Source: Candidatus Zixiibacteriota bacterium
Lineage (GTDB): Bacteria; RBG-13-66-14; B26-G2; WVWN01
NCBI GenBank assembly: GCA_030613505.1
Contig: JAUWLW010000014.1
Location: forward strand, 1-60,043
Direction: 5' to 3'
DNA length: 60,043 nucleotides
The translations under genes and the position numbers were made by a program. Below, piece by piece: positions 1 to 60,043 of the stretch; position 1 is the first letter of the stretch; each line of letters opens with the position of its first letter. The notes beneath the pieces are model-generated. The model was given only the letters and a program-made list of their open reading frames with translations. It ran no database searches and was not told where the DNA came from.

Positions 1-160
1 CTTTTTACCGGCGCCGGAGTCGGCCTACGCCATCGCGTACGCCATCGACGAGGCGCTGCGCTGCAAGGAGAGCGGCGAGGAGAAGTGCATCGCCGTCAAC
101 GTCTCGGGCCACGGCTTCCTGGACATCCCCGGCTTCGCCGACGTGTTGGAGATTACGTAA
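1..160 (+). CDS. TrpB-like tryptophan synthase beta chain, C-terminal end (partial)
   Basis: Only the last ~52 codons lie in the window; the gene enters from the left and stops with TAA at 158-160. The readable tail begins PAPESAYAIAYAIDEAL and continues through KCIAVNVSGHGFLDIPGF. This matches the C-terminal signature of pyridoxal-phosphate TrpB-type (TrpB2) enzymes, in which an APE(S/T)AHAI helix is followed by a xNLSGHG(L/F)LD strand. The family joins indole and serine to make tryptophan, or salvages indole. An indole enzyme next to an indolepyruvate oxidoreductase operon may be meaningful, but the two are convergent and separated by an inserted segment. The family call is fairly secure; the subtype is inferred from the short tail. 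Confidence 0.7.
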   Translation, partial: FLPAPESAYAIAYAIDEALRCKESGEEKCIAVNVSGHGFLDIPGFADVLEIT

Positions 161-179
161 CCTTTAATATCCGAAAAAG

Positions 180-208
180 AAAGCCGCCTCGCGAGGGGCG
201 GCTTTTTT
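180..208. terminator. Rho-independent terminator after trpB-like gene
   Basis: An AAGCCGCC / GGCGGCTT stem is followed by a run of T. It ends the trpB-like gene on the + strand. The same hairpin recurs at 1516-1543 as part of a larger direct repeat. Confidence 0.8.
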
Positions 209-225
209 ATGGCTATTGGAGCGTA

Positions 226-291
226 TCAGCAGACCAGCGCGCAGAGGGCGAGCGAGTGGAACTTGGCCTCCGCGGCGTCCGAGCGGCTGGG
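226..291 (-). pseudogene. Displaced 3' fragment of phosphate butyryltransferase gene
   Basis: Read on the minus strand, this encodes the last 21 residues of Ptb (starting PSRSDAAEAK and ending LCALVC) plus TGA, identical in peptide sequence to the end of the intact gene at 1561. The two nucleotide differences both exchange TCC and TCG serine codons. The fragment has no start and is separated from the intact gene by the inserted dcd segment. It looks like an original or displaced gene end left behind by an integration event. Confidence 0.88.
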
Positions 292-308
292 TCGAACGTA
301 GATGGGTT

Positions 309-887
309 TTAACGTATAGTTTCTTGGTCTACGTACACGGTCCTAACGGGACCCTTGGGTTCGCGCCCTAATCTTTCGAAAATTAATTGGCAGATTTCAA
401 GGTTTTTCGGTTGGATTTGGAGCGGATAAGTACCGAAATTACACATTTCTAGTATAATACGCCCTGAAAACCCAGCGTGAATAGTAGGGGCTGTTAAATG
501 TACTACTAAACCCAAACGCGCTAAAGTACTACGCCCTTCTACTCGGGCCGCTATCGTCCTAGGTAGTTTTATTTTTTCAAGCGTTTTACCTAAAACGAAT
601 TTATGGGGAGGTAACATGAACGAACCGTCTGACGCCCTCGGTACTGGCTTCGCATATTTTTGTAAATAAGGGTAAATATCTATTTCGCCGGGATCGATCA
701 ATATAGGACGGATTACGCCGTCAGGTTCCTCGCTTTGTAATTGTTCGAAGGTTTTTAGTTCTAAAATTTCATCGCCTAAATGGAGGTCGACGGCCGAAGT
801 TGTGAATTGATCTTCACTAGGCGGTGGGTCGATAACGATTTCTCCATTCCCCAGTGCTTCTTCGATTTCCCCGTCACTTAGTATCAT
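309..887 (-). CDS. dcd: dCTP deaminase
   Basis: This 192-residue protein is of the dCTP deaminase/dUTPase superfamily and converts dCTP to dUTP in the cytosol, feeding dTMP synthesis. The core motif is clear: EGRSTLARLGL (the family's GRSSLARLG, with the catalytic Arg and Ser) is followed by ~25 residues ending in IILEMCN, whose Glu matches the catalytic Glu of E. coli Dcd. Length is normal. The ATG at 887 follows a good Shine-Dalgarno (ggagagaggt). The gene is visibly AT-richer than its surroundings and uses A/T-ending codons. With its small neighbour it sits in a segment bounded by a direct repeat, which suggests recent acquisition. It could be housekeeping or phage-related; dCTP deaminases are also known as nucleotide-depleting defence enzymes. 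Confidence 0.9.
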   Translation of the reverse strand: MILSDGEIEEALGNGEIVIDPPPSEDQFTTSAVDLHLGDEILELKTFEQLQSEEPDGVIRPILIDPGEIDIYPYLQKYAKPVPRASDGSFMLPPHKFVLGKTLEKIKLPRTIAARVEGRSTLARLGLVVHLTAPTIHAGFSGRIILEMCNFGTYPLQIQPKNLEICQLIFERLGREPKGPVRTVYVDQETIR

Positions 888-998
888 TTTACCTCTCTCC
901 TAGAGAAGATTCCGACGCTAATACGAGATAGGGCTTTTCGTATCCTCGTAATCGTACTATATTCACTTCTCACTTATATCGACGGCGTATAAAACCGG

Positions 999-1292
999 TT
1001 AATAGAACAATTCTTTGTTCACCTCAACCCTAGGGCCATTTGTTATGGTAGATTGGGGTAGGTCGAGTATTACCGATTTGTCGTTTTCTTTCACGACCAC
1101 TACCCGAACGCGGCCCGTTACCGCGGAAGCCGCCGAGGGTTCTTCTTCTACCGATACATCGTCTTTATCTACGAACGCTGATACTTTGCGTCCATCCATT
1201 AGCTCTACGTGCACCGCCCTTTCATCTTCGAACATTCCTAGAGACACCTTACATCTTATCGCGGCGACATTCTCATCTTTATTTTCACCCAT
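999..1292 (-). CDS. Hypothetical protein, 97 aa, in dcd insert
   Basis: I do not recognise this family. The product is a small, acidic, soluble protein without membrane segments. It starts MGENKDENVAAIRCKVS and looks like a mostly beta fold: short strands such as RAVHVELMDG, KVSAFVDKDDV and VRVVVVKEND, split by a Glu/Ser/Ala-rich linker. An ATG at 1292 with a strong upstream AGGAGG (minus strand) supports real translation. It lies upstream of dcd, 111 bp away on the same strand, and has the same AT-leaning composition, so the two probably entered together. No catalytic motif is visible and I assign no function. Confidence 0.7.
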   Translation of the reverse strand: MGENKDENVAAIRCKVSLGMFEDERAVHVELMDGRKVSAFVDKDDVSVEEEPSAASAVTGRVRVVVVKENDKSVILDLPQSTITNGPRVEVNKELFY

Positions 1293-1515
1293 GTTAACCC
1301 GCTCCTTCTCCTCCTGTGAATAAACGATTTACCCTTAATATTTGGGCAATCAGTTTGCTGGTTAATATTAACTAGCGTAGTGGGGAAAATCAAGAGTAAT
1401 CGAATACTAAAGAGCGTATTTCGGCGAAAAAGACCTCAGTAGAATAGAAAAGGTCCTTTTAGGGAGTCAGGGTTTAAGTTTAAGGATATTCACTTGGAAA
1501 AACTTATGTTAAGAA

Positions 1516-1543
1516 AAAGCCGCCTCGCGGGGGCGGCTTTTTT
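1516..1543. terminator. Terminator of the buk-iorAB-ptb operon
   Basis: A GC-rich AAGCCGCC / GGCGGCTT hairpin. An A-run on the left reads as T on the minus strand, so it can end the ptb transcript. It is nearly identical to the hairpin at 180-208. Confidence 0.75.
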
Positions 1544-1626
1544 ATGGCTATTGGAGCGTATCAGCAGACCAGCGCGCAGAGGGCGAGGGAGTGGAACTTG
1601 GCCTCCGCGGCGTCGGAGCGGCTGGG
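1516..1626. repeat. Direct repeat copy B (3' end of intact ptb plus terminator)
   Basis: Second copy of the repeat described at 180-291. It contains the end of the intact ptb gene and its terminator. The sequence immediately to its left (1441-1515) is AT-rich and unrelated to what lies left of copy A, so the insert boundary on this side is at about 1516. Confidence 0.93.
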
Positions 1627-2475
1627 GATGAGGACCGGCCTGGCCGTCCCCATCATGGCGTGCGCCAGCCGGTAGTGCGCGAAGTACGTAGTCGCCTTCG
1701 CCAGCAGGTTCCCCGAGATTATTTCCGGGACGACGAGGACGTCGGCCCGGCCCGCCACCTCGGACTCGTAGCCCTTTTTCCGGACCGCCTCCATCGAGAT
1801 GCTCAAGTCGAGGCTCAGCGGCCCCTCCACGACGCAGCCGGTTATCTCGCCCCGCTTGTTCATCTCCGTCAGCGCGACGGCGTCCTCGCTCGGTTGATGG
1901 CCCGCCACCGCCTTCTCGGCCATGGAGAGCAGCGCGACGCGGGGACGCTCGAAGCCCAACGCGTGGTAGAGCACGACGGCGTTCTCGACAATTTGCTTTT
2001 TCTGCTCCAGCGTCGGCGCGATGATGATGCCGCCGTCGGTGATGCACACCAGCCGCGTTCCGACGTCCGGGTCCGGGTACTCGAAGACGAACTCGTCGGA
2101 TATCAACCGGTCGGTGCGCAGGCCGCGCTCGCCGTCGAGTACGGCTTTCATAAACGTCGCCGTGTCCACCTTGCCCTTGAGCGCGGTATGGGCCCGGCCC
2201 TCGCGTACGAGCTCGACCGCTTTGGCCGCGGCTTCCTCCTCGCCCTCTGCGGCGACGACCTCGGCCTTGGCGAGCGGCTTCGGCATCGCGGCCAGCGCCT
2301 TTTCGATGAGGGTCGGCTCGCCCACCAGGATGGAGCGGCCCAGGCCTGTCTCTTCGGCGAAAGCGCACGCCTCAAGCGCCGCCGGGTCGTGGCCCGCGGC
2401 GACGGCGACCGTTATCTCGCCTTTCGCCAGCGCCGCGGCGACGACCTCCTCAAAGGTCATCAGCGGCCGGGACAT
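1561..2475 (-). CDS. ptb: Phosphate butyryltransferase / phosphotransacetylase family
   Basis: The product (304 residues) resembles phosphate acyltransferases of the Ptb branch, which swap CoA for phosphate on butyryl-, branched or aryl-acyl-CoA to give an acyl phosphate for a kinase. The N-terminal TFEEVVAAALAKG, the AVAAGHDPAALEA strand-helix and the central KGKVDTATFMKAVL segment are typical of this family, as is the usual length near 300. It is the last gene of a buk-iorA-iorB-ptb run. Its ATG at 2475 lies 16 nt inside iorB and has a Shine-Dalgarno (aaaggag); Met6 overlaps the iorB stop as TGATG and is an alternative start. Its final 111 bp are duplicated at 180-291. Substrate is inferred from context: acyl-CoA from 2-oxo acids made by IorAB. 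Confidence 0.88.
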   Translation of the reverse strand: MSRPLMTFEEVVAAALAKGEITVAVAAGHDPAALEACAFAEETGLGRSILVGEPTLIEKALAAMPKPLAKAEVVAAEGEEEAAAKAVELVREGRAHTALKGKVDTATFMKAVLDGERGLRTDRLISDEFVFEYPDPDVGTRLVCITDGGIIIAPTLEQKKQIVENAVVLYHALGFERPRVALLSMAEKAVAGHQPSEDAVALTEMNKRGEITGCVVEGPLSLDLSISMEAVRKKGYESEVAGRADVLVVPEIISGNLLAKATTYFAHYRLAHAMMGTARPVLIPSRSDAAEAKFHSLALCALVC

Positions 2476-3059
2476 ACTTCGGCTCCTTTCCGGAAGGCGT
2501 TCGCGACGGCCTCCCGGACTTTAGGCTTCGCGAAGCGCTCTTTCACCGCCGCCTCCCAGTCCGCCTCCTCCAGAAACGGCAACCGCGTCGCGAGCGCGCC
2601 CAGCATTATCACGTTCACCATGCGGACGTCGCCCAGCTCGCGCGCCATCTCGGTGCCGTCGACCCAAATTAAATGGGGGGCTTTTTCGTCGAGGATTCGG
2701 TCGACGTCGTCGACGTAGTTCGGCTGCTTGAGCGCTAGGGTGAGGGGCGATATCTCCAGGCGGTTGACGAAGGCGACGCCGTCGGGGCGCAGGTAGTCGA
2801 GGTAGCGGAGCGCCTCCAGCTTCTCGAACGAGACCAGGAAGTGCGCGCCGCCCTTGGGTATCATGGGCGACGGGACCGCCTCGCCGATGCGCACGTGGGT
2901 ATCGACGTTGCCGCCGCGTTGGGACATGCCGTGGACCTCGCTCATCTTGACGTCGAAGCCGCGGTGCAGCGCCGCCATCGCGAGGAGCCTGCTCGCGGTC
3001 AGGATGCCCTGGCCGCCGACGCCGCTCAAAAGAACGTTGGTTATGCCGTCTTTTTCCAT
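2460..3059 (-). CDS. iorB: Indolepyruvate ferredoxin oxidoreductase beta subunit
   Basis: A 199-residue gamma-type domain of the 2-oxoacid:ferredoxin oxidoreductase superfamily. The N-terminal VLLSGVGGQGILTASRLLA and the following VKMSEVHGMSQRGG are diagnostic of IorB. With IorA it oxidatively decarboxylates aryl-pyruvates (indolepyruvate, phenylpyruvate) to aryl-acetyl-CoA and reduces ferredoxin. The gene starts 32 bp after iorA stops and overlaps ptb by 16 nt, so the four genes are probably translated from one message. GAGG precedes the start. Nothing is truncated. Confidence 0.93.
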   Translation of the reverse strand: MEKDGITNVLLSGVGGQGILTASRLLAMAALHRGFDVKMSEVHGMSQRGGNVDTHVRIGEAVPSPMIPKGGAHFLVSFEKLEALRYLDYLRPDGVAFVNRLEISPLTLALKQPNYVDDVDRILDEKAPHLIWVDGTEMARELGDVRMVNVIMLGALATRLPFLEEADWEAAVKERFAKPKVREAVANAFRKGAEVCPGR

Positions 3060-3091
3060 TTATACCTCGCAGCGTGCCGCGTCGACGTCGC

Positions 3092-4846
3092 CTAAGCGCC
3101 GACTTTCTCCGGTATGGTCAAAGCTCCCTCCGAGCAGACCTGGACGCACACGCCGCAGCCGTTGCACAGGTCCGCCAGGATTTCGGGGTAGCCGTCCTTC
3201 TCGCGGATGGCCATGCACCCCACGCGGATGCACAGGCCGCACTGGTTGCACAGCTCGAGGTCGAGCTCCACCGGCTCGGCGAACGTCACGCCCTCGTTGA
3301 GGACGCAGGGCGCCCGCACGATTACCACCGAGACCTCGGGCGCGGCGAGCTCCTCGGCGAACACTTCCTCCAGGTTTTCCATGTCGTACGGCTCGACGAC
3401 GACGACGCGCTTGACGCCCACGCCGCGACAGACGTCGGCCGGGTCGAGGCGGGGGGCCGGGGCGCCGCGGATGTCGACGCCGGAGCCCGGGTTGGGCTGG
3501 GCGCCGGTCATGGCGGTGGTGGCGTTGTCCAGGATCAGGACCGTGGCCTTGCTGCCGTTCATCACCATGTCGACGAGGCCGGCGATGCCGGAGTGGAAGA
3601 AGGTGGAGTCGCCGATAACGCCCACGACCCGGCCCTCGAGGTCCGGCCCGCCGAAGCGCTCCAGCCCCTCCGCCATGCCGACGGAGCCGCCCATGCACAG
3701 GCAGGACTCCATCGCGCCCAGCGGCTTCAGCGCTCCCAGCGTGTAGCAGCCGATGTCGCCCATCACGTGGATGCGCATGTCGCGGAGGACCTTGAATACC
3801 GGCCGGTGGCCGCACCCGGGGCACAGCGTCGGTGGCCGCCGCGGAATTTCGACGTCCGCCAGCGATACCGTGACCTTGTTGCGGGCTTCGCCCAGCAGGG
3901 CCTCCTCGAGCAGCGGCAGGTTGAGCTCGCCGAAGTAGGGCCGCAAGGATTGCCCCGTCGCGTCTACGCCGGCGGCGCGGACCTGCTCCTCCAGATAGGG
4001 GTCGAGCTCCTCGACGACGATCACCTTCTTCACCGTTTCGGCGAAGCGCTTGATGCGCTCGAAGGGGAGGGGATTGGTCAGGCCGAGCTTGAGGATACTC
4101 GCTTCGGGCATCGTCTCGCGAACGTAGCTGAACGATACGCCGGAGGTGATGATGCCGACGTCGGCGCTGCCCTCGAAGACGGGGTTCCAGCGGTCGCTCT
4201 CGTTGCCGAAGGCGGCGGCGGCGAGGAGGCGCTTCTCCACCTCGTGCCGGCGAAGCCGACCGTGCCCGGGGAGCAGTACGTACTTGGGGATGTCCTTCTT
4301 GTAGCCGCGCGCGGGCGCCTCGAGCGGGTCCTCCAGGTTCACGACGGCCGTCTGGTGGCACACCCGGGTCGTCATGCGAAACAAGACCGGCGTGTCGAAT
4401 TGCTCGGAGAGCGCGAACGCCTCCCGCGTCATCCACCGCGCCTCCTCGGCGTCGCTCGGCTCCACCATGACGACCTTGGCGGCCTTGGCCAGCCACCGGT
4501 TGTCCTGTTCGTTCTGGCTGGAGTGCATCGCCGGGTCGTCGGCCGAGACGACGACCAGGCCGCCGTTGACGCCCATATAGGAGGCGGAGAAGAACGGGTC
4601 CGCGGCGACGTTGAGGCCGACGTGCTTCATCGTGACGAGGGCGCGGACGCCGGCCAGGGAGGCGCCCATCGCGACCTCCAGCCCCACCTTCTCGTTGGGC
4701 GCCCACTGGACGACGACGTTTTCGTACGGGGCGAGGTATTCCAGAATTTCGGTGCTGGGCGTGCCGGGGTAGCCGGAGCCGAAGGCCACGCCGCCCTCGA
4801 ACGCGCCGCGCGCCACCGCTTCGTTGCCTAACATCATTTGCTTCAT
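3092..4846 (-). CDS. iorA: Indolepyruvate ferredoxin oxidoreductase alpha subunit
   Basis: This 584-residue protein carries the full IorA plan. The N-terminal pyruvate-ferredoxin oxidoreductase domain begins near NEAVARGAFEGG and has the GYPGTPSTEI motif. A thiamine-diphosphate domain follows, marked by CPGCGHRP and the GDIGCYTLG and GDSTFFHSG metal/ThDP-binding loops. The C-terminal bacterial-type ferredoxin has two 4Fe-4S sets: CNQCGLCIRVGC and CNGCGVCVQVC. The enzyme transfers electrons from aryl-pyruvates to ferredoxin and yields acyl-CoA in the cytosol. It lies between buk and iorB in a tight minus-strand operon, and a GGAG ribosome site precedes the ATG. Length is slightly under the ~600 usual for the family but all motifs are present. 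Confidence 0.95.
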   Translation of the reverse strand: MKQMMLGNEAVARGAFEGGVAFGSGYPGTPSTEILEYLAPYENVVVQWAPNEKVGLEVAMGASLAGVRALVTMKHVGLNVAADPFFSASYMGVNGGLVVVSADDPAMHSSQNEQDNRWLAKAAKVVMVEPSDAEEARWMTREAFALSEQFDTPVLFRMTTRVCHQTAVVNLEDPLEAPARGYKKDIPKYVLLPGHGRLRRHEVEKRLLAAAAFGNESDRWNPVFEGSADVGIITSGVSFSYVRETMPEASILKLGLTNPLPFERIKRFAETVKKVIVVEELDPYLEEQVRAAGVDATGQSLRPYFGELNLPLLEEALLGEARNKVTVSLADVEIPRRPPTLCPGCGHRPVFKVLRDMRIHVMGDIGCYTLGALKPLGAMESCLCMGGSVGMAEGLERFGGPDLEGRVVGVIGDSTFFHSGIAGLVDMVMNGSKATVLILDNATTAMTGAQPNPGSGVDIRGAPAPRLDPADVCRGVGVKRVVVVEPYDMENLEEVFAEELAAPEVSVVIVRAPCVLNEGVTFAEPVELDLELCNQCGLCIRVGCMAIREKDGYPEILADLCNGCGVCVQVCSEGALTIPEKVGA

Positions 4847-4882
4847 GGCGAATCTCCGTTTAAAGAACCGAAAGAGCTCGTT

Positions 4883-5950
4883 TTATGGGACCGCCTCGGG
4901 CGGGTACGTCAGCGCTTCCTCCTCGCCGCGCAGGACCCGCAGCGCGCCCAGCGCCAGCGCCTCCATCTCGAACGCGCCCGGGAAGCGGAACACCGGCCCC
5001 AGGAAGCCGACCCGTTCCGTGACCCAATCGCAGAACGTGTCGGAGTGGGCCAGGCCGCCGGTCAGGACGACGCCGTCGAGCTCGCCCGAGAGGACGGACG
5101 CCATCGCGCCTATCTCCTTGGCGGTCTGGTAGGCCATGGCCTGGTAGACTTCGCGGGCCTGCTCGTCGCCGGCGGCGATGCGTTTCTCGACTTCGCGCGC
5201 GTCGTCGGTGTCGAGGTAGGCTTTCAGGCCGCCCTCGCGCGTCGTGATGCGCTTGAGGTCGGCGGGGGTGTATTCGCCCGAGAAGCAGAGTTTTATTAAG
5301 CCCTGTGTCGGCAGGCCGCCGGCCCGGGTGGGCGAGAAGGGCCCCTCGGCGTTGGCGTTGTTGGTGTCGACGATGCGGCCGCCGTCGAGCGGGACCACCG
5401 AGAAGCCGCCGCCCAGGTGCACCACCACCCATCGGCTGTCGGCGAGCTTCTTGCCGATTTGCTCGCACGCTTTGCGGGCCGCGGCGTGGATGTTCAGGGC
5501 GTGGGACAGGCACCGCCTCGTCAGCAGCGGCGTTCCGGAGTAGCGGGCCAGCGGCGACATCTCGTCCACCGCCACCGGGTCGACGATGAAGGCCGGGATG
5601 CCGCGCGGCCTCGCCACCGCGTCCGCGAGCGCGCAGCCCAGGTTGCTGGGATGTTCGCCCTGGTACCCGGCGCGGGCGTCCTCGATCATGGCGTCGTTGA
5701 CGAGGATGGTCCCGGAGGGAACGGGGCGTATAAGGCCGCCGCGCCCTACGACGGCGTCGAGCGCGACGTCGCCCTGTTGTTTTATGAACTCGTTTACGGA
5801 TACGAGGCGGCCTTCGAGCTGGTCCCACAGCGCGCCGCCGCCCGCCGGCGCCGGCACGTTCTCCTCGGCGGCGCAGGCCTCGCCTCGGAACAACGCCAAT
5901 TTCGTGCTTGTCGAACCGGGGTTAATTGCGAGGATTTTTTTCTCGTTCAT
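4883..5950 (-). CDS. buk: Butyrate kinase family acyl kinase
   Basis: A 355-residue acetate/butyrate kinase (ASKHA fold). The phosphate-1 loop is LAINPGSTSTKLALF, followed by the VVVHLGGGFSV strand and the C-terminal VLTGGLAHS adenosine motif. It takes an acyl phosphate plus ADP to a free acid and ATP. It is the first gene of the operon. With Ptb it would recover one ATP per 2-oxo acid oxidised by IorAB, a route known for aryl and branched-chain amino-acid fermentation. No good Shine-Dalgarno is visible before the ATG at 5950, so the start is the least certain part. The exact acyl group is inferred. Confidence 0.92.
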   Translation of the reverse strand: MNEKKILAINPGSTSTKLALFRGEACAAEENVPAPAGGGALWDQLEGRLVSVNEFIKQQGDVALDAVVGRGGLIRPVPSGTILVNDAMIEDARAGYQGEHPSNLGCALADAVARPRGIPAFIVDPVAVDEMSPLARYSGTPLLTRRCLSHALNIHAAARKACEQIGKKLADSRWVVVHLGGGFSVVPLDGGRIVDTNNANAEGPFSPTRAGGLPTQGLIKLCFSGEYTPADLKRITTREGGLKAYLDTDDAREVEKRIAAGDEQAREVYQAMAYQTAKEIGAMASVLSGELDGVVLTGGLAHSDTFCDWVTERVGFLGPVFRFPGAFEMEALALGALRVLRGEEEALTYPPEAVP

Positions 5951-6292
5951 TTATTTTCGGTCGAGCGAAACGGCGCGTTACGGAAATCACAACTCGCCGC
6001 GCGTTGCCGCGTACGACGTTTTATCCTTTACGGTAATCGCTTAACGCGAAATATTTACCCTGCGAGGGGAAACAAAAACTAATATACCCGATAGGAGGCG
6101 TCAACAAAAAAATATGAGCGCTTCGGATTGAGAGTTATTTGCGAAGCGCGTGCCGACGACCGCCGATGCGTTCCGGCGACGTTGCGGGACGGGCGACGAG
6201 GACGGACAGCCGGTTAAAATTGCCTTGCCTATATCGGTTTTTATTAGTAAAATTCCGTTCCGGCTCGAGTGATATTCGGGCTAGGAGGTCTC
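5951..6292. other. Divergent intergenic region between buk and radical SAM gene
   Basis: No gene is visible in these 342 bases. The buk-proximal half is AT-rich and should hold the operon promoter; a TTGACG on the minus strand (6099-6104) is present but no well-spaced -10 follows. On the plus strand, TTGCCT (6220-6225), 16 nt and TATTAG (6242-6247) form a plausible promoter for the radical SAM gene. Confidence 0.4.
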
Positions 6293-7561
6293 ATGCGCGA
6301 GCTGAGTAAGTCGGAGCTGTACCGGTTCCCCTGGTCCAAAAACGATAACCCTATCGGGTGGCTCGAAGTCACCGACGTCTGCAATATCCATTGTAAAGGG
6401 TGTTACCGTCAAAACCTTGAGGGCCATTTCCCGCTGGAGCGGCTCAAAGAGGAAGTCCTCCTGTTGAAGGAGTGGCGCAATATCGACAACGTTTCGCTCG
6501 CGGGAGGCGAGCCGCTGTGCCACCCCGAGATCGACGACCTCATCGAATTCATCCATAAACAGGGAATCAAGCCGTACCTTTTGACCAACGGCGAGGCCGT
6601 CACCGAGGAGCGGATGCGCACCCTCAAGAAGCTGGGCCTGGCCGGCGTCGCCTTCCACGTCGACATGATGCAGAACCGCCGGGGGTGGGAGGGCAAGGAC
6701 GAAGTGGGCCTGCTGCCCCTGCGGGACCAGTATGTCGACATCATGGCCGCGGTGGGCGGCATCCCGACCTCCTTCGGCATCACCGTGTGCAGGGATAACT
6801 TCGAGCAGCTCCCGGAGCTCGTGCGGTGGGGCATAAAGAACATAAAATACGTCCAGGGCCAGACGTTCATAACCTACCGCGGCGGGCTGGTGAAGCCGGG
6901 CGTCCGCTACACCGTCGCCGGCCGAGAGGTCGAGGTGGACGTCGACAAGCTCGGCTACGCGACGGCCGAGGGGCCGGACCAATACGACATCACGTCCAAC
7001 GACGTTTACAATATAATTAAGGATAACGTGCCGGAGTACGACGCCGCGGCCTACCTGGGTGGGACCGAGCGTCACGACTCGTTTAAGTGGCTCATGGGTT
7101 TTATGGTGGGCTCCGACGACGGTTGGTACGGCGCCGTCGGCCCCAAGACCGTGGAGTTCTCGCAGGCGGTATACCACTTCTTCCACCGCAGCTATTTCGC
7201 TTACTCGCGGAAATGCGGTTTGGGGCGGAAAGTGTTCCTGGCCGGCCTATTCGACCCGAAGGTCCGCAGCCTTACCGGCCGGTTCTTCTCCAATCCGTTC
7301 CGCTTCTTCTACAAGCCGGTCTACGGCCAGAGCATCGGCATCATCCAGGCGCCGGACATCCTGCCCGACGGCCGCGTCGACATGTGCGACGCCTGCCCGG
7401 ACCTCACCGTTTATAAGGGCCAATTGGTTCACTCCTGTCGTATGGACGAGTGGCGGCGCTGGGGCGGGTACTTGACGCAGGTACGGGGCGACGCCGCTGC
7501 GGCGGAAGAGGAGGCGCCTCCCGCCCGCAAACGGAGGAAATGCCGCGCCGCGCCGGTCTGA
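6293..7561 (+). CDS. Radical SAM protein, unknown substrate
   Basis: A 422-residue radical SAM enzyme. Residues ~28-37 hold the cluster motif CNIHCKGC (CxxxCxxC), followed by LAGGEPLCHPEI, the SAM-binding GGE strand, and PYLLTNGEAV. The C-terminal half is unlike PqqE-type SPASM domains but contains more cysteines (MCDACPD and a later HSC), which may hold an auxiliary cluster. I chose ATG 6293 because a perfect aggagg lies 6 nt upstream; a GTG at 6269 is less likely. The tail is basic (RKRRK). The gene is flanked by its own terminator at 7582 and so seems monocistronic. The substrate cannot be told from sequence; neighbours give no clear hint. Confidence 0.8.
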   Translation: MRELSKSELYRFPWSKNDNPIGWLEVTDVCNIHCKGCYRQNLEGHFPLERLKEEVLLLKEWRNIDNVSLAGGEPLCHPEIDDLIEFIHKQGIKPYLLTNGEAVTEERMRTLKKLGLAGVAFHVDMMQNRRGWEGKDEVGLLPLRDQYVDIMAAVGGIPTSFGITVCRDNFEQLPELVRWGIKNIKYVQGQTFITYRGGLVKPGVRYTVAGREVEVDVDKLGYATAEGPDQYDITSNDVYNIIKDNVPEYDAAAYLGGTERHDSFKWLMGFMVGSDDGWYGAVGPKTVEFSQAVYHFFHRSYFAYSRKCGLGRKVFLAGLFDPKVRSLTGRFFSNPFRFFYKPVYGQSIGIIQAPDILPDGRVDMCDACPDLTVYKGQLVHSCRMDEWRRWGGYLTQVRGDAAAAEEEAPPARKRRKCRAAPV

Positions 7562-7581
7562 TAATAAATAAAATCGGCTAC

Positions 7582-7611
7582 GGGCGGCCCGTCGGGGCCG
7601 CCCCTTTTTTT
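7582..7611 (+). terminator. Terminator after radical SAM gene
   Basis: A perfect 9-bp stem GGGCGGCCC / GGGCCGCCC with a 4-nt loop, followed by seven T. Confidence 0.9.
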
Positions 7612-7674
7612 AGTTCCGGGTTCAGCCGTTTTATGTTATTATTACTAAAAAGATAAGGCAAAGGCGGTGACGAT

Positions 7675-8082
7675 ATGTTCGATTGGCAAATAGCGCTAGG
7701 TCTGGAGCTCTTGGCGGTAGTATTCGGCTTTATCTTGTGGTTCATGGCCGCCAAGGCCGAAGCCGGCCCGCGGAAGCTCGCCAAGGTGGTAGCGGTCGTG
7801 ATTATCATATTCGCGACTCTCCTCGTGGCGTGTACTTTGGCCAAGGCGATAATTAATTATAGCGAGTACAAGGCGGCGCCGGCGTACGGGCCGTGTGCCG
7901 GTATGGCGGCCGGCTCGGGCCCTTGCCCGCCTTGCGGCGCGGCTTACGGCGAAGGCCCCGGCGCCGGGATAGGCAAAGGCTCCGGTACGGATAAGGGGCG
8001 GGGCCTTGGCGGGGGAAAAGCGGGTATGTTCCCCTGCCCGCGCGCAGAGGAACCGGCTCCGGAAGAACCGAAGACCGAGTAA
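7675..8082 (+). CDS. Small membrane protein with Gly/Cys-rich tail
   Basis: A 135-residue protein I do not recognise. Two hydrophobic segments (about residues 6-25 and 37-58) anchor it in the membrane. The rest is a soluble, glycine- and proline-rich tail with five cysteines in short clusters (GPCAGM, GPCPPCGAAYG, FPCPRAEE) and an acidic Pro/Glu end. The clustered cysteines, and the copper ATPase gene downstream, make metal binding a fair guess but only that. A weak ribosome site (aaggcggtgac) precedes the ATG. An extended -10 like TGTTATTAT (7633-7641) lies upstream, and the gene has its own terminator at 8104, so it is not cotranscribed with copA. Confidence 0.65.
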   Translation: MFDWQIALGLELLAVVFGFILWFMAAKAEAGPRKLAKVVAVVIIIFATLLVACTLAKAIINYSEYKAAPAYGPCAGMAAGSGPCPPCGAAYGEGPGAGIGKGSGTDKGRGLGGGKAGMFPCPRAEEPAPEEPKTE

Positions 8083-8103
8083 CGAGGTTGAATACTCCGA
8101 AGA

Positions 8104-8128
8104 GGGTAGGCCCGGCCTACCCTTTTTT
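8104..8128 (+). terminator. Terminator after small membrane protein gene
   Basis: GGGTAGG / CCTACCC 7-bp stem, 5-nt loop, then TTTTTT. Confidence 0.88.
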
Positions 8129-8150
8129 AATATGTCGCGTAATCCGTGAA

Positions 8151-8180
8151 TTGCGGCTAACGTCGCGTTTGTGGTATAAT
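8151..8180 (+). promoter_or_regulatory. Putative sigma-70 promoter of copA
   Basis: TTGCGG at 8151-8156, an 18-nt spacer and a consensus TATAAT at 8175-8180, about 60 nt before the copA start. No obvious CueR-type dyad was found. Confidence 0.55.
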
Positions 8181-8240
8181 TATCTTCGATTGGCGACGGC
8201 TTTCGGGGCGTGTAGAAATGCGTATCCCTGAGAGCGCCTT

Positions 8241-10577
8241 ATGAAGACCGCAACTTTCCCCATATCCGGCATGACGTGCGCGACGTGCGTCGCGGCCAAC
8301 GAGAAAGCGTTGCGCGCGCTGCCGTTCGTCAAAGAGGCCACGGTCAACCTGGCGGCGGAGAAGGGGACCGTGACGTACGACGACGGCCACGGCCGCTTCG
8401 GCGACGTCGTGAAGGCCGTTCGCGGCGTCGGCTACGACGTTCCGACCGAGAAGGCGGTCCTGCGCATCGGCGAGATGACCTGCGCCACGTGCGTCGCCAA
8501 CATCGAGGACTTCGTGGGCGCCCTGCCCGGCGTGGCGGCGATCGCCGTGAACTTGACGGCCGGCCTGGCGCGCGTCGAGTACGTCCCGTCGGTCGTTTCG
8601 CTCGCGGAAATCAAGAGCGTTATCGGGGACCTGGGATACAAAGCCGAAGAGGAGCGGGCGGTTACCCCGACGGAACGCCTTTCCCCCGCGTTGAAGAGGC
8701 TCATATTCGCGGCCGCGTTTACGGCGCCCCTCTTCGTAATAGCGATGTTCCTGCGCTTCCGCTACGACGGGTGGGTGATGCTCGCGCTCGCGACGCCGGT
8801 GCAGTTCTGGGCCGGTTGGCAATTCTACGTGAAGATGGTGCGGGGCGTGCGCCGCGGCATCCTGGGAATGGACGCCCTCATCGCGATGGGCACGAGCGCG
8901 GCTTACGTCTACAGTACCTACGAGCTCTTATTCGGTCAATCCGGCCGCTATTATTTCGAGACCGCGGCGATGATAATCACGCTTATACTCTTGGGCCGCT
9001 GGCTGGAGAACCGCGCCAAAGGCCGCGCCTCCGCGGCCATCCAGAAGCTGCTCGAGCTTACGCCGCCCGTGGCCCATAAGATAGCGGACGGCGAAACGCG
9101 GGATATCCCGGTGGAGGAAGTAGCGGTCGGCGACCGGCTCCTCGTAAAGCCCGGCGAAAGGGTTCCGGTAGACGCGGACGTTTTAGATGGAACCTCCGCC
9201 GTGGACGAGTCGATGCTCACCGGCGAGCCGATGCCGGTGAGGAAGACGGTAGGCGACGCCGTCGTGGGCGGGACCGTGAACCAGACGGGCGCGCTGACAG
9301 TAGTGGCCACCAAGGTCGGCGCCGACACCGTCCTGGCGCAGATCGTCCGGATGGTGGAGGAGGCGCAAGGGTCCAAGGCGCCGGTCCAGAAGTTGGCGGA
9401 CAGGGTCGCCGGTGTCTTCGTGCCTGCGGTTATCGCCGTCGCGGCCTTGACCTTCGCCGCGTGGCTTGTAACGGGCCACCCGCTCGAGCCGGCCGTCATC
9501 GCCGCGGTGGCGGTGCTGGTCATCGCGTGCCCGTGCGCGCTGGGGCTGGCGACGCCGACGGCCGTCACGGTGGGCACCGGGAAGGGCGCCGAGTTGGGCG
9601 TGCTGTTCCGCGACGCCGAGAGCCTGGAGCTTATGGGGCGCGTCACCGTCGTGGCCTTCGACAAGACCGGGACCATAACGAAGGGAGCGCCGGCGGTGGT
9701 GGCGTACGCGCCGGCGGAGGGGGTTTCGGAAGAGGAGCTCGCGACGTACGCCGCCGCGGTCGAGCAGCTCAGCGAGCATCCCATCGCGGCCGCGGTCGTC
9801 GCGGCCGCCAAAGGCCGCGGCCTGGCGCTGCCGGAAGTGGCCGATTTCGACTCCGCGACGGGGCGCGGCGTCGCCGCCATGGCGGACGGCGAGCGGGTGT
9901 TGGTGGGGAGCATTCGCTTCATGAGCGAGAACGACGTCTCGCTCGACGGCCTGGAGGGCCGCCTGGCGGAGATGGAGGCGCGGGGGATTACCGCGGTGGC
10001 GGCGTCTCGCGCGGGCCGCATCTTGGGGCTGATCGGCGTCGCCGACGAGCTCAAGCCGGACGCGCGGGAGGCGGTATCCGCGCTGGCCGAGGCGGGCGTC
10101 GCGACGGTGATGCTGACCGGCGACAACGAGGCCACCGCCGCGGCCATCGCCGGCGAGGTCGGCATCTCGGACGTGCGGGCGCGTCTCCTGCCGGCGGACA
10201 AGCTCGAGGTTTTAAAAGATTTAAAGCAGAAAGGCGAAATCGTCGCGATGGTGGGGGACGGCATCAACGACGCGCCGGCGCTGGCGGCGGCAGACGTGGG
10301 CGTGGCTATCGGCACCGGTACCGATATTGCGCTCGAGGCGGCCGACATCGCGTTAATGTCGGGCGACCTTGCCGCCGTGGACCGCGCGTACCGGCTCAGC
10401 CGCCGCACCCTCCGCAACATCAAACAGAACTTGTTCTTCGCGTTCTTCTACAACTCCGCGGCCATACCGCTTGCCGCGCTGGGCTTGCTGAACCCCATGA
10501 TCGCCGCCGCGGCTATGGCGATGTCGTCGATCTCGGTGGTGACCAACGCCCTGCGGCTGAAGAGGTTTAGAGCGTAA
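8241..10577 (+). CDS. copA: Copper-translocating P1B-type ATPase
   Basis: A 778-residue heavy-metal ATPase that exports Cu(I) across the inner membrane. Two N-terminal metal-binding domains each carry a CxxC site (MTCATC near residue 12 and again near residue 80). The membrane domain has the [10 protein letters not shown] ion-binding helix; the actuator has MLTGEPMPV; the phosphorylation site is DKTGTITKG; the nucleotide domain has SEHPIAAA and the hinge [10 protein letters not shown]. The last helix contains N and MAMSS, the residues that specify Cu(I) (IB-1 subclass). Length is normal for two HMA domains. The ribosome site is weak. A chaperone CopZ or regulator is not next to it, although an ArsR regulator lies far downstream at 30853. 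Confidence 0.96.
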
Positions 10578-10900
10578 AAACCCACGAGGAAAGCGGCGAT
10601 TTTGAAAAAGCCGGCCGTGCAGGCCGGTTTAATTTATTATTTTTTACGGGCGAAAAGTTCCGCGTTAAGGCGGCGGGCGTACGTAATTATTAGTATTGAC
10701 ATCCCTAATTTTATATGTTATTCGTTCGGCCCCCGGATAATTATGATTTCGTAAATAAGGTTTACCTGATAATATTCGTTATGTATAACTTATTTTCCGG
10801 CAAGAAATTAATTGCGTATCGGCGAGAGTACCCGCGCTCGACGCGCGGTTGCGGCCGGAAATAAGACCGGCCCCGTAGCCGGCAATAGAGGAGGTATCGG
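10578..10900. other. Intergenic region between copA and inositol-phosphate synthase gene
   Basis: 323 bases with no gene. After the copA terminator the sequence is AT-rich. A TTGACA at 10696-10701 is followed 12 nt later by TATGTT and 17 nt later by TATTCG, so a promoter is likely but its -10 is unclear. The long leader (~180 nt) up to the gene start has no recognised riboswitch. Confidence 0.4.
10606..10645 (+). terminator. Terminator after copA
   Basis: CCGGCC / GGCCGG stem with a 5-nt loop, extended by A-T pairs, followed by an AT-rich run ending TTTTTT. Confidence 0.7.
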
Positions 10901-12100
10901 ATGTCCAAGGTAAGGGTCGGTATTATCGGCGTGGGGAACTGCGCCTCGAGTTTCGTCCAGGGCGTGGAGTACTACAAGAACGCGCCGGAGGACGAGACCG
11001 TGCCGGGGTTGATGCACGTCAACCTCGGCGGCTACCACGTCAGGGATGTCGAGTTCGTCGCGGCTTTCGACATCGACAAGAACAAGGTGGGCCGCGACGT
11101 GGCGGAGGCGATATATACCTCCCCCAACAATACCTATAAATTCTGCGACGTGCCGAAGCTCGGTGTCAAGGTGGAGCGCGGCATGACGCACGACGGCCTC
11201 GGGAAATACCTGAAGCAGGTAATCGAGAAGGCCCCCGGTCCCACCGCCGACATCGTCGATATCCTCAAGCGGACCAAGTGCGACGTCGTCGTCTCGTACC
11301 TGCCGGTGGGCGCCGAGATGGCGACGAAGTGGTACGTTGAGAAGGTGCTGGACGCCGGCTGCGCGTTCGTCAACTGCATCCCGGTTTTCATCGCCCAGGA
11401 GGACTACTGGGGGAAGGAGTTCGAGAAGCGCGGCCTGCCCGTCATCGGCGACGACATCAAGTCGCAGGTGGGCTCGACCATCGTCCACCGCGTGCTCACC
11501 AACCTCTACAACGACCGCGGCGTCCGCCTCGAGCGCACCTACCAGCTCAACGTCGGCGGCAACATGGACTTCTACAACATGCTGGAGCGCGAGCGGCTGG
11601 AGTCGAAAAAAATCTCGAAGACGCAGGCCGTGTCGTCGCAGCTGCCGTTCGACATCGGCGCCGACAACATCCACATCGGCCCCAGCGACTACGTCCCCTG
11701 GCTCACCGACCGCAAGTGGGCGTTTATCCGGTTGGAGGGGCGGACCTTCGGCGACGTCCCACTCAACGCCGAGCTCAAGCTCGAGGTGTGGGACAGCCCC
11801 AACTCCGCCGGTATCGTCATCGACGCCGTGCGGTGCGCGAAGCTCGCCCTCGACCGCGGCATCGCCGGCTCGCTCGTCGCGCCGTCGTCGTACTTCATGA
11901 AGTCCCCGCCCGAGCAGTTCCCGGACGACGTATGCCGCCGGATGGTGGAGGACTTCATCGCCGGCAAAGGCCCCGACAACGAGCGCGCCCGGGAGAAGGC
12001 GGCCAAGCCGGACGTGGGCGCGGCGGCGGCCAAGCGCAAGCGCGGCCCCAAGGTCAAAAAACGGAAGAAGCGCGAGCCCGCGGGCGCCGCCCCGAAGTAG
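10901..12100 (+). CDS. ino1: Inositol-3-phosphate synthase
   Basis: A 399-residue NAD-dependent enzyme converting glucose 6-phosphate to inositol 3-phosphate, the first step to inositol lipids and solutes. The Rossmann loop is [16 protein letters not shown]. Other family landmarks are the FDIDKNKVG strand, the VNCIPVFIA segment, the catalytic [11 protein letters not shown] (active-site Lys region) and [12 protein letters not shown] strong gaggaggt lies before the ATG. The last ~35 residues are an added Ala/Lys/Arg tail ([16 protein letters not shown]) outside the catalytic fold, probably disordered and perhaps nucleic-acid or membrane binding. Inositol synthesis in a bacterium suggests phosphatidylinositol-type lipids or compatible solutes; this is inference. 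Confidence 0.93.
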
Positions 12101-12122
12101 CGACCCGGGCGGCCGTGGAAAC

Positions 12123-12767
12123 ATGCCGCGAGGAAAGCTCATAACCTTAGAGGGCGTCGAGGGCGCCGGCAAGACGAGCCAGCTCGAGCGCGCCGCGGCG
12201 CACCTGAGCGAAGGCGGCGTCGCCGTCGCCACGGCCCGCGAGCCCGGCGGCACCGCCGTCGGCGAGCAGGTCCGCGAGGTCCTACTCAGCCGCGAAAACG
12301 CGTCGATGACGCCGCTCGCGGAATTGTACCTGTACCTGGCGGCGCGGGCGCAGCTGGTGGCCGAGGTGGTCGCGCCGGCCCTCGCCGCGGGGACCTTCGT
12401 CCTCCTCGACCGCTACGTGCACTCGACGCTGGCCTATCAGGGTTACGGCCTGGGCGTTGACCTGGGCGGTACGTCGCCCGAAGAGAACCTTGCGAAGCTG
12501 CGCGAGCTGTGCCGGGCGACGGTCGGCGACGCGTGGCCCGATCTGGTGATAGTGCTGGACGTCGAGGCGGAGGTGGGCTTCGCGCGGCTGGCGGGCGAGA
12601 CGCCGGACCGGATCGAGTCGCGCGACGTCGAGTTTCACCGCCGCGTGCGCGACGGCTTCCTGGCGCTGGCGGCCCAGGAGCCGGAGCGGGTGGCCGTCGT
12701 CAACGCGGCTCCTCCGGAGGGGGAGGTTTTCGCGGCGGTTAAGGCCGCGCTCGCGAGCGTTTTATGA
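12123..12767 (+). CDS. tmk: Thymidylate kinase
   Basis: A 214-residue P-loop kinase phosphorylating dTMP to dTDP. The Walker A is GVEGAGKT at residues ~11-18. The REPGGT motif (dTMP-binding) and the DRYVHSTLAYQG segment containing the family DR(Y/F) are intact. It starts 22 nt after ino1 and ends before a strong hairpin; holB follows ~110 nt later, matching the common tmk-holB pairing. Nothing unusual is seen in length or motifs. Confidence 0.96.
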   Translation: MPRGKLITLEGVEGAGKTSQLERAAAHLSEGGVAVATAREPGGTAVGEQVREVLLSRENASMTPLAELYLYLAARAQLVAEVVAPALAAGTFVLLDRYVHSTLAYQGYGLGVDLGGTSPEENLAKLRELCRATVGDAWPDLVIVLDVEAEVGFARLAGETPDRIESRDVEFHRRVRDGFLALAAQEPERVAVVNAAPPEGEVFAAVKAALASVL

Positions 12768-12782
12768 CGAGCCGCGTCGTAA

Positions 12783-12830
12783 TCGTTAACGACGAAACCC
12801 GCCGGCGGGCGGGTTTTTCGCGGTTAACGA
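12783..12830 (+). terminator. Terminator after tmk
   Basis: ACCCGCC / GGCGGGT stem followed by TTTTT, nested in a wider inverted repeat TCGTTAAC (12783-12790) / GTTAACGA (12823-12830). Confidence 0.8.
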
Positions 12831-12879
12831 CGTTTAGGCTTTGTTGCGGAATCGGAGATTATTTCATAGAATAGGAGTC

Positions 12880-13881
12880 GTGGAAGAGGAGAAGGCGAGA
12901 CGGGCTACCTTGGCCGAGCTGCCGTACCAGCGGGAGGTGGCGGCGGCGCTGGCGCGGGCGCTGGCGAGCGGCCGGCTGGCGCACGCGTACCTCTTCGCCG
13001 GGCCGCGGGGCGTGGGCAAGGAGGCGGTGGCGTACGCGCTGGGAGCCGCGGCGCTGTGCCCCGAGAAGCCGCTCGAGGGCTGCGGCGTGTGCAACACCTG
13101 CCGCCGCGTCTTCGCCGACGTCCACCCCGACTTCCGGCGCTACGAGGCGCCGGCGCTCCACTTCGACATCGACCGGGTGCGCGAGATCCTGGCGGAGGCG
13201 GGCCGGACGCCGAGCGAGAGCCCGCGCAAGGTGCTTCTGGTGATGGAGCCCGAGAAGATGACCTATCGCAGCGACGCGCCGGCCAACGCCTTACTCAAGA
13301 CGCTGGAGGAGCCGCCCGGGCGGGCGGTCTTCGTCCTCGTCTCGCACGACCCGCGGCAGCTCCTGCCGACGATCGTGTCGCGATGCGTGAACGTTCATTT
13401 CCCGCGGTTGACGGCGGAGGACCTCGCGGAGGCGCTGGTCCGCGACCGGGGCGTGCCGGCGGCGGAGGCGGCCGACGTCGCGCGGAAGGCCGACGGCACG
13501 CTCGAGGGCGCCGCGGCCGCGTTGGACGAGGAGCAGCTCGAGCGGCTCGAGGCCGCCCTCGGCATGATGGAGGAACTGGCCGCGGGCGGCGTGGCCGAGG
13601 CGCTGGGCGCGGCTCAGGTTACGCGGGGGCGCGAGGAGGCGCTGGCCTTGGTCGCGGCGTGGGCGGACTTAACGCACGAGCTGGCGGCGGTGCACGGTGG
13701 CGCGGTTGATACGCTTAGGCTCGAGGCGCTCGAGGGCCGGGTGCGCGCCCTGGCCGAGAGCGGCCGGCTGGTGACGCCGGAGCAAGCGTGGGAAGCGCTC
13801 GCCCGGGCCGCGGCGGCGCTGCGCGACAACAGCAACGTCGCGCTCACGCTCGAGGAATTATTCTTGGGAATGACGGTTTAG
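12880..13881 (+). CDS. holB: DNA polymerase III delta' subunit
   Basis: A 333-residue clamp-loader ATPase-like subunit that helps load the sliding clamp. The P-loop is AGPRGVGKEAVA; a zinc-binding group follows (CPEKPLEGCGVCNTC); then ANALLKTLEEPPG and the TIVSRC sensor-like motif typical of DnaX/HolB. I chose GTG at 12880 because it has an AGGAG just upstream and gives the usual N-terminus; a TTG 39 nt earlier is open but lacks a ribosome site. The C-terminal third is divergent and Ala/Glu-rich, as usual for delta'. It follows tmk, a common arrangement. Confidence 0.9.
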   Translation: MEEEKARRATLAELPYQREVAAALARALASGRLAHAYLFAGPRGVGKEAVAYALGAAALCPEKPLEGCGVCNTCRRVFADVHPDFRRYEAPALHFDIDRVREILAEAGRTPSESPRKVLLVMEPEKMTYRSDAPANALLKTLEEPPGRAVFVLVSHDPRQLLPTIVSRCVNVHFPRLTAEDLAEALVRDRGVPAAEAADVARKADGTLEGAAAALDEEQLERLEAALGMMEELAAGGVAEALGAAQVTRGREEALALVAAWADLTHELAAVHGGAVDTLRLEALEGRVRALAESGRLVTPEQAWEALARAAAALRDNSNVALTLEELFLGMTV

Positions 13882-13900
13882 CTATTTTCCCGGATAAGAG

Positions 13901-13932
13901 AGGAGGGCCGGAAGCCGGCCCTCCTTTTTTTT
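13901..13932 (+). terminator. Terminator after holB
   Basis: A perfect 11-bp stem AGGAGGGCCGG / CCGGCCCTCCT with a 3-nt loop and eight T. It lies between convergent genes but only the + side has the T-run. Confidence 0.92.
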
Positions 13933-13958
13933 GCGTCGTCCAAACGTCCAAACGTCCT

Positions 13959-15518
13959 TTACTCGACTTTGAATTCGATGCGGCGGTTGCGCGCTCGGCC
14001 GTCGCGCGTCGCGTTGTCGGCGATGGGCTTGGTGCTGCCGTAGCCGACGGCGCGGATGCGGCTGGCCTCGATGCCGTAAGTTTGTACCAGGTAGTCGCTG
14101 ACCGTGTTCGCCCGGTCGCGCGACAGGCTCATCTCGAAGTCGGGCCGGCCGGTCGAAGCGGCGTGGCCCTCGATGATGACGTTGACGTCCGGGTAATCTT
14201 TAATTATTCTACCGGCTTTTTCAAGAGAGGTATAGGCGCCCGGAACCATTGCGGCGCTGTTAGGCTCGAACTTCAAGCCCTCGAGGATGAAGGAGGTTTC
14301 CTTGGGCTTCTCGACCGGCTTGCCGCCCTCCGGGCAGCCGTCCTCGTCCTGGTAGCCGTTGAAGTCCTCGGCCTCGTTGGGGCACTGGTCGCTGACGTCC
14401 GGGATGCCGTCTTTGTCGTTATCCAGGTCGGGGCAGCCGTCCTCGTCCTGGAAGCCGTCCTTATCCTCGGGCTCGTTGGGGCACTGGTCGACCGCGTCCG
14501 GGATGCCGTCGTTGTCGTTATCGGTATCGGGGCAGCCGTCGGTGTCCATGTAGCCGTCGTAATCCTCGGGGTCGTCGGGGCACTTATCCTTGTGGTCGGG
14601 GATGCCGTCCTTGTCGCGGTCGGAGGGCGTGAGGGGGATGTCCATGCTGGACTGGAGGTAGCCGCGGAAGTCCGGGCCGCCGGCGGAGGATATGCGGTAC
14701 GCGCCGCCCAGGCCGAAGTGGAACATGTCGTAGCCGTTGGTGCGCGCGCCCAGCGTTATCTCGAAATTCTTATCCTTTTTTGCGCCGTCCTCGTAGGTTT
14801 GGCTGACGAAGCCGCTGTACTCGTTGATGAGCGACAGGATGGGTATGGGCCTGATGTCGAAGCCGACGCCGTAGGAAGTCCAGTTGGGCCGTTCCATTTT
14901 GCTGTACATGCCCTTGGTCGTCTCGTAGTTGGTATTGCCGCTGCGCACGACGTAGCCGACGTTGGCGTTGATGCCGATTATCTTTCCCAGGAAGTCCTTG
15001 GAGGCGAGCGCCATAATGCCGACGTTGTTCTGGCTGTCCGCTATGAAGTCGGTGCCCTCCTCTTTGGCGGTGGTGAGGTCCTCGGTTTTACCGGTGGGGA
15101 GGTCGACGTATACCAGGCCGCCCAGCGACATCCAGAACATATCCTGGCCCACGCCGTGGAACTTGCCGGTAAGCGCCGCGTCGCTCGGGCCCATCACGTA
15201 CGTGTTGGTCTCGACTACGGGCTCGCGGTAGTGCAGCGCGGCGCGGTAATGGCCGCCCACCTCGAACCATTTGATGGGGCAAAGCGTCAAGCCCATCGAC
15301 GGCAGCAGGTAATTGTCGCCGCCCTCGGGCGTGTCGTAGCTCCAGTATTGGGCGGCGATCATGGTTACGTCGAGGCTGGGGACTTTTATGGTGTCGGCGG
15401 ACCAGGTGCGGAAAAGGCCCGCGGTGCCGTAGGTGGCGTGAGTGCCGACCCCGTACGCCGCAACGGCCGCGGCCAACGTCGCCCCGAAACTTACGAGTAA
15501 GATACGTTTAATATTCAT
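13959..15518 (-). CDS. OmpA-family outer membrane protein with thrombospondin type 3 repeats
   Basis: A 519-residue exported protein. A signal peptide (~residues 1-22) leads into a ~270-residue beta-barrel-like domain. Three acidic Ca2+-binding repeats follow (DKDGIPDxxDxCPxxxED, about residues 305-405), and the C-terminal OmpA domain has the peptidoglycan-binding signature LSRDRANTVSDYL ... GYGSTKPIAD ... RARNRRIEF. It should tether the outer membrane to the cell wall. The repeats are the TSP3 linker type common in Bacteroidetes-like and deltaproteobacterial OmpA proteins. GAGG precedes the ATG. The gene stands alone, convergent with holB, and supports a diderm cell plan. Confidence 0.93.
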   Translation of the reverse strand: MNIKRILLVSFGATLAAAVAAYGVGTHATYGTAGLFRTWSADTIKVPSLDVTMIAAQYWSYDTPEGGDNYLLPSMGLTLCPIKWFEVGGHYRAALHYREPVVETNTYVMGPSDAALTGKFHGVGQDMFWMSLGGLVYVDLPTGKTEDLTTAKEEGTDFIADSQNNVGIMALASKDFLGKIIGINANVGYVVRSGNTNYETTKGMYSKMERPNWTSYGVGFDIRPIPILSLINEYSGFVSQTYEDGAKKDKNFEITLGARTNGYDMFHFGLGGAYRISSAGGPDFRGYLQSSMDIPLTPSDRDKDGIPDHKDKCPDDPEDYDGYMDTDGCPDTDNDNDGIPDAVDQCPNEPEDKDGFQDEDGCPDLDNDKDGIPDVSDQCPNEAEDFNGYQDEDGCPEGGKPVEKPKETSFILEGLKFEPNSAAMVPGAYTSLEKAGRIIKDYPDVNVIIEGHAASTGRPDFEMSLSRDRANTVSDYLVQTYGIEASRIRAVGYGSTKPIADNATRDGRARNRRIEFKVE

Positions 15519-15559
15519 TATTGCCTCGCTTTCGTTTTATCGGAGCTCTGCGGCGGCCG

Positions 15560-16447
15560 CTACTTGACGAACCACCACGTCCTTAGGCGCATTTCTATTA
15601 AGTCGAGATAATCGCTATTTTCGTACCAACGGACTTTGGCTACGCCGCGGTATGGCGAGACCCAGTACGTTGTCTTCGAAATGTCCGTATCTGGGGGCCA
15701 GGTAGTGAAGTTAAAAATGAGGGTTTGGGTTAGTTCGACGACGTGGCAATTGAGGCTGCCCTGCTCGGTATCGATCAGCGCGCTGCCGGTGACTTTCGCG
15801 ATTATCGAGATGTCCATGGTGTCGACGAAGCCGTCGCCGTCCATGTCGCGCGCGAGGTTGAAGTAATCTTTCTGGTCGACGTTGCGGAAGAACGTGGGGT
15901 TGGTTTCGGGGTTCGTGTTCGTGTTGTCCAGGACGTCCCACGTATCGTTTACGTTGAACGGTATCTTGAGCAGCGTGAACGGGACCTTTTTGCCGTTGGT
16001 ATTGTAGAAGTACGTGCCGATAACCGCGTCGCGGTATTCGCTCATGTAGTTGTACCCGCGTAGTTTGAAGTAGGGCGGTTTGTAGCTGAAGTAATCGTAT
16101 TTGTAGAAGATGTCTTTATTGACCCAGTAGGCGGCTTGGTCGAGTCGCAGCCACTCGCCCGCTGCGTTCTTGGCGTACTTGGTCACGAAGATGGGCTCGA
16201 CGACGCCTCCCGGGCCCGCCGGCACGTTTTCGACCGATACGTGTGTGTAAAACGGCTTCGTCATTCCGGGGTCTCGCGTCAGGTTGTACGTATCGTAGAC
16301 CCACCTTTGGCCCACGCTGATCGGGAAGTATTCTTCGCTTGGGCCGTTGGTGCCTGCGTCTTCGGTGCCGCACGACGTAATAACGACGCCGGCCGTCAAG
16401 GCCAGGACGGCAATCGCGGCGTTGATGCCTTTAAGATGTCGTTTCAT
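15560..16447 (-). CDS. Putative lipoprotein, 295 aa
   Basis: An exported protein of unknown family. The signal peptide ends in a lipobox VITSCGT (Cys ~26), so it should be lipidated. The mature part begins near EEYFPISVGQRWVYD, an opening seen in many secreted proteins of unknown function from candidate phyla, and is rich in Tyr, Asp and aromatic beta-strand patterns. There is a short DMDGDGFVDTMD stretch that could bind calcium. It lies 41 nt upstream of the OmpA-like gene on the same strand, so cotranscription is possible. No enzyme motif is seen. Confidence 0.75.
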   Translation of the reverse strand: MKRHLKGINAAIAVLALTAGVVITSCGTEDAGTNGPSEEYFPISVGQRWVYDTYNLTRDPGMTKPFYTHVSVENVPAGPGGVVEPIFVTKYAKNAAGEWLRLDQAAYWVNKDIFYKYDYFSYKPPYFKLRGYNYMSEYRDAVIGTYFYNTNGKKVPFTLLKIPFNVNDTWDVLDNTNTNPETNPTFFRNVDQKDYFNLARDMDGDGFVDTMDISIIAKVTGSALIDTEQGSLNCHVVELTQTLIFNFTTWPPDTDISKTTYWVSPYRGVAKVRWYENSDYLDLIEMRLRTWWFVK

Positions 16448-16697
16448 AAGGCTTTCCCCTTTCGTCTTGCCTGCCTGTATCGCGAAATTTATCGCACCCT
16501 TTTCCGGTTAGCCCCCTTTCTCCGCGTATTAAAAACGCGTTCGTGGAAGGCTCGGGACGTTGCCGTTCCGTGAACGCGTGCGTATCATGGCGAAGACGCG
16601 CGGTATCGGTTTCATTAGTCCGGCGCTGGTTAACTCCTCGGTCCGCCGGCCTTGACGGCGGTTTTCTTACCGCCGGTGGGCGAGCTTGTGCCGGCCG

Positions 16698-17195
16698 TTA
16701 GTTAAGGCGCATCAACCACAAGCCGCTGCCCGCGAGGCAGACGCCGGCCACTACCGTCGGTACGTTGACCGTATGCTCCCGAGTCGTCAACACGACGCCC
16801 GTACCCTCGTATATTTTTTGCCAGTTGTCGGGCCTGATCCGTTCGGTATTTAGAAAGATCGCCCATCCGGTCATCGTTATCGCCGTCGTTATTAAGGTGA
16901 CCCCGATTATTCTTTTTATGTCGCGGGAGGCCTTGCCGGACGTATCCTGGAAGCGCGACCACTTCAGCGCGACGAAGTCCTCTTGTTCGCTCTTGCCGAA
17001 GGAGAAGACCTCTTCTGCTTCTTCGGCCGACGACGTGCTGAATGGGTTATTGCCCCGGCCGTAATAGTAGTGAATATTTTCTTCGGTGGTGTCGGAGGAT
17101 TCTTCGTCGTCCTCTTCTTTCGCCAGCGCCGGCGCCGCCGACCACCACGCGAGGGCCGCAACGACGGCCAACGCCGTTATTTTACTCACTTTCAT
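16698..17195 (-). CDS. Exported/membrane protein of unknown function, 165 aa
   Basis: The N-terminus is a clear signal peptide (about residues 1-25, ending APALAKE). An acidic, low-complexity stretch of Glu, Asp, Ser and Thr follows, then a Tyr-rich bit (HYYYGRG). Two hydrophobic segments near residues 95-115 and 145-162 probably span a membrane. GAGGT precedes the ATG. I recognise no domain. The 250-nt gap to the next gene on the same strand holds only short inverted repeats (for example GGCGG / CCGCC around 16656-16672). Confidence 0.65.
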   Translation of the reverse strand: MKVSKITALAVVAALAWWSAAPALAKEEDDEESSDTTEENIHYYYGRGNNPFSTSSAEEAEEVFSFGKSEQEDFVALKWSRFQDTSGKASRDIKRIIGVTLITTAITMTGWAIFLNTERIRPDNWQKIYEGTGVVLTTREHTVNVPTVVAGVCLAGSGLWLMRLN

Positions 17196-17370
17196 AACAG
17201 AATTACCTCTTTACTCTTTTCCATTAAATAAACTTACCACTTTTAAGTTGACGCGTCAACACATATTTTGGAACGGCTCGTCAGAACCCTCGCCGGCACT
17301 TGAACCTTGACCGGCCGATTTCCGTATGTTAGCGTTGCGGAAAAAGTTAAACAGGAAGGTGCCCAAAGAT

Positions 17371-18981
17371 ATGAGCGAAAAAGTCAGCGAATTGATAGGC
17401 CGCCTCCTCGACCGCGAGAACGAGCTGCAGCCCCCGGCGGCGACCTTTAAGGGCATTCACGATTACGACGAGGAATGGGACGACCCCGGCCCGGAAGGAA
17501 TAGCCGCGTACGAGGCGTTCGTCGACGAGTATTCGGCGCAGGTAGAGGAAGCCGCCCGGGCGGCCGAAGGCGAAGACGCCGTCGACCTGGCGCTGGCGCG
17601 GGCGCGGCTGGCGAATTACGACGTTTCGTTGAGGCTTCTGGACGAATTGCGGCGCAACCCCATCGGCGTCCCGGCGACCGTCGTCCAAACGATCTTCATT
17701 ATGCTCGTCCGGGACTACGCGCCGCTCGAGGAGCGGCTCGGCGCGATGCTGGCGCGTATGCAGAAAGTGCCGGCCTATTGCGAAAAGGGTAAGCGAGCTT
17801 TCGAGAAACCGGTCGCGAAATTCCTGGAGTCGGCGGCGGAGATGGCCGCGCAAGGGGGGCCGTTCCTGGCGCGGGTCGTTCCGGCGGCCGCGGAGCAAGC
17901 CGGGAGTAAGTACGCCGCCGACCTGGCGGAGGCGGGCGAGCGCGCCGCCGCCGCCCTCGACGATTTCATAACTCACGTAAGGGGGCTACCGGTGCGCGAG
18001 GATTTCGCCGCCGGACGCGAGGCTTTCGACCGCCTCCTTAGGGAGTACCACCTACTCGACTACGACGCCGACTCGCTGCTGACCTTCGGCCGGGAATCGC
18101 TCGCCCGGGTCCAGGGGGAGATAGCGGCGCTGGCCGAAAAAGTACGCCCGGGCGCGACCCCGGCCCAGCTCGCCGAGGAGTCGAAAAAGGACCATCCCGC
18201 CGCGGACGAGCTTTTGGACTTCTACCGGGAGTGGATGTCTCGCTCGAGGCAGTTCGTAATCGATAAAAGTATCTGCGGCTTGCCCCAGGGAGAAGAGTTG
18301 GAGGTCATCCCCACGCCGGAGTTCGAGCGGTCGGTGATCCCGTACGGGGCGTACATGCCCGCCGCGGCGTACGAGCCTCGCCAGAAGGGTTTCTTCTACG
18401 TGACGCCGGTCGAACCCGACGCGTCGCCCGAGGAGCGCGAGCAGAAGCTCGCGGGCCACAACCGAGCCAAGGTACCCATCATCGCGCTGCACGAGGGATA
18501 CCCCGGCCACCACCTCCAGCTGTGTTGGGCCAACCGCGTTACGAACCGGATCCGCCGGGAATTCCATTCCAACCCGTTGATCGAAGGTTGGGCGCTGTAT
18601 TGCGAAGAGATGATGCGCGAGGAAGGTTTCTACGACGACGAGCGCGTAATACTGGGCCAGAAGAGGGCCATGCTGTGGCGGGCGGCGCGCGTCGTCCTGG
18701 ACGCGTCGCTCCACACCGGCGGCATGACCTTCGACGAGGCGGTGGCGTTCCTGGTGGACGTGGTTTCGCTCGAGCGCGTGAACGCGGAGGCGGAGGTCAA
18801 GAGGTACATATATACCCCCACGCAGCCGATGTCGTACCTCGTCGGGAAGCGCGAGATAATGGCGCTGCGGGACGATTACTTCAAGCGGTATCCCGAGGCC
18901 TCGTTGCGCGACTTCCACGACCGCCTGTTGGCGGTGGGCTCTCTGCCGGTGAAGCTCGTGCGGGATGCCGTCCTGGCCTAG
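17371..18981 (+). CDS. DUF885 family protein, probable metallopeptidase-like enzyme
   Basis: A 536-residue protein of the DUF885 family, mostly alpha-helical. The zinc-site-like motif IALHEGYPGHHLQ occurs at about residue 370, and a second Glu is supplied by LIEGWALYCEEMM some 35 residues on, the pattern of a gluzincin-type HExxH variant. The family is widely annotated as peptidase-like without a settled substrate. No signal peptide is seen, so a cytosolic role is likely. I chose ATG 17371 because AGGAAGG precedes it by 10 nt; an ATG at 17326 is open but lacks a ribosome site. The gene appears to be monocistronic. Confidence 0.85.
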   Translation: MSEKVSELIGRLLDRENELQPPAATFKGIHDYDEEWDDPGPEGIAAYEAFVDEYSAQVEEAARAAEGEDAVDLALARARLANYDVSLRLLDELRRNPIGVPATVVQTIFIMLVRDYAPLEERLGAMLARMQKVPAYCEKGKRAFEKPVAKFLESAAEMAAQGGPFLARVVPAAAEQAGSKYAADLAEAGERAAAALDDFITHVRGLPVREDFAAGREAFDRLLREYHLLDYDADSLLTFGRESLARVQGEIAALAEKVRPGATPAQLAEESKKDHPAADELLDFYREWMSRSRQFVIDKSICGLPQGEELEVIPTPEFERSVIPYGAYMPAAAYEPRQKGFFYVTPVEPDASPEEREQKLAGHNRAKVPIIALHEGYPGHHLQLCWANRVTNRIRREFHSNPLIEGWALYCEEMMREEGFYDDERVILGQKRAMLWRAARVVLDASLHTGGMTFDEAVAFLVDVVSLERVNAEAEVKRYIYTPTQPMSYLVGKREIMALRDDYFKRYPEASLRDFHDRLLAVGSLPVKLVRDAVLA

Positions 18982-19106
18982 GGCGGCGCCCGGCGCTCGA
19001 GCGGCGGGCCGGCGTTGGGAGGTTTACGTTATACGTATTGCTTTTGCCGTAACGCTTTGCTATATTAGGGGCCGGTCGGCGGCGCCCGCGCGGGGAGCGA
19101 AAAGAC

Positions 19107-19901
19107 GTGACCTGGTCCGGTTTTGGGCGGCGGCTTGAGAGCGCGGCCACCAATATATGGCGTAACGTAAGGCTCCCGGGCGCGTTGTGGTATATGGGCG
19201 CGGCCGCGTTCTTCACGTCGGGCGTGGGCGTATTGGCCGGAAACAAGTTCGTGCTGCCTGCGCTGGACGTCGCCGCGGCGCTCCCCGTTTACGTCTGGGT
19301 GCGGCTTCACCGCGGCTTCCAGGGGGCCGCTTTCGCGCTCCTTTTCTGGTCTTTCTGCAAAGTAGCCGCCATAGCTTTCTTCACGGTGTTTTTCCCGGCC
19401 CACGCCGGCGCGGCGGTGGCGTACGGCGCGTCGTACGCCCAAAGTATGACGCTGTGGGTGGGGTCCGGCGCGGACGTGGCCGGCGTCGGCGCGTGGGGGA
19501 CGTGGCGGCTGAAGGAGGCGTTGGCCCTCGCGGCCTTAAGCCTGCCGACGGCGGGCGTGGGCGGCCTGGCGTTCGCGGCGACGCTGTTGAATTGCCAGGC
19601 GTACTACCTGGGCACGTTGTTTTTGCGCGCGGCCGAGCCCTGGAGAGTGGTCTTGCTGGGGTGGCCGTTGTGGGAAGTGTTTCGGGCGCTGGCCTTCGTC
19701 AATATATTATTGGCCGCGGCGGAACCTACCCTCTCGTGGCTTTTGCGGCGGCCGGTCCGCGTTCGCGATTTGCGGGACGGCGCTGTTTTGGCTTTATTGA
19801 TGCTGGCCGCGGCGTACTTGGCTCACGTTTATCTCGCGCCCTGGTGGCGCGAAGCCCTCGCGCCGGCGCTGTATTTCGACGTACCGGCGGCGACGTTGTG
19901 A
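19107..19901 (+). CDS. Multi-spanning membrane protein, unknown
   Basis: A 264-residue hydrophobic protein with roughly six predicted transmembrane stretches (for example around residues 25-45, 50-66, 70-92, 130-160, 165-205, 225-248). It starts with GTG after a ggggagcg site. No transporter signature is recognised. Its TGA stop overlaps the GTG start of the next gene (GTGA), so the two are translationally coupled and likely work together, perhaps as membrane partner and exported protein. A resemblance to YIP1/SpoIIM-like membrane proteins is possible but not shown. Confidence 0.7.
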   Translation: MTWSGFGRRLESAATNIWRNVRLPGALWYMGAAAFFTSGVGVLAGNKFVLPALDVAAALPVYVWVRLHRGFQGAAFALLFWSFCKVAAIAFFTVFFPAHAGAAVAYGASYAQSMTLWVGSGADVAGVGAWGTWRLKEALALAALSLPTAGVGGLAFAATLLNCQAYYLGTLFLRAAEPWRVVLLGWPLWEVFRALAFVNILLAAAEPTLSWLLRRPVRVRDLRDGAVLALLMLAAAYLAHVYLAPWWREALAPALYFDVPAATL

Positions 19902-20686
19902 GAGTATTCATCTTCATATCCGCGTTATGGCTCTGGTGCGCGGCGGCCGCGCACGGCGCGGTGTTGGTCTTGGACCGCGACAACGGCCGCACATTCGACG
20001 ACCCGGAGGGCGCCGGCGCGGTCGGTACCGAGTACGCCGTGGTGCGGGCGCTTAAGGCCGCCGGCGCGAAAGACGTAAAGCAGAAGTTCGTCTTGCCGTA
20101 CGACCTCGCGCAGTACGACGCCGTCTTCGTCCTGTGCGGCTTTTGGCCCGACGACGGCCGGTTGTCGTACGCCGAGCGCCGGATTTTGGAGAGCTACCTC
20201 ACCCGGGACGGCGCCAACCTTTACGTCGAGGGCACGGAGATAGGGCGACGCTACGGGAGCTCGACGTTTTTTAAAAAGCTGGGGACGGCGTTCGTGGACG
20301 ACGGCAGGCCGATGGAAAACGGCAACGTCAACGTCGCCGAAGGTATCGGCGCGTGGGCCGGCGTACGCTTCGACTACTACTCGTACCGCCGCGATAAGCC
20401 CGACGGCTTCGTGGACGAATTCGACGCCGCGGGGGGCGAGGTAGTGGTGCGCTCACGGCGCGCCGGTAACCAGTCGAACGCCCGCGTGGTGAGGTACGCC
20501 GCCGCCGGCGAGGTTTATTACAAGACTATTACCTCTTCCATAATATTCGGCGCGCTGGCGAACGGGAAATATAAGAAGAAAGATCTGATAGCGAAGTACC
20601 TGGAGTTCTTCGGTATCATCGGCGACAATAACGAGATATACGTCGCGCCGGCGTCGTTGGGACGCGTGCGGGCGTTGTTCCGCTAG
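19898..20686 (+). CDS. Exported protein with C-terminal VAPASLGRVRALFR tag
   Basis: A 262-residue exported protein. The GTG start overlaps the preceding gene's stop, and residues 1-21 form a signal peptide ending AAHGA. The mature domain reads like a Rossmann/ThuA-like or class-I amidotransferase-like fold (AVLVLDRDNG, YDAVFVLCGFWPDD, ERRILESYLTRDGANLYVEG), as seen in secreted proteins that open with a ~200-residue flavodoxin-like unit. No catalytic residues can be named. The last 14 residues, VAPASLGRVRALFR, nearly match the end of the unrelated exported protein at 38923, pointing to a shared sorting or anchoring tag. Confidence 0.78.
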   Translation: MRVFIFISALWLWCAAAAHGAVLVLDRDNGRTFDDPEGAGAVGTEYAVVRALKAAGAKDVKQKFVLPYDLAQYDAVFVLCGFWPDDGRLSYAERRILESYLTRDGANLYVEGTEIGRRYGSSTFFKKLGTAFVDDGRPMENGNVNVAEGIGAWAGVRFDYYSYRRDKPDGFVDEFDAAGGEVVVRSRRAGNQSNARVVRYAAAGEVYYKTITSSIIFGALANGKYKKKDLIAKYLEFFGIIGDNNEIYVAPASLGRVRALFR

Positions 20687-20721
20687 GGGCGCCCCGGCCG
20701 GACGACGGGAGGCAGCGAGCG

Positions 20722-22365
20722 ATGGGCTACGACCCGGGACTTAAGAAGTTGATAGCGACGGTCGAGGCTTCCAGGGCGGACCGCATCGAAGCCGTCAAGC
20801 GCGGCGAGCACTACCCGCGCCTTACGATGGAGGAGATCGACGCCCTCCTCAAATCTTTCCACCCCGACTTCCGCGCCGACGCCAAACGCGAATTGGGCGT
20901 CGGCCCCAACAAGGGCGCGGTTTACCCCAACGAGCTCGTCGACGTTTTGGAGTCGCGCAGTCGCCTCGACCCGACCGAGGTTGACCTCGAGCGCGTAGAC
21001 TACGACGTCGACCTGCTTATCGTGGGCGGCGGCGGCGCCGGCTGCAGCGTGGCCATCGCCGCGTCCGACGCCGGCGTAACCGACGTCCTCGTCGCGACCA
21101 AGCTCCGCCTGGGCGACGCCAACACCATGATGGCGGAGGGCGGCATCCAGGCCGCGGACAAGGAAAACGACTCGCCGGTCATACATTACCTCGACGTACT
21201 GGGCGGCGGCCGCTTCGCCAACCATCCGGAGCTGGTGGAGGCGCTGGTGCAAGACGCGCCGCTCGTCATCGCCTGGCTCGAGAAGCTGGGCGTGATGTTC
21301 GACAAGACCGAGGACGGCACCATGCGCACTCTCCACGGCGGCGGCACGAGCCGCAAGCGCATGCACTCCTGCGGCGACATTACCGGCGCCGAGATTATGA
21401 GGACGCTGCGCGACGAAGTGGAGTGCCGCCCTCATATTAAAATTTTGGAGTTCGCGCCGGCGGTGGAGATAATAAAGGACGAAGCGGGGAAGGCCGCGGG
21501 CGCGGTCCTCTACGACCTCGACCGCGACCGGCACCTCGTCGTACGGGCCAGGTGCACCGTAATATCGACGGGAGGCTTCGGCCGCCTCCACCTCATGGGT
21601 TTCCCCACTACCAATCATTACGGCGCCACCGCCGACGGCCTGGCTATGGCCTACCACGCCGGCTGCGAGCTGGTATTCCTGGAGTCCTCGCAGTTCCACC
21701 CGACGGGATCGGTATACCCCGAGCAGATCGTAGGTCTTCTCATCACGGAGAAATTCCGCGGCGCCGGCGCCCAGTTCCTCAACGTCGACGCCGAGCAGTT
21801 CGTCTACCCCCTCGAGACGCGGGACGTCGCCTCTTCCGCCCTTATACGCGAGTGCGCCCCGCCGGAGAAAGGAGGCCGGGGCAAGGGCGTCACAACGCCG
21901 GGAGGCCGCGTGGGGATCTGGCTGGACTCGCCCATGATTGAGATCCTAATGGGCCCGGGGACCGTACGCAGCGACTTTCCCGGTAAGTTCCGCATGTACG
22001 ACAACCACGACATCGACATCTCGCGAGAGCCGATGCTCATTTACCCCGTACTCCATTACCAGAACGGCGGCGTCGCGATTCACGCCGACGCCTCGAGCAA
22101 GGACATAGACGGCCTATATTTCGCGGGCGAGGTCGCGGGCGGCATTCACGGCCAGAACCGGCTGATGGGGAATTCTCTTCTCGACGTGTGCGTCTTCGGG
22201 CGGCGGGCCGGCGCCGCGGCGGCGGCCCAGGGGCCGACCGTGGAGTTGGGGCCGCTCTCGCTTGCGCACGTGAGGGCGTGGGACGAAGAGGTCGCCCGCG
22301 CCGGTCTGGAGAGCGAGCTCGCGGCGCCGATACTTTTCCCCGATTACCGCGGTAAGGTGATGTAG
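20722..22365 (+). CDS. Fumarate reductase/succinate dehydrogenase-like flavoprotein
   Basis: A 547-residue FAD protein. The first ~95 residues are an added helical region not found in SdhA/FrdA. The FAD dinucleotide fold is LLIVGGGGAGCSVAIAA; later come AEGGIQAA, the active-site FHPTG segment (SSQFHPTGSVYP) and the C-terminal HGQNRLMGNSLLDVCVFGRRAG. These place it in the fumarate reductase/L-aspartate oxidase superfamily. No iron-sulfur (SdhB) or membrane subunit gene lies next to it, so it may be soluble or pair with a distant partner. A ribosome site (gggaggcag) precedes the ATG. The succinyl-CoA synthetase genes 2.5 kb downstream fit a role in C4-acid metabolism. Confidence 0.85.
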   Translation: MGYDPGLKKLIATVEASRADRIEAVKRGEHYPRLTMEEIDALLKSFHPDFRADAKRELGVGPNKGAVYPNELVDVLESRSRLDPTEVDLERVDYDVDLLIVGGGGAGCSVAIAASDAGVTDVLVATKLRLGDANTMMAEGGIQAADKENDSPVIHYLDVLGGGRFANHPELVEALVQDAPLVIAWLEKLGVMFDKTEDGTMRTLHGGGTSRKRMHSCGDITGAEIMRTLRDEVECRPHIKILEFAPAVEIIKDEAGKAAGAVLYDLDRDRHLVVRARCTVISTGGFGRLHLMGFPTTNHYGATADGLAMAYHAGCELVFLESSQFHPTGSVYPEQIVGLLITEKFRGAGAQFLNVDAEQFVYPLETRDVASSALIRECAPPEKGGRGKGVTTPGGRVGIWLDSPMIEILMGPGTVRSDFPGKFRMYDNHDIDISREPMLIYPVLHYQNGGVAIHADASSKDIDGLYFAGEVAGGIHGQNRLMGNSLLDVCVFGRRAGAAAAAQGPTVELGPLSLAHVRAWDEEVARAGLESELAAPILFPDYRGKVM

Positions 22366-22373
22366 CTCAAGCG

Positions 22374-23069
22374 ATGGCGTGGTTGGACCAGGCATTAAGT
22401 TTTTTCGGTTACGCGGTCTGCCACTGCCTGCCGTCGCGCACGCTCACCGTAGGCGGCGATTTCCTGCCGGTGTGTTCCCGCTGCACCGGCATATATTTAG
22501 GCATAGCCGTCACGTACATCTTTTTAATCGTTCGCCGGGGGTTCAAGGTCAACGCGCTGCCGTCGCTGGGGGTTTCACTGGCCGTGGCGGCGATGCTGCT
22601 GCCTATGTCCGTCGACGGCATATCCTCGTACGTAGGGCTGCGCGAGACGACGAATACGGTGAGGTTCCTAACCGGCCTGGCCGCCGGCGCCGCGCTGCCC
22701 ATTTTCGCCTTCCCGCTCTTGTCGCCGGAGTTGATCGTCGACGGGCCTAAGAAGAAAGTGTTTCGGCCCTTCGGGCGCGCGTGGGACTATTCTATTTGGC
22801 TGGGGGCGCTGGCGGCGGCGGGGGCGTTGGTGTTCGCGCCGTGGCCGTGGCTTTACTACCCGTTGGCCATCCTGGTCGTCGCGGGGTTAGTCGGGATCTT
22901 CTTCAACCTCTCGCTCGTGGTGTGGGAGATGGTCCTCGAGCGCGCGGGGCGGTGGGGACGGCGGCCGCAAACGTTGGCCGTAGCGGCCTTGACGGTCCTG
23001 TTGGTTTTTTCGGCGCTCAACGTCTTCCACTACGCCGCCTTCCGGGCGATGGGGGATGTTGGCGGTTAA
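22374..23069 (+). CDS. DUF2085 family membrane protein
   Basis: A 231-residue membrane protein. The N-terminus carries the family signature: a Cys-His pair (VCHCLPSRT), then G-DFLPVCSRCTGIYLG. Five to six hydrophobic segments follow. The Cys residues resemble a metal- or haem-related site but no activity is established for DUF2085. It starts 8 nt after the flavoprotein gene and may be cotranscribed. A membrane Cys protein behind an orphan fumarate-reductase-like flavoprotein raises the idea of an electron-transfer partner, which is speculation. Confidence 0.82.
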   Translation: MAWLDQALSFFGYAVCHCLPSRTLTVGGDFLPVCSRCTGIYLGIAVTYIFLIVRRGFKVNALPSLGVSLAVAAMLLPMSVDGISSYVGLRETTNTVRFLTGLAAGAALPIFAFPLLSPELIVDGPKKKVFRPFGRAWDYSIWLGALAAAGALVFAPWPWLYYPLAILVVAGLVGIFFNLSLVVWEMVLERAGRWGRRPQTLAVAALTVLLVFSALNVFHYAAFRAMGDVGG

Positions 23070-23100
23070 ACGGTCTTAACGCCCAAGGGGAGGTACGGAC

Positions 23101-24135
23101 ATGGGTTATAGGTTTTTACGTGGCCCGCGCGATTTTATCGCGTACGTCGGTATGCTGTTTTTTCTTGTTTCTTGCTCGGAAGAGGCGGGGACTCAACCGG
23201 AAGCGCCGCCAGAGCCTTGGGGGTATTGGGAAGAAATGGATATAGACGTGGGAACGTTCAGGGTGTGCGAAATGAAAGTCGACCCGGCGGGCGGAGCGTG
23301 GGCGTTGGTTATAGATAAAAACGCTTCTGACCAACATATCCTCCGTTATGCCGCCGGCGCTTGGCGCGCCGCGGCGGAATTTAACCCGCTACCTTTTGGT
23401 TTAAACAACTTTTACCCGCTGGCCGCCGACGATATGTGGGCCGTCAATTTAATCGGCGAATGTTACCGGTGGCGGGGCGGTAAGTGGGAGATGAAATATC
23501 GAGCAGCTGACGAGCTTTGGGATATATGGATGGTTTCGCCGGACGAAGGATGGGCCGTCGGTGCGGGCGGCTTGGTCGTGCATTATAAGGGCGGCGTATT
23601 TTCTGAAGAATCGCTCGGCGGGGGTACGTTTTACGGTGTTATTTTCGCTAACCCTTCGGACGGGTGGGCGCTGGGTTCGTATTACGACCTTTTTCATTGG
23701 GATGGTAAGAATTGGGCAACCGCGGTCGGTCCTTTCGCCGTCTCGTACGTTCAACCGCTTGGTGGCGGAAAGTGCCGTGCCGGGGGCAAACGGCTGTCGT
23801 ACGCTGTAAACGGGTTGTACGACGGCGCCGCATGGCAATACGAGATGTTACCCGGGACCAGTGCCGGCGGCGCCGTACTTTTTCCTAACGAAAACGAGGG
23901 TTGGCTCGTCTGCTCCGCGCACCGGTCGGTTACCCGGGGCGGTCAATTGGTTGCAAAAATATTACATTCGCGAAACGGTTCGTGGCGGGTAGACAATTTG
24001 ACTGTGGAATGCAAGACGCTCGGCCGCCTTGTCGAAACCGCGGACGGTAGCGTGATGTGTGGCGGACGCGCGCTAGCCGGCGGAGGCATCATCTTGCGTT
24101 ATCGCCCTTACGGCGGGTCGACTGGGTCCAGTTAG
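23101..24135 (+). CDS. Lipoprotein with beta-propeller-like repeats
   Basis: A 344-residue lipoprotein: the hydrophobic start ends in FFLVSCSEEAG, a good lipobox (Cys ~26). The mature part has repeated short strands around Trp and Gly (DDMWAVN, DEGWAVGAGG, SDGWALGSYY, NEGWLVCS), spaced about 40-50 residues apart, the look of a YCF48/BNR-type beta-propeller. A similar propeller is nested in the two M28 peptidases at the end of the window. ggggaggt lies upstream of the ATG. Its codons are somewhat AT-richer than those of its neighbours. The function is unknown; it is probably an envelope binding protein. Confidence 0.75.
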   Translation: MGYRFLRGPRDFIAYVGMLFFLVSCSEEAGTQPEAPPEPWGYWEEMDIDVGTFRVCEMKVDPAGGAWALVIDKNASDQHILRYAAGAWRAAAEFNPLPFGLNNFYPLAADDMWAVNLIGECYRWRGGKWEMKYRAADELWDIWMVSPDEGWAVGAGGLVVHYKGGVFSEESLGGGTFYGVIFANPSDGWALGSYYDLFHWDGKNWATAVGPFAVSYVQPLGGGKCRAGGKRLSYAVNGLYDGAAWQYEMLPGTSAGGAVLFPNENEGWLVCSAHRSVTRGGQLVAKILHSRNGSWRVDNLTVECKTLGRLVETADGSVMCGGRALAGGGIILRYRPYGGSTGSS

Positions 24136-24146
24136 GTGAATTTTAA

Positions 24147-24464
24147 GTGGCGCTCGGTAATATCGCTAACGTGGAATTTGAAGAGCGGAGCCGCCGGCTG
24201 CTGGACCTGCTCGAGCCGGTAGCGCTGACCTTCCTTTACTTCTATTCGGTTCTGTCCTTCATTTGGGGGCTCGTCTTCGGCATAGTCGCGACGGCGCAGT
24301 GCAAGCTCGACGCCAACAAGCGCGTCGGCAAGGTCTGCATCATCCTCGCCGTCGTCAACTTCGTTTTAATTACCTGCCTGGTCGTGGCGTACGTCATAAT
24401 AATTATCTTCGCCGCCGGTACGTGGGCGTATCTCGTCTCGCCGTCCGCGGCGGGCGGGGTTTAG
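24147..24464 (+). CDS. Small two-helix membrane protein (paralogue 1)
   Basis: A 105-residue protein with two transmembrane segments flanking a short loop CKLDANKRVGKVC. It begins with GTG, 11 nt after the preceding gene. It is a clear paralogue of the next protein at 24497, sharing the RRLLDLLEP start, the KRVGK-CII motif and the second helix ending VAYVIIII. The layout (two helices and a conserved Lys/Arg-Gly-Lys loop) resembles small DUF4190-like membrane proteins, but no function is known. Confidence 0.7.
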   Translation: MALGNIANVEFEERSRRLLDLLEPVALTFLYFYSVLSFIWGLVFGIVATAQCKLDANKRVGKVCIILAVVNFVLITCLVVAYVIIIIFAAGTWAYLVSPSAAGGV

Positions 24465-24496
24465 GATAAACCTTTCGTCGGTCAGGAGGACCGGTT

Positions 24497-24787
24497 ATGG
24501 AAGAGCTGCTGAAAGTGGATTGGGACGAGAAGAAGCGGCGGCTGGTAGACCTGCTCGAGCCGTTGTTCATTGCCTACTTGTACATCCTGGCGGTGGTATC
24601 GCCGGTCCTGGGGCTCATCCTGGGCATCGTGGCGCTCAAGAAGTGCCAGCTCGAGAAGAATAAGCGCGTCGGCAAGATCTGCGTCATAATCAGCATCGTG
24701 GGGCTCGGCCTCTGGGTGCTGTGCATCGTCGCGTACGTGATAATTATCGTGGCGGTGACGGCGACCGGCGGCATGGGCGGATTTTAG
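24497..24787 (+). CDS. Small two-helix membrane protein (paralogue 2)
   Basis: A 96-residue partner of the 24147 gene: RRLVDLLEP, two transmembrane helices, and the loop KKCQLEKNKRVGKICVII. It has a strong caggagg ribosome site. Tandem copies that have diverged in sequence but not in plan suggest a two-component membrane pair. The succinyl-CoA synthetase beta gene starts 62 nt downstream and may share the transcript. The role is unknown. Confidence 0.72.
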   Translation: MEELLKVDWDEKKRRLVDLLEPLFIAYLYILAVVSPVLGLILGIVALKKCQLEKNKRVGKICVIISIVGLGLWVLCIVAYVIIIVAVTATGGMGGF

Positions 24788-24849
24788 CGCGGCCCGAGTT
24801 AACGACACTTACTATTAAGCTTTCGGCGGGAGCCGAAGGGGGCTCCGTT

Positions 24850-25983
24850 ATGAAGATCCACGAATACCAGGCCAAGGAGATTTTCAAAGAGTTTGGGATA
24901 AAGACCCCTCGCGGCCGCGTCGCGTCGACGCCCGAGGAGGCGGAGGCCGTCGCGAAGGAGGTCGGCGGCCCGGTGGCGGTCAAGGCTCAGGTCCACGTGG
25001 GGGGCCGCGGCAAGGCCGGCGGCATCAAGGTGGCGCAAACGCCGGCGGAGGCCAAGGAGGCGGCGGCGCAGATCCTCGGCATGGACATCAAGGGCCTTAC
25101 CGTAAAGAAGGTCCTGGTGGAGGAGGCGTCCCGCATCGCCAAGGAGTACTACCTCGGCTTCGTCGCCGACCGCGCCGCCAAGGCCGTGACGCTCATGGCC
25201 TCGAGCGAGGGCGGCGTCGAGATAGAGGAGGTCGCGCGCACCAACCCGGACGCCATCGTCAAGGTAACCGTCGACCCTCACCTCGGCCTGCACGGCTTCC
25301 AGGCGTTCGCCGTCGGTAAGAAGCTGACCGGCGACGCCAAGAAGGCTCGCGCCGTGGCCGACGTTCTCTCGAGAATTTATAAGGCCTTCGTGGCGTACGA
25401 CTGCTCGCTGGCCGAGATAAATCCCTTCGTGGAGGCCGAGGACGGCGGCTTCGTCGCGCTCGACGCCAAGATAAATATCGACGACAACGCCCTCTTCCGC
25501 CGCGCCCGGCTGGCGGAGGGCCGCGACGACCTGGCCGAGACGGAGCTGCGCGCCAAGGCCGCGGACCTGAGCTACGTCCCCATGACCGGCAACGTGGCCT
25601 GCATCGTCAACGGCGCCGGCCTGGCGATGACGACCATGGACCTCGTCAAACTTTACGGCGGCGAGCCGGCCAACTTCCTCGACGTCGGCGGCTCGAGCTC
25701 CCCCGAGAAAATACTCACCGCGATGGACATCATCATGTCGTCGCCCGGCGTGAAGGCCGTGCTGGTGAACATCTTCGGCGGCATCACGCGCTGCGACGAC
25801 GTCGCCACCGGCCTGGTCGCCGCGCTCGAGAAGCACCCGCTCGACGTTCCGCTCGTCGTCCGCCTTACCGGCACCAACGAGGAGGAGGCGCGCGAAATTC
25901 TGAAGAAGGCGGGCATCGAGGCCGGCTCGGATATGGACGAGGCGGTCAAGGCCGCGGTGGAGGCGGCTCGAGGGAGCGCTTAG
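24850..25983 (+). CDS. sucC: Succinyl-CoA synthetase beta subunit
   Basis: A 377-residue ATP-grasp protein starting MKIHEYQAKEIF, the family hallmark. With SucD it interconverts succinyl-CoA plus ADP/GDP and succinate plus ATP/GTP. Visible landmarks are VKAQVHVGGRGKAGG (nucleotide loop), the metal-binding AEINPFV, and the C-terminal CoA-ligase region with NIFGGITRCDDVA. Length is close to the usual ~385. The partner sucD is not adjacent as normal: 1.18 kb carrying an MNT/HEPN gene pair separates them. Confidence 0.95.
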   Translation: MKIHEYQAKEIFKEFGIKTPRGRVASTPEEAEAVAKEVGGPVAVKAQVHVGGRGKAGGIKVAQTPAEAKEAAAQILGMDIKGLTVKKVLVEEASRIAKEYYLGFVADRAAKAVTLMASSEGGVEIEEVARTNPDAIVKVTVDPHLGLHGFQAFAVGKKLTGDAKKARAVADVLSRIYKAFVAYDCSLAEINPFVEAEDGGFVALDAKINIDDNALFRRARLAEGRDDLAETELRAKAADLSYVPMTGNVACIVNGAGLAMTTMDLVKLYGGEPANFLDVGGSSSPEKILTAMDIIMSSPGVKAVLVNIFGGITRCDDVATGLVAALEKHPLDVPLVVRLTGTNEEEAREILKKAGIEAGSDMDEAVKAAVEAARGSA

Positions 25984-25997
25984 CGGGGCGTGGGAGT

Positions 25998-26348
25998 ATG
26001 CGCAAATTAGATTGGGACGAGAGCGGGCCGTTGGAGAATTGGCAGCGGGCGGTGTTGGAATTCGCCCGGCGCGCGCGCGAGGAGCTGGGCGACCATATCG
26101 TCCGCATCATACTCTACGGCTCGCGGGCGCGGGGGGATTATACCGAGGACTCGGATATCGACCTCCTGGTGGTGGTGCGTGGTATAGATGCGAAGGAGGC
26201 CGACGACCGCATATTCCCGTTCGCGTATGATATGTTGGATAAGTATGAGGAGTTGCTAAACCCTCACGTCATAAATGAAACGGATTATATCGCGCGGCAA
26301 GCGCGGAGTCTATTTATTAACATATGGGAGGAGGGCGTAACCGTATGA
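25998..26348 (+). CDS. MNT-type nucleotidyltransferase (antitoxin-like)
   Basis: A 116-residue minimal nucleotidyltransferase. The active-site signature GSRARGDYTEDSDIDLLV contains the GS motif and the DxD metal pair (SDIDL). Proteins of this type are antitoxins that AMPylate or bind HEPN RNase toxins. It starts 14 nt after sucC and its stop overlaps the start of the HEPN gene (ATGA), the usual order for an MNT/HEPN pair. The C-terminal half is AT-richer than the first half. The antitoxin role is inferred from the pairing. Confidence 0.88.
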   Translation: MRKLDWDESGPLENWQRAVLEFARRAREELGDHIVRIILYGSRARGDYTEDSDIDLLVVVRGIDAKEADDRIFPFAYDMLDKYEELLNPHVINETDYIARQARSLFINIWEEGVTV

Positions 26349-27100
26349 ACGATGAAATTATTAAAGAAATAGGGGAAGATATCGAATTGGCTAAGGAGCG
26401 CTTATCTTCGGCTAAATATAACCTTGGTGAAAGGGCTTTGCGGGTTGCGGTTTCGGATATCTATTATACATGTTTCCATTCCTTGAGGGCTCTACTACTC
26501 ACTAGGGGTACGAGGTTCCAAACGCACAAAGGCGTTTTAAACGGCTTTAATCAGTATTTCATTAAAGAAGGATTAGCTCCGAAGGATATGGGGCAGTTTT
26601 TAAACCGCCTTGCAAAGGTGCGAACGGAGGCCGATTATAAATACGGGAAATTCGAGACCGACGACGTTTTAGAGTTTCTGGACGGAGCCGAAAAGTTTGA
26701 GCAGTTCGCCTTGGATTATTTAACGCAGTTTACGGACTGGGTTATGGAATACCGGCCGCCCGAAGGTTTCTTTCGTAGTTTTCAAGAAAGGTGGGATACG
26801 ACTCCCGTCCTCCAAGAACATTGGATTTACGACGGCGCTTTCCATAGACGTAGTCCAAGCGAGGCCGGGTTGCCATCGCAAATTACAGTAACGATATACG
26901 GCGAAGGAATAATCCGATGCCGGTACCCTAAAAGGTCGGTGTTGTTAGCGTTAAGAGAGTCCGGTAAGGAAGAGGCGTTGGATTATTTTAAGGCAACTTT
27001 AATCGATATTTACGATTCTATAAACGCTCCGTTACCCGAAAATTGGAAGGATTATGTAGAAGTGAGCGTACGAACCCGGTTCACCGTAACCAATACGTAG
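26345..27100 (+). CDS. HEPN-domain protein (UPF0332-like) with C-terminal extension
   Basis: A 251-residue protein. Residues ~1-135 form a HEPN domain of the UPF0332 type: [19 protein letters not shown], then [15 protein letters not shown] and a late [10 protein letters not shown]. The RGTRFQTH stretch gives an R-x6-H pattern like the HEPN RNase motif. The toxin role (RNA cleavage) is inferred from partnership with the upstream MNT gene, which it overlaps by 4 nt. The remaining ~115 residues are not part of standard HEPN toxins and I do not recognise them. The gene is AT-rich relative to its neighbours, a sign of transfer. Confidence 0.85.
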
Positions 27101-27165
27101 CCGGGATACCAACACCGATCTTCATACAAATATTCAAGGTCGTTACGTTAAACTTCGGAGTTATT

Positions 27166-28047
27166 ATGTCGATCCTGGTTGACGAGAACACGAAGCTCAT
27201 CGTCCAGGGCATCACGGGCCGGGACGGCTCGTTCCACGCCGCGCGGATGAAAGAGTACGGCACCAAGGTCGTCGCCGGCGTCACGCCCGGCAAGGGCGGC
27301 TCGAGCGTCGACGACATCCCGGTCTTCGACGCCGTGGCCGAGGCGACGGAGGCGACCGGCGCCAACACCTCTATCATCTTCGTGCCGGTGGCGTTCGCCG
27401 CGGACGCGGTGTACGAAGCCGTAGACGCGGGCCTGGCGCTCGTCGTCATCATCACCGAGGGTATCCCCGTCGCCGACATGAACAAGATATATCATCACGC
27501 CGCGGAGAGGGGCGCGCGTTTCGTGGGCCCCAACTCGCCGGGCCTAATAAGCCCGGGCAAGGCCAAGGTGGGCATCATGCCGGCGCGCATCCACGAGCCG
27601 GGCGGCGTCGGCGTCGTCTCGCGCTCCGGGACCCTCACGTACGAGGTGGTTTACTCGCTCACCCGCGCGGACCTGGGCCAGTCGACGTGCCTCGGCATCG
27701 GCGGCGACCCGGTCATCGGGACCGGCTTCATCGATTGCCTGGGGATGTTCGAGGCCGACGCGGAGACGCGCGCGGTGGTCCTCATCGGCGAGATAGGCGG
27801 CGACGACGAGGAGCGCGCCGCGGAATACATAAAGGCGGCGATGTCGAAGCCGGTGGTATCCTTCATCGCCGGCCGGACCGCGCCCCCGGGCAAGCGGATG
27901 GGCCACGCCGGCGCCATCATCTCGGGCGGCGCCGGTACCGCGGAGGGCAAGCGGGAAGCGCTGACCGCGGCGGGCGTGGGCGTGGCCGACACGCCGAGCG
28001 CCATACCGGCGATGGTCAAGGAGGCGCTGGGCCTGCCCGCCGATTAA
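27166..28047 (+). CDS. sucD: Succinyl-CoA synthetase alpha subunit
   Basis: A 293-residue protein with the CoA-binding N-terminus ([25 protein letters not shown]), the [10 protein letters not shown] loop, and the phospho-histidine segment [10 protein letters not shown]. It forms the catalytic pair with SucC. The start ATG at 27166 has cggag upstream. The gene is complete and uses the same GC-rich codons as sucC, so only the spacer between the two subunits looks foreign. Confidence 0.95.
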
Positions 28048-28082
28048 ACTACTTCGTGCGGCACAAAGTCGAAATTATACCT

Positions 28083-28544
28083 ATGGTTAATAGAGTTCTT
28101 AAATGGATTACGGTGTCGGCCCTGGCGTGTGGCGCGGCCTGCGTTGCGCCCGCGCTGGCGGAAGTAGCCGTGCCCGATACCATAACGTGCGTGTACTGCG
28201 ACGGTTCGGGCGAAGTCACGTGTGCCTATTGCGACGGAAATGGTGCGGTGGAGTGTAACTACTGCGACGGCACCGGCAAGATCACGTGTACCTTCTGCAA
28301 CGGGACCGGCCGCATACGATGCGCCGAGTGCTTCGGAAAGGGTTACCTCTACAACGGCGGCGATAGAGTGAAGTGCCCGACGTGCAAAGGTGCGGGGAGC
28401 TTCCCGTGCGATTACTGCGTCGACGGCAAGATGTTCTGCGAAGTATGCCGCGGTTCCGGCGAGCGAACGTGCATAGTGTGCGACGGTTACGGCTCGGTGC
28501 AATGTGCCGTGTGCAAGGGCACCGGGAAGATGAAGTTAAAATAG
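28083..28544 (+). CDS. Exported protein with ten CxxC repeats (DnaJ zinc-finger-like)
   Basis: A 153-residue protein with a signal peptide (residues ~1-26, ending APALAE) followed almost entirely by Cys-rich repeats of the form CxxCxGxG. Ten CxxC pairs are visible: CVYC, CAYC, CNYC, CTFC, CAEC, CPTC, CDYC, CEVC, CIVC, CAVC. The CxxCxGxG motif is that of the DnaJ zinc-binding domain, which has four; this protein has more than double that, no J domain, and is exported. It could bind zinc or another metal, or act as a thiol/chaperone protein outside the cytoplasm. The ATG lies in a short leader with no strong ribosome site. Confidence 0.8.
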   Translation: MVNRVLKWITVSALACGAACVAPALAEVAVPDTITCVYCDGSGEVTCAYCDGNGAVECNYCDGTGKITCTFCNGTGRIRCAECFGKGYLYNGGDRVKCPTCKGAGSFPCDYCVDGKMFCEVCRGSGERTCIVCDGYGSVQCAVCKGTGKMKLK

Positions 28545-28562
28545 CCGGCCGAAACCCCGCCC

Positions 28563-28590
28563 GGCTGCGGCGTAGGCCGCGGCCTTTTTT
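28563..28590 (+). terminator. Terminator after CxxC-repeat protein gene
   Basis: GGCTGCGG / CCGCGGCC stem (one G-T pair), 6-nt loop, then TTTTTT. Confidence 0.82.
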
Positions 28591-28644
28591 ATGCCGCTTG
28601 ACCGGCGGCCGCCGGTTCGATAAAATAGGTCGGCGGCGGCCTTT

Positions 28645-30369
28645 ATGCTGAAGCAGCTCTACATCGAGGATTTCGTCCTCATCGACCGGGTGGCGTTGGA
28701 GTTCGGCCCCGGCTTCACCGTGCTGACGGGCGAGACGGGCGCCGGCAAGAGCATCATCGTCTCGGCGCTCGAGCTCTTGCTGGGGGGGCGCGGCGACAGC
28801 CTGCTGGTGCGCCGCGGCGCGGAGCGGGCCCGGCTGGAGGCCGTCTTCGAAGGCAACCCGCGAACGGCCGCGCTCCTCGAGGAGGAGGGCATCGAGGCGA
28901 ACGGCGACGAGTTAATAATACGCCGCGAGATAGGCGCCGACGGCCGCAGCCGCTGCTACGCCAACAACCGGCCTGTCACGGTAGCGGGCTTGGCCGGATT
29001 GGCGGGGTCGCTGGTGGAACTCCACGGCCAGTTTTCGGATCTGCCGGCGCTCAAGGGCCGGGGCCAGGCCGAACTCCTGGACGATTACGGCGGCCTGGGC
29101 GAGCTCCGCCGTCGCTACGAAGAGGCGTTCGCCCGCTGGAGGGACCTCAACGCGGAATGTATGCAGCTCGAGGAATCCCGCGCCGAGCGCGGCGTTCTGG
29201 TGGACGGCCTGGCTTATATGATCCAGGAGCTGGAGGGCGCCGAGCTGGCAGAGGGCGAGGAGGAGGAGTTGCGCGAGAAGCGCGGTCGCGTGCGCCACGC
29301 CGTCCGGATAAAGGAAGACGTAGAGGCCGCGCTCGCGCTCATCAGCGAGGGCGACGGCGCTATCTCGTCGCAGCTGACGGCGCTCGAGAAGGTGCTGGCG
29401 GATTTAGTCGAAGTGGTGCCGTCCGCGGCCGGCGCCGCCGGAAAGCTCGGCGACGTAAACGCCGTTTTCGACGAGGTCAACCGCGAGCTCGCGGCGCTTC
29501 GCTCGGGGGAAGAGGGCGAGGCCGTCGACCTGGAAGCTATCGAGGGCCGGCTGGCCCTGCTCGAGCGGTTGAAGCGGAAGTACGGCAAGGACGTCGCCGG
29601 CCTCCTAAGCCATCTCGACGAGCTGCGGGCGAAGAAGCGCGACCTGGAGCAGGCCGACGATCGGTTGGCCGACGCGCAGGAGGAGTCGGCGGCCACCGCC
29701 GAGGAGGCGCTAACTCAAGCCGGTGAGCTCTCGGAACGCCGGCGCGACGCCGCCGAAAAACTCACGGTCCAGGTGAACGCGGACCTGCCGGGGTTGGGGA
29801 TGGAGGGCGCGACGTTCCGCGTCGCTTTCGTCGGGCCGTCGCGCGCGGCCTTGCCGCGGGAGGGTGCGCCGCCGCTGGGCCCGTCGGGCGCGGAGGAAGT
29901 CGTCTTCGAGTTGGCGGCCAATCCCGGCGAGGAGCTGATGCCGCTGGCCCGGGTGGCCTCGGGGGGCGAGCTGTCGCGCGTTATGTTGGCGGTCAGATCC
30001 GCGTCGGCGGGCCGCGCCGGGATGGGCACCATAGTGTTCGACGAGGTTGATACCGGCATCGCCGGCCGGGTAGGCCACGCCGTGGGGAACCGGCTGCACG
30101 AGGTTGCCGCGGCGCGGCAGGTCGTATGCGTGACCCACCTCGCCCAGATCGCGGCTCGGGCCGACACGCAGTTTTTCGTGGACAAAGTGGTCGACGGCGA
30201 CCGCGCGACCATAACGGTGGCGGGAGTCGAAGGCCGCGCGCGGCTCGAGGAACTGGCCCGGATGTTGGGGGGCGGCAAACCGCCCACGCCGACGACGTTG
30301 AAGTACGCCCGCGAGCTTTTAGACACCGTCCGGCGCGAAGCGGGCGCCGGCGCCGAGAAAGGCGTTTAA
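28645..30369 (+). CDS. recN: DNA repair protein RecN
   Basis: A 574-residue SMC-like ATPase used in double-strand break repair. The Walker A GETGAGKSIIV occurs at ~residue 31, the Q-loop region at LVELHGQFS, a long central coiled coil with many Glu/Arg/Ala, and the C-terminal signature ASGGELSRVMLA followed by IVFDEVDTGIAG (Walker B) and VTHLAQIAA. Length is near the family norm of ~550-570. A small membrane-protein gene begins 2 nt after its stop. Confidence 0.96.
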   Translation: MLKQLYIEDFVLIDRVALEFGPGFTVLTGETGAGKSIIVSALELLLGGRGDSLLVRRGAERARLEAVFEGNPRTAALLEEEGIEANGDELIIRREIGADGRSRCYANNRPVTVAGLAGLAGSLVELHGQFSDLPALKGRGQAELLDDYGGLGELRRRYEEAFARWRDLNAECMQLEESRAERGVLVDGLAYMIQELEGAELAEGEEEELREKRGRVRHAVRIKEDVEAALALISEGDGAISSQLTALEKVLADLVEVVPSAAGAAGKLGDVNAVFDEVNRELAALRSGEEGEAVDLEAIEGRLALLERLKRKYGKDVAGLLSHLDELRAKKRDLEQADDRLADAQEESAATAEEALTQAGELSERRRDAAEKLTVQVNADLPGLGMEGATFRVAFVGPSRAALPREGAPPLGPSGAEEVVFELAANPGEELMPLARVASGGELSRVMLAVRSASAGRAGMGTIVFDEVDTGIAGRVGHAVGNRLHEVAAARQVVCVTHLAQIAARADTQFFVDKVVDGDRATITVAGVEGRARLEELARMLGGGKPPTPTTLKYARELLDTVRREAGAGAEKGV

Positions 30370-30371
30370 AT

Positions 30372-30581
30372 ATGAAGAAGATTCTGCTCTGGATATTGTT
30401 TTTCGTCTTCCTGATATTGATAATAAGCCCCATCGACCTCATGCCCGGGCCGGTGGACGACATCGTCTACGGCGTCCTGGATGTCATTATCTTGGGCCTA
30501 TTAGGCTTCGTGCGGGAAAAAAAGAAGGCGCTCCCGCCTTCCGAAAAAGGCGAGAGCGCGGGCGTAGACGACGAACGCTAA
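30372..30581 (+). CDS. Small membrane protein, DUF1232-like
   Basis: A 69-residue protein with one or two hydrophobic helices and the motif ISPIDLMPGPVDDIVYGVLD, matching the DUF1232 pattern (sPIDLiPd-x-DD). The tail is charged. It starts 2 nt after recN, so it is cotranscribed, though a functional link is not implied. It is followed by a GGGGCG / CGCCCC hairpin at 30582-30597. Confidence 0.75.
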   Translation: MKKILLWILFFVFLILIISPIDLMPGPVDDIVYGVLDVIILGLLGFVREKKKALPPSEKGESAGVDDER

Positions 30582-30611
30582 GGGGCGTTATCGCCCCACC
30601 GCGGGCCGTCG

Positions 30612-30776
30612 CTAGCAGCAGCTGGCGGCGGCTTTCTTTTCGTCACCCGCCGGGGCGCAGCAACCGCACATGCAGCGGATGCCTTCCACTATGGACGCGG
30701 CCTTCTCGCCCTTGAGGCGGATGATGTATTCGCCGTCCTTCTCTTCGATTTTGACGTCGAGGATATTTTTATCCAC
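30612..30776 (-). CDS. Cys-rich metal-binding-like peptide, 54 aa
   Basis: A small protein beginning (with GTG) at DKNILDVKIEEKDGEY and ending in cysteines: CMCGCC in the middle and CC at the very end. The six cysteines without a fold signature suggest metal binding. The GTG at 30776 has a perfect AAGGAGGT just upstream; a longer frame to 30866 would run through AT-rich promoter DNA and is unlikely. It sits 76 nt downstream of an ArsR-family gene and has its own TATAAT-like -10 (30796-30801, minus) under palindromes that could bind that regulator. Confidence 0.7.
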   Translation of the reverse strand: MDKNILDVKIEEKDGEYIIRLKGEKAASIVEGIRCMCGCCAPAGDEKKAAASCC

Positions 30777-30795
30777 GGTTCCACCTCCTTTTGTC

Positions 30796-30830
30796 ATTAT
30801 ATATATTCGAATATTTAACATATTAAATAT
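30796..30830 (-). promoter_or_regulatory. Promoter and palindromic operator of the Cys-rich peptide gene
   Basis: On the minus strand a TATAAT -10 lies at 30796-30801. Directly upstream are the perfect palindrome ATATTCGAATAT (30803-30814) and the inverted repeat ATATTTAA-cata-TTAAATAT (30811-30830). AT-rich dyads of this kind are typical ArsR-family operators. Confidence 0.55.
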
Positions 30831-30852
30831 ATATGGCAAAAAAAACCCGCCG

Positions 30853-31119
30853 CTATTCGACTTCAAATTCGTCGCGTACGCAGCAGCATACAGAGTTGAC
30901 TTTATCTTTATCTATGGCGTAATAAACCGTAGTGCCATGCTTTTCGGCGGTCACGAGGCCGGCCTCACGCAGGATCCGTAGGTGGTGGGAGACGGCGGGT
31001 TGGCTGAGGTTGACGCGGGCGACGATGTCACCCACGCAAAGGCGTTCGCAGCATACCGCTTTCAGGATCGAGACGCGGACCGGGTCGCCGAGGGCTTTAA
31101 ATGGAATACATATATCCAT
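30853..31119 (-). CDS. ArsR-family transcriptional regulator, Cys-rich
   Basis: An 88-residue winged-helix repressor. The recognition helix region is LSQPAVSHHLRILREAGLV, the wing is HGTTVYYAID, all typical of ArsR/SmtB. Potential metal-sensing cysteines are the CC pair at ~23-24 plus Cys28 and a CCC cluster near residue 80 (VCCCV). This is unlike the classic ELCVCDL alpha-3 site, so the metal or ligand is unclear. The start has no Shine-Dalgarno but an extended -10 nine bases upstream, which suggests leaderless translation. An inverted repeat across the start (31110-31133) suggests autorepression. Confidence 0.85.
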   Translation of the reverse strand: MDICIPFKALGDPVRVSILKAVCCERLCVGDIVARVNLSQPAVSHHLRILREAGLVTAEKHGTTVYYAIDKDKVNSVCCCVRDEFEVE

Positions 31120-31137
31120 ATATTTAGATATATAACA
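31110..31137 (-). promoter_or_regulatory. Leaderless-type promoter and operator of arsR-like gene
   Basis: Minus-strand TG-T-TATATA (31137-31129) lies 9 nt before the ATG. The inverted repeat ATATATC (31110-31116) / GATATAT (31127-31133) overlaps the -10 and the start codon, a position suited to autorepression. Confidence 0.5.
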
Positions 31138-31177
31138 TAAAACGTCCGATGTGTCAAGTTTTTTTGCGACGCCGCGG

Positions 31178-32422
31178 TTACGCCCCGAATTTCTCCGCCC
31201 GGTCCGCCAGGTTGAGCAATATAGGCAGGACGTCCCGGCCGCGCAAGCGGCTTGCTCCGCCCGTGGCCGCGGCCCGCTCGCCGAACGATTCGACGGCGTC
31301 CGTGCGCGCCCCCGGACCCCAAAAGACTACCGGGACGGCGTCGCCGCTGTGGTCGCGGACGGCGACCGGCGTCGCGTGGTCGCCCAGCAGCGCCAGGTGG
31401 CACCCCGCCGGGAGGTTCTCGAGCAGCGGCGCCGCGGCGGCGTCTATCCGTTCGATGACGTCTACCTTGGCCGCGGCGTCGCCGTCGTGGCCGGCCACGT
31501 CGGGCCCTTTGACGTTCGCCAGGACGAGGTCGTATTTTTCCAAGGCCTCGGCCGTGGCGGCCATAAAAGCGCCGAGGTCCGTATCCAGGCCGCCGTTCAC
31601 CTCGGGAGGCAGGGGGACGACGTCGAGGCCGCAGTATCGCGCGATACCGCGGATCAAGCCCACCTCGACGACCGCCGCCGCGGTCAGGTCGTAGAGCTGC
31701 GTTACGCGGGGTATGTGGGGAGCGAGGCCGGCGCCCCGCGGCAAGATAATATTGGCGGGCGGCAGGCCGCGCTTTTCGCGCTCGCGGTTTACGGCGTGGC
31801 CCTTCAGCGTTTCGTACGACAGCTCGACGAATTCGTTGACGACGGCCGCCGTTTTCCGGTCTTCGGGCGTAGCGCCGGCGGCCCGGGCGACCGCGGCGTC
31901 CTCCTCGTGGGGGTCGACGTCGCTGACGGCGGCGCCCAGGCCGTCGCCGCGTAGGACGAGCGCGGCGCGGTGGGCGGTCGATTCCTTAATGAAGCATTTG
32001 ACGCCGTCGAGCTCGACGCCGTCGAGGGGCGCGACCAGCTCCGCGGTCCCCTCGGTGATGCGGCCCGCGCGCCGGTCCTTGACCAGTAACTCGCCGTCGC
32101 GCTCTTCCACCGTGGCGAAGTTGCACCGGAACGCCACGTCGCCCGGGCGCACGTCCATGCCGACGCCCAGCGCCTCGAACGGCCCGCGGCCGGTGTAGTA
32201 CTCGTACGGGTCGTAGCCCAGCAGCGCCAGGTGCGCGGTGTCGGAACCGGCGGGCACGCCGGGCGCTATTGGGTCCAAAAGGCCGTTTTCGCCCAGCCGA
32301 GCCAGGCGGTCGAAGTTGGGGGTGCGGGCCGCCTCGAGCGGCGTCTTGCCGTCCAGCTCCTTTACCGGCCTGTCGGCCACGCCGTCGCATATAAATATCA
32401 ACATTTCGCCTTTGAGTGCCAT
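31178..32422 (-). CDS. apgM: Cofactor-independent phosphoglycerate mutase, archaeal type
   Basis: A 414-residue alkaline-phosphatase-superfamily enzyme interconverting 3- and 2-phosphoglycerate. The start IFICDGVADRPVKELDGKTPLEAA and the metal-site GVPAGSDTAHLALLGYDP (phospho-acceptor Ser) mark the ApgM class, not bacterial GpmI or GpmA. Late landmarks are LANVKGPDVAGHDGDA and LLGDHATPV. The gene follows proS with one base between stop and start (TGATATG), so translation is probably coupled. Archaeal-type ApgM occurs in several deep bacterial groups. Confidence 0.93.
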   Translation of the reverse strand: MALKGEMLIFICDGVADRPVKELDGKTPLEAARTPNFDRLARLGENGLLDPIAPGVPAGSDTAHLALLGYDPYEYYTGRGPFEALGVGMDVRPGDVAFRCNFATVEERDGELLVKDRRAGRITEGTAELVAPLDGVELDGVKCFIKESTAHRAALVLRGDGLGAAVSDVDPHEEDAAVARAAGATPEDRKTAAVVNEFVELSYETLKGHAVNREREKRGLPPANIILPRGAGLAPHIPRVTQLYDLTAAAVVEVGLIRGIARYCGLDVVPLPPEVNGGLDTDLGAFMAATAEALEKYDLVLANVKGPDVAGHDGDAAAKVDVIERIDAAAAPLLENLPAGCHLALLGDHATPVAVRDHSGDAVPVVFWGPGARTDAVESFGERAAATGGASRLRGRDVLPILLNLADRAEKFGA

Positions 32423-32423
32423 A

Positions 32424-33881
32424 TCAGTATGCCTTCGCGAAGTACGCCCAGACTTTGGCCTTGCCGCCGCACCCGGCGCAATCCTTGCCGCGGGCGTCTT
32501 CCGGCTCGAGCGGGATAAAGCGGATGGTGGCGCCGGTCTCGTCGGCGATTTGGTCTTCGCACGGCGTTTCGCCGCACCACGGCGCGCGGACGAAGCCGGG
32601 CCGCCCCTCGAATAGGAGGTAGAAGTCGTCGTGGTTGTCGACGGTTTTGGTGTTTTCTTTTAAATACGCCGAGGCCGCGGCGAGCATGTCCCCCTGTATC
32701 GCCTCGAGCGTGTCCTTGGCCCACGCTGCGATTTTATCGCGCGGTACCGCCGTTTTCTCGCGGGTGTCGCGCCGCACCGCGGTGACGACGCCCTTTTCGA
32801 CGTCCTTTGGGCCCAGCTCGAGCCTGAGCGGCGCGCCGCGCAGCTCCCATTCGTTGAACTTCCACCCCGGCTTGTACTCGTCGCGGTCGTCGAGCTTCGC
32901 GCGCAGCCCCGCGACCTCGAGCTCGTCGGCCAGTGCGTGCGCCTTGGCCAGGACGTCCTCCTTGGTTTTCTCGAAGGTGATGGGGACGACGACCGCCTGC
33001 ACCGGCGCAACGCGCGGCGGGAGCTTAAGGCCGGCGTCGTCGCCGTGGACCATGATAAGGGCGCCTATCAAGCGGGTGGTGACGCCCCACGACGTCTGCC
33101 AGACGTAGTGCAGTTTGTTATCCTCTTCCAGGTACGTGATGTCGAAGACCTTGGCGAAATGCTGACCCAGGTTGTGGGACGTGCCGGTCTGCAGCGCCCG
33201 GCCGTCGGGCATCAGCGCCTCCACGGTATACGTTTGGAGGGCGCCCGGGAAGCGTTCGCGATCGGTCTTGACGCCCTTATATACCGGGATGGCCAGGATT
33301 TCGTTCATAAAGTCCCCGTATAGCTCGAGGATCTTCAGCGCCTCCTCGCGGGCTTCGTCGTCGGTGCGGTGGGCGGTGTGGCCCTCCTGCCACAGGAACT
33401 CGGTCGTCCGCAAAAAGAGGCGCGTGACCTTCTCCCACCGGACGATATTGGCCCACTGATTTATCAAGACCGGGAGGTCCCGCCACGAGCGGATCCATTT
33501 GGCGTACATCTGGCAGATGATGGCCTCCGAAGTCGGCCTGAGGGCGAGGCGCTCCTCCAACACTTCGGTGCCGCCCTGCGTCACCCACGCCACTTGGGGC
33601 GTAAAGCCCTCCGTATGTTCCGCCTCTTTGGCCAGGAAGGATTCCGGGATCAGCAGCGGGAAGTACGCGTTCTCGTGGCCGGTCGCTTTAATCCTTTCGT
33701 CGAGGGCGTCGCGGAGCAGTTCCCATATGGCGTAGCCGTACGGCCTAATCACCATACACCCGCGCACCGGCGCGTAGTCGGCGAGCTCGGCCTTGCGGAT
33801 GACGTCGATGTACCACTGCGAGAAGTCGACGTCGCGGCGGCAGATATCCTTCACGAATTTTTTTTCGTCTTGTTCTTCCAT
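32424..33881 (-). CDS. proS: Prolyl-tRNA synthetase, archaeal/eukaryotic type
   Basis: A 485-residue class II synthetase without the bacterial editing insertion. Motif 1/2 sequences are readable: DYAPVRGCMVIRPYGYAIWE, ENAYFPLLIPESF, and FLRTTEFLWQEGHTAH. GTSHNLGQHFA and QTSWGVTTRLIG belong to motif 3 surroundings. The anticodon domain and a C-terminal zinc-like patch (CGETPCED and CAGCGGK) follow, as in archaeal ProS. GGAG precedes the ATG. It forms a coupled pair with apgM and follows a membrane polymerase gene by 65 nt. Confidence 0.96.
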   Translation of the reverse strand: MEEQDEKKFVKDICRRDVDFSQWYIDVIRKAELADYAPVRGCMVIRPYGYAIWELLRDALDERIKATGHENAYFPLLIPESFLAKEAEHTEGFTPQVAWVTQGGTEVLEERLALRPTSEAIICQMYAKWIRSWRDLPVLINQWANIVRWEKVTRLFLRTTEFLWQEGHTAHRTDDEAREEALKILELYGDFMNEILAIPVYKGVKTDRERFPGALQTYTVEALMPDGRALQTGTSHNLGQHFAKVFDITYLEEDNKLHYVWQTSWGVTTRLIGALIMVHGDDAGLKLPPRVAPVQAVVVPITFEKTKEDVLAKAHALADELEVAGLRAKLDDRDEYKPGWKFNEWELRGAPLRLELGPKDVEKGVVTAVRRDTREKTAVPRDKIAAWAKDTLEAIQGDMLAAASAYLKENTKTVDNHDDFYLLFEGRPGFVRAPWCGETPCEDQIADETGATIRFIPLEPEDARGKDCAGCGGKAKVWAYFAKAY

Positions 33882-33946
33882 GGCAGCTCCGTTGAGGCTT
33901 TGTGGGGAGTTCCCGGTACCGTCTACGTGTTTGCGCCAACTGGTAT

Positions 33947-35458
33947 TTATTTAACTTGTGCGCCGCCCGCCGCCTCCGCCGCGGGAAGCGGCGCCGGGGC
34001 GGCGAGGGAGGGCGCGCCGCTCGATAGTAACACGGCCGCCCTGTTTACCGCGGCGGCCGCGGCTATGGCTACGAAAAACGTCTGGCCCCCCCTCAGTATC
34101 GTCTCGAACGAGCCCGCGACGATAGTTGCTACGAACAACGCCTCGTATGCGCTGTTTAGAAGCAAGTATTGGCTCAGGCCGGCGCCGCGGCAGAGGCGCT
34201 CGTTCTCGCGGAACAGCCGGTAGGTCGCGATCATCAACCCCGCGAAGAGACAGAAGCCGACGACGCCCGTACTGACGAGGACTTCCAGTAAACCGCTGTG
34301 GACGGCCCTGGCGTGCTCCGCGGGGCCGCGCGCTTCCGCCGCGTATTCGGCCCGGTAAATCGTCCCGAAGGTCCGGGGTCCGACGCCTATGATGGGCGAG
34401 GTTTTGAAAATATCCAGCGCGGAACGGTAGATGTAACCGCGCGAGCCGCCGAGGACCTCTGCCGTCTCGCCGGCGAACAGCGCGCCGAACCAACGCTCTT
34501 GCCGGCTTCTGTATTGCTCCGGTATCAAGATCAGGGTGACTACCAATATAGATATAGCCAGCAGATAGGGGACCAGCTTCTTACGCCTTTTTATGAGCTG
34601 GTAGGTAAATGTTATTATGATGGTTAACAGGCCTCCCCGCGAGCCGGTGAGGATAATCGTCACGAGACACGTGCCCAGGCCGCATAGGAAGAGAAGTCGC
34701 TTTTTGGCGTCGGTTACGGCCAGCGACAGGACGAGCAACATCGCGGCGGCGAAGTTCGCCACCATGGCCAAGCCGTTCGGGTTGCCCATGGCCCCCGCGG
34801 CGCGTACGACGCCGCTCAACGCTGTGGAGCTAATCCCGGTAACGCAAGAGACGAGCAGCGACAGTACGAAGAACCACGTGTAGCGCACGAACCATTTCGC
34901 CTCGGCGAATAGATTTACGAAAATGATGTATAGAATTATGTTCTCAAGCAGTTGGAACGTAGCCGTCCACACCTTCGCCCACGCCAGCGCCCGGAACGCT
35001 GATAGCAGCGTGGCGCCTAGGAAGCCGTATAAGAATACTAATTGCGTTTTGTGGCCGAAGACGACTTTCTCTTTTTTGGTAACTACCAGCGCCACGAACC
35101 CAATGAGCGTGAAGAGGCCGATGCTCTTGGTCAGAGTGACTCCCAAGCCGCGGAAGAGGTATTCCAGCCGCAGGCCCCGGGCGAAAGAACGGTAAACCCT
35201 CAACGCTACGATGCCGATATGGGGCTTCGTAATAATTACCAGGAACAACGCCAGAAATACGGAGAGTTGGAGCAGCCTCGCCGCGGAGCCCCGTAATAAC
35301 AAAAAGTAAGATATTACCGCCAGCAGCGCCACCGCCGACGCCGTCAACGTCCGCCGCAGGTTCGTGCCCCACAGCGCGTCCCGGAGCCGGCGGCCCGCGG
35401 ACCGAAGCGGCCCTTCGCCGCCCGGTTGCCTTCTTACGATTTTTAACCGCGTCGCCAT
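33947..35458 (-). CDS. O-antigen ligase / polymerase family membrane protein
   Basis: A 503-residue protein with about twelve hydrophobic segments. The family's long periplasmic loop near the C-terminus is present: SPIIGVGPRTFG followed by AVHSGLLEVLVSTGVVGF, the conserved HxxxL(E)-x-GxxG pattern of Wzy/WaaL-type proteins. ILTGSRGGLLTI precedes it. It should join or polymerise polysaccharide on the periplasmic side of the inner membrane. No ribosome site is visible before its ATG. It is not in a visible glycan cluster, though sugar-nucleotide genes occur 4 kb away. Confidence 0.87.
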   Translation of the reverse strand: MATRLKIVRRQPGGEGPLRSAGRRLRDALWGTNLRRTLTASAVALLAVISYFLLLRGSAARLLQLSVFLALFLVIITKPHIGIVALRVYRSFARGLRLEYLFRGLGVTLTKSIGLFTLIGFVALVVTKKEKVVFGHKTQLVFLYGFLGATLLSAFRALAWAKVWTATFQLLENIILYIIFVNLFAEAKWFVRYTWFFVLSLLVSCVTGISSTALSGVVRAAGAMGNPNGLAMVANFAAAMLLVLSLAVTDAKKRLLFLCGLGTCLVTIILTGSRGGLLTIIITFTYQLIKRRKKLVPYLLAISILVVTLILIPEQYRSRQERWFGALFAGETAEVLGGSRGYIYRSALDIFKTSPIIGVGPRTFGTIYRAEYAAEARGPAEHARAVHSGLLEVLVSTGVVGFCLFAGLMIATYRLFRENERLCRGAGLSQYLLLNSAYEALFVATIVAGSFETILRGGQTFFVAIAAAAAVNRAAVLLSSGAPSLAAPAPLPAAEAAGGAQVK

Positions 35459-35597
35459 TCTTTTATCGCGACTACAAACGCAGCGGCGCCTGAAGGATCC
35501 GTTTACTTTTTGTGGTCCCCTTCGTCGCCGCTATTTCTTTGGAATATTACCAGATTATGCAGAAATGTAAAAGCCTTTTGTCAGAGGGTTGGGGTGA

Positions 35598-36314
35598 ATG
35601 GTATTGGCTCGAGCGTTATGTTATATTTCGAACGCGATGAGAAAGACCGTCGCTATCGCGCTCGTTTGTTGTTCCGCGGCCGCGGCGCAGTGGCGCGCCG
35701 AGGAACCGCCGCCGGGCCAAATCGTCGTCGCCAAGCTGAAGTACGGCGGCGGCGGCGACTGGTACGCCAATCCCACCAGTCTCCCCAACCTCCACCGCGC
35801 CCTCCGCGAACGCGCCGGCCTGCCCGCCGCCCCAATTAAGGACGACGTCGTCGCCGACGTGGCCACCGACGCCGTCTTCAACTACCCGATTTTATTCATG
35901 ACCGGCCACGGCAACGTCCGCTTTACGGAGCGGGAGTTGGCGCGGCTGCGCCGCTATTTGGAGCGGGGCGGCTTCCTGCACGTCGACGACAACTACGGCC
36001 TGGACGAGTCCTGGCGCCGCGAGTGCGCGCGGCTCTTCCCGGAGAGCCCCCTCGTCGAGCTGCCGCCGGACCACGAGATATATCGCATCTATTACGACTT
36101 CCCGGACGGCCTCCCCAAGATACACGAGCACCACGGCGGCCCGGCCCGCGGCTACGGCGTCTATTATAAGGGCCGGATGGTGATTTTCTACTCCTACAAT
36201 ACGGACCTGGGCGACGGCTGGGAGGACGCCGGCGTGCACGACGACCCGCCGGACAAGCGCGAGGCCGCGCTCAAGATGGGCGTAAACGTCGTAGTGTACG
36301 CCCTCACTCATTAA
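35598..36314 (+). CDS. DUF4159 exported protein
   Basis: A protein of the DUF4159 family: after a hydrophobic N-terminus ending SAAAAQW comes VAKLKYGGGGDWYANPTSLPNL, the family opening, and GGFLHVDDNYGLDESW. DUF4159 domains are found in exported proteins of Bacteroidetes and candidate phyla; function unknown. Two starts are possible. ATG 35598 has ggggtga upstream. ATG 35637 would give a cleaner signal peptide and lies 9 nt after an extended -10 (TGTTATATT, 35619-35627), which would be a leaderless start. I list the longer form. Confidence 0.8.
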   Translation: MVLARALCYISNAMRKTVAIALVCCSAAAAQWRAEEPPPGQIVVAKLKYGGGGDWYANPTSLPNLHRALRERAGLPAAPIKDDVVADVATDAVFNYPILFMTGHGNVRFTERELARLRRYLERGGFLHVDDNYGLDESWRRECARLFPESPLVELPPDHEIYRIYYDFPDGLPKIHEHHGGPARGYGVYYKGRMVIFYSYNTDLGDGWEDAGVHDDPPDKREAALKMGVNVVVYALTH

Positions 36315-36386
36315 CGGCCGCGGGCTTTCTTTGGGTTCTCCCGACGGATTTAAACCGTAACGCCCCGGCCGGGGTCGATACTAATG

Positions 36387-36416
36387 TTACGAATCCGAAC
36401 GGTTTTATGTTATAAT
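36387..36416 (+). promoter_or_regulatory. Putative promoter of the ECF sigma factor gene
   Basis: TTACGA (36387-36392), 18 nt, TATAAT (36411-36416), with a TG one base upstream making an extended -10 (TGTTATAAT). Confidence 0.55.
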
Positions 36417-36479
36417 AAGCAAGTCGCAACGGGCCGCAAGGCCGTCACCGCTAACCAATCAAGAGTAAGGAGGTCGCCC

Positions 36480-36491
36480 ATGCCACGTTAG
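36480..36491 (+). other. Three-codon leader ORF before the sigma factor gene
   Basis: ATG-CCA-CGT-TAG with a perfect aaggaggt 6 nt upstream, ending 19 nt before the sigma factor start, which itself has only a weak ribosome site. The reading frame of the sigma factor is open backward to this point but one base out of register. Confidence 0.45.
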
Positions 36492-36510
36492 TTTCGCCCG
36501 GAGCCGGGAT

Positions 36511-37140
36511 ATGGCGGCGGACGATTCTACATTGGCACAGGCGATTCGGGGCGGCGACGACGCGGCCGCGACGTCTTTTTACGAGAAGTATTGCGGTAAG
36601 ATCTACCGCATGATGTACTTCTCGTCGAGCAGCGAGGTGCAGGCCGAGGACCTTACGCAGGCCACGTTCCTCGCCTTTTTCGAGTCGCTGCCTCGCTTCC
36701 GCGGCGAAGCCCGCCTCTCCACCTGGCTTTACGCCATCGCCAAGAACGTCCTCCGCAACTACTACTCCCGCAACAAACGGAAACGCGAGGTCCCGCTCGA
36801 CGACCGCGGCGCGGCGGGCGAAATGCGCTCGTACCTCGACGGCCTGACGTCGGAGGAGGAGCCGCCCGAGAAACTGTTGGCGCGCGAGGAGGCGACGGCC
36901 GTCGTTCGCGCGGTGCTGGCGCGGCTGGCGACTTCTTATCGCGAGGTCCTCACGCTTCGCTATTTCGACGGCCTTTCCAACGCCGACGTGGCGGCCACGC
37001 TTGGAAAAAAGGAGAGCACCGTCCGCGTCCTGTTGCACCGGGCGTCGAAGGCGTTCGCGCGCGAGCTTCGGCGGATGGAGGCGCGCGCCGGCGGCGAGCT
37101 TGTCGAGAAGCCGAACGTGGGCGGCAAAAGGCGAAATTAA
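36511..37140 (+). CDS. ECF-subfamily RNA polymerase sigma factor
   Basis: A 209-residue sigma-70 family protein with region 2 (YEKYCGKIYRMMYF, AEDLTQATFLAFFESLPRFRG, STWLYAIAKNVLRNYYSRNKR) and region 4 (YREVLTLRYFDGLSNADVAATLG, then STVRVLLHRASKAF). The linker is long and acidic, the tail basic. No anti-sigma factor gene follows, so control may be by another route. The strongest ribosome site lies 31 nt upstream on a tiny ORF. The next gene, 178 nt on, encodes a large exported protein that could be a target, which is speculation. Confidence 0.92.
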   Translation: MAADDSTLAQAIRGGDDAAATSFYEKYCGKIYRMMYFSSSSEVQAEDLTQATFLAFFESLPRFRGEARLSTWLYAIAKNVLRNYYSRNKRKREVPLDDRGAAGEMRSYLDGLTSEEEPPEKLLAREEATAVVRAVLARLATSYREVLTLRYFDGLSNADVAATLGKKESTVRVLLHRASKAFARELRRMEARAGGELVEKPNVGGKRRN

Positions 37141-37318
37141 AATCGGTCGTTAAAAGTTTTAAACCGTGCTAAGCATCGCGGCGTTTGCGACGTTTGGGGC
37201 GGTTTTTTGTATATGGAATGGATTTTAAGCTTGACGTAATACTTTAAATAGGTTAGATTATAGAGTGGGATAATGCTGTTTAGGTTCGCAAGTTACCCCA
37301 TCAAGGGGAGGTACACAT

Positions 37319-38923
37319 ATGAGACGCTTATGGTTTAAAACTTTACTCGTGGTTGCCGCGGCGTTGGCGTGCGTGGCCGCGTCGGACTTCGCGGCCAAGT
37401 CGGCGGGCAGCGCCGGCGTACCCAAAGGCGTCGAACCCGGCGCCGTCGCGGCGCCGTCGGGGCCGGGCCGGGACGACGAACCGCCCGGCGGCCTGGTGCA
37501 GTACTTCCGGGCGACGGGCGAGAATTGCTACCTCGTCTTCTCCAATTTCGGCCTGTTCGGCTGTTACGCCTTCCAGAAAGACTACGGCTTTCACTACAAC
37601 GTAGGGGTTTACTACCCTCCCGAGAAACACGCCGGCCTCTACTCCTGGACCGACGCGCCCACTTTGGCCAACTACCACAACTTCATAAATACCACCACCA
37701 CCATACCCATCTGGCTCGAGCTACCCGGGGACGCGACGAGCATCGCGGTCGAGTATTGGGCCAAGTGGGACATCGAGGAAAAGTTCGACGGCGTGGAGCT
37801 CGAGATAGCAAAGAAGAGCGAGTCCACCAACTGGAAGAACCTCCGGCCCACGAGCACCGTGCGGGGTTCGGGTCAATTGGGGCAGCCGGACCCGAGCCAT
37901 TATTATTACGAGGGCAGGACCATCGTTTGGAAGTTGGAGAAGGTCGACATCTCGAGCTACAAAGGGTCGAAGGTAAAGCTGCAGTTCCACTTCCGGAACG
38001 ATATGACCAACCGGGAGTACCATCACGGCATCTACGTGGACGACTTCCGCGTCGTGCGCGATGGCAGCACTCGGATTTACGGCAACGGCTTCGAGCACCC
38101 CGGGACCGACGATTGGGATACGGAAGTAATCCGCGGCGACCAGGTGGTCGATATATGGGGTTACAGCCAGGCGCTGCCGGCGGAGGTCAATTTCCTCAAC
38201 AACGGCCAGCTCATGGTGGGAGCGTCGTCCTCCTACGTCGCCGACGCGTTCGAGCCGGATTGGGCGGCTACGTCCATAGGTTGGAACAAGCTCGTTAATT
38301 ATTCCAACAGCGCGACGCGCGGCCCGGCCATGCCCGAATACCGCGTCGACCAATATATGTACGCCTACCGCGATTACGTTATCGTCGACTGCTACGTGAA
38401 GAACGGCAAGCCCGAAACGCAGGGTAACATCTACGCCGGCGTCCGGATGAACGTCGACATCAGGCACAACGAGTTGGAGCGAGACGACGACGAGCGCGTT
38501 ACCTACAAGGGCGCGAAGCGGATGGCGGTGTTCTTCGACGACGGCCAGCTGGACGAGCCGCTGTGCGGCTTGCTGTACTTACATCCCGAGAACGGGAAGC
38601 CCAAGTCGGTCAATTTCACCAGCAACATGGAGCTGTGGACCGACGATAGCGCCAACTTCACGGCCATGAGCAACGGCAACTACGATTACCTCAATACCAA
38701 GTCCCCCGTAAATCGGTGGGCCGTTGCAATAGGCCAGGGGCCGCATACGCTTAACATGAGCGAGGTCTTCCGCTTCACCTTCGCTATCGTGGGCGGCGAC
38801 GACGAGGACGACCTCTTGAAGAACGCCGACGACGCCCGGAACATGTACAAGACGCTGCCGGATAAGACGCCTATTAACGTAGCGCCCGCCTCGTTCGGCA
38901 AGATAAAGGCGCTGTACCGATAG
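37319..38923 (+). CDS. Large exported protein with C-terminal VAPASFGKIKALYR tag
   Basis: A 534-residue secreted protein of no known family. Residues ~1-25 are a signal peptide. A region at ~110-250 (TTTTIPIWLELPG ... AVEYWAKWDIEEKFDGVELEI ... HGIYVDDFRVVRDG) resembles the beta-sandwich (MAM/immune-inhibitor-A-like) domain found in secreted peptidases and adhesins. The rest is rich in Tyr, Asp and Asn. The final 14 residues nearly equal those of the protein ending at 20686. ggggaggt lies upstream. There is no catalytic motif; an adhesin or surface-layer role is possible. Confidence 0.78.
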   Translation: MRRLWFKTLLVVAAALACVAASDFAAKSAGSAGVPKGVEPGAVAAPSGPGRDDEPPGGLVQYFRATGENCYLVFSNFGLFGCYAFQKDYGFHYNVGVYYPPEKHAGLYSWTDAPTLANYHNFINTTTTIPIWLELPGDATSIAVEYWAKWDIEEKFDGVELEIAKKSESTNWKNLRPTSTVRGSGQLGQPDPSHYYYEGRTIVWKLEKVDISSYKGSKVKLQFHFRNDMTNREYHHGIYVDDFRVVRDGSTRIYGNGFEHPGTDDWDTEVIRGDQVVDIWGYSQALPAEVNFLNNGQLMVGASSSYVADAFEPDWAATSIGWNKLVNYSNSATRGPAMPEYRVDQYMYAYRDYVIVDCYVKNGKPETQGNIYAGVRMNVDIRHNELERDDDERVTYKGAKRMAVFFDDGQLDEPLCGLLYLHPENGKPKSVNFTSNMELWTDDSANFTAMSNGNYDYLNTKSPVNRWAVAIGQGPHTLNMSEVFRFTFAIVGGDDEDDLLKNADDARNMYKTLPDKTPINVAPASFGKIKALYR

Positions 38924-38943
38924 CGGGAAAACGGCGCATTGAA

Positions 38944-38977
38944 AAAGGGCCGCGGCGACGCGGCCCTTTATTTTTTT
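38944..38977. terminator. Strong terminator between convergent genes
   Basis: A perfect 11-bp stem AAAGGGCCGCG / CGCGGCCCTTT with a GCGA loop, followed by A-TTTTTTT. The A-run on the left may also serve the minus-strand gene that ends at 38968. Confidence 0.92.
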
Positions 38978-39726
38978 ACCGGGGGAGGCCGTGGCGGCTG
39001 GCGTTGCGCGACGTCGCGATTTACGGCCGCCAGCGCCGGGTCCGCCTCGAGGAGTCCCAAGACGTCGTCGAGGCCGAACATCCCCTTCTTCCCCAGCCGC
39101 TCGAATAAACTCCGCAGTAGCTCGTAGTCGGCAGGCTCGTCCAGCACGAGGCGGTAGGCGGAGAGGTCCGCCACCTCCCGGGCCGGCGGCAGCTTGAAGA
39201 CGTTGAAGTCTCCGCGGTGAGCGTAGACGTACGGCGTCACGTGCTCGCGCGACGCGGCGTCGCCGCAGCGCGCGGCCAGCCACGCCAGGAGCGCCGCGGT
39301 GAGCACCTCTACGTCGTAGCCGCGGGGGAAGTCGGCCGGCACGTCGTTGTACGAGAAGTCGTAGCCGCCCGAGACGTGCGCCGCGACGACGTCGCCCGTT
39401 ATGCGGGGGTCAATAAGCGGGCAGTCCGCCGTTACGCGGACGTGGTGGCCGGCGGGGAAGGCTTGCGCCGCGGCGGCCAGCCGACCCAGGACGTCGTCGT
39501 CGGCGCCGCGAAAAACGTCGGCCCCCGAAGACCGTGCGCAAGCGTCGACGGCGTCGTCTTCGGCCGCGTCCGTGGTCGCGACCACCACCCGGGCCACGCC
39601 GGCCGTCGCCAGGCATCGTTCTACCACGTGAGCCAAAACCGGCTTGCCGGCCAGCGGCAGGAGGACCTTGCCCGGGAGGCGGCTCGAGCCGAGCCGAGCC
39701 TGGATTAGTATGTTAACTTCGTCCAC
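38968..39726 (-). CDS. SpsF/PseF-like sugar cytidylyltransferase family protein
   Basis: A 252-residue nucleotidyltransferase-fold protein. The N-terminal NILIQARLGSSRLPGKVLLPLAG and the VRVTADCPLIDP motif are those of SpsF and acylneuraminate-type cytidylyltransferases. It starts with GTG. With the aminotransferase upstream it fits a pathway making an activated amino sugar, perhaps pseudaminic-acid- or bacillosamine-like, for surface glycans. The C-terminus ends in a short Pro/Lys tail. The substrate is not certain. Confidence 0.82.
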   Translation of the reverse strand: MDEVNILIQARLGSSRLPGKVLLPLAGKPVLAHVVERCLATAGVARVVVATTDAAEDDAVDACARSSGADVFRGADDDVLGRLAAAAQAFPAGHHVRVTADCPLIDPRITGDVVAAHVSGGYDFSYNDVPADFPRGYDVEVLTAALLAWLAARCGDAASREHVTPYVYAHRGDFNVFKLPPAREVADLSAYRLVLDEPADYELLRSLFERLGKKGMFGLDDVLGLLEADPALAAVNRDVAQRQPPRPPPVKK

Positions 39727-39764
39727 GGTGAGCGCCGCGGCGAACGGCGGGACTCGCCATAGGG

Positions 39765-40958
39765 TTATCGTCGGTAATAACGTAGTACTTTATCGACGGC
39801 CGCTACGACGTCGGCGACGTCGCGGGCGGTTATAGCGGCGAAGAGCGGCAGCGACAGGATCCGCTCGAAAAGCGCCTCCGCCCGGGGGAAGTCGCCCCGC
39901 CGGTAGCCGTACGTGTCGCGATAATACGAGTGGTAGTGAAGCGGTATGTAGTGGACGTTAACGCCGACGTTTTCGGCGCGCAGCGCCCGGAATACGGCGT
40001 CCCGGTCGGCTTTGAGGGCGTCGAGGCGGAGCTTCACGACGTACAGGTGTCGGCCGTGCTGCACGTTCGGCGGCGTCGGGATGGTCTCCAAGTCGTCGCG
40101 TGAACCGAAGGCGTCGTCGTAGGCCGCGGCCACGGCCTGGCGGCGCGCGTCGTCCTTGGTGAACCGCCTCAGCTGCGACAGCGCTAGCGCCGCGTTGAGG
40201 TCCGGTATGCGGTAGTTGTAACCCAGCCCCGCGACGTCGTAGCGGTAGTCGGCGGTCGGGCCGTGGCGGTCCGTCGCCGAGGTGGTCAGGAAATGGTTCC
40301 GGAACAGGCGCGCCTTGGCGGCGACGGCGTCGTCGTCGGTCGTCACGGCGCCGCCCTCGCCGGCGGCGATTTGTTTGACGGCGTGGAAGGAGTAGCATGC
40401 GGCGTAACCCCGGCCGCCCAGCGCCTCGCCACGGTACGCCGCGCCCAGCGCGTGCGCGCAATCCTGCACCAGCGCCAGTTCGTTCTGTCGGCAAATTTCC
40501 TGGAGCGCCGCGACGTCGCAGGGCAGGCCGCCGAAGTGCACTGCGGCCAGGGCGCACGTCTTCGGGCCCACCTTCCTAGCGACGTCCTCCGGGTCGATAT
40601 TCAGGTCGTCGCCGACGTCTGCGATGACGGGCCTTCCTCCCGCGGCCGCCGCGGCAGACGCCGTCGCCGTAAACGTGAGCGCCGGGACCACGACCTCGTC
40701 GCCGGTTTGCAGCGGCACCGTTCGGTACGCGACGTGGAGCGCCGCGGTGCAGCTCGAGACCGCCACGGCGTGTTTGGCGCCGGTGGCTTTCGCGAGCGCG
40801 CGCTCGAGCGCCGGTATCGCCGGCCCCGTGGTCAGCCACCCGGATTTCAGTACCTCTACGGCCGCGGCCACGTCCTCGTCGGCCAGGACGGGCTTCGAGT
40901 AGGGGAGGAATTCCTCCCGCACGGGCGAGCCGCCGTTTACTGCGAGCTTATATGGCAT
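39765..40958 (-). CDS. DegT/DnrJ/EryC1 sugar aminotransferase (PseC-like)
   Basis: A 397-residue PLP-dependent aminotransferase of the sensory-transduction DegT family, acting on nucleotide-linked keto sugars. The start with YSKPVLADEDVAAAVEVLKSGWLTTGP and the PLP-binding VQDCAHALGAAY and SFHAVKQIAAGEGG (Schiff-base Lys) are diagnostic. Sequence features match PseC/FlmB (UDP-4-keto sugar aminotransferase). It lies 15 nt after mutS2 and 38 nt before the SpsF-like gene on the same strand. Substrate identity is inferred. Confidence 0.88.
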   Translation of the reverse strand: MPYKLAVNGGSPVREEFLPYSKPVLADEDVAAAVEVLKSGWLTTGPAIPALERALAKATGAKHAVAVSSCTAALHVAYRTVPLQTGDEVVVPALTFTATASAAAAAGGRPVIADVGDDLNIDPEDVARKVGPKTCALAAVHFGGLPCDVAALQEICRQNELALVQDCAHALGAAYRGEALGGRGYAACYSFHAVKQIAAGEGGAVTTDDDAVAAKARLFRNHFLTTSATDRHGPTADYRYDVAGLGYNYRIPDLNAALALSQLRRFTKDDARRQAVAAAYDDAFGSRDDLETIPTPPNVQHGRHLYVVKLRLDALKADRDAVFRALRAENVGVNVHYIPLHYHSYYRDTYGYRRGDFPRAEALFERILSLPLFAAITARDVADVVAAVDKVLRYYRR

Positions 40959-40973
40959 CTTTGACCGCCGTAG

Positions 40974-43310
40974 TTATTCGTCGCGGAACCGGACGATCGT
41001 TACGCCCTCGTTGCCGCCCGGGCCCGGGCCGTACGAGGCCGCCGCGGCGTGGGTCCGCAAGAATTGCCGTATCCCGTCGCGGAGGCGGCCGGTTCCGTGG
41101 CCGTGGATTATCTCCACCCTCGGCATCTGCGCCGCGACCGCACGGTCGAGGTACGTCGCGAGCTCGAGGAGGGCTTCCTCCACGGCGTAGCCGATGAGGT
41201 TCAGGCTCGGCCGCACGTCTCCTTCAATGGATACTTTTACGCGGCCGGGCTTCGGCCGCCCGGCCGCGGGTGCGAGGTCGGCCAGGTCGACCCACGCCTC
41301 CACGCCGCCGAAGAGGACGCGCGCGCGCCCCTTCGCGGCGTCCACCTCGGCGCCCTGCCCCTTGGTCGCCGTGCCCCGCACCGTCGCCCACGAGCCTTCG
41401 GCGACGGCGCCGGCGGGTTCGGCCCCGGCTTCGGCTCGAGCAGCGAGCCGTTCCCGGTTCGCGGCGGCGGTTTTTTCCGCCTCGAGCAGCTTCCGCCGCT
41501 GCTCCTCGGCCGCGGCGACGTCGGCCTTTTCGCGCAGCTCGCGGATGATAAGGTTGGCCTGCTGCCGGGCCTCGCGCATTATCTTCGCCGCCTCGCCGTA
41601 CGCCTCCTCGCGCAGACGGGCCTCGCTAACCTCGTACCGTCGCCGTTCTTCCTCGAGCGCTGCGAGGTTGGTTTCGTAGGCCGCTTTCAAAGCCGCCAGC
41701 TCGTCCGTCAGGGCGGCGGCTTCCGTCTCCCGCCTCTCGAGCCGCGCGAGCAATTCGTGTAGGGACACCTCTTCGTCTCCGAGGGCGCTCAAGACCTCCG
41801 CTATTACGTCCTTGGGGAAGGCGAGGCGCTCGAGTATGGCCACGGCCTCGCTCGTGCCGGGGCGGCCGGTCTTCAACTCGTACTTGGGTCGGAGGGTGGC
41901 GGCGTCGAAGTCCACCGCGGCGTTGACGAAGCCGTCCTCGTCCAGGGCGAACTTTTTGAGCTCGTCGTAGTGGGTGGTGCAGGCCACGCGGGCGCCGCGG
42001 CTTTTCAGGTGGTGGAGGACCGTGGTCGCGATAGCGGCGCCGTATTTGGGCGACGTGCCGACGCCGACCTCGTCCAGCAATACCAGCGACCGTTCGCCCG
42101 CCGCCTCCAGGAACCGCCCTATGTTCGTCATGTGGGCCGTGAACGTGCTGAGGTTTCCCTCGATGGACGACTCGTCGCCGACGTCGGCGAAGATTTCGTC
42201 GAAGCTGCCCACGGTGCTACCCTCCGAGGCCGGGACCGGGACGCCGGCCAGCGCCATCGCGGTAAGCAGGCCCGCGGTCTTGAGGGCGACGGTCTTGCCG
42301 CCGTTGTTGGGACCGGAGATGACCATCCCCACGTAGCCGTCGCCCAGCGCGAAGTCTATGGGCACGACTTCTTCCGGCGTCCGCGACGCCAACAGCAGCG
42401 GGTGCTTGGCGGCCAGGAGCGAGAGAACGGGTTCCGGTGCTACGGTGGGCGTCGTGCAGCCGTAGGCCAGGCCGTAGCCGGCGCGCGCGGCGACGAAGTC
42501 CAGCTCGGCCAACAGCTCGACGTCGAGCGTGAGTGCGTCCCGTTCGGCGGCGCATCGCGCCGACAGCGCGCGCAGGATGCGCTCCACCTCGGCCTGTTCC
42601 GCCGCCGTCAGACCCTCCAGCTCGTTGTTGAGCGCGACCACCGACATCGGTTCGACGAAGGCGGTCACGCCGCTCCCGGAGTGGGCGTGGACGATGCCCC
42701 GCACGGCGCCCATGGAATCGGTGCGCACCGGGAGGACGTAGCGGCCGCCGCGTTGCGTCACTATGGGCTCGCGCAGCGCCCGCTTTATTTTGGGAGAGTT
42801 GAGCAGCCGCTCGAGCGCCGCTTGGATCTGTTCCCGCTTGGCCGCTACCTTCTTGCGGAGTTGGGCAAGCGTGGGCGTGGCGTCGTCGCGGACGAGGCCG
42901 TCGTCGTCTACCTGGCGCGTTATTTCGTCCGCTACCTCGCGAAGCGGCTCGAGCGAAGACGCGTACGCCGCCAGATTGGGATAGTCGCCTTCGGCCTGGA
43001 AAACCTTTCTCGCGCGCGCCGCGGCGGCCAGGAAGTCGCGGATTTGGACAAGCTCGGCGCCCGCGATGACGCCCTCCAGCTCGAGCCTCTTCAGCAGCGG
43101 CCTGACGTCCGACAAGCCCGACAGCGGTATATCCTCGCCCGAAGACGCGTGCGCCATCATCTCGGCGGCCTCCGCCAGACGACGGGCGGCGGCCGCGGCG
43201 TCCGGCGCCATGGCCCGGGCACGCTCGGCCCCCAGCGGCGAGAACGCGTACGACGCCACCGCCTCGCGGATGCGGCCGAACTCCAGCGCTTTGAGCGAAC
43301 TTTCGTCCAT
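40974..43310 (-). CDS. mutS2: MutS2 family ATPase/endonuclease
   Basis: A 778-residue protein. Walker A is GPNNGGKTVALKT, followed by FADVGDESSIEGNLSTFTAHM and LVLLDEVGVGTSP (Walker B) and TTHYDELK. After a long coiled coil comes a KOW-like segment (EGSWATVRGTATKGQGAEV) and the C-terminal Smr endonuclease domain with IIHGHGTGRLRDGIRQFL. MutS2 acts on recombination intermediates or collided ribosomes. I chose the ATG at 43310 (MDESSLKALEFG), the standard N-terminus, over an upstream ATG at 43346 that lacks support. Confidence 0.95.
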   Translation of the reverse strand: MDESSLKALEFGRIREAVASYAFSPLGAERARAMAPDAAAAARRLAEAAEMMAHASSGEDIPLSGLSDVRPLLKRLELEGVIAGAELVQIRDFLAAAARARKVFQAEGDYPNLAAYASSLEPLREVADEITRQVDDDGLVRDDATPTLAQLRKKVAAKREQIQAALERLLNSPKIKRALREPIVTQRGGRYVLPVRTDSMGAVRGIVHAHSGSGVTAFVEPMSVVALNNELEGLTAAEQAEVERILRALSARCAAERDALTLDVELLAELDFVAARAGYGLAYGCTTPTVAPEPVLSLLAAKHPLLLASRTPEEVVPIDFALGDGYVGMVISGPNNGGKTVALKTAGLLTAMALAGVPVPASEGSTVGSFDEIFADVGDESSIEGNLSTFTAHMTNIGRFLEAAGERSLVLLDEVGVGTSPKYGAAIATTVLHHLKSRGARVACTTHYDELKKFALDEDGFVNAAVDFDAATLRPKYELKTGRPGTSEAVAILERLAFPKDVIAEVLSALGDEEVSLHELLARLERRETEAAALTDELAALKAAYETNLAALEEERRRYEVSEARLREEAYGEAAKIMREARQQANLIIRELREKADVAAAEEQRRKLLEAEKTAAANRERLAARAEAGAEPAGAVAEGSWATVRGTATKGQGAEVDAAKGRARVLFGGVEAWVDLADLAPAAGRPKPGRVKVSIEGDVRPSLNLIGYAVEEALLELATYLDRAVAAQMPRVEIIHGHGTGRLRDGIRQFLRTHAAAASYGPGPGGNEGVTIVRFRDE

Positions 43311-43482
43311 CGGCGAAAGTATACCATATCGATAAAATACCCGCAAACTCGCGTATTCCTAATAATTCGTACGAAGGCGCGCGGGCGCGCGCTCGCCCGG
43401 GCGAAGGGGCTAAATCGGCTGGCCTCTATTCGCCGTGACTATTTGATAATGATAGAGTTGCAGGGAAACGCGATTTTTTCAC

Positions 43483-43511
43483 TTGACGTCCGAGGTCGTT
43501 TTTAATATATT
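43483..43511 (+). promoter_or_regulatory. Strong sigma-70 promoter of the ncRNA/porin leader
   Basis: TTGACG (43483-43488), a 17-nt spacer and TATATT (43506-43511). Confidence 0.68.
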
Positions 43512-43517
43512 AACGCT

Positions 43518-43648
43518 TGGTAGGGTAGTTTAAACGGGACGTGTGCCAACGGCGAAAACGCAAACGAGCCCTCGATGCCCTCGACACTGTGCCGAGGACC
43601 GGGGGCTATATTCTTAGTTTTTTTACCCGCGTAGCGGGTTTTTTTTAG
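43518..43648 (+). ncRNA. Candidate structured ncRNA or terminator-controlled leader
   Basis: A ~130-nt transcript is predicted from the promoter at 43483 to the intrinsic terminator at 43625. It has no convincing ORF. Its middle (~43567-43607) can fold into a two-part hairpin: outer AGCCCTCG / CGGGGGCT, inner CCTCG / CGAGG with a 9-nt loop. It may be a free small RNA or a leader that conditionally terminates before the porin gene. No known riboswitch was recognised. The limits are estimates. Confidence 0.45.
43625..43648 (+). terminator. Intrinsic terminator upstream of porin 1
   Basis: ACCCGC / GCGGGT perfect 6-bp stem, GTA loop, then eight T. It lies after a 130-nt structured region rather than after a coding gene on this strand. 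Confidence 0.88.
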
Positions 43649-43748
43649 AATAAGTATCCGTGGCGTGTAGGATTAGGCGTGCGAGGCCGTAGGTTGCCTC
43701 AAAGCGCTCACGCCGTTGTTTAACTTAACCGAAGGAGAAAGGAAAGCT

Positions 43749-44903
43749 ATGAAGACGACCAAGCCATTGCTCTTAGCGTTTGTCGCGGCGGCGCTGGCGG
43801 CGTCCGTCGCGTGGGCCGATTCGTTCGAGCCCCCGGAGCTTTCAGGTACCGTCTTTACCTACTACCGCACCGACCTCACAAGCAAGGAGGAGTCGTACCA
43901 GGAAGGGGCCAACGAGTTCGGCGTCGACCGCGTGTACATTAACGCCATGGGCGCGGTAACGGAGAAATTCCACTACCGCGTTACGGCGGACGTGGGTCGA
44001 AAAGAAGATATTTATTATACGTACGACCTCTACCTAGACCCGGTTTCAGGTGAGTATTCGCTCGTCGAAACTCGGCACACGAGAAGAGGCGGCCTCGACT
44101 TCTTCGCCAAGTTCGCATACGTCGACGTCCGCGACGTTATACCGCACCACAGCATTTACGGCGGCATCGAGAAGATGCCGTGGGCCCTCTACGAGGAAGA
44201 CGTCTGGGGTTGGCGCGTCCTGCGCGAGGTGGCAACTGACGACCGCGGGTGGGTAACGACTTCCGACCTCGGCTTCGGCGTCGGCGGCGAGTTCGCCAAC
44301 GGCCTTATTCGACATCACCTGACGTACACCAACGGCGCCGGCTACAAGAACCCCGAGGGCGGCCTTTCCGGCAAGGCCGTAGAGTACCGCTTTTCGCTCT
44401 TCCCGCTAGTTTCGGACGAGGCGTGGGCCGGGGTCTCGATTAACGCCGTCGCCAAGTTAGATAACCTCGGCGAGAAGGTGGCGGAAGGCGCCGCCAAGGA
44501 CCCGGTAAACATTTACGGCGGCCTGTTGGGCCTCAAGCACGAGTTCGTGAGCTTCGGCGGCGGCTACTTCATGCGGTCGCGGGGCGAAGACGACGAGCTC
44601 GCCGGTACCACGAAGGTGGACGGCAACATCATGACGGCGTACGCCACGGGCCACTTCCGCGTATCGGAGGGCATGACTCTCCATCCCTTAGTCCGCTACG
44701 ACCAGATCGAGCCTAATAAAGACCAGGACGACGACGAGCGGACCCTCCTCATCGGCGGCGTCGGCCTCAAGTTCTTCGACGACAAGCTCGCGCTCATACC
44801 CAACTACCAGACGGAATCTTACAAAGCGCTTAACGAGTTCCTCGAGCTCGAGGACAAGTCCAACGACTACGTATACCTCCACTGCCAGTGGGACTGGATG
44901 TAG
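43749..44903 (+). CDS. Putative outer-membrane porin (copy 1), 384 aa
   Basis: A signal peptide (~residues 1-24, ending SVAWA) is followed by alternating Tyr/Gly beta-strand segments and a C-terminal aromatic end (YLHCQWDWM), the pattern of a beta-barrel. Recognisable repeats are FHYRVTADVG, GVGGEFANGL and YFMRSRGED. It is ~75% like the gene at 44966 by eye. I chose ATG 43749 because aaggag precedes it. Its position before pstSCAB suggests a phosphate- or anion-selective porin, an inference; the family is not named. Confidence 0.75.
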   Translation: MKTTKPLLLAFVAAALAASVAWADSFEPPELSGTVFTYYRTDLTSKEESYQEGANEFGVDRVYINAMGAVTEKFHYRVTADVGRKEDIYYTYDLYLDPVSGEYSLVETRHTRRGGLDFFAKFAYVDVRDVIPHHSIYGGIEKMPWALYEEDVWGWRVLREVATDDRGWVTTSDLGFGVGGEFANGLIRHHLTYTNGAGYKNPEGGLSGKAVEYRFSLFPLVSDEAWAGVSINAVAKLDNLGEKVAEGAAKDPVNIYGGLLGLKHEFVSFGGGYFMRSRGEDDELAGTTKVDGNIMTAYATGHFRVSEGMTLHPLVRYDQIEPNKDQDDDERTLLIGGVGLKFFDDKLALIPNYQTESYKALNEFLELEDKSNDYVYLHCQWDWM

Positions 44904-45009
44904 ACGCGGCTTAAGGCGGTGTTATGCGGCCGGCGGCCGGTAAAGCGAAGTAGGAGTACCAGGTAATGAAAAAGATATACTTAGTCGCGGCTTTATCGGC
45001 CGCCGCGTG
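44875..45009. repeat. Repeat around porin 1 / porin 2 junction
   Basis: The end of porin 1, the 62-nt intergenic and the signal-peptide start of porin 2 resemble 46135-46262 (end of porin 2, intergenic, start of pstS). Shared elements are CACTGCCAGTGGGACTGG, GGCCGGTAAAGCGAAGTAGG and GCGGCTTTATCGGCCGCCGC. Confidence 0.85.
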
Positions 45010-46156
45010 GGCCTATGCGTGCGAGCCCCCGGAGCTTTCGGGTACCATCTTTACCTACTACCGCTACGACCTCACTAACAAGGAGGAGTCGTACCAGGAA
45101 GGGGCCAACGAGTTCGGCGTCGACCGCGTGTACGTCAACGTCAAGGGCGCGGTAACGGAGAAATTCCACTACCGCGTCACGGCCGACGTGGGGCGAGAAT
45201 ATGATATTTATTATACGTACGAGCTCGTACAAGACCCGGTTTCAGGCGAGTATTCGCTCGTGGAAACGCAGCACACGAAAAGAGGCGGCCTCGGCTTCTT
45301 CGCCAAGTACGCGTACGTTGACGTACGCGACGTCATACCGCGCCACAGCATCTACGGCGGCATCGAGAAGACGCCGTGGATTAGTTACGAACAGAACGAG
45401 TACTGGGGTTGGCGGGTCATCCGCAAGGTGGCGGTCAGCGATCGGAATTACGCTACGAGTTCCGACCTCGGCTTAGGCGTCGGCGGCGAGTTCGCCAACG
45501 GCCTTATTCAACATCACGTGACGTACACCAACGGCGCCGGCTACAAGAACCCCGAGGACGGCCTTTCCGGTAAGGCCGTGGCGTACCGCTTTTCGCTCTT
45601 CCCGCTGGTTTCGAACGAGGCGTGGGCGGGACTCTCCGTCAACGCTTTCGTCAAGTTGGACAACCTGGGCGAGAAGGTCCCGCCGAGACAGGAAGACCCG
45701 GCCTTGGGGCCGTTGGCGGACGGGGCGAAAAACCCCGTTACGATTTACGGCGGCCTTTTAGGCCTTAAGCACGAGTTCGTGAGCTTCGGCGGCGGCTACT
45801 TCATGAGGTCCCGCGGTGAGGACGTCGACCCCGTCCCCGGGCTGGCCAATTCCGGGACGTCAAAAGTAGAAGGCAACATTATGACGGCGTACGCCACGGG
45901 CCACTTCCGCGTATCGGAGGGTATGACTCTCCACCCGTTGGTCCGCTACGACATGCGCGAGCCCAACAAGGATAAAGACGACGACGAGCGGACCCTCCTC
46001 ATCGGCGGCGTAGGCCTCAAGTTCTTCGACGACAAGCTCGCCCTCATACCTAATTACCAGACGGAATCGTATAAGGTGTCCGACGAGGTGTCGCAGACCA
46101 CCGAGGACAAGTCGATAGACTATGTCTACCTCCACTGTCAGTGGGACTGGATGTAG
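44966..46156 (+). CDS. Putative outer-membrane porin (copy 2), 396 aa
   Basis: A paralogue of the 43749 porin over the mature domain, including CEPPELSGT and the same YLHCQWDWM end. An extra loop is present around residues 235-245 (PPRQEDPALGPLADG). Unlike porin 1, its signal peptide MKKIYLVAALSAAAWAYAC is that of the downstream PstS, and the upstream DNA is also PstS-like. It has a Cys next to the cleavage region that may be a relic of the PstS lipobox. The gene probably arose when a duplication joined the pstS leader to the porin body. Confidence 0.78.
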   Translation: MKKIYLVAALSAAAWAYACEPPELSGTIFTYYRYDLTNKEESYQEGANEFGVDRVYVNVKGAVTEKFHYRVTADVGREYDIYYTYELVQDPVSGEYSLVETQHTKRGGLGFFAKYAYVDVRDVIPRHSIYGGIEKTPWISYEQNEYWGWRVIRKVAVSDRNYATSSDLGLGVGGEFANGLIQHHVTYTNGAGYKNPEDGLSGKAVAYRFSLFPLVSNEAWAGLSVNAFVKLDNLGEKVPPRQEDPALGPLADGAKNPVTIYGGLLGLKHEFVSFGGGYFMRSRGEDVDPVPGLANSGTSKVEGNIMTAYATGHFRVSEGMTLHPLVRYDMREPNKDKDDDERTLLIGGVGLKFFDDKLALIPNYQTESYKVSDEVSQTTEDKSIDYVYLHCQWDWM

Positions 46157-46262
46157 CCGCGGCGTAAGGCGGCTCTGCGCGCCGGGCGGCCGGTAAAGCG
46201 AAGTAGGAGCAGTAAGCAATGAAAAAGATATACGCAATAGCGGCTTTATCGGCCGCCGCGTT
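46135..46262. repeat. Repeat around porin 2 / pstS junction
   Basis: Partner of the repeat at 44875-45009. It covers the end of porin 2, the intergenic ribosome-site region and the first codons of pstS. Confidence 0.85.
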
Positions 46263-47103
46263 GGCCGCCTTGCCCGGCGGTTGTCGGAAGGGCGAGGAAG
46301 CCGACACCATCCAGGTGAAGGGCTCCGATACGCTACTCATGCTCAGCCAGCGTTGGGCGGAGGCGTTCATGGACGAGAACCCGGAGGCCGTGGTCCAGGT
46401 TACGGGCGGCGGCTCCGGCGTCGGCTTTACGGCCTTAATCGAGGGCACGACCGACGTCGCCAACGCCTCGCGCCCCATTAGGGATGAGGAGCTCGAGGGA
46501 GCCGCGGCCAAGGGCGTCGACGTGAACGAGATCGCCGTGGCCGTGGACGGCGTGTGCTTCATCGTGCACCCCTCCAACCCGCTCGAGGAGCTCACCGTCG
46601 ACCAGCTGGGCGACATCTACCGCGGCGAGGCCAAGGACTGGAGCGCGTTCGGCGGCGCCGGCAAGATTATGTGCTACGGCCGCCAGTCCACGTCCGGAAC
46701 CTACGACTTCGTGAAAACGCACGTCCTCAATAAAGACGACTACCGCGTCGACATCCAGGAGATGCAGGGCAACGCGCTTCTCTGCGACTCGGTCGCCCGA
46801 GACGTGAACGGCGTCGCGTACGTCGCCTACGGCTATGCCGCGAAGCACGACGACGTGAAGATCCTGGCGGTTAAAAAAGACGACGACGACGCCGCGGTCA
46901 AGCCGATCCACGAGGCCGTAAGCTCGATGGAATACCCCATCAGCCGCTACCTCTTCTGTTATATCGACGGTAAGCCCGAGGGCGTGGCCAAAGCGTTCCT
47001 CGCCTTCGCGCTATCCGACGAGGGTCAGGCCTTGGTGGAAGAGGTGGAGTACGTCCGCTTGTCCCGGGGCAAACTTAGCGAAAGCCGGGCCGCGCTCGAG
47101 TAA
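46219..47103 (+). CDS. pstS: Phosphate ABC transporter substrate-binding lipoprotein
   Basis: A 294-residue PstS-type protein that captures phosphate for PstCA. The lipobox LPGGC (Cys ~22) makes it a lipoprotein. The mature domain starts IQVKGSDTLLMLSQRWAE, with TGGGSGVGFTALIEGTTDVANASRPI (phosphate site with G-S and T-D), YGRQSTSGTYDF, and NGVAYVAYGYA. A good ribosome site lies upstream. It heads a pstS-C-A-B-phoU operon and its leader sequence is shared with the porin before it. Confidence 0.92.
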   Translation: MKKIYAIAALSAAALAALPGGCRKGEEADTIQVKGSDTLLMLSQRWAEAFMDENPEAVVQVTGGGSGVGFTALIEGTTDVANASRPIRDEELEGAAAKGVDVNEIAVAVDGVCFIVHPSNPLEELTVDQLGDIYRGEAKDWSAFGGAGKIMCYGRQSTSGTYDFVKTHVLNKDDYRVDIQEMQGNALLCDSVARDVNGVAYVAYGYAAKHDDVKILAVKKDDDDAAVKPIHEAVSSMEYPISRYLFCYIDGKPEGVAKAFLAFALSDEGQALVEEVEYVRLSRGKLSESRAALE

Positions 47104-47220
47104 GTCTTGCGGCCCATAAGCGGTAATAAGCCGGGCGAGAATAACGCGGAATATTAATTTACTGCTCGGGCCGGGGCGCCTCGGCCGCCCGGCGGGCCGT
47201 CTTTACGTCGAAGAGGCGTT

Positions 47221-48255
47221 ATGGACCGTAGCCCGACAAGATATTTAAAGTACGCGCTCCCGGCGGCGATGATATTGCTGTCTTTCGCCGTCGCGGGCGT
47301 TATCGGGTGGCTTCTCTTCTGGGGCGGTTTGGCGGCGCTGGGCGGCCAGCTCGCGAACCGCGTCGCGGCCCGCTTCATCCCCCAAAAAGCGCGAGAGGCT
47401 TTCGTAAACACCTTGATTACCGTCGCCGGGTATTCCGCGATCGTGATCATCGTTTTTATCTTCCTTTTCATTTTTAAAGAAGGCTTGACCGCGTTCCGGG
47501 CGGTCCCGGCGGGCGAATTTCTAAAGAAGGTCTGGCAGCCGGCGGCGGAGGTCCCGAAGTACGGCATACTCCCCCTCGTGACCGGGACCGTCATGGTCAC
47601 CGCTATCGCGATGGCGGCCGCAATCCCGCTCGGGCTGGGGACGGCCATATACCTCTCGGAAGTGGCGGGCAGCCGCGAACGGGAGATAGTGAAACCGGTG
47701 GTGGAACTTTTGTCGGCTATTCCCTCCGTCGTCTACGGCCTTCTTGGGATGGTCGTGCTGGGCGACGTTATCCCGCGGATAACGGGGACGCCGTTCCGCC
47801 TCAACGCCGTCAACGGCGGCGTGGTGCTGGCCATAATGCTGACGCCCATGCTCGCCTCGCTGGCGGAGGACGCGCTGTACAGCGTGCCGCGGTCGTACCG
47901 GGTGGCGGCGTTCGCGCTGGGCGCGACGAGGTGGGAGACGATAAGGCGAACGGTGGTGCCGGCGGCGGCCTCGGGCGTTACGGCCGCGATCCTGTTGTCG
48001 GTGGCGCGGACGCTGGGCGAGACTATGGCGGTCCTCCTGGCTACCGGGAATATGGCGGCCTTTACCGGTAACCCGCTTTCGTCGGTGCGCACCATGACGG
48101 CGACTATAGCCATCGAGATGGGCGACGCCGTCTTCGGCGGCGAGCACTATCACGTCCTCTTCGCGTTGGGGGTGGTTCTGTTTTCGATAACGTTCGTCGT
48201 GAATCTAATCTCGCAGGTGATTATGGACCGTTTCGCGCGAAGGTTCAAGGGGTAG
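47221..48255 (+). CDS. pstC: Phosphate ABC transporter permease PstC
   Basis: A 344-residue inner-membrane permease. After two N-terminal hydrophobic stretches come GTVMVTAIAMAAAIPLGLGTAIYLSE and the ABC-interaction (EAA-like) loop VPRSYRVAAFALGATRWETIRRTVVP, with IPSVVYGLLGMVVLG between them. About eight membrane segments in all. The N-terminal ~60 residues are longer than in many PstC. It is encoded 4 nt before pstA. Confidence 0.93.
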   Translation: MDRSPTRYLKYALPAAMILLSFAVAGVIGWLLFWGGLAALGGQLANRVAARFIPQKAREAFVNTLITVAGYSAIVIIVFIFLFIFKEGLTAFRAVPAGEFLKKVWQPAAEVPKYGILPLVTGTVMVTAIAMAAAIPLGLGTAIYLSEVAGSREREIVKPVVELLSAIPSVVYGLLGMVVLGDVIPRITGTPFRLNAVNGGVVLAIMLTPMLASLAEDALYSVPRSYRVAAFALGATRWETIRRTVVPAAASGVTAAILLSVARTLGETMAVLLATGNMAAFTGNPLSSVRTMTATIAIEMGDAVFGGEHYHVLFALGVVLFSITFVVNLISQVIMDRFARRFKG

Positions 48256-48259
48256 GCGG

Positions 48260-49153
48260 TTGCCCGGCGCGACCAGAGCGGCCGTAAAACCCGGCTTGAC
48301 GGCGGGGCGGAAGGTCGCGAACGCCGTGATGAAGCAGGTCTTCCGCGTCCTCACGTATCTGGTAGTCGCGGTCTTCGGCGGCATCGTCGTCTACATCGTC
48401 GTGCGCGCGCTGCCGGTGTTGAGCCTGACCTTCATTACGCAACCGCCCCGCGACGGCATGCTGGCGGGCGGCGTGTCGACGTGCATTTACGGGACGGTGG
48501 CGCTCTTGATGTTGACGTCGGTCTTCGCCGTTCCGTTGGGCGTCGCCGCCGCCATTTACGTAAATGAGTTTATCGGTTGGGGCAAAAGGGCGCGCTTGAT
48601 ACGGGCGGCGGTGAACAACCTCGCCGGCGTGCCCTCCATCGTCTTCGGCCTCTTCGGCCTCGCTTTCTTCGTCGTCTTCCTCAAGATAGGGGCGTCGATT
48701 CTGGCGGCCTCGCTCACGCTGGCCGTCGTCGTATTCCCCATCGTCATCGTCTCGACGGAGGAGGCGCTGAAAGCTGTGCCGCGCGATTACCGCCTGGGCT
48801 CCGCGGCGCTGGGCGCGACGCGCTGGCAGACCATCTCGCGGGTGACGGTGCCGCAGGCCATCCCGGGCATAATAACGGGGATGATACTTTCGATAGGCCG
48901 CATCGCCGGCGAGACCGCGCCCATACTATTCACCGGCGCCGCGTTCTACCTTCCCCGCCTGCCGGACCATCCCCGGGAGCAGTTTATGGAGCTGTCCTAC
49001 CACAGCTTCGCCATGGCGACGCAGTCCTCGGACATTACGAAGTCGATGCCGATAGCGTTCGGGACGGCCTTCGTCCTGTTGGTACTCGTCTTCGCTTTCA
49101 ACCTTGTGGGGATACTCTACCGCGCCCGGCTGAGGAGAAAGCGGGCATGGTAG
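48260..49153 (+). CDS. pstA: Phosphate ABC transporter permease PstA
   Basis: A 297-residue permease partner of PstC, with six membrane segments, the EAA loop [32 protein letters not shown] and [15 protein letters not shown]. It starts with TTG 4 nt after the pstC stop, with gggtaggcgg upstream. The last 7 nt overlap pstB, so translation is coupled. Confidence 0.93.
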
Positions 49154-49905
49154 CGACGGTAGTAAAATACGAAGGCTTTTCTTTTTGGTACGGCGATTTC
49201 CAGGCGCTTTACGACGTCGACCTCGACGTCGCGCCGCGGTCCGTCGTGGCGATTATCGGCCCTTCCGGTTGCGGCAAATCGACGCTTATCAAGTCCGTGA
49301 ATCGCATCGCGGAGCTGGAGGCCAAGGTACGCGTCGACGGTAAAATACTCTTGGAGGGGGAGGATATCTACGCGCCGGGGGTGGACCTCGTATCGCTGCG
49401 GCGCCGCGTCGGCATGGTCTTCCAGAAGCCCAACCCCTTCCCGATGTCTGTCTTCGACAACGTCGCGTACGGGCCCAAACTTTTCGGCGTGACGAGAAGG
49501 GGGGGGCTGGAGGCCGTGGTGGAGGAATCGCTCAAGCGCGCCGCTCTTTGGCCGGAGGTCCGCGACCGCTTGCGAACGTCCGCGCTGCGTCTTTCGGGGG
49601 GCCAGCAGCAGCGCTTGTGCATCGCCCGCTGCCTCGCGGTCGAGCCGGGCGTGCTGTTGATGGACGAGCCGGCGGCCTCCCTCGACCCGACGTCGACCCA
49701 GAAGATCGAGGATTTAATAATTGAACTTAAGGGAAAATATACTATCATTATAGTGACGCACAACATGCAGCAGGCCGCGCGGATATCGGGCCGAACGGCC
49801 TTCTTGCTCGACGGCCGGCTGGTCGAGGTCAACGACACCGAGGCCATGTTCACCCGGCCCGATAACAAGCTGACCGAGGATTACATCACCGGCCGCTTCG
49901 GCTAG
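49147..49905 (+). CDS. pstB: Phosphate ABC transporter ATPase PstB
   Basis: A 252-residue ABC ATPase powering phosphate import. Walker [10 protein letters not shown], a Q-loop QKPNPFPMS (the PstB-specific form), signature LSGGQQQR, Walker [13 protein letters not shown] and the H-loop VTHNM are complete. It starts at ATG 49147 inside the pstA stop. Confidence 0.97.
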
Positions 49906-49948
49906 GCCGGAGCGAGTCTTGCAATAGTTAAAGGTCGAAGGCGGCGTT

Positions 49949-50641
49949 ATGACTCCGGAGAAACACTTTCACGAGGAGTTGGCCGAAGTCAACGACATGC
50001 TGCTTGGCATGAGCAGCCTGGTGCTCGAAATATTCGACGACGCCGTGGAGAGCGTCTTGACCGACAATCCGGAGCAGGCGCAGAAGGTTATCGACGAGCG
50101 CGGCCGCGTGGACAGCCTCGAGGTCGCCATCGAGGAGCGTTGTCTGGCGCTCACCGCGCTCCACCAACCGGTGGCGGTCGACCTCCGTATGATTATAACG
50201 GCCATCAATATCATACGCGACCTGGAGCGCATCGACGACATAGCGATCGACATCTCCTACGACGCTATCGGCTTTCACAAGTTGAAAAAGAAACCCGATA
50301 CGTTGTTCGACGTACCGGCGTTGGCGCGGGTATCCGCCTCTATGGTGCACGACGCGGTGCGGGCGTTCGTCAAGAGGGACCCGGCGTGGGCGCGACGGGT
50401 ATGCGAACGGGACGACGAGGCCGACGACCTCGAGCGTAAGATATACCGCGACATCATCGCGTACGCCGAAAAGCACCCCGGGGAAGTCGCCGGCTGCGTC
50501 CACCTCTTGACTATCGCCCGGGCGCTCGAGCGCATCGCCGACCACTCTACCAACGTCGGTGAGATGGTCGTCTACCTGAAGACGGCCAAAATAATCAAAC
50601 ACCACCACGACGTCGACGTCGAGGAAGGCGCCGGCGCTTAG
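49949..50641 (+). CDS. phoU: Phosphate-signalling protein PhoU
   Basis: A 230-residue all-helical protein with two PhoU repeats; the conserved metal-binding helices are DLRMIITAINIIRDLERIDDIA and TIARALERIADHSTNVGE. It restrains PstSCAB and the phosphate two-component system. It closes the pst operon, 43 nt after pstB. No PhoR/PhoB genes follow within the window. Confidence 0.95.
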   Translation: MTPEKHFHEELAEVNDMLLGMSSLVLEIFDDAVESVLTDNPEQAQKVIDERGRVDSLEVAIEERCLALTALHQPVAVDLRMIITAINIIRDLERIDDIAIDISYDAIGFHKLKKKPDTLFDVPALARVSASMVHDAVRAFVKRDPAWARRVCERDDEADDLERKIYRDIIAYAEKHPGEVAGCVHLLTIARALERIADHSTNVGEMVVYLKTAKIIKHHHDVDVEEGAGA

Positions 50642-50941
50642 GGGGACGGGGACGAAAAGCGTGGGCGTCGTTCGCCACGTCGACAAGGGGGGCGCTTCTC
50701 CGCGGCGCCGGTAGGTAGGTTTCATACGCCAAAAATACGGCCCACTAAACTCCCTACGTCATTATGGCGCATTGTCCGCTTTGCCGGAAAAACGGTTTAG
50801 GCGTTTTTGGGCCGGCCGGGGTGTCGCGGGGGGCGATTTTGGTGTTAATTCGGGGGGTAAAATGTTATAATGGCGCTTTTAGCAACGTGGCATATATTTT
50901 GCTCGAATTATTGACGGAGCAACGCTAACGGCGTTCATATT
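50642..50941. other. Intergenic region between phoU and receiver-Hsp20 gene
   Basis: 300 bases without a gene. A promoter is likely at 50843-50871 (TGTTAA, 17 nt, TATAAT with an extended TG). A small AACGC / GCGTT hairpin (50921-50935) lies right before the start codon and no ribosome site is close to it. No CIRCE-type heat-shock dyad is seen. Confidence 0.45.
50843..50871 (+). promoter_or_regulatory. Putative promoter of the receiver-Hsp20 gene
   Basis: TGTTAA (50843-50848), 17-nt spacer, TATAAT (50866-50871) preceded by TG at -14 (TGTTATAAT). Confidence 0.55.
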
Positions 50942-51844
50942 ATGACGAATCCTTTAGCATTAGTAGTTGACGACGACGTCGCGGTCAGGAAGGCTTTGTG
51001 TGCGTTTCTGGCGCAAGAGGAAGTCGACGCCGAGCAGGCGGCGGACGGCGTGAAAGGCCTGGACCTGGTCAAGGCCGCGGACGCCGATTTGGCGTTTCTG
51101 GACCTCCAGCTGCCGCTGCTCGACGGCCTGTCGTTGCTCAAGATAGCCAAGGAGCTCCGGCCGTCGCTGGCGATCGTTATGATGAGCGGCCTGCCGTCGT
51201 CGTCGGATATTGTTTTGGCTATGGAACACGGGGCCTACGCCTTCGTAAGGAAGCCGTGGGATCTCGAGCTTTTAGAAAAAATCGTACGGGAAATTTTAAC
51301 CAAGGATCTACCTCGAGGATGCCGCGGTTTAAGGCTCTCGACGGTGGCCGCCGAAGGCCGGCGGGAACCGGGCGCGGATGAGAAAGGAGGGGAGAAGGAT
51401 ATGGCGATCGTGAGATGGAGCCCGTTTAGGGATTTGATAGGGATCCAACAAGAGGTCAATCGCCTTTTTGAAGATTTGATGACGCGTCGCGCCGAGGCGG
51501 GCGTGGAAGGTGCGGTATGGGTCCCGGCGGCAGACGTCGCCGAAACCGAGGACGCCGTCAGCGTCAAGGTTGAGGCGCCGGGCGTGGACAAGGACGATAT
51601 CAAAATTTCGGTAACCAACAACGTCCTGACCATCCGGGGCGAAAAGAAGATGGAGAAGGAGACCTCCGAAGAGAGTTACCACCGCATCGAACGCGTGTAC
51701 GGCAGCTTCGTCCGGTCGCTGGAGTTGCCGACGGTAGTCCAGGCGGACAAGGTTACGGCTTCTTTTAAGGACGGCGTCCTTACCATCGTCCTTCCCAAAA
51801 GCGAGGAAGTTAAGCCGAAGGAAATCGCCATCGAGGGCGATTAG
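50942..51844 (+). CDS. Response-regulator receiver domain fused to Hsp20
   Basis: One 300-residue open frame joins two known domains. Residues 1-120 are a CheY-like receiver with all key sites: acidic pocket D10-D12, phospho-acceptor D54 (LAFLDLQLPLLDG), S82 and K104 (VRKPW). After a ~30-residue Arg/Gly/Glu-rich linker, residues 154-300 are a small heat-shock protein (alpha-crystallin): AIVRWSPFRDLIGIQQEVNRLFED, the WVPAADVAETED strand and the conserved VKVEAPGVDKDDIKI and DGVLTIVLPK. No stop codon separates them. Within the linker, AAAGGAGG lies 10 nt before ATG 51401, so the Hsp20 could also be made alone. DnaK is encoded 1.4 kb downstream. Confidence 0.85.
   Translation: MTNPLALVVDDDVAVRKALCAFLAQEEVDAEQAADGVKGLDLVKAADADLAFLDLQLPLLDGLSLLKIAKELRPSLAIVMMSGLPSSSDIVLAMEHGAYAFVRKPWDLELLEKIVREILTKDLPRGCRGLRLSTVAAEGRREPGADEKGGEKDMAIVRWSPFRDLIGIQQEVNRLFEDLMTRRAEAGVEGAVWVPAADVAETEDAVSVKVEAPGVDKDDIKISVTNNVLTIRGEKKMEKETSEESYHRIERVYGSFVRSLELPTVVQADKVTASFKDGVLTIVLPKSEEVKPKEIAIEGD
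51401..51844 (+). CDS. Hsp20 alone from internal start (alternative product)
   Basis: The 147-residue Hsp20 part of the fused frame has its own strong ribosome site (AAAGGAGG at 51383-51390, plus GGAGAAGG just before ATG). It has the usual length for a free small heat-shock protein, which holds unfolding proteins in the cytosol for DnaK. Whether the cell makes this form, the fusion, or both cannot be told from sequence. In favour of separate translation is the well-placed ribosome site; in favour of fusion is the absence of a stop between. Confidence 0.6.
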   Translation: MAIVRWSPFRDLIGIQQEVNRLFEDLMTRRAEAGVEGAVWVPAADVAETEDAVSVKVEAPGVDKDDIKISVTNNVLTIRGEKKMEKETSEESYHRIERVYGSFVRSLELPTVVQADKVTASFKDGVLTIVLPKSEEVKPKEIAIEGD

Positions 51845-51998
51845 CGTCGGCACGGCGGGGCGTATAGTATCGCGTCGCGGCGTTAGGCGGGCGCCGGCAC
51901 GCACGAAAATAGTAAGACCGTAATGGTACCCCGAAGTTGTTTTGGCAATTGTTCTTTGACATTTCTAATAGGTTACCTTTTTGGAGAAGGAGTTTATA

Positions 51999-53192
51999 GT
52001 GAACGAGATTAATGACGAAGGCGTAGGCGTTTTTATCGATTACGAGTACGTTTTCATTACGCTCGAAAGATTGTACGGCGTGCCGATGGATCTGGAAGTG
52101 GTTGTGGAAGGTATCCACGAAAAAGTTAGGGCGTTCGGAAAAATAATACTGGAGAGGGCATACGCACCTTGGAGCAATTTCGTAGAAGGTTTGGCCCAGT
52201 TGAGCAAATGGCGGGTTGAAACCGTAAATATTAGCTCCAAAAAAGTCGACAAAACCGACGTCAAGACGGGCCAGCGGTGCACCGTTCTTCAGAACAACGC
52301 CGATATTTACATCGCGTGGGACGTGGCCCAATTGATCTACACCAACCAGAACATTCAGAAGTACGCCCTCGTTACGGGCGACGGCGACTTCACCGAGATC
52401 GTAAAGCGGGCCCAGCAGAACGGTAAGCGCGTCATCGTTCTGGGCTTCGAACGCAACACCTCCGATTTCCTCCGCACCCAGGCGGACCAGTTCGTCTCGC
52501 TGGACGACCTCGCCCTCGCCAACGAGTCGGCCATATCCGAGCGCATCGTGGACCTGGGCCTCGACATGGAGCAGCGACTCGATTACGTCGGGTACAAATT
52601 GCTCATAGACATCCTGAGCCGCGAGAATCCCCAAGTCAACTTCCGCGAGCTGGTACACCGCATCATTACGGACGGCGTCTTCTTGACGGAGCGCCGGCCC
52701 GACCCGGTCTCCATCAAAGGCGAGGTGTTCGTCATAATCCCCAACCGCAAACACCCCCTGGTGCGGGAGCGCTTGGGGGCGCGCGGCATCGACCCCGACG
52801 CCGTTGTGGAGACGCGGCGGACGGTGGAGCCGCCCATCGCCTCGCCTCCGGCCGAGGACCACAGCGACCCCAACTTCGTCGGCGGCGTGGAGGCCTACGA
52901 GAAGATGAAATTCGAAGAGGCCGCGGACCGGTTCAACAAGTACCTGGACGTCTACCAGCGGGACTTCGCAGCGTACGTGATGGCTATCAAGGCCCTCATA
53001 GAGCTGAACCGCCCCGACGAGCTGCGCGACATGTGCCTGCGCGCCCGGGGCCTGGAGAGCTACGACCTCTTGAGCCAACGCTTCCCGGAGTGGGCCCGGT
53101 TCATCGACAATAAGGTGGCCGGCGAAGGTGCGGGAGCAGAGCCGGAGGAGGAGAACGCGCCCACGAACATCGAGGGTGCGCCGCCGCAATAA
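51999..53192 (+). CDS. NYN-domain protein with LOTUS-like and TPR-like regions
   Basis: A 397-residue protein. The N-terminal ~170 residues form a NYN (PIN-like) RNase domain of the LabA/DUF88 type: VGVFIDYEYV (D14), NNADIYIAWD, and VTGDGDFTEIV provide the acidic metal-binding residues. Residues ~190-260 (LDYVGYKLLIDILSRENPQVNFREL ... GEVFVIIPN) resemble an OST-HTH/LOTUS RNA-binding module. The C-terminal region has a helical pair like a TPR (AYEKMKFEEAADRFNKYLDVY). GTG 51999 with AGAAGGAG upstream is preferred over an earlier TTG. It lies between Hsp20 and DnaK and could act in RNA quality control, which is inferred. Confidence 0.85.
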   Translation: MNEINDEGVGVFIDYEYVFITLERLYGVPMDLEVVVEGIHEKVRAFGKIILERAYAPWSNFVEGLAQLSKWRVETVNISSKKVDKTDVKTGQRCTVLQNNADIYIAWDVAQLIYTNQNIQKYALVTGDGDFTEIVKRAQQNGKRVIVLGFERNTSDFLRTQADQFVSLDDLALANESAISERIVDLGLDMEQRLDYVGYKLLIDILSRENPQVNFRELVHRIITDGVFLTERRPDPVSIKGEVFVIIPNRKHPLVRERLGARGIDPDAVVETRRTVEPPIASPPAEDHSDPNFVGGVEAYEKMKFEEAADRFNKYLDVYQRDFAAYVMAIKALIELNRPDELRDMCLRARGLESYDLLSQRFPEWARFIDNKVAGEGAGAEPEEENAPTNIEGAPPQ

Positions 53193-53258
53193 CGCGTGCG
53201 CGCCGTTGCGGCCCCAAGCCTTCACGTTAGAAATGACGTACTACGCTGAGGAGATATT

Positions 53259-55193
<1,935 letters not shown>

Positions 55194-55195
55194 AT

Positions 55196-55280
55196 AGAGA
55201 GGCTACTCGCCTCTCGGCCTCAGTTGACAGCGCCGGCTCGGCTCGTGGAATTTTCCCTTGCCCGGGCTGGCTTTTTTTAT
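55196..55280 (+). terminator. Terminator region after dnaK
   Basis: Two hairpins: GAGAGGC / GCCTCTC (about 55197-55215) without a T-run, then GCCGGCTCG (55232-55240) / CGGGCTGGC (55263-55271), with two wobble pairs, followed by seven T. Confidence 0.7.
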
Positions 55281-55335
55281 GCCTTGACTTATCCCGACAT
55301 ATTGGTATAGAATTGTACGAGAAGGGAGCGATGTC

Positions 55336-57846
55336 ATGAGGAGATTACTATATGCCGCCGTCGCGGGCGTTAGCTTCGCCGCGGCGGCGTACGCGTTGCC
55401 CGGCGACCTTGTCGTCCTCTCCTCGAAAGAGGTGAAGCCCGACGAGGCTGCCGGGTTGTACTATTTGGGGCAGGCGGGGGACGGCTATTTATACAACGGC
55501 TCGAGCGCGGCGGTAGGCCGCGTGGCGCCGTACCGCCTCCTCGACCGCGACGCGCAGCTCAAGGATTACTATGTCGTATGGGCGCCGGAATGGGTCGGCC
55601 TTACGCCAAAGGCGTTCGAACATCTCGGCACGGCGGTCCGCCTTTCGGAATACGAAATCTTGGTAGGCCTCGAGCGGGGCCTGGGCCCGGGTGCTCTCCG
55701 CGCCGTCGAGCATCGTATTGAATTGATCAAGCTCGAGCCCGTCACGCCGGTCGATTGGCGCTACGACGGCGAGGCGCCGCCGAAGAAGGACCCGGTAATA
55801 GAGGGGGCGATAAATGCGATTACGGAAGCGGAGTACGCGGGGTACATAAAGCGACTACAGGATTTTAAGACGCGGTATACGTTTACCGAGGGGTGCGAGG
55901 GTGCGGGAAATTACGTTCGGAATTTCTTTGCCGCCCAGAACCTCGACGCCACGTTATTTCCGTTCCGTTGTGGTTACTTTATGAGCGGTCATTACCCCGC
56001 CGTAGGCGGGAATATATATCTCGAAGAAAGACACTGCATTTTAAGGCGTTCGAAGGATAGCGGCGGCTTCTGGGATAGCGTCTTGCCGGGCGGTAGTAAC
56101 GGCCTGGCCGCCGTTTCGTGGGTGAACGGCCGGACCGGCTTCGTCGCCGGGTACAACAATATACTTTCCAAGACGCGGGACGGCGGCGATACCTGGGAGA
56201 CGGTAGGCATTGGACGGGGTCGTCCCGGATGGCGCTACCAGCCTAGCTCATGCTTTTTCTTGACGGAAGACATCGGCTGGCTAGGGGGCGTCGCGGGTTT
56301 CTCTCACAAAGATTATAAGGGTTTTTTGATTAAGACTACCGACGGCGGCCTAACGTGGTCCGAGCAGCAACTACCCGAGCGTTTCAGGCCGGGAAGCATT
56401 CGCTTCTATGACTCTAAGTTCGGTTGGGCCGCCAACTCCTACACGAACTTTGAACCCACCTTTATTTATACCGACGACGGCGGCTTGACGTGGCGGCCGT
56501 GCACGGACCCGTATACCGGAATGGCCTATGATATCGACTTGGCCGCCGTCGGCGAAAGGGAGGCCTGGGCCGCGGGGCCTATGGGGCGTCTGTTGCATAC
56601 TACCGACGGCCTAAAGTGGACGTACGTTTCCCTCAATGTCTCCGGGTCGTATCGCTACGTTGAGTTCCCCTCACGTAAGTACGGGTACGCCGCCGGCTCC
56701 AAGCTTATCGCCACCAACGACGGCGGCGCGACGTGGCGGGAGATAACGACATCGCCCCAAATGGCTTACGACCTCCTCGCGTTCGCCGATAAAGGCCACG
56801 GCGTCGTCGGCGACGAGGAGGCGGAACACCTGTATCGCACCGACGACGGGTGTAAAACGTTCGTCGATATTTCGGTCGGCGTACAATTGTCGGCTGACAA
56901 CGTTATCGGCGAGCGGCGGGGTAGCGAGGCCCCGGATGAGATAGTAATCATCGGCGGCCACTTCGATTCTTATTCGGACGCGGCGCCGCGCGTGTGCCCC
57001 GGCGCTGAGGATAATGCCTCCGGTACGGCGTGCGCGATGGCCGCGGCGCGCGCTTTTAGGAATATGTCGTTTAAACGGACGGTCCGCTACGTCGCTTTCG
57101 GCGACGAGGAGAACGGCCTCAACGGGAGCCGCGCTTACGCTAATTATTGCGCCGAGAAGGGCGAGAAGATCGTCGCGGTCCTCAACGCGGATATGGTGTG
57201 CTACGACGAGGAGGGCGGCGCGCGCGACGATTACGCGGTCGATTACGAGCAGTATGAGTGGTTGTTTAATTACCTTAAAGCCACCGGCGCCTTGTACGGG
57301 AATAATCTGATTTACGAAGGAGGAAGCTGTGGTAGCGACCAGTGGGCGTTTTGGGATGTCGGCTACGCGGCGCTGGGCGTCACCGAGGGCGGGGTCGGCG
57401 AGGGGGGCTTTATTAATTACCCGTGGTACCACACTACCGAGGACACCCTCGACAAGCTCCACCCGGCCCTCGGCGTCCGCTTCGTCCGGGACTATGCGGC
57501 GACACTCGCCCACCTCGCGGGCGTGGGCGACTACTGCTTCGAGCCGGAGCCGCCCGGGTACGCTACGATTCCCTTCGCCCGGCCCTTCGCCGTCTACCCT
57601 AACCCGTCTTGCTACGCTACGTCCGCCGGCGGCGTGAACTTCGTCGGCGTAAAGTCGCCCGCTACTGTAGAGATATACGACCTCGCCGGCCGGCGCGTGG
57701 CGCGGGAGGTTGTGGCCGCGGGCCGCGACGAGTGCGTGTGGCGGCCGGCGACGCCGGAAGGTGAAACGCTGGCCCCCGGCGTATACTTATACCGTGTCGA
57801 CGGGCAAGAGCAGAAGAAGGCCGGTAAAATCGTCGTCGCGAGATAG
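55336..57846 (+). CDS. Exported M28 peptidase with nested beta-propeller and T9SS-like sorting domain
   Basis: An 836-residue secreted peptidase. Signal peptide ~1-20; an N-terminal unit (~21-150, LPGDLVVLSSKEV ...) may be a propeptide. The M28 fold starts at ~170 (YIKRLQDFKTRYTF), is interrupted by a YCF48-type propeller (~235-520, repeats such as DGGDTWE and DGGLTWS), then resumes with the zinc residues: GGHFDS (~H542), GAEDNASG (~D559), DEENGL (~E589), NADMV (~D617), WYHTTED (~H697). The last ~75 residues (FAVYPNPS ... VEIYDLAGRRV ... LAPGVYLYRVDG) form a type IX-like C-terminal sorting domain. A tandem paralogue follows. Confidence 0.88.
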   Translation: MRRLLYAAVAGVSFAAAAYALPGDLVVLSSKEVKPDEAAGLYYLGQAGDGYLYNGSSAAVGRVAPYRLLDRDAQLKDYYVVWAPEWVGLTPKAFEHLGTAVRLSEYEILVGLERGLGPGALRAVEHRIELIKLEPVTPVDWRYDGEAPPKKDPVIEGAINAITEAEYAGYIKRLQDFKTRYTFTEGCEGAGNYVRNFFAAQNLDATLFPFRCGYFMSGHYPAVGGNIYLEERHCILRRSKDSGGFWDSVLPGGSNGLAAVSWVNGRTGFVAGYNNILSKTRDGGDTWETVGIGRGRPGWRYQPSSCFFLTEDIGWLGGVAGFSHKDYKGFLIKTTDGGLTWSEQQLPERFRPGSIRFYDSKFGWAANSYTNFEPTFIYTDDGGLTWRPCTDPYTGMAYDIDLAAVGEREAWAAGPMGRLLHTTDGLKWTYVSLNVSGSYRYVEFPSRKYGYAAGSKLIATNDGGATWREITTSPQMAYDLLAFADKGHGVVGDEEAEHLYRTDDGCKTFVDISVGVQLSADNVIGERRGSEAPDEIVIIGGHFDSYSDAAPRVCPGAEDNASGTACAMAAARAFRNMSFKRTVRYVAFGDEENGLNGSRAYANYCAEKGEKIVAVLNADMVCYDEEGGARDDYAVDYEQYEWLFNYLKATGALYGNNLIYEGGSCGSDQWAFWDVGYAALGVTEGGVGEGGFINYPWYHTTEDTLDKLHPALGVRFVRDYAATLAHLAGVGDYCFEPEPPGYATIPFARPFAVYPNPSCYATSAGGVNFVGVKSPATVEIYDLAGRRVAREVVAAGRDECVWRPATPEGETLAPGVYLYRVDGQEQKKAGKIVVAR

Positions 57847-57872
57847 GAAGGACGATATAAATTTTGAAACGG

Positions 57873-57904
57873 CCGGGCCTGCGGCGAGCGGACCCGGTTT
57901 TGTA
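57873..57904 (+). terminator. Weak terminator between the two M28 peptidase genes
   Basis: CCGGG / CCCGG stem with a large GC-rich loop followed by TTTT-GT. The stem is short and the T-run modest. Confidence 0.5.
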
Positions 57905-57959
57905 CTCTTGACCGCCGCCGTAGAGTATCGTTTAATATTGGTAGAAAGCAGGGATGTAC

Positions 57960-60043
57960 ATGAACAGGATGATTATGGCAGCTGTCGCGGCCGCGATATA
58001 CGGCGCGGCGGCCTTGGCTCTGCCGGGCGACGTCGTCGTGGTTTCGGCGAAGGACGTTGGGGCGGACGAAGACGCGGGGTTTTATTATTTGGGCTCGTGC
58101 TCCGCGGGATTTTTGTATAACGGCTCGAGCGCGGCGGTAGGCCGCGCGGCGCCGTTCCGCGTTCTCGACCGGGGCGCCCGGCGTAAGGATTATTATGTCG
58201 TGTGGCTGCCGGAGGGCGCCGCGGTTACGGCCGCGTCGTTCGGTCACGTCGGCGACGCCGTACGCCTATCGACATATGAAATTCTGGTCGGTTTGGCCGA
58301 CGGGGTAGGTACCGGGGCGCTTCGGGCCGCGGCCCCGGGCGTGGAGCTCGCCAAACTCGAGGCCGTCACGCCGGCGGATTGGCGCTACGACGGCGAGCCG
58401 CCGCCGGCCAAGAAAGGCCGCCGCGTCGCCGCGGCCGTCGCGACGATCACGCCGCGGAGCTACGCCGGCCACATAAAAACGCTGCAGGATTTCAAGAGCC
58501 GCTTCACGGACTCGTTCGGCTACGACGGCGCGCGGATATACGTCTTCAATTTACTCGGCATGCAAAACCTCGAAGCGTCGTACTTCCCGTTCAAGTTCGG
58601 CAATTTCGCGCGCGTCTATTATCCGGACGCGGGCGGCGCCATGTACGTCGATACGACGTACCAAATCATCAAGAAGAGCGCCGACCACGGCGCGACGTGG
58701 AGGACCATCGCCGCGGCGGGAATTGACGACGTCGCCGGCGCGTTCTGGCTCGACGGCCTGACGGGTTTCGTCGCCGGCTACAACGGCATATTGTCGCGAA
58801 CGACGGACGGCGGCCATACGTGGTCGACGGGCCGCATCGGCTCGGCGCCGTCGCTTACGTACAAGGCCACCGCGGTGGGTTTCGCGACCGCCGACGTGGG
58901 GTGGGTCGGCGGCACGTCGTATAAAGAGGGCGTGCCGTACGGCGAGTTCTTCGTCAAGACGGTCGACGGCGGCCGCACGTGGTCGAACCAAAAGGTCCCG
59001 GCGGATTTCCGGGTGCGGCGGCTGGCGCTGGCCGACGCGCGGCACGGTTGGGCCGGGGGCCCGAACGGCATCGTCTATACGGCCGACGGCGGCTCGAGCT
59101 GGCGGAAATGCGACGCGCCGTCGTCTTTGGGAGATTTCGTGGCCGCGGCGCCGCGCACGGCGTGGGGGACGGACGACTACGGCCGCGTGTACAAGACGAC
59201 GGACGGCGTCAATTGGCGGCGCGTCGACGTGGGCGTGGCCGGCGCCTTTTTGCGCATAGCCTTCGCGGACGCGGCCCACGGCTTCGCGATCGGCGATAAG
59301 TTTGTCCGCACCTTGGACGGTGGCTCGAGCTGGCAGGAGCTGGCCAAGCCCCCCATCGCCGGCTGCAACGTCTTCTCGTTCGCCGACGAAAGGCGCGGCG
59401 TCGTGGGATATTCTTACGGCCAGCAACTCTACCGGACCGACGACGGCGGCAAGAGCTTCGCGGATATCTCCGCCAATATCGATTTGTACGCCGAGAACGT
59501 AATCGGCGAGCGCCGGGGCTGCGAGGAGCCGGACGAAATAGTTATCATCGGCGGCCATTTGGATTCCATATCCGAATGCCCTCTAACTGACGCTCCGGGC
59601 GCCGAGGATAACGCCTCCGGCGTCGCAACCGCGTTGGCGGCCGCCGCGGCGTTCCGGAACCTTTCGTTCAAGCGTACGGTCCGGTACGTCGCTTTCGGCG
59701 GCGAGGAGAGCGGCCTCTTCGGCAGCCGGGCGTACGCCGAGTACTGCGCCCGGAGGGGCGAGAAGATAATCGCCTTCCTCAACGCCGACATGGTGAGCTA
59801 CGACGAGGAGTACGGCGCCCGCGACGATTACGGCGTGGCGTACGGCGAGTATAAATGGCTCTTCGACTACATCAAACGCGTGAACTCGTTGTACGACGCC
59901 GGCATGATATGCGAGCGCTTCGAGTTCAAATCGAGCGACCACGGCCCGTTCTGGGACCGCGGCTACGCGGCGCTGGGGGCGATTCACGGCCGCGCCACCA
60001 CCGCCGGCGGCCAAGGGTATATCTGGTACCACAGCACCGAGGA
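57960..60043 (+). CDS. Second exported M28 peptidase with nested propeller (partial)
   Basis: A paralogue of the preceding gene, open to the right edge without a stop (694 codons visible). The same plan is read: signal peptide, LPGDVVVVSAKDV unit, M28 start (HIKTLQDFKSRFTD), propeller repeats (DGGHTWS, DGGRTWS, DGGSSWR, DGVNWR, DGGSSWQ), then the zinc motifs GGHLDS, GAEDNASG, GEESGL, NADMVSYD and the last visible WYHSTE. A start at ATG 57960 is favoured; an in-frame ATG lies 6 nt upstream. The missing end presumably holds a sorting domain like that of its partner. Confidence 0.87.
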   Translation, partial: MNRMIMAAVAAAIYGAAALALPGDVVVVSAKDVGADEDAGFYYLGSCSAGFLYNGSSAAVGRAAPFRVLDRGARRKDYYVVWLPEGAAVTAASFGHVGDAVRLSTYEILVGLADGVGTGALRAAAPGVELAKLEAVTPADWRYDGEPPPAKKGRRVAAAVATITPRSYAGHIKTLQDFKSRFTDSFGYDGARIYVFNLLGMQNLEASYFPFKFGNFARVYYPDAGGAMYVDTTYQIIKKSADHGATWRTIAAAGIDDVAGAFWLDGLTGFVAGYNGILSRTTDGGHTWSTGRIGSAPSLTYKATAVGFATADVGWVGGTSYKEGVPYGEFFVKTVDGGRTWSNQKVPADFRVRRLALADARHGWAGGPNGIVYTADGGSSWRKCDAPSSLGDFVAAAPRTAWGTDDYGRVYKTTDGVNWRRVDVGVAGAFLRIAFADAAHGFAIGDKFVRTLDGGSSWQELAKPPIAGCNVFSFADERRGVVGYSYGQQLYRTDDGGKSFADISANIDLYAENVIGERRGCEEPDEIVIIGGHLDSISECPLTDAPGAEDNASGVATALAAAAAFRNLSFKRTVRYVAFGGEESGLFGSRAYAEYCARRGEKIIAFLNADMVSYDEEYGARDDYGVAYGEYKWLFDYIKRVNSLYDAGMICERFEFKSSDHGPFWDRGYAALGAIHGRATTAGGQGYIWYHSTE

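Follow-up and report, generated by a model that had tools for sequence, protein, structure and literature searches.

Results

An AT-rich dcd insert lies between two copies of the ptb gene end

The window, which here means the whole analysed stretch of 60,043 nucleotides, is the complete contig C60 of the MAG; it starts inside a trpB-like gene, and trpB is therefore cut. Next to this gene end lie an AT-rich segment and the intact gene ptb, which belongs to a same-strand group with iorB, iorA and a butyrate kinase gene. The features are as follows:

2..160, plus strand: trpB-like 3' end, last 52 codons (NCBIfam TrpB-like, 5e-15)
180..291, unstranded: repeat copy 1 (112 bp), outer and displaced, 97% identical to 1516-1626
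180..205, unstranded: bidirectional terminator, a 26-nt hairpin separating trpB from the displaced ptb tail
226..291, minus strand: displaced ptb tail, last 21 codons and stop, with the same peptide as intact ptb (alignment)
292..1515, unstranded: inserted AT-rich segment of 1,224 bp, with 43% GC compared with 66% in the flanks
309..887, minus strand: dcd, dCTP deaminase family, 192 aa (Pfam PF22769, DCD, 5e-34; NCBIfam TIGR02274)
999..1292, minus strand: ORF of 97 aa without a known family, 39% identical to a 91-aa ORF of another genome of the phylum (G007)
1516..1626, unstranded: repeat copy 2 (111 bp), intact ptb tail and terminator (alignment)
1561..2475, minus strand: ptb, phosphate butyryltransferase-like, 304 aa, intact (Pfam PTA_PTB, 5e-40)

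The two direct repeat copies, aligned over 112 columns, differ by two substitutions and one 1-bp gap, the latter located in the terminator loop; the pair was matched by BLASTN within the window at E = 6e-47, which rules out a chance repeat. Both copies comprise the terminator and the last 21 codons and stop of ptb, and both substitutions exchange TCC and TCG serine codons, leaving the encoded peptide unchanged. Copy 2 is the natural end of ptb with its own terminator, and copy 1 includes no ptb sequence beyond the terminator, these 21 codons and the stop. Apart from the terminator hairpin, the two ends show no inverted match. The original prediction was borne out for the repeated ptb end, the synonymous serine codon exchanges, the AT-rich insert of approximately 1.2 kb and its lack of a visible integrase. 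The dcd insert with two ptb tails is real, and the arrangement is almost certainly a derived state. The hairpin itself, GCCGCCTCGCGAGGGGCGGC (window 180-205), was found in near-identical sequence on many contigs and is apparently a terminator.

The cargo resembles a conserved gene pair

The insert encodes dcd and one further ORF, both on the ptb strand. The Glu in the dcd motif IILEMCN aligned, by sequence comparison, with the LE Glu of known Dcd proteins, and we take it to be the catalytic deaminase residue. Against TIGR02274, the protein scored 128.5 bits, above the curated cut-off of 92.8. Like its relatives in the PDB (4xjc and 1xs1, Dcd/Dut family), it keeps the whole dCTP deaminase domain, the deaminase Glu and the Arg/Ser motif; unlike an ordinary dCTP deaminase, it has TAPTIHAGF at the position of the customary TAHRIDPGW, an Asp-containing motif, and is paired with the 97-aa ORF. 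This ORF, absent from the original prediction, had no family match in Pfam, NCBIfam or PADLOC and no significant PHROG family. G007 carries its related ORF (the 91-aa ORF, L073:2042-2317, minus strand) immediately upstream of a dcd gene, which suggests that the two genes form a conserved pair. In G007, the pair sits among unrelated genes, away from ptb and without repeats of the ptb-site kind. A close dcd was present only in G007 among 14 genomes of the phylum, and none of these 14 was seen to be a donor with the dcd pair beside ptb; dcd was absent from all three sister genomes of the same genus (G001, G002 and G003).

ORF and family searches of positions 292-1515 detected no transposase, integrase or terminal inverted repeats, and an IS or transposon origin was rejected, since the insert has neither a transposase nor end repeats. 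A phage origin was also rejected: single-protein scans of viral contigs gave no relative of dcd or of the 97-aa ORF. With an alignment as query, viral contigs yielded distant relatives of dcd only and none of the 97-aa ORF, and the dcd relatives in phages were below 60% identity. The insert DNA had no plasmid match, which speaks against a plasmid origin, and neither protein matched a known defence system in PADLOC. The ptb-site cargo thus consists of dcd and the 97-aa ORF and includes no restriction-modification (R-M) system. As reported for avcID (PMC10511110), nucleotide-pool deaminases can act against phages; our guess is that the cargo might supply a nucleotide-pool enzyme, possibly with an anti-phage role.

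The trpB-ptb site in relatives

The position of the locus raises the question of an assembly chimera of strain variants at the contig end: the contig starts 180 bp before the repeat, and of trpB no more than the last 52 codons was found anywhere in the assembly. However, the copies differ at three places along one continuous path, and equal structures occur mid-contig on large contigs, with empty sites in relatives, as described below; we regard a chimera as highly improbable.

The original prediction had looked to relatives for an empty trpB-ptb site; none was found in the sister genomes G002 and G003. Downstream of trpB, G003 has the same terminator stem and next to it trpS, and the contig carrying ptb ends inside ptb; in G002, ptb runs into an N gap. 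Since the terminator form of copy 1, GCGAGG, is the form that follows trpB in G003, the outer repeat copy probably keeps the native trpB side.

Insertions with the same anatomy recur across the genome

We searched each contig against itself, covering 2.27 of the 2.86 Mb of the MAG, for repeats of 40-400 bp with at least 80% identity located 0.3-6 kb apart. The 2.27 Mb contained 100 direct pairs and 1 inverted pair; many of the direct pairs are tandem paralogs. AT-rich inserts, at least 8 GC points below their flanks, were enclosed by 24 direct and 0 inverted pairs. A control set of 369 kb from other bacteria gave 2 direct pairs, none with an AT-rich insert. Approximately a dozen of the 24, together with a few outside this filter, share the anatomy of the ptb locus, in which an intact gene is followed by cargo and then by a displaced gene end. 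They include the following loci, for which the names maf, lysS, clpC, polA, comEC and glycosyltransferase were read from translated sequence and are not family matches:

C7:33225/35013: rtcB 5' end; cargo a BglII-type nuclease and a DNA methylase
C7:252/1350: yebC-comEC junction; the repeat spans parts of both genes, both of which are intact
C30: maf 5' end, repeat-flanked insert
C9: glycosyltransferase 5' end, repeat-flanked insert
C33: 3' end of a type IIG R-M gene, repeat-flanked insert
C63: lysS 3' end, repeat-flanked insert
C78: clpC 5' end; the displaced copy has a stop codon and gaps
C23: polA 3' end; cargo a 915-aa methylase-like protein, type IIG-like
C91: a gene of this contig; cargo an Eco57I-type methylase of 1,086 aa, type IIG-like, and a nucleotidyltransferase
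C97:344-385/2339-2380 (L179): 3' half of a tRNA-Val gene from the anticodon on, 42 bp, 100% identical; AT-rich insert of 1,953 bp without an integrase
C18:12436-12552/13818-13934 (L099): upstream region and 5' half of a tRNA-Leu gene, ending in the anticodon loop; insert of 1,265 bp

Across the loci, the cargo ranges from BglII-type R-M genes and type IIG methylases to proteins without a known family. Some further features of these genomes were observed along the way. On C63 (58926-61280, L195-L196), lysS lacks its last codons at the repeat and continues in frame into the AT-rich insert, giving a 784-aa frame and possibly a fusion protein. In G001, several partial tail copies of a type IIG R-M gene lie in a row (C88:13553-15382 and C64:2692-4249), an arrangement suggestive of serial insertion at a single site, judging from match positions. 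The window contains gene-length tandem repeats of 70-81% DNA identity at 43801-45013/44997-46266 and at 55320-59876, which are probably tandem paralogs. Many secreted-looking proteins, as at C30:3358-3987, C30:11938-12747, C10:55-3298, C44:8211-8852 and L070:2529-3383, end in an APxSLGRVKALFR-like motif, a candidate C-terminal sorting signal of the lineage.

The original prediction had likened the ptb locus to integrative elements that enter gene ends. In the usual sense of the term this found no support across the genome: the targets and repeat lengths (40-240 bp) differ at every locus, 5' and 3' gene ends are both used, inspection of 16 inserts by eye revealed no common core or end sequence, and the six tyrosine integrases of the genome all lie either on other contigs or far from the clear cases. 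These same findings, together with the lack of an integrase in the ptb insert, weigh against a related reading in which the locus is the remnant of a site-specific integrative element like e14 in icd, with attL/attR at the ptb 3' end and its integrase lost or acting in trans. The presence of six integrases in the genome, the tRNA-Val 3' half flanking another integrase-less insert, and a topology and kind of differences identical to those of e14, icd and icdC are in its favor; on balance, we consider such a remnant improbable at ptb. The two tRNA-gene cases do look like integrase remnants, as cuts in tRNA genes at the anticodon loop are typical of integrases. The duplication of the 5' half of a tRNA gene, observed for tRNA-Leu on C18, is unusual.

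Six of the loci are empty in sister genomes

Empty sites were sought by aligning a fused query of the flanking proteins with G001, G002 and G003 and reading the spacing from the match positions. Six loci proved to be empty in one to three of these sister genomes, and the inserts at those six loci are gains for this reason. At the rtcB locus, the three sisters show spacings of 13, 14 and 22 bp between the neighbours, compared with 1.8 kb here; G001 and G003 have yebC next to comEC; all three sisters have lysS close to its neighbour; between polA and its neighbour there are 20 bp in G003 and 285 bp in G001, compared with 3.1 kb here; the flanks of the tRNA-Val locus on C97 are 173 and 204 bp apart in sisters, compared with 2.2 kb here; and the flanks of the C91 locus are 373 bp apart in G003, compared with 4.3 kb here. 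G001 also has the clpC cargo, at 87% identity and immediately upstream of clpC; this gain is thus older or shared, in agreement with its diverged repeats. The claim that foreign DNA had been inserted at a gene end, leaving the gene intact and the old end displaced, is supported, and strongly so at the level of the class, by approximately a dozen more loci of the genome, six of them empty in sisters.

Displaced tails and the codon positions of their differences

If a functional gene end is carried in with the cargo, the differences between the copies should resemble those between orthologs and be concentrated at third codon positions. A true target duplication, as has been proposed for R-M genes in Helicobacter, predicts otherwise: the insertion process would make a long staggered gap in the target, which is copied on both sides, so that the copies are identical at first and the displaced one then drifts. 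Under such drift, 40-45% of differences would fall at third positions, according to simulation. As a positive control, icd and icdC at e14 differ at codon positions 1/0/11, that is, at third positions in 11 of 12 cases.

In the pooled 3'-end cases, 38 of 58 differences (66%) fall at third positions, which rejects drift (p = 0.0008), and the polA copies alone contribute 14 of 17. This result gives moderate support to the view that the 3'-end class received its tails from another strain; the support is only moderate because polA weighs heavily in it and the division into 3' and 5' cases was made after the data had been seen. In the 5'-end cases, 28 of 57 differences (49%) fall at third positions, matching the drift expectation and thus favoring target duplication. 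The ptb copies have only two differences, both synonymous, a number too small to decide for or against a tail swap at ptb itself. Of the claim that the displaced ptb tail marks a swap with a tail from another strain, what stands is its counterpart in the pooled 3' class, and it extends neither to the 5' cases nor, with two differences, to a verdict at ptb.

We also considered the direction of the differences between A/T and G/C, which was mixed across loci (46:62, p = 0.15) and was dropped as a general test. At polA and lysS, which were picked post hoc, the intact copy is AT-richer (7:2 and 6:2), contrary to the usual direction of drift and hence to target duplication. The latter reading has further points on its side: the pattern it explains has been named in the literature (PMC1643837 and PMC3031569), the repeat at yebC-comEC crosses the boundary between two genes, both still intact, and the displaced clpC copy carries a stop codon and gaps, as noted above. 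For the ptb locus, we regard target duplication as a possible explanation, albeit an unlikely one.

Discussion

The dcd/ptb locus belongs to a genome-wide pattern of a known but mechanistically unsettled kind, and this lineage seems to have acquired small accessory genes again and again without a visible integrase. For the ptb locus, we prefer over an integrase-borne element, with a probability of roughly 60%, a route in which a circularised donor fragment carrying a ptb tail and the cargo was integrated by a single homologous crossover. In this scheme, a fragment from a related genome, with accessory genes beside ptb, would enter the cell and close into a small circle, which would then integrate through one homologous crossover within a short stretch of ptb. 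The product would be intact ptb followed by the cargo and the displaced ptb tail, and no integrase would be needed. The outer limit of the repeat would mark the point at which the donor and recipient neighbourhoods diverge, namely the terminator end at ptb, the start codon at rtcB and the stop codon at polA, and the inner limit would be an arbitrary break within the gene. A precedent exists in E. coli: a partial duplication of the homologous gene end was carried by 56 of 60 recombinants, with lengths of 109-950 bp among those sequenced, and was attributed to the recircularisation of linear DNA and a single crossover (PMC3240628). Several observations speak against the circle route at ptb: no empty trpB-ptb site was found, the neighbour of trpB in G003 is trpS, the nearby contig start leaves some chance of a local misassembly, no donor with dcd beside ptb is known, and the three sister genomes lack dcd.

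One mechanism may not cover all loci, because the 5'-end cases fit the drift of a simple duplicate. The insertion class may be mixed in mechanism: target duplication is the better fit for the yebC-comEC locus and for the 5' cases with drift, and the two tRNA loci resemble integrase remnants. A broader proposal, that the lineage repeatedly gains small accessory cassettes (R-M, dcd and others) through a dedicated or unusually active gene-end-homology route that swaps the target tail each time, appears doubtful to us; if it were true, ordinary housekeeping gene ends would be general docking sites.

For the question of how small gene clusters that lack an integrase or transposase are transferred among bacteria, a dozen or more insertions of varied ages in one genome, with empty sites in close relatives, constitute a natural series that lets the exchange of a donor tail be told from target duplication. 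The series is also a warning that the ends of housekeeping genes (polA, lysS, clpC and rtcB) can be foreign.

Comparison with known systems

To our knowledge, the insertion of R-M genes with a long target duplication was described more than 20 years ago, and we know of no settled mechanism for it. The term reportedly goes back to Nobusato in 2000, who is said to have coined it for R-M genes of Helicobacter pylori, with a further account by Furuta in 2010. The genome-wide pattern found here matches this published phenomenon of Helicobacter (PMC1643837 and PMC3031569): accessory genes lie between long host repeats of variable length without transposon ends, and R-M genes, a frequent but not obligatory cargo in this class, occur at other loci of the genome (a BglII-type system at rtcB, type IIG-like genes at C91 and polA). 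It differs in that the ptb cargo is dcd with the 97-aa ORF instead of R-M genes, that approximately a dozen loci are involved in one uncultured genome, and that the 3' repeats differ mostly at third positions. The E. coli lacZ system (PMC3240628) likewise places an insert between gene-end duplications without an integrase; that system is a laboratory plasmid assay, whereas the events here are inferred from sequence. Finally, e14 at icd of Escherichia coli is a 15-kb element with an integrase and an excisionase, a repeat of 216 bp and one site, unlike the inserts of this genome, and yet it resembles the ptb locus: at e14, the 3' end of the gene is replaced by a near-synonymous copy and the old end is displaced as icdC, as may have happened at ptb.
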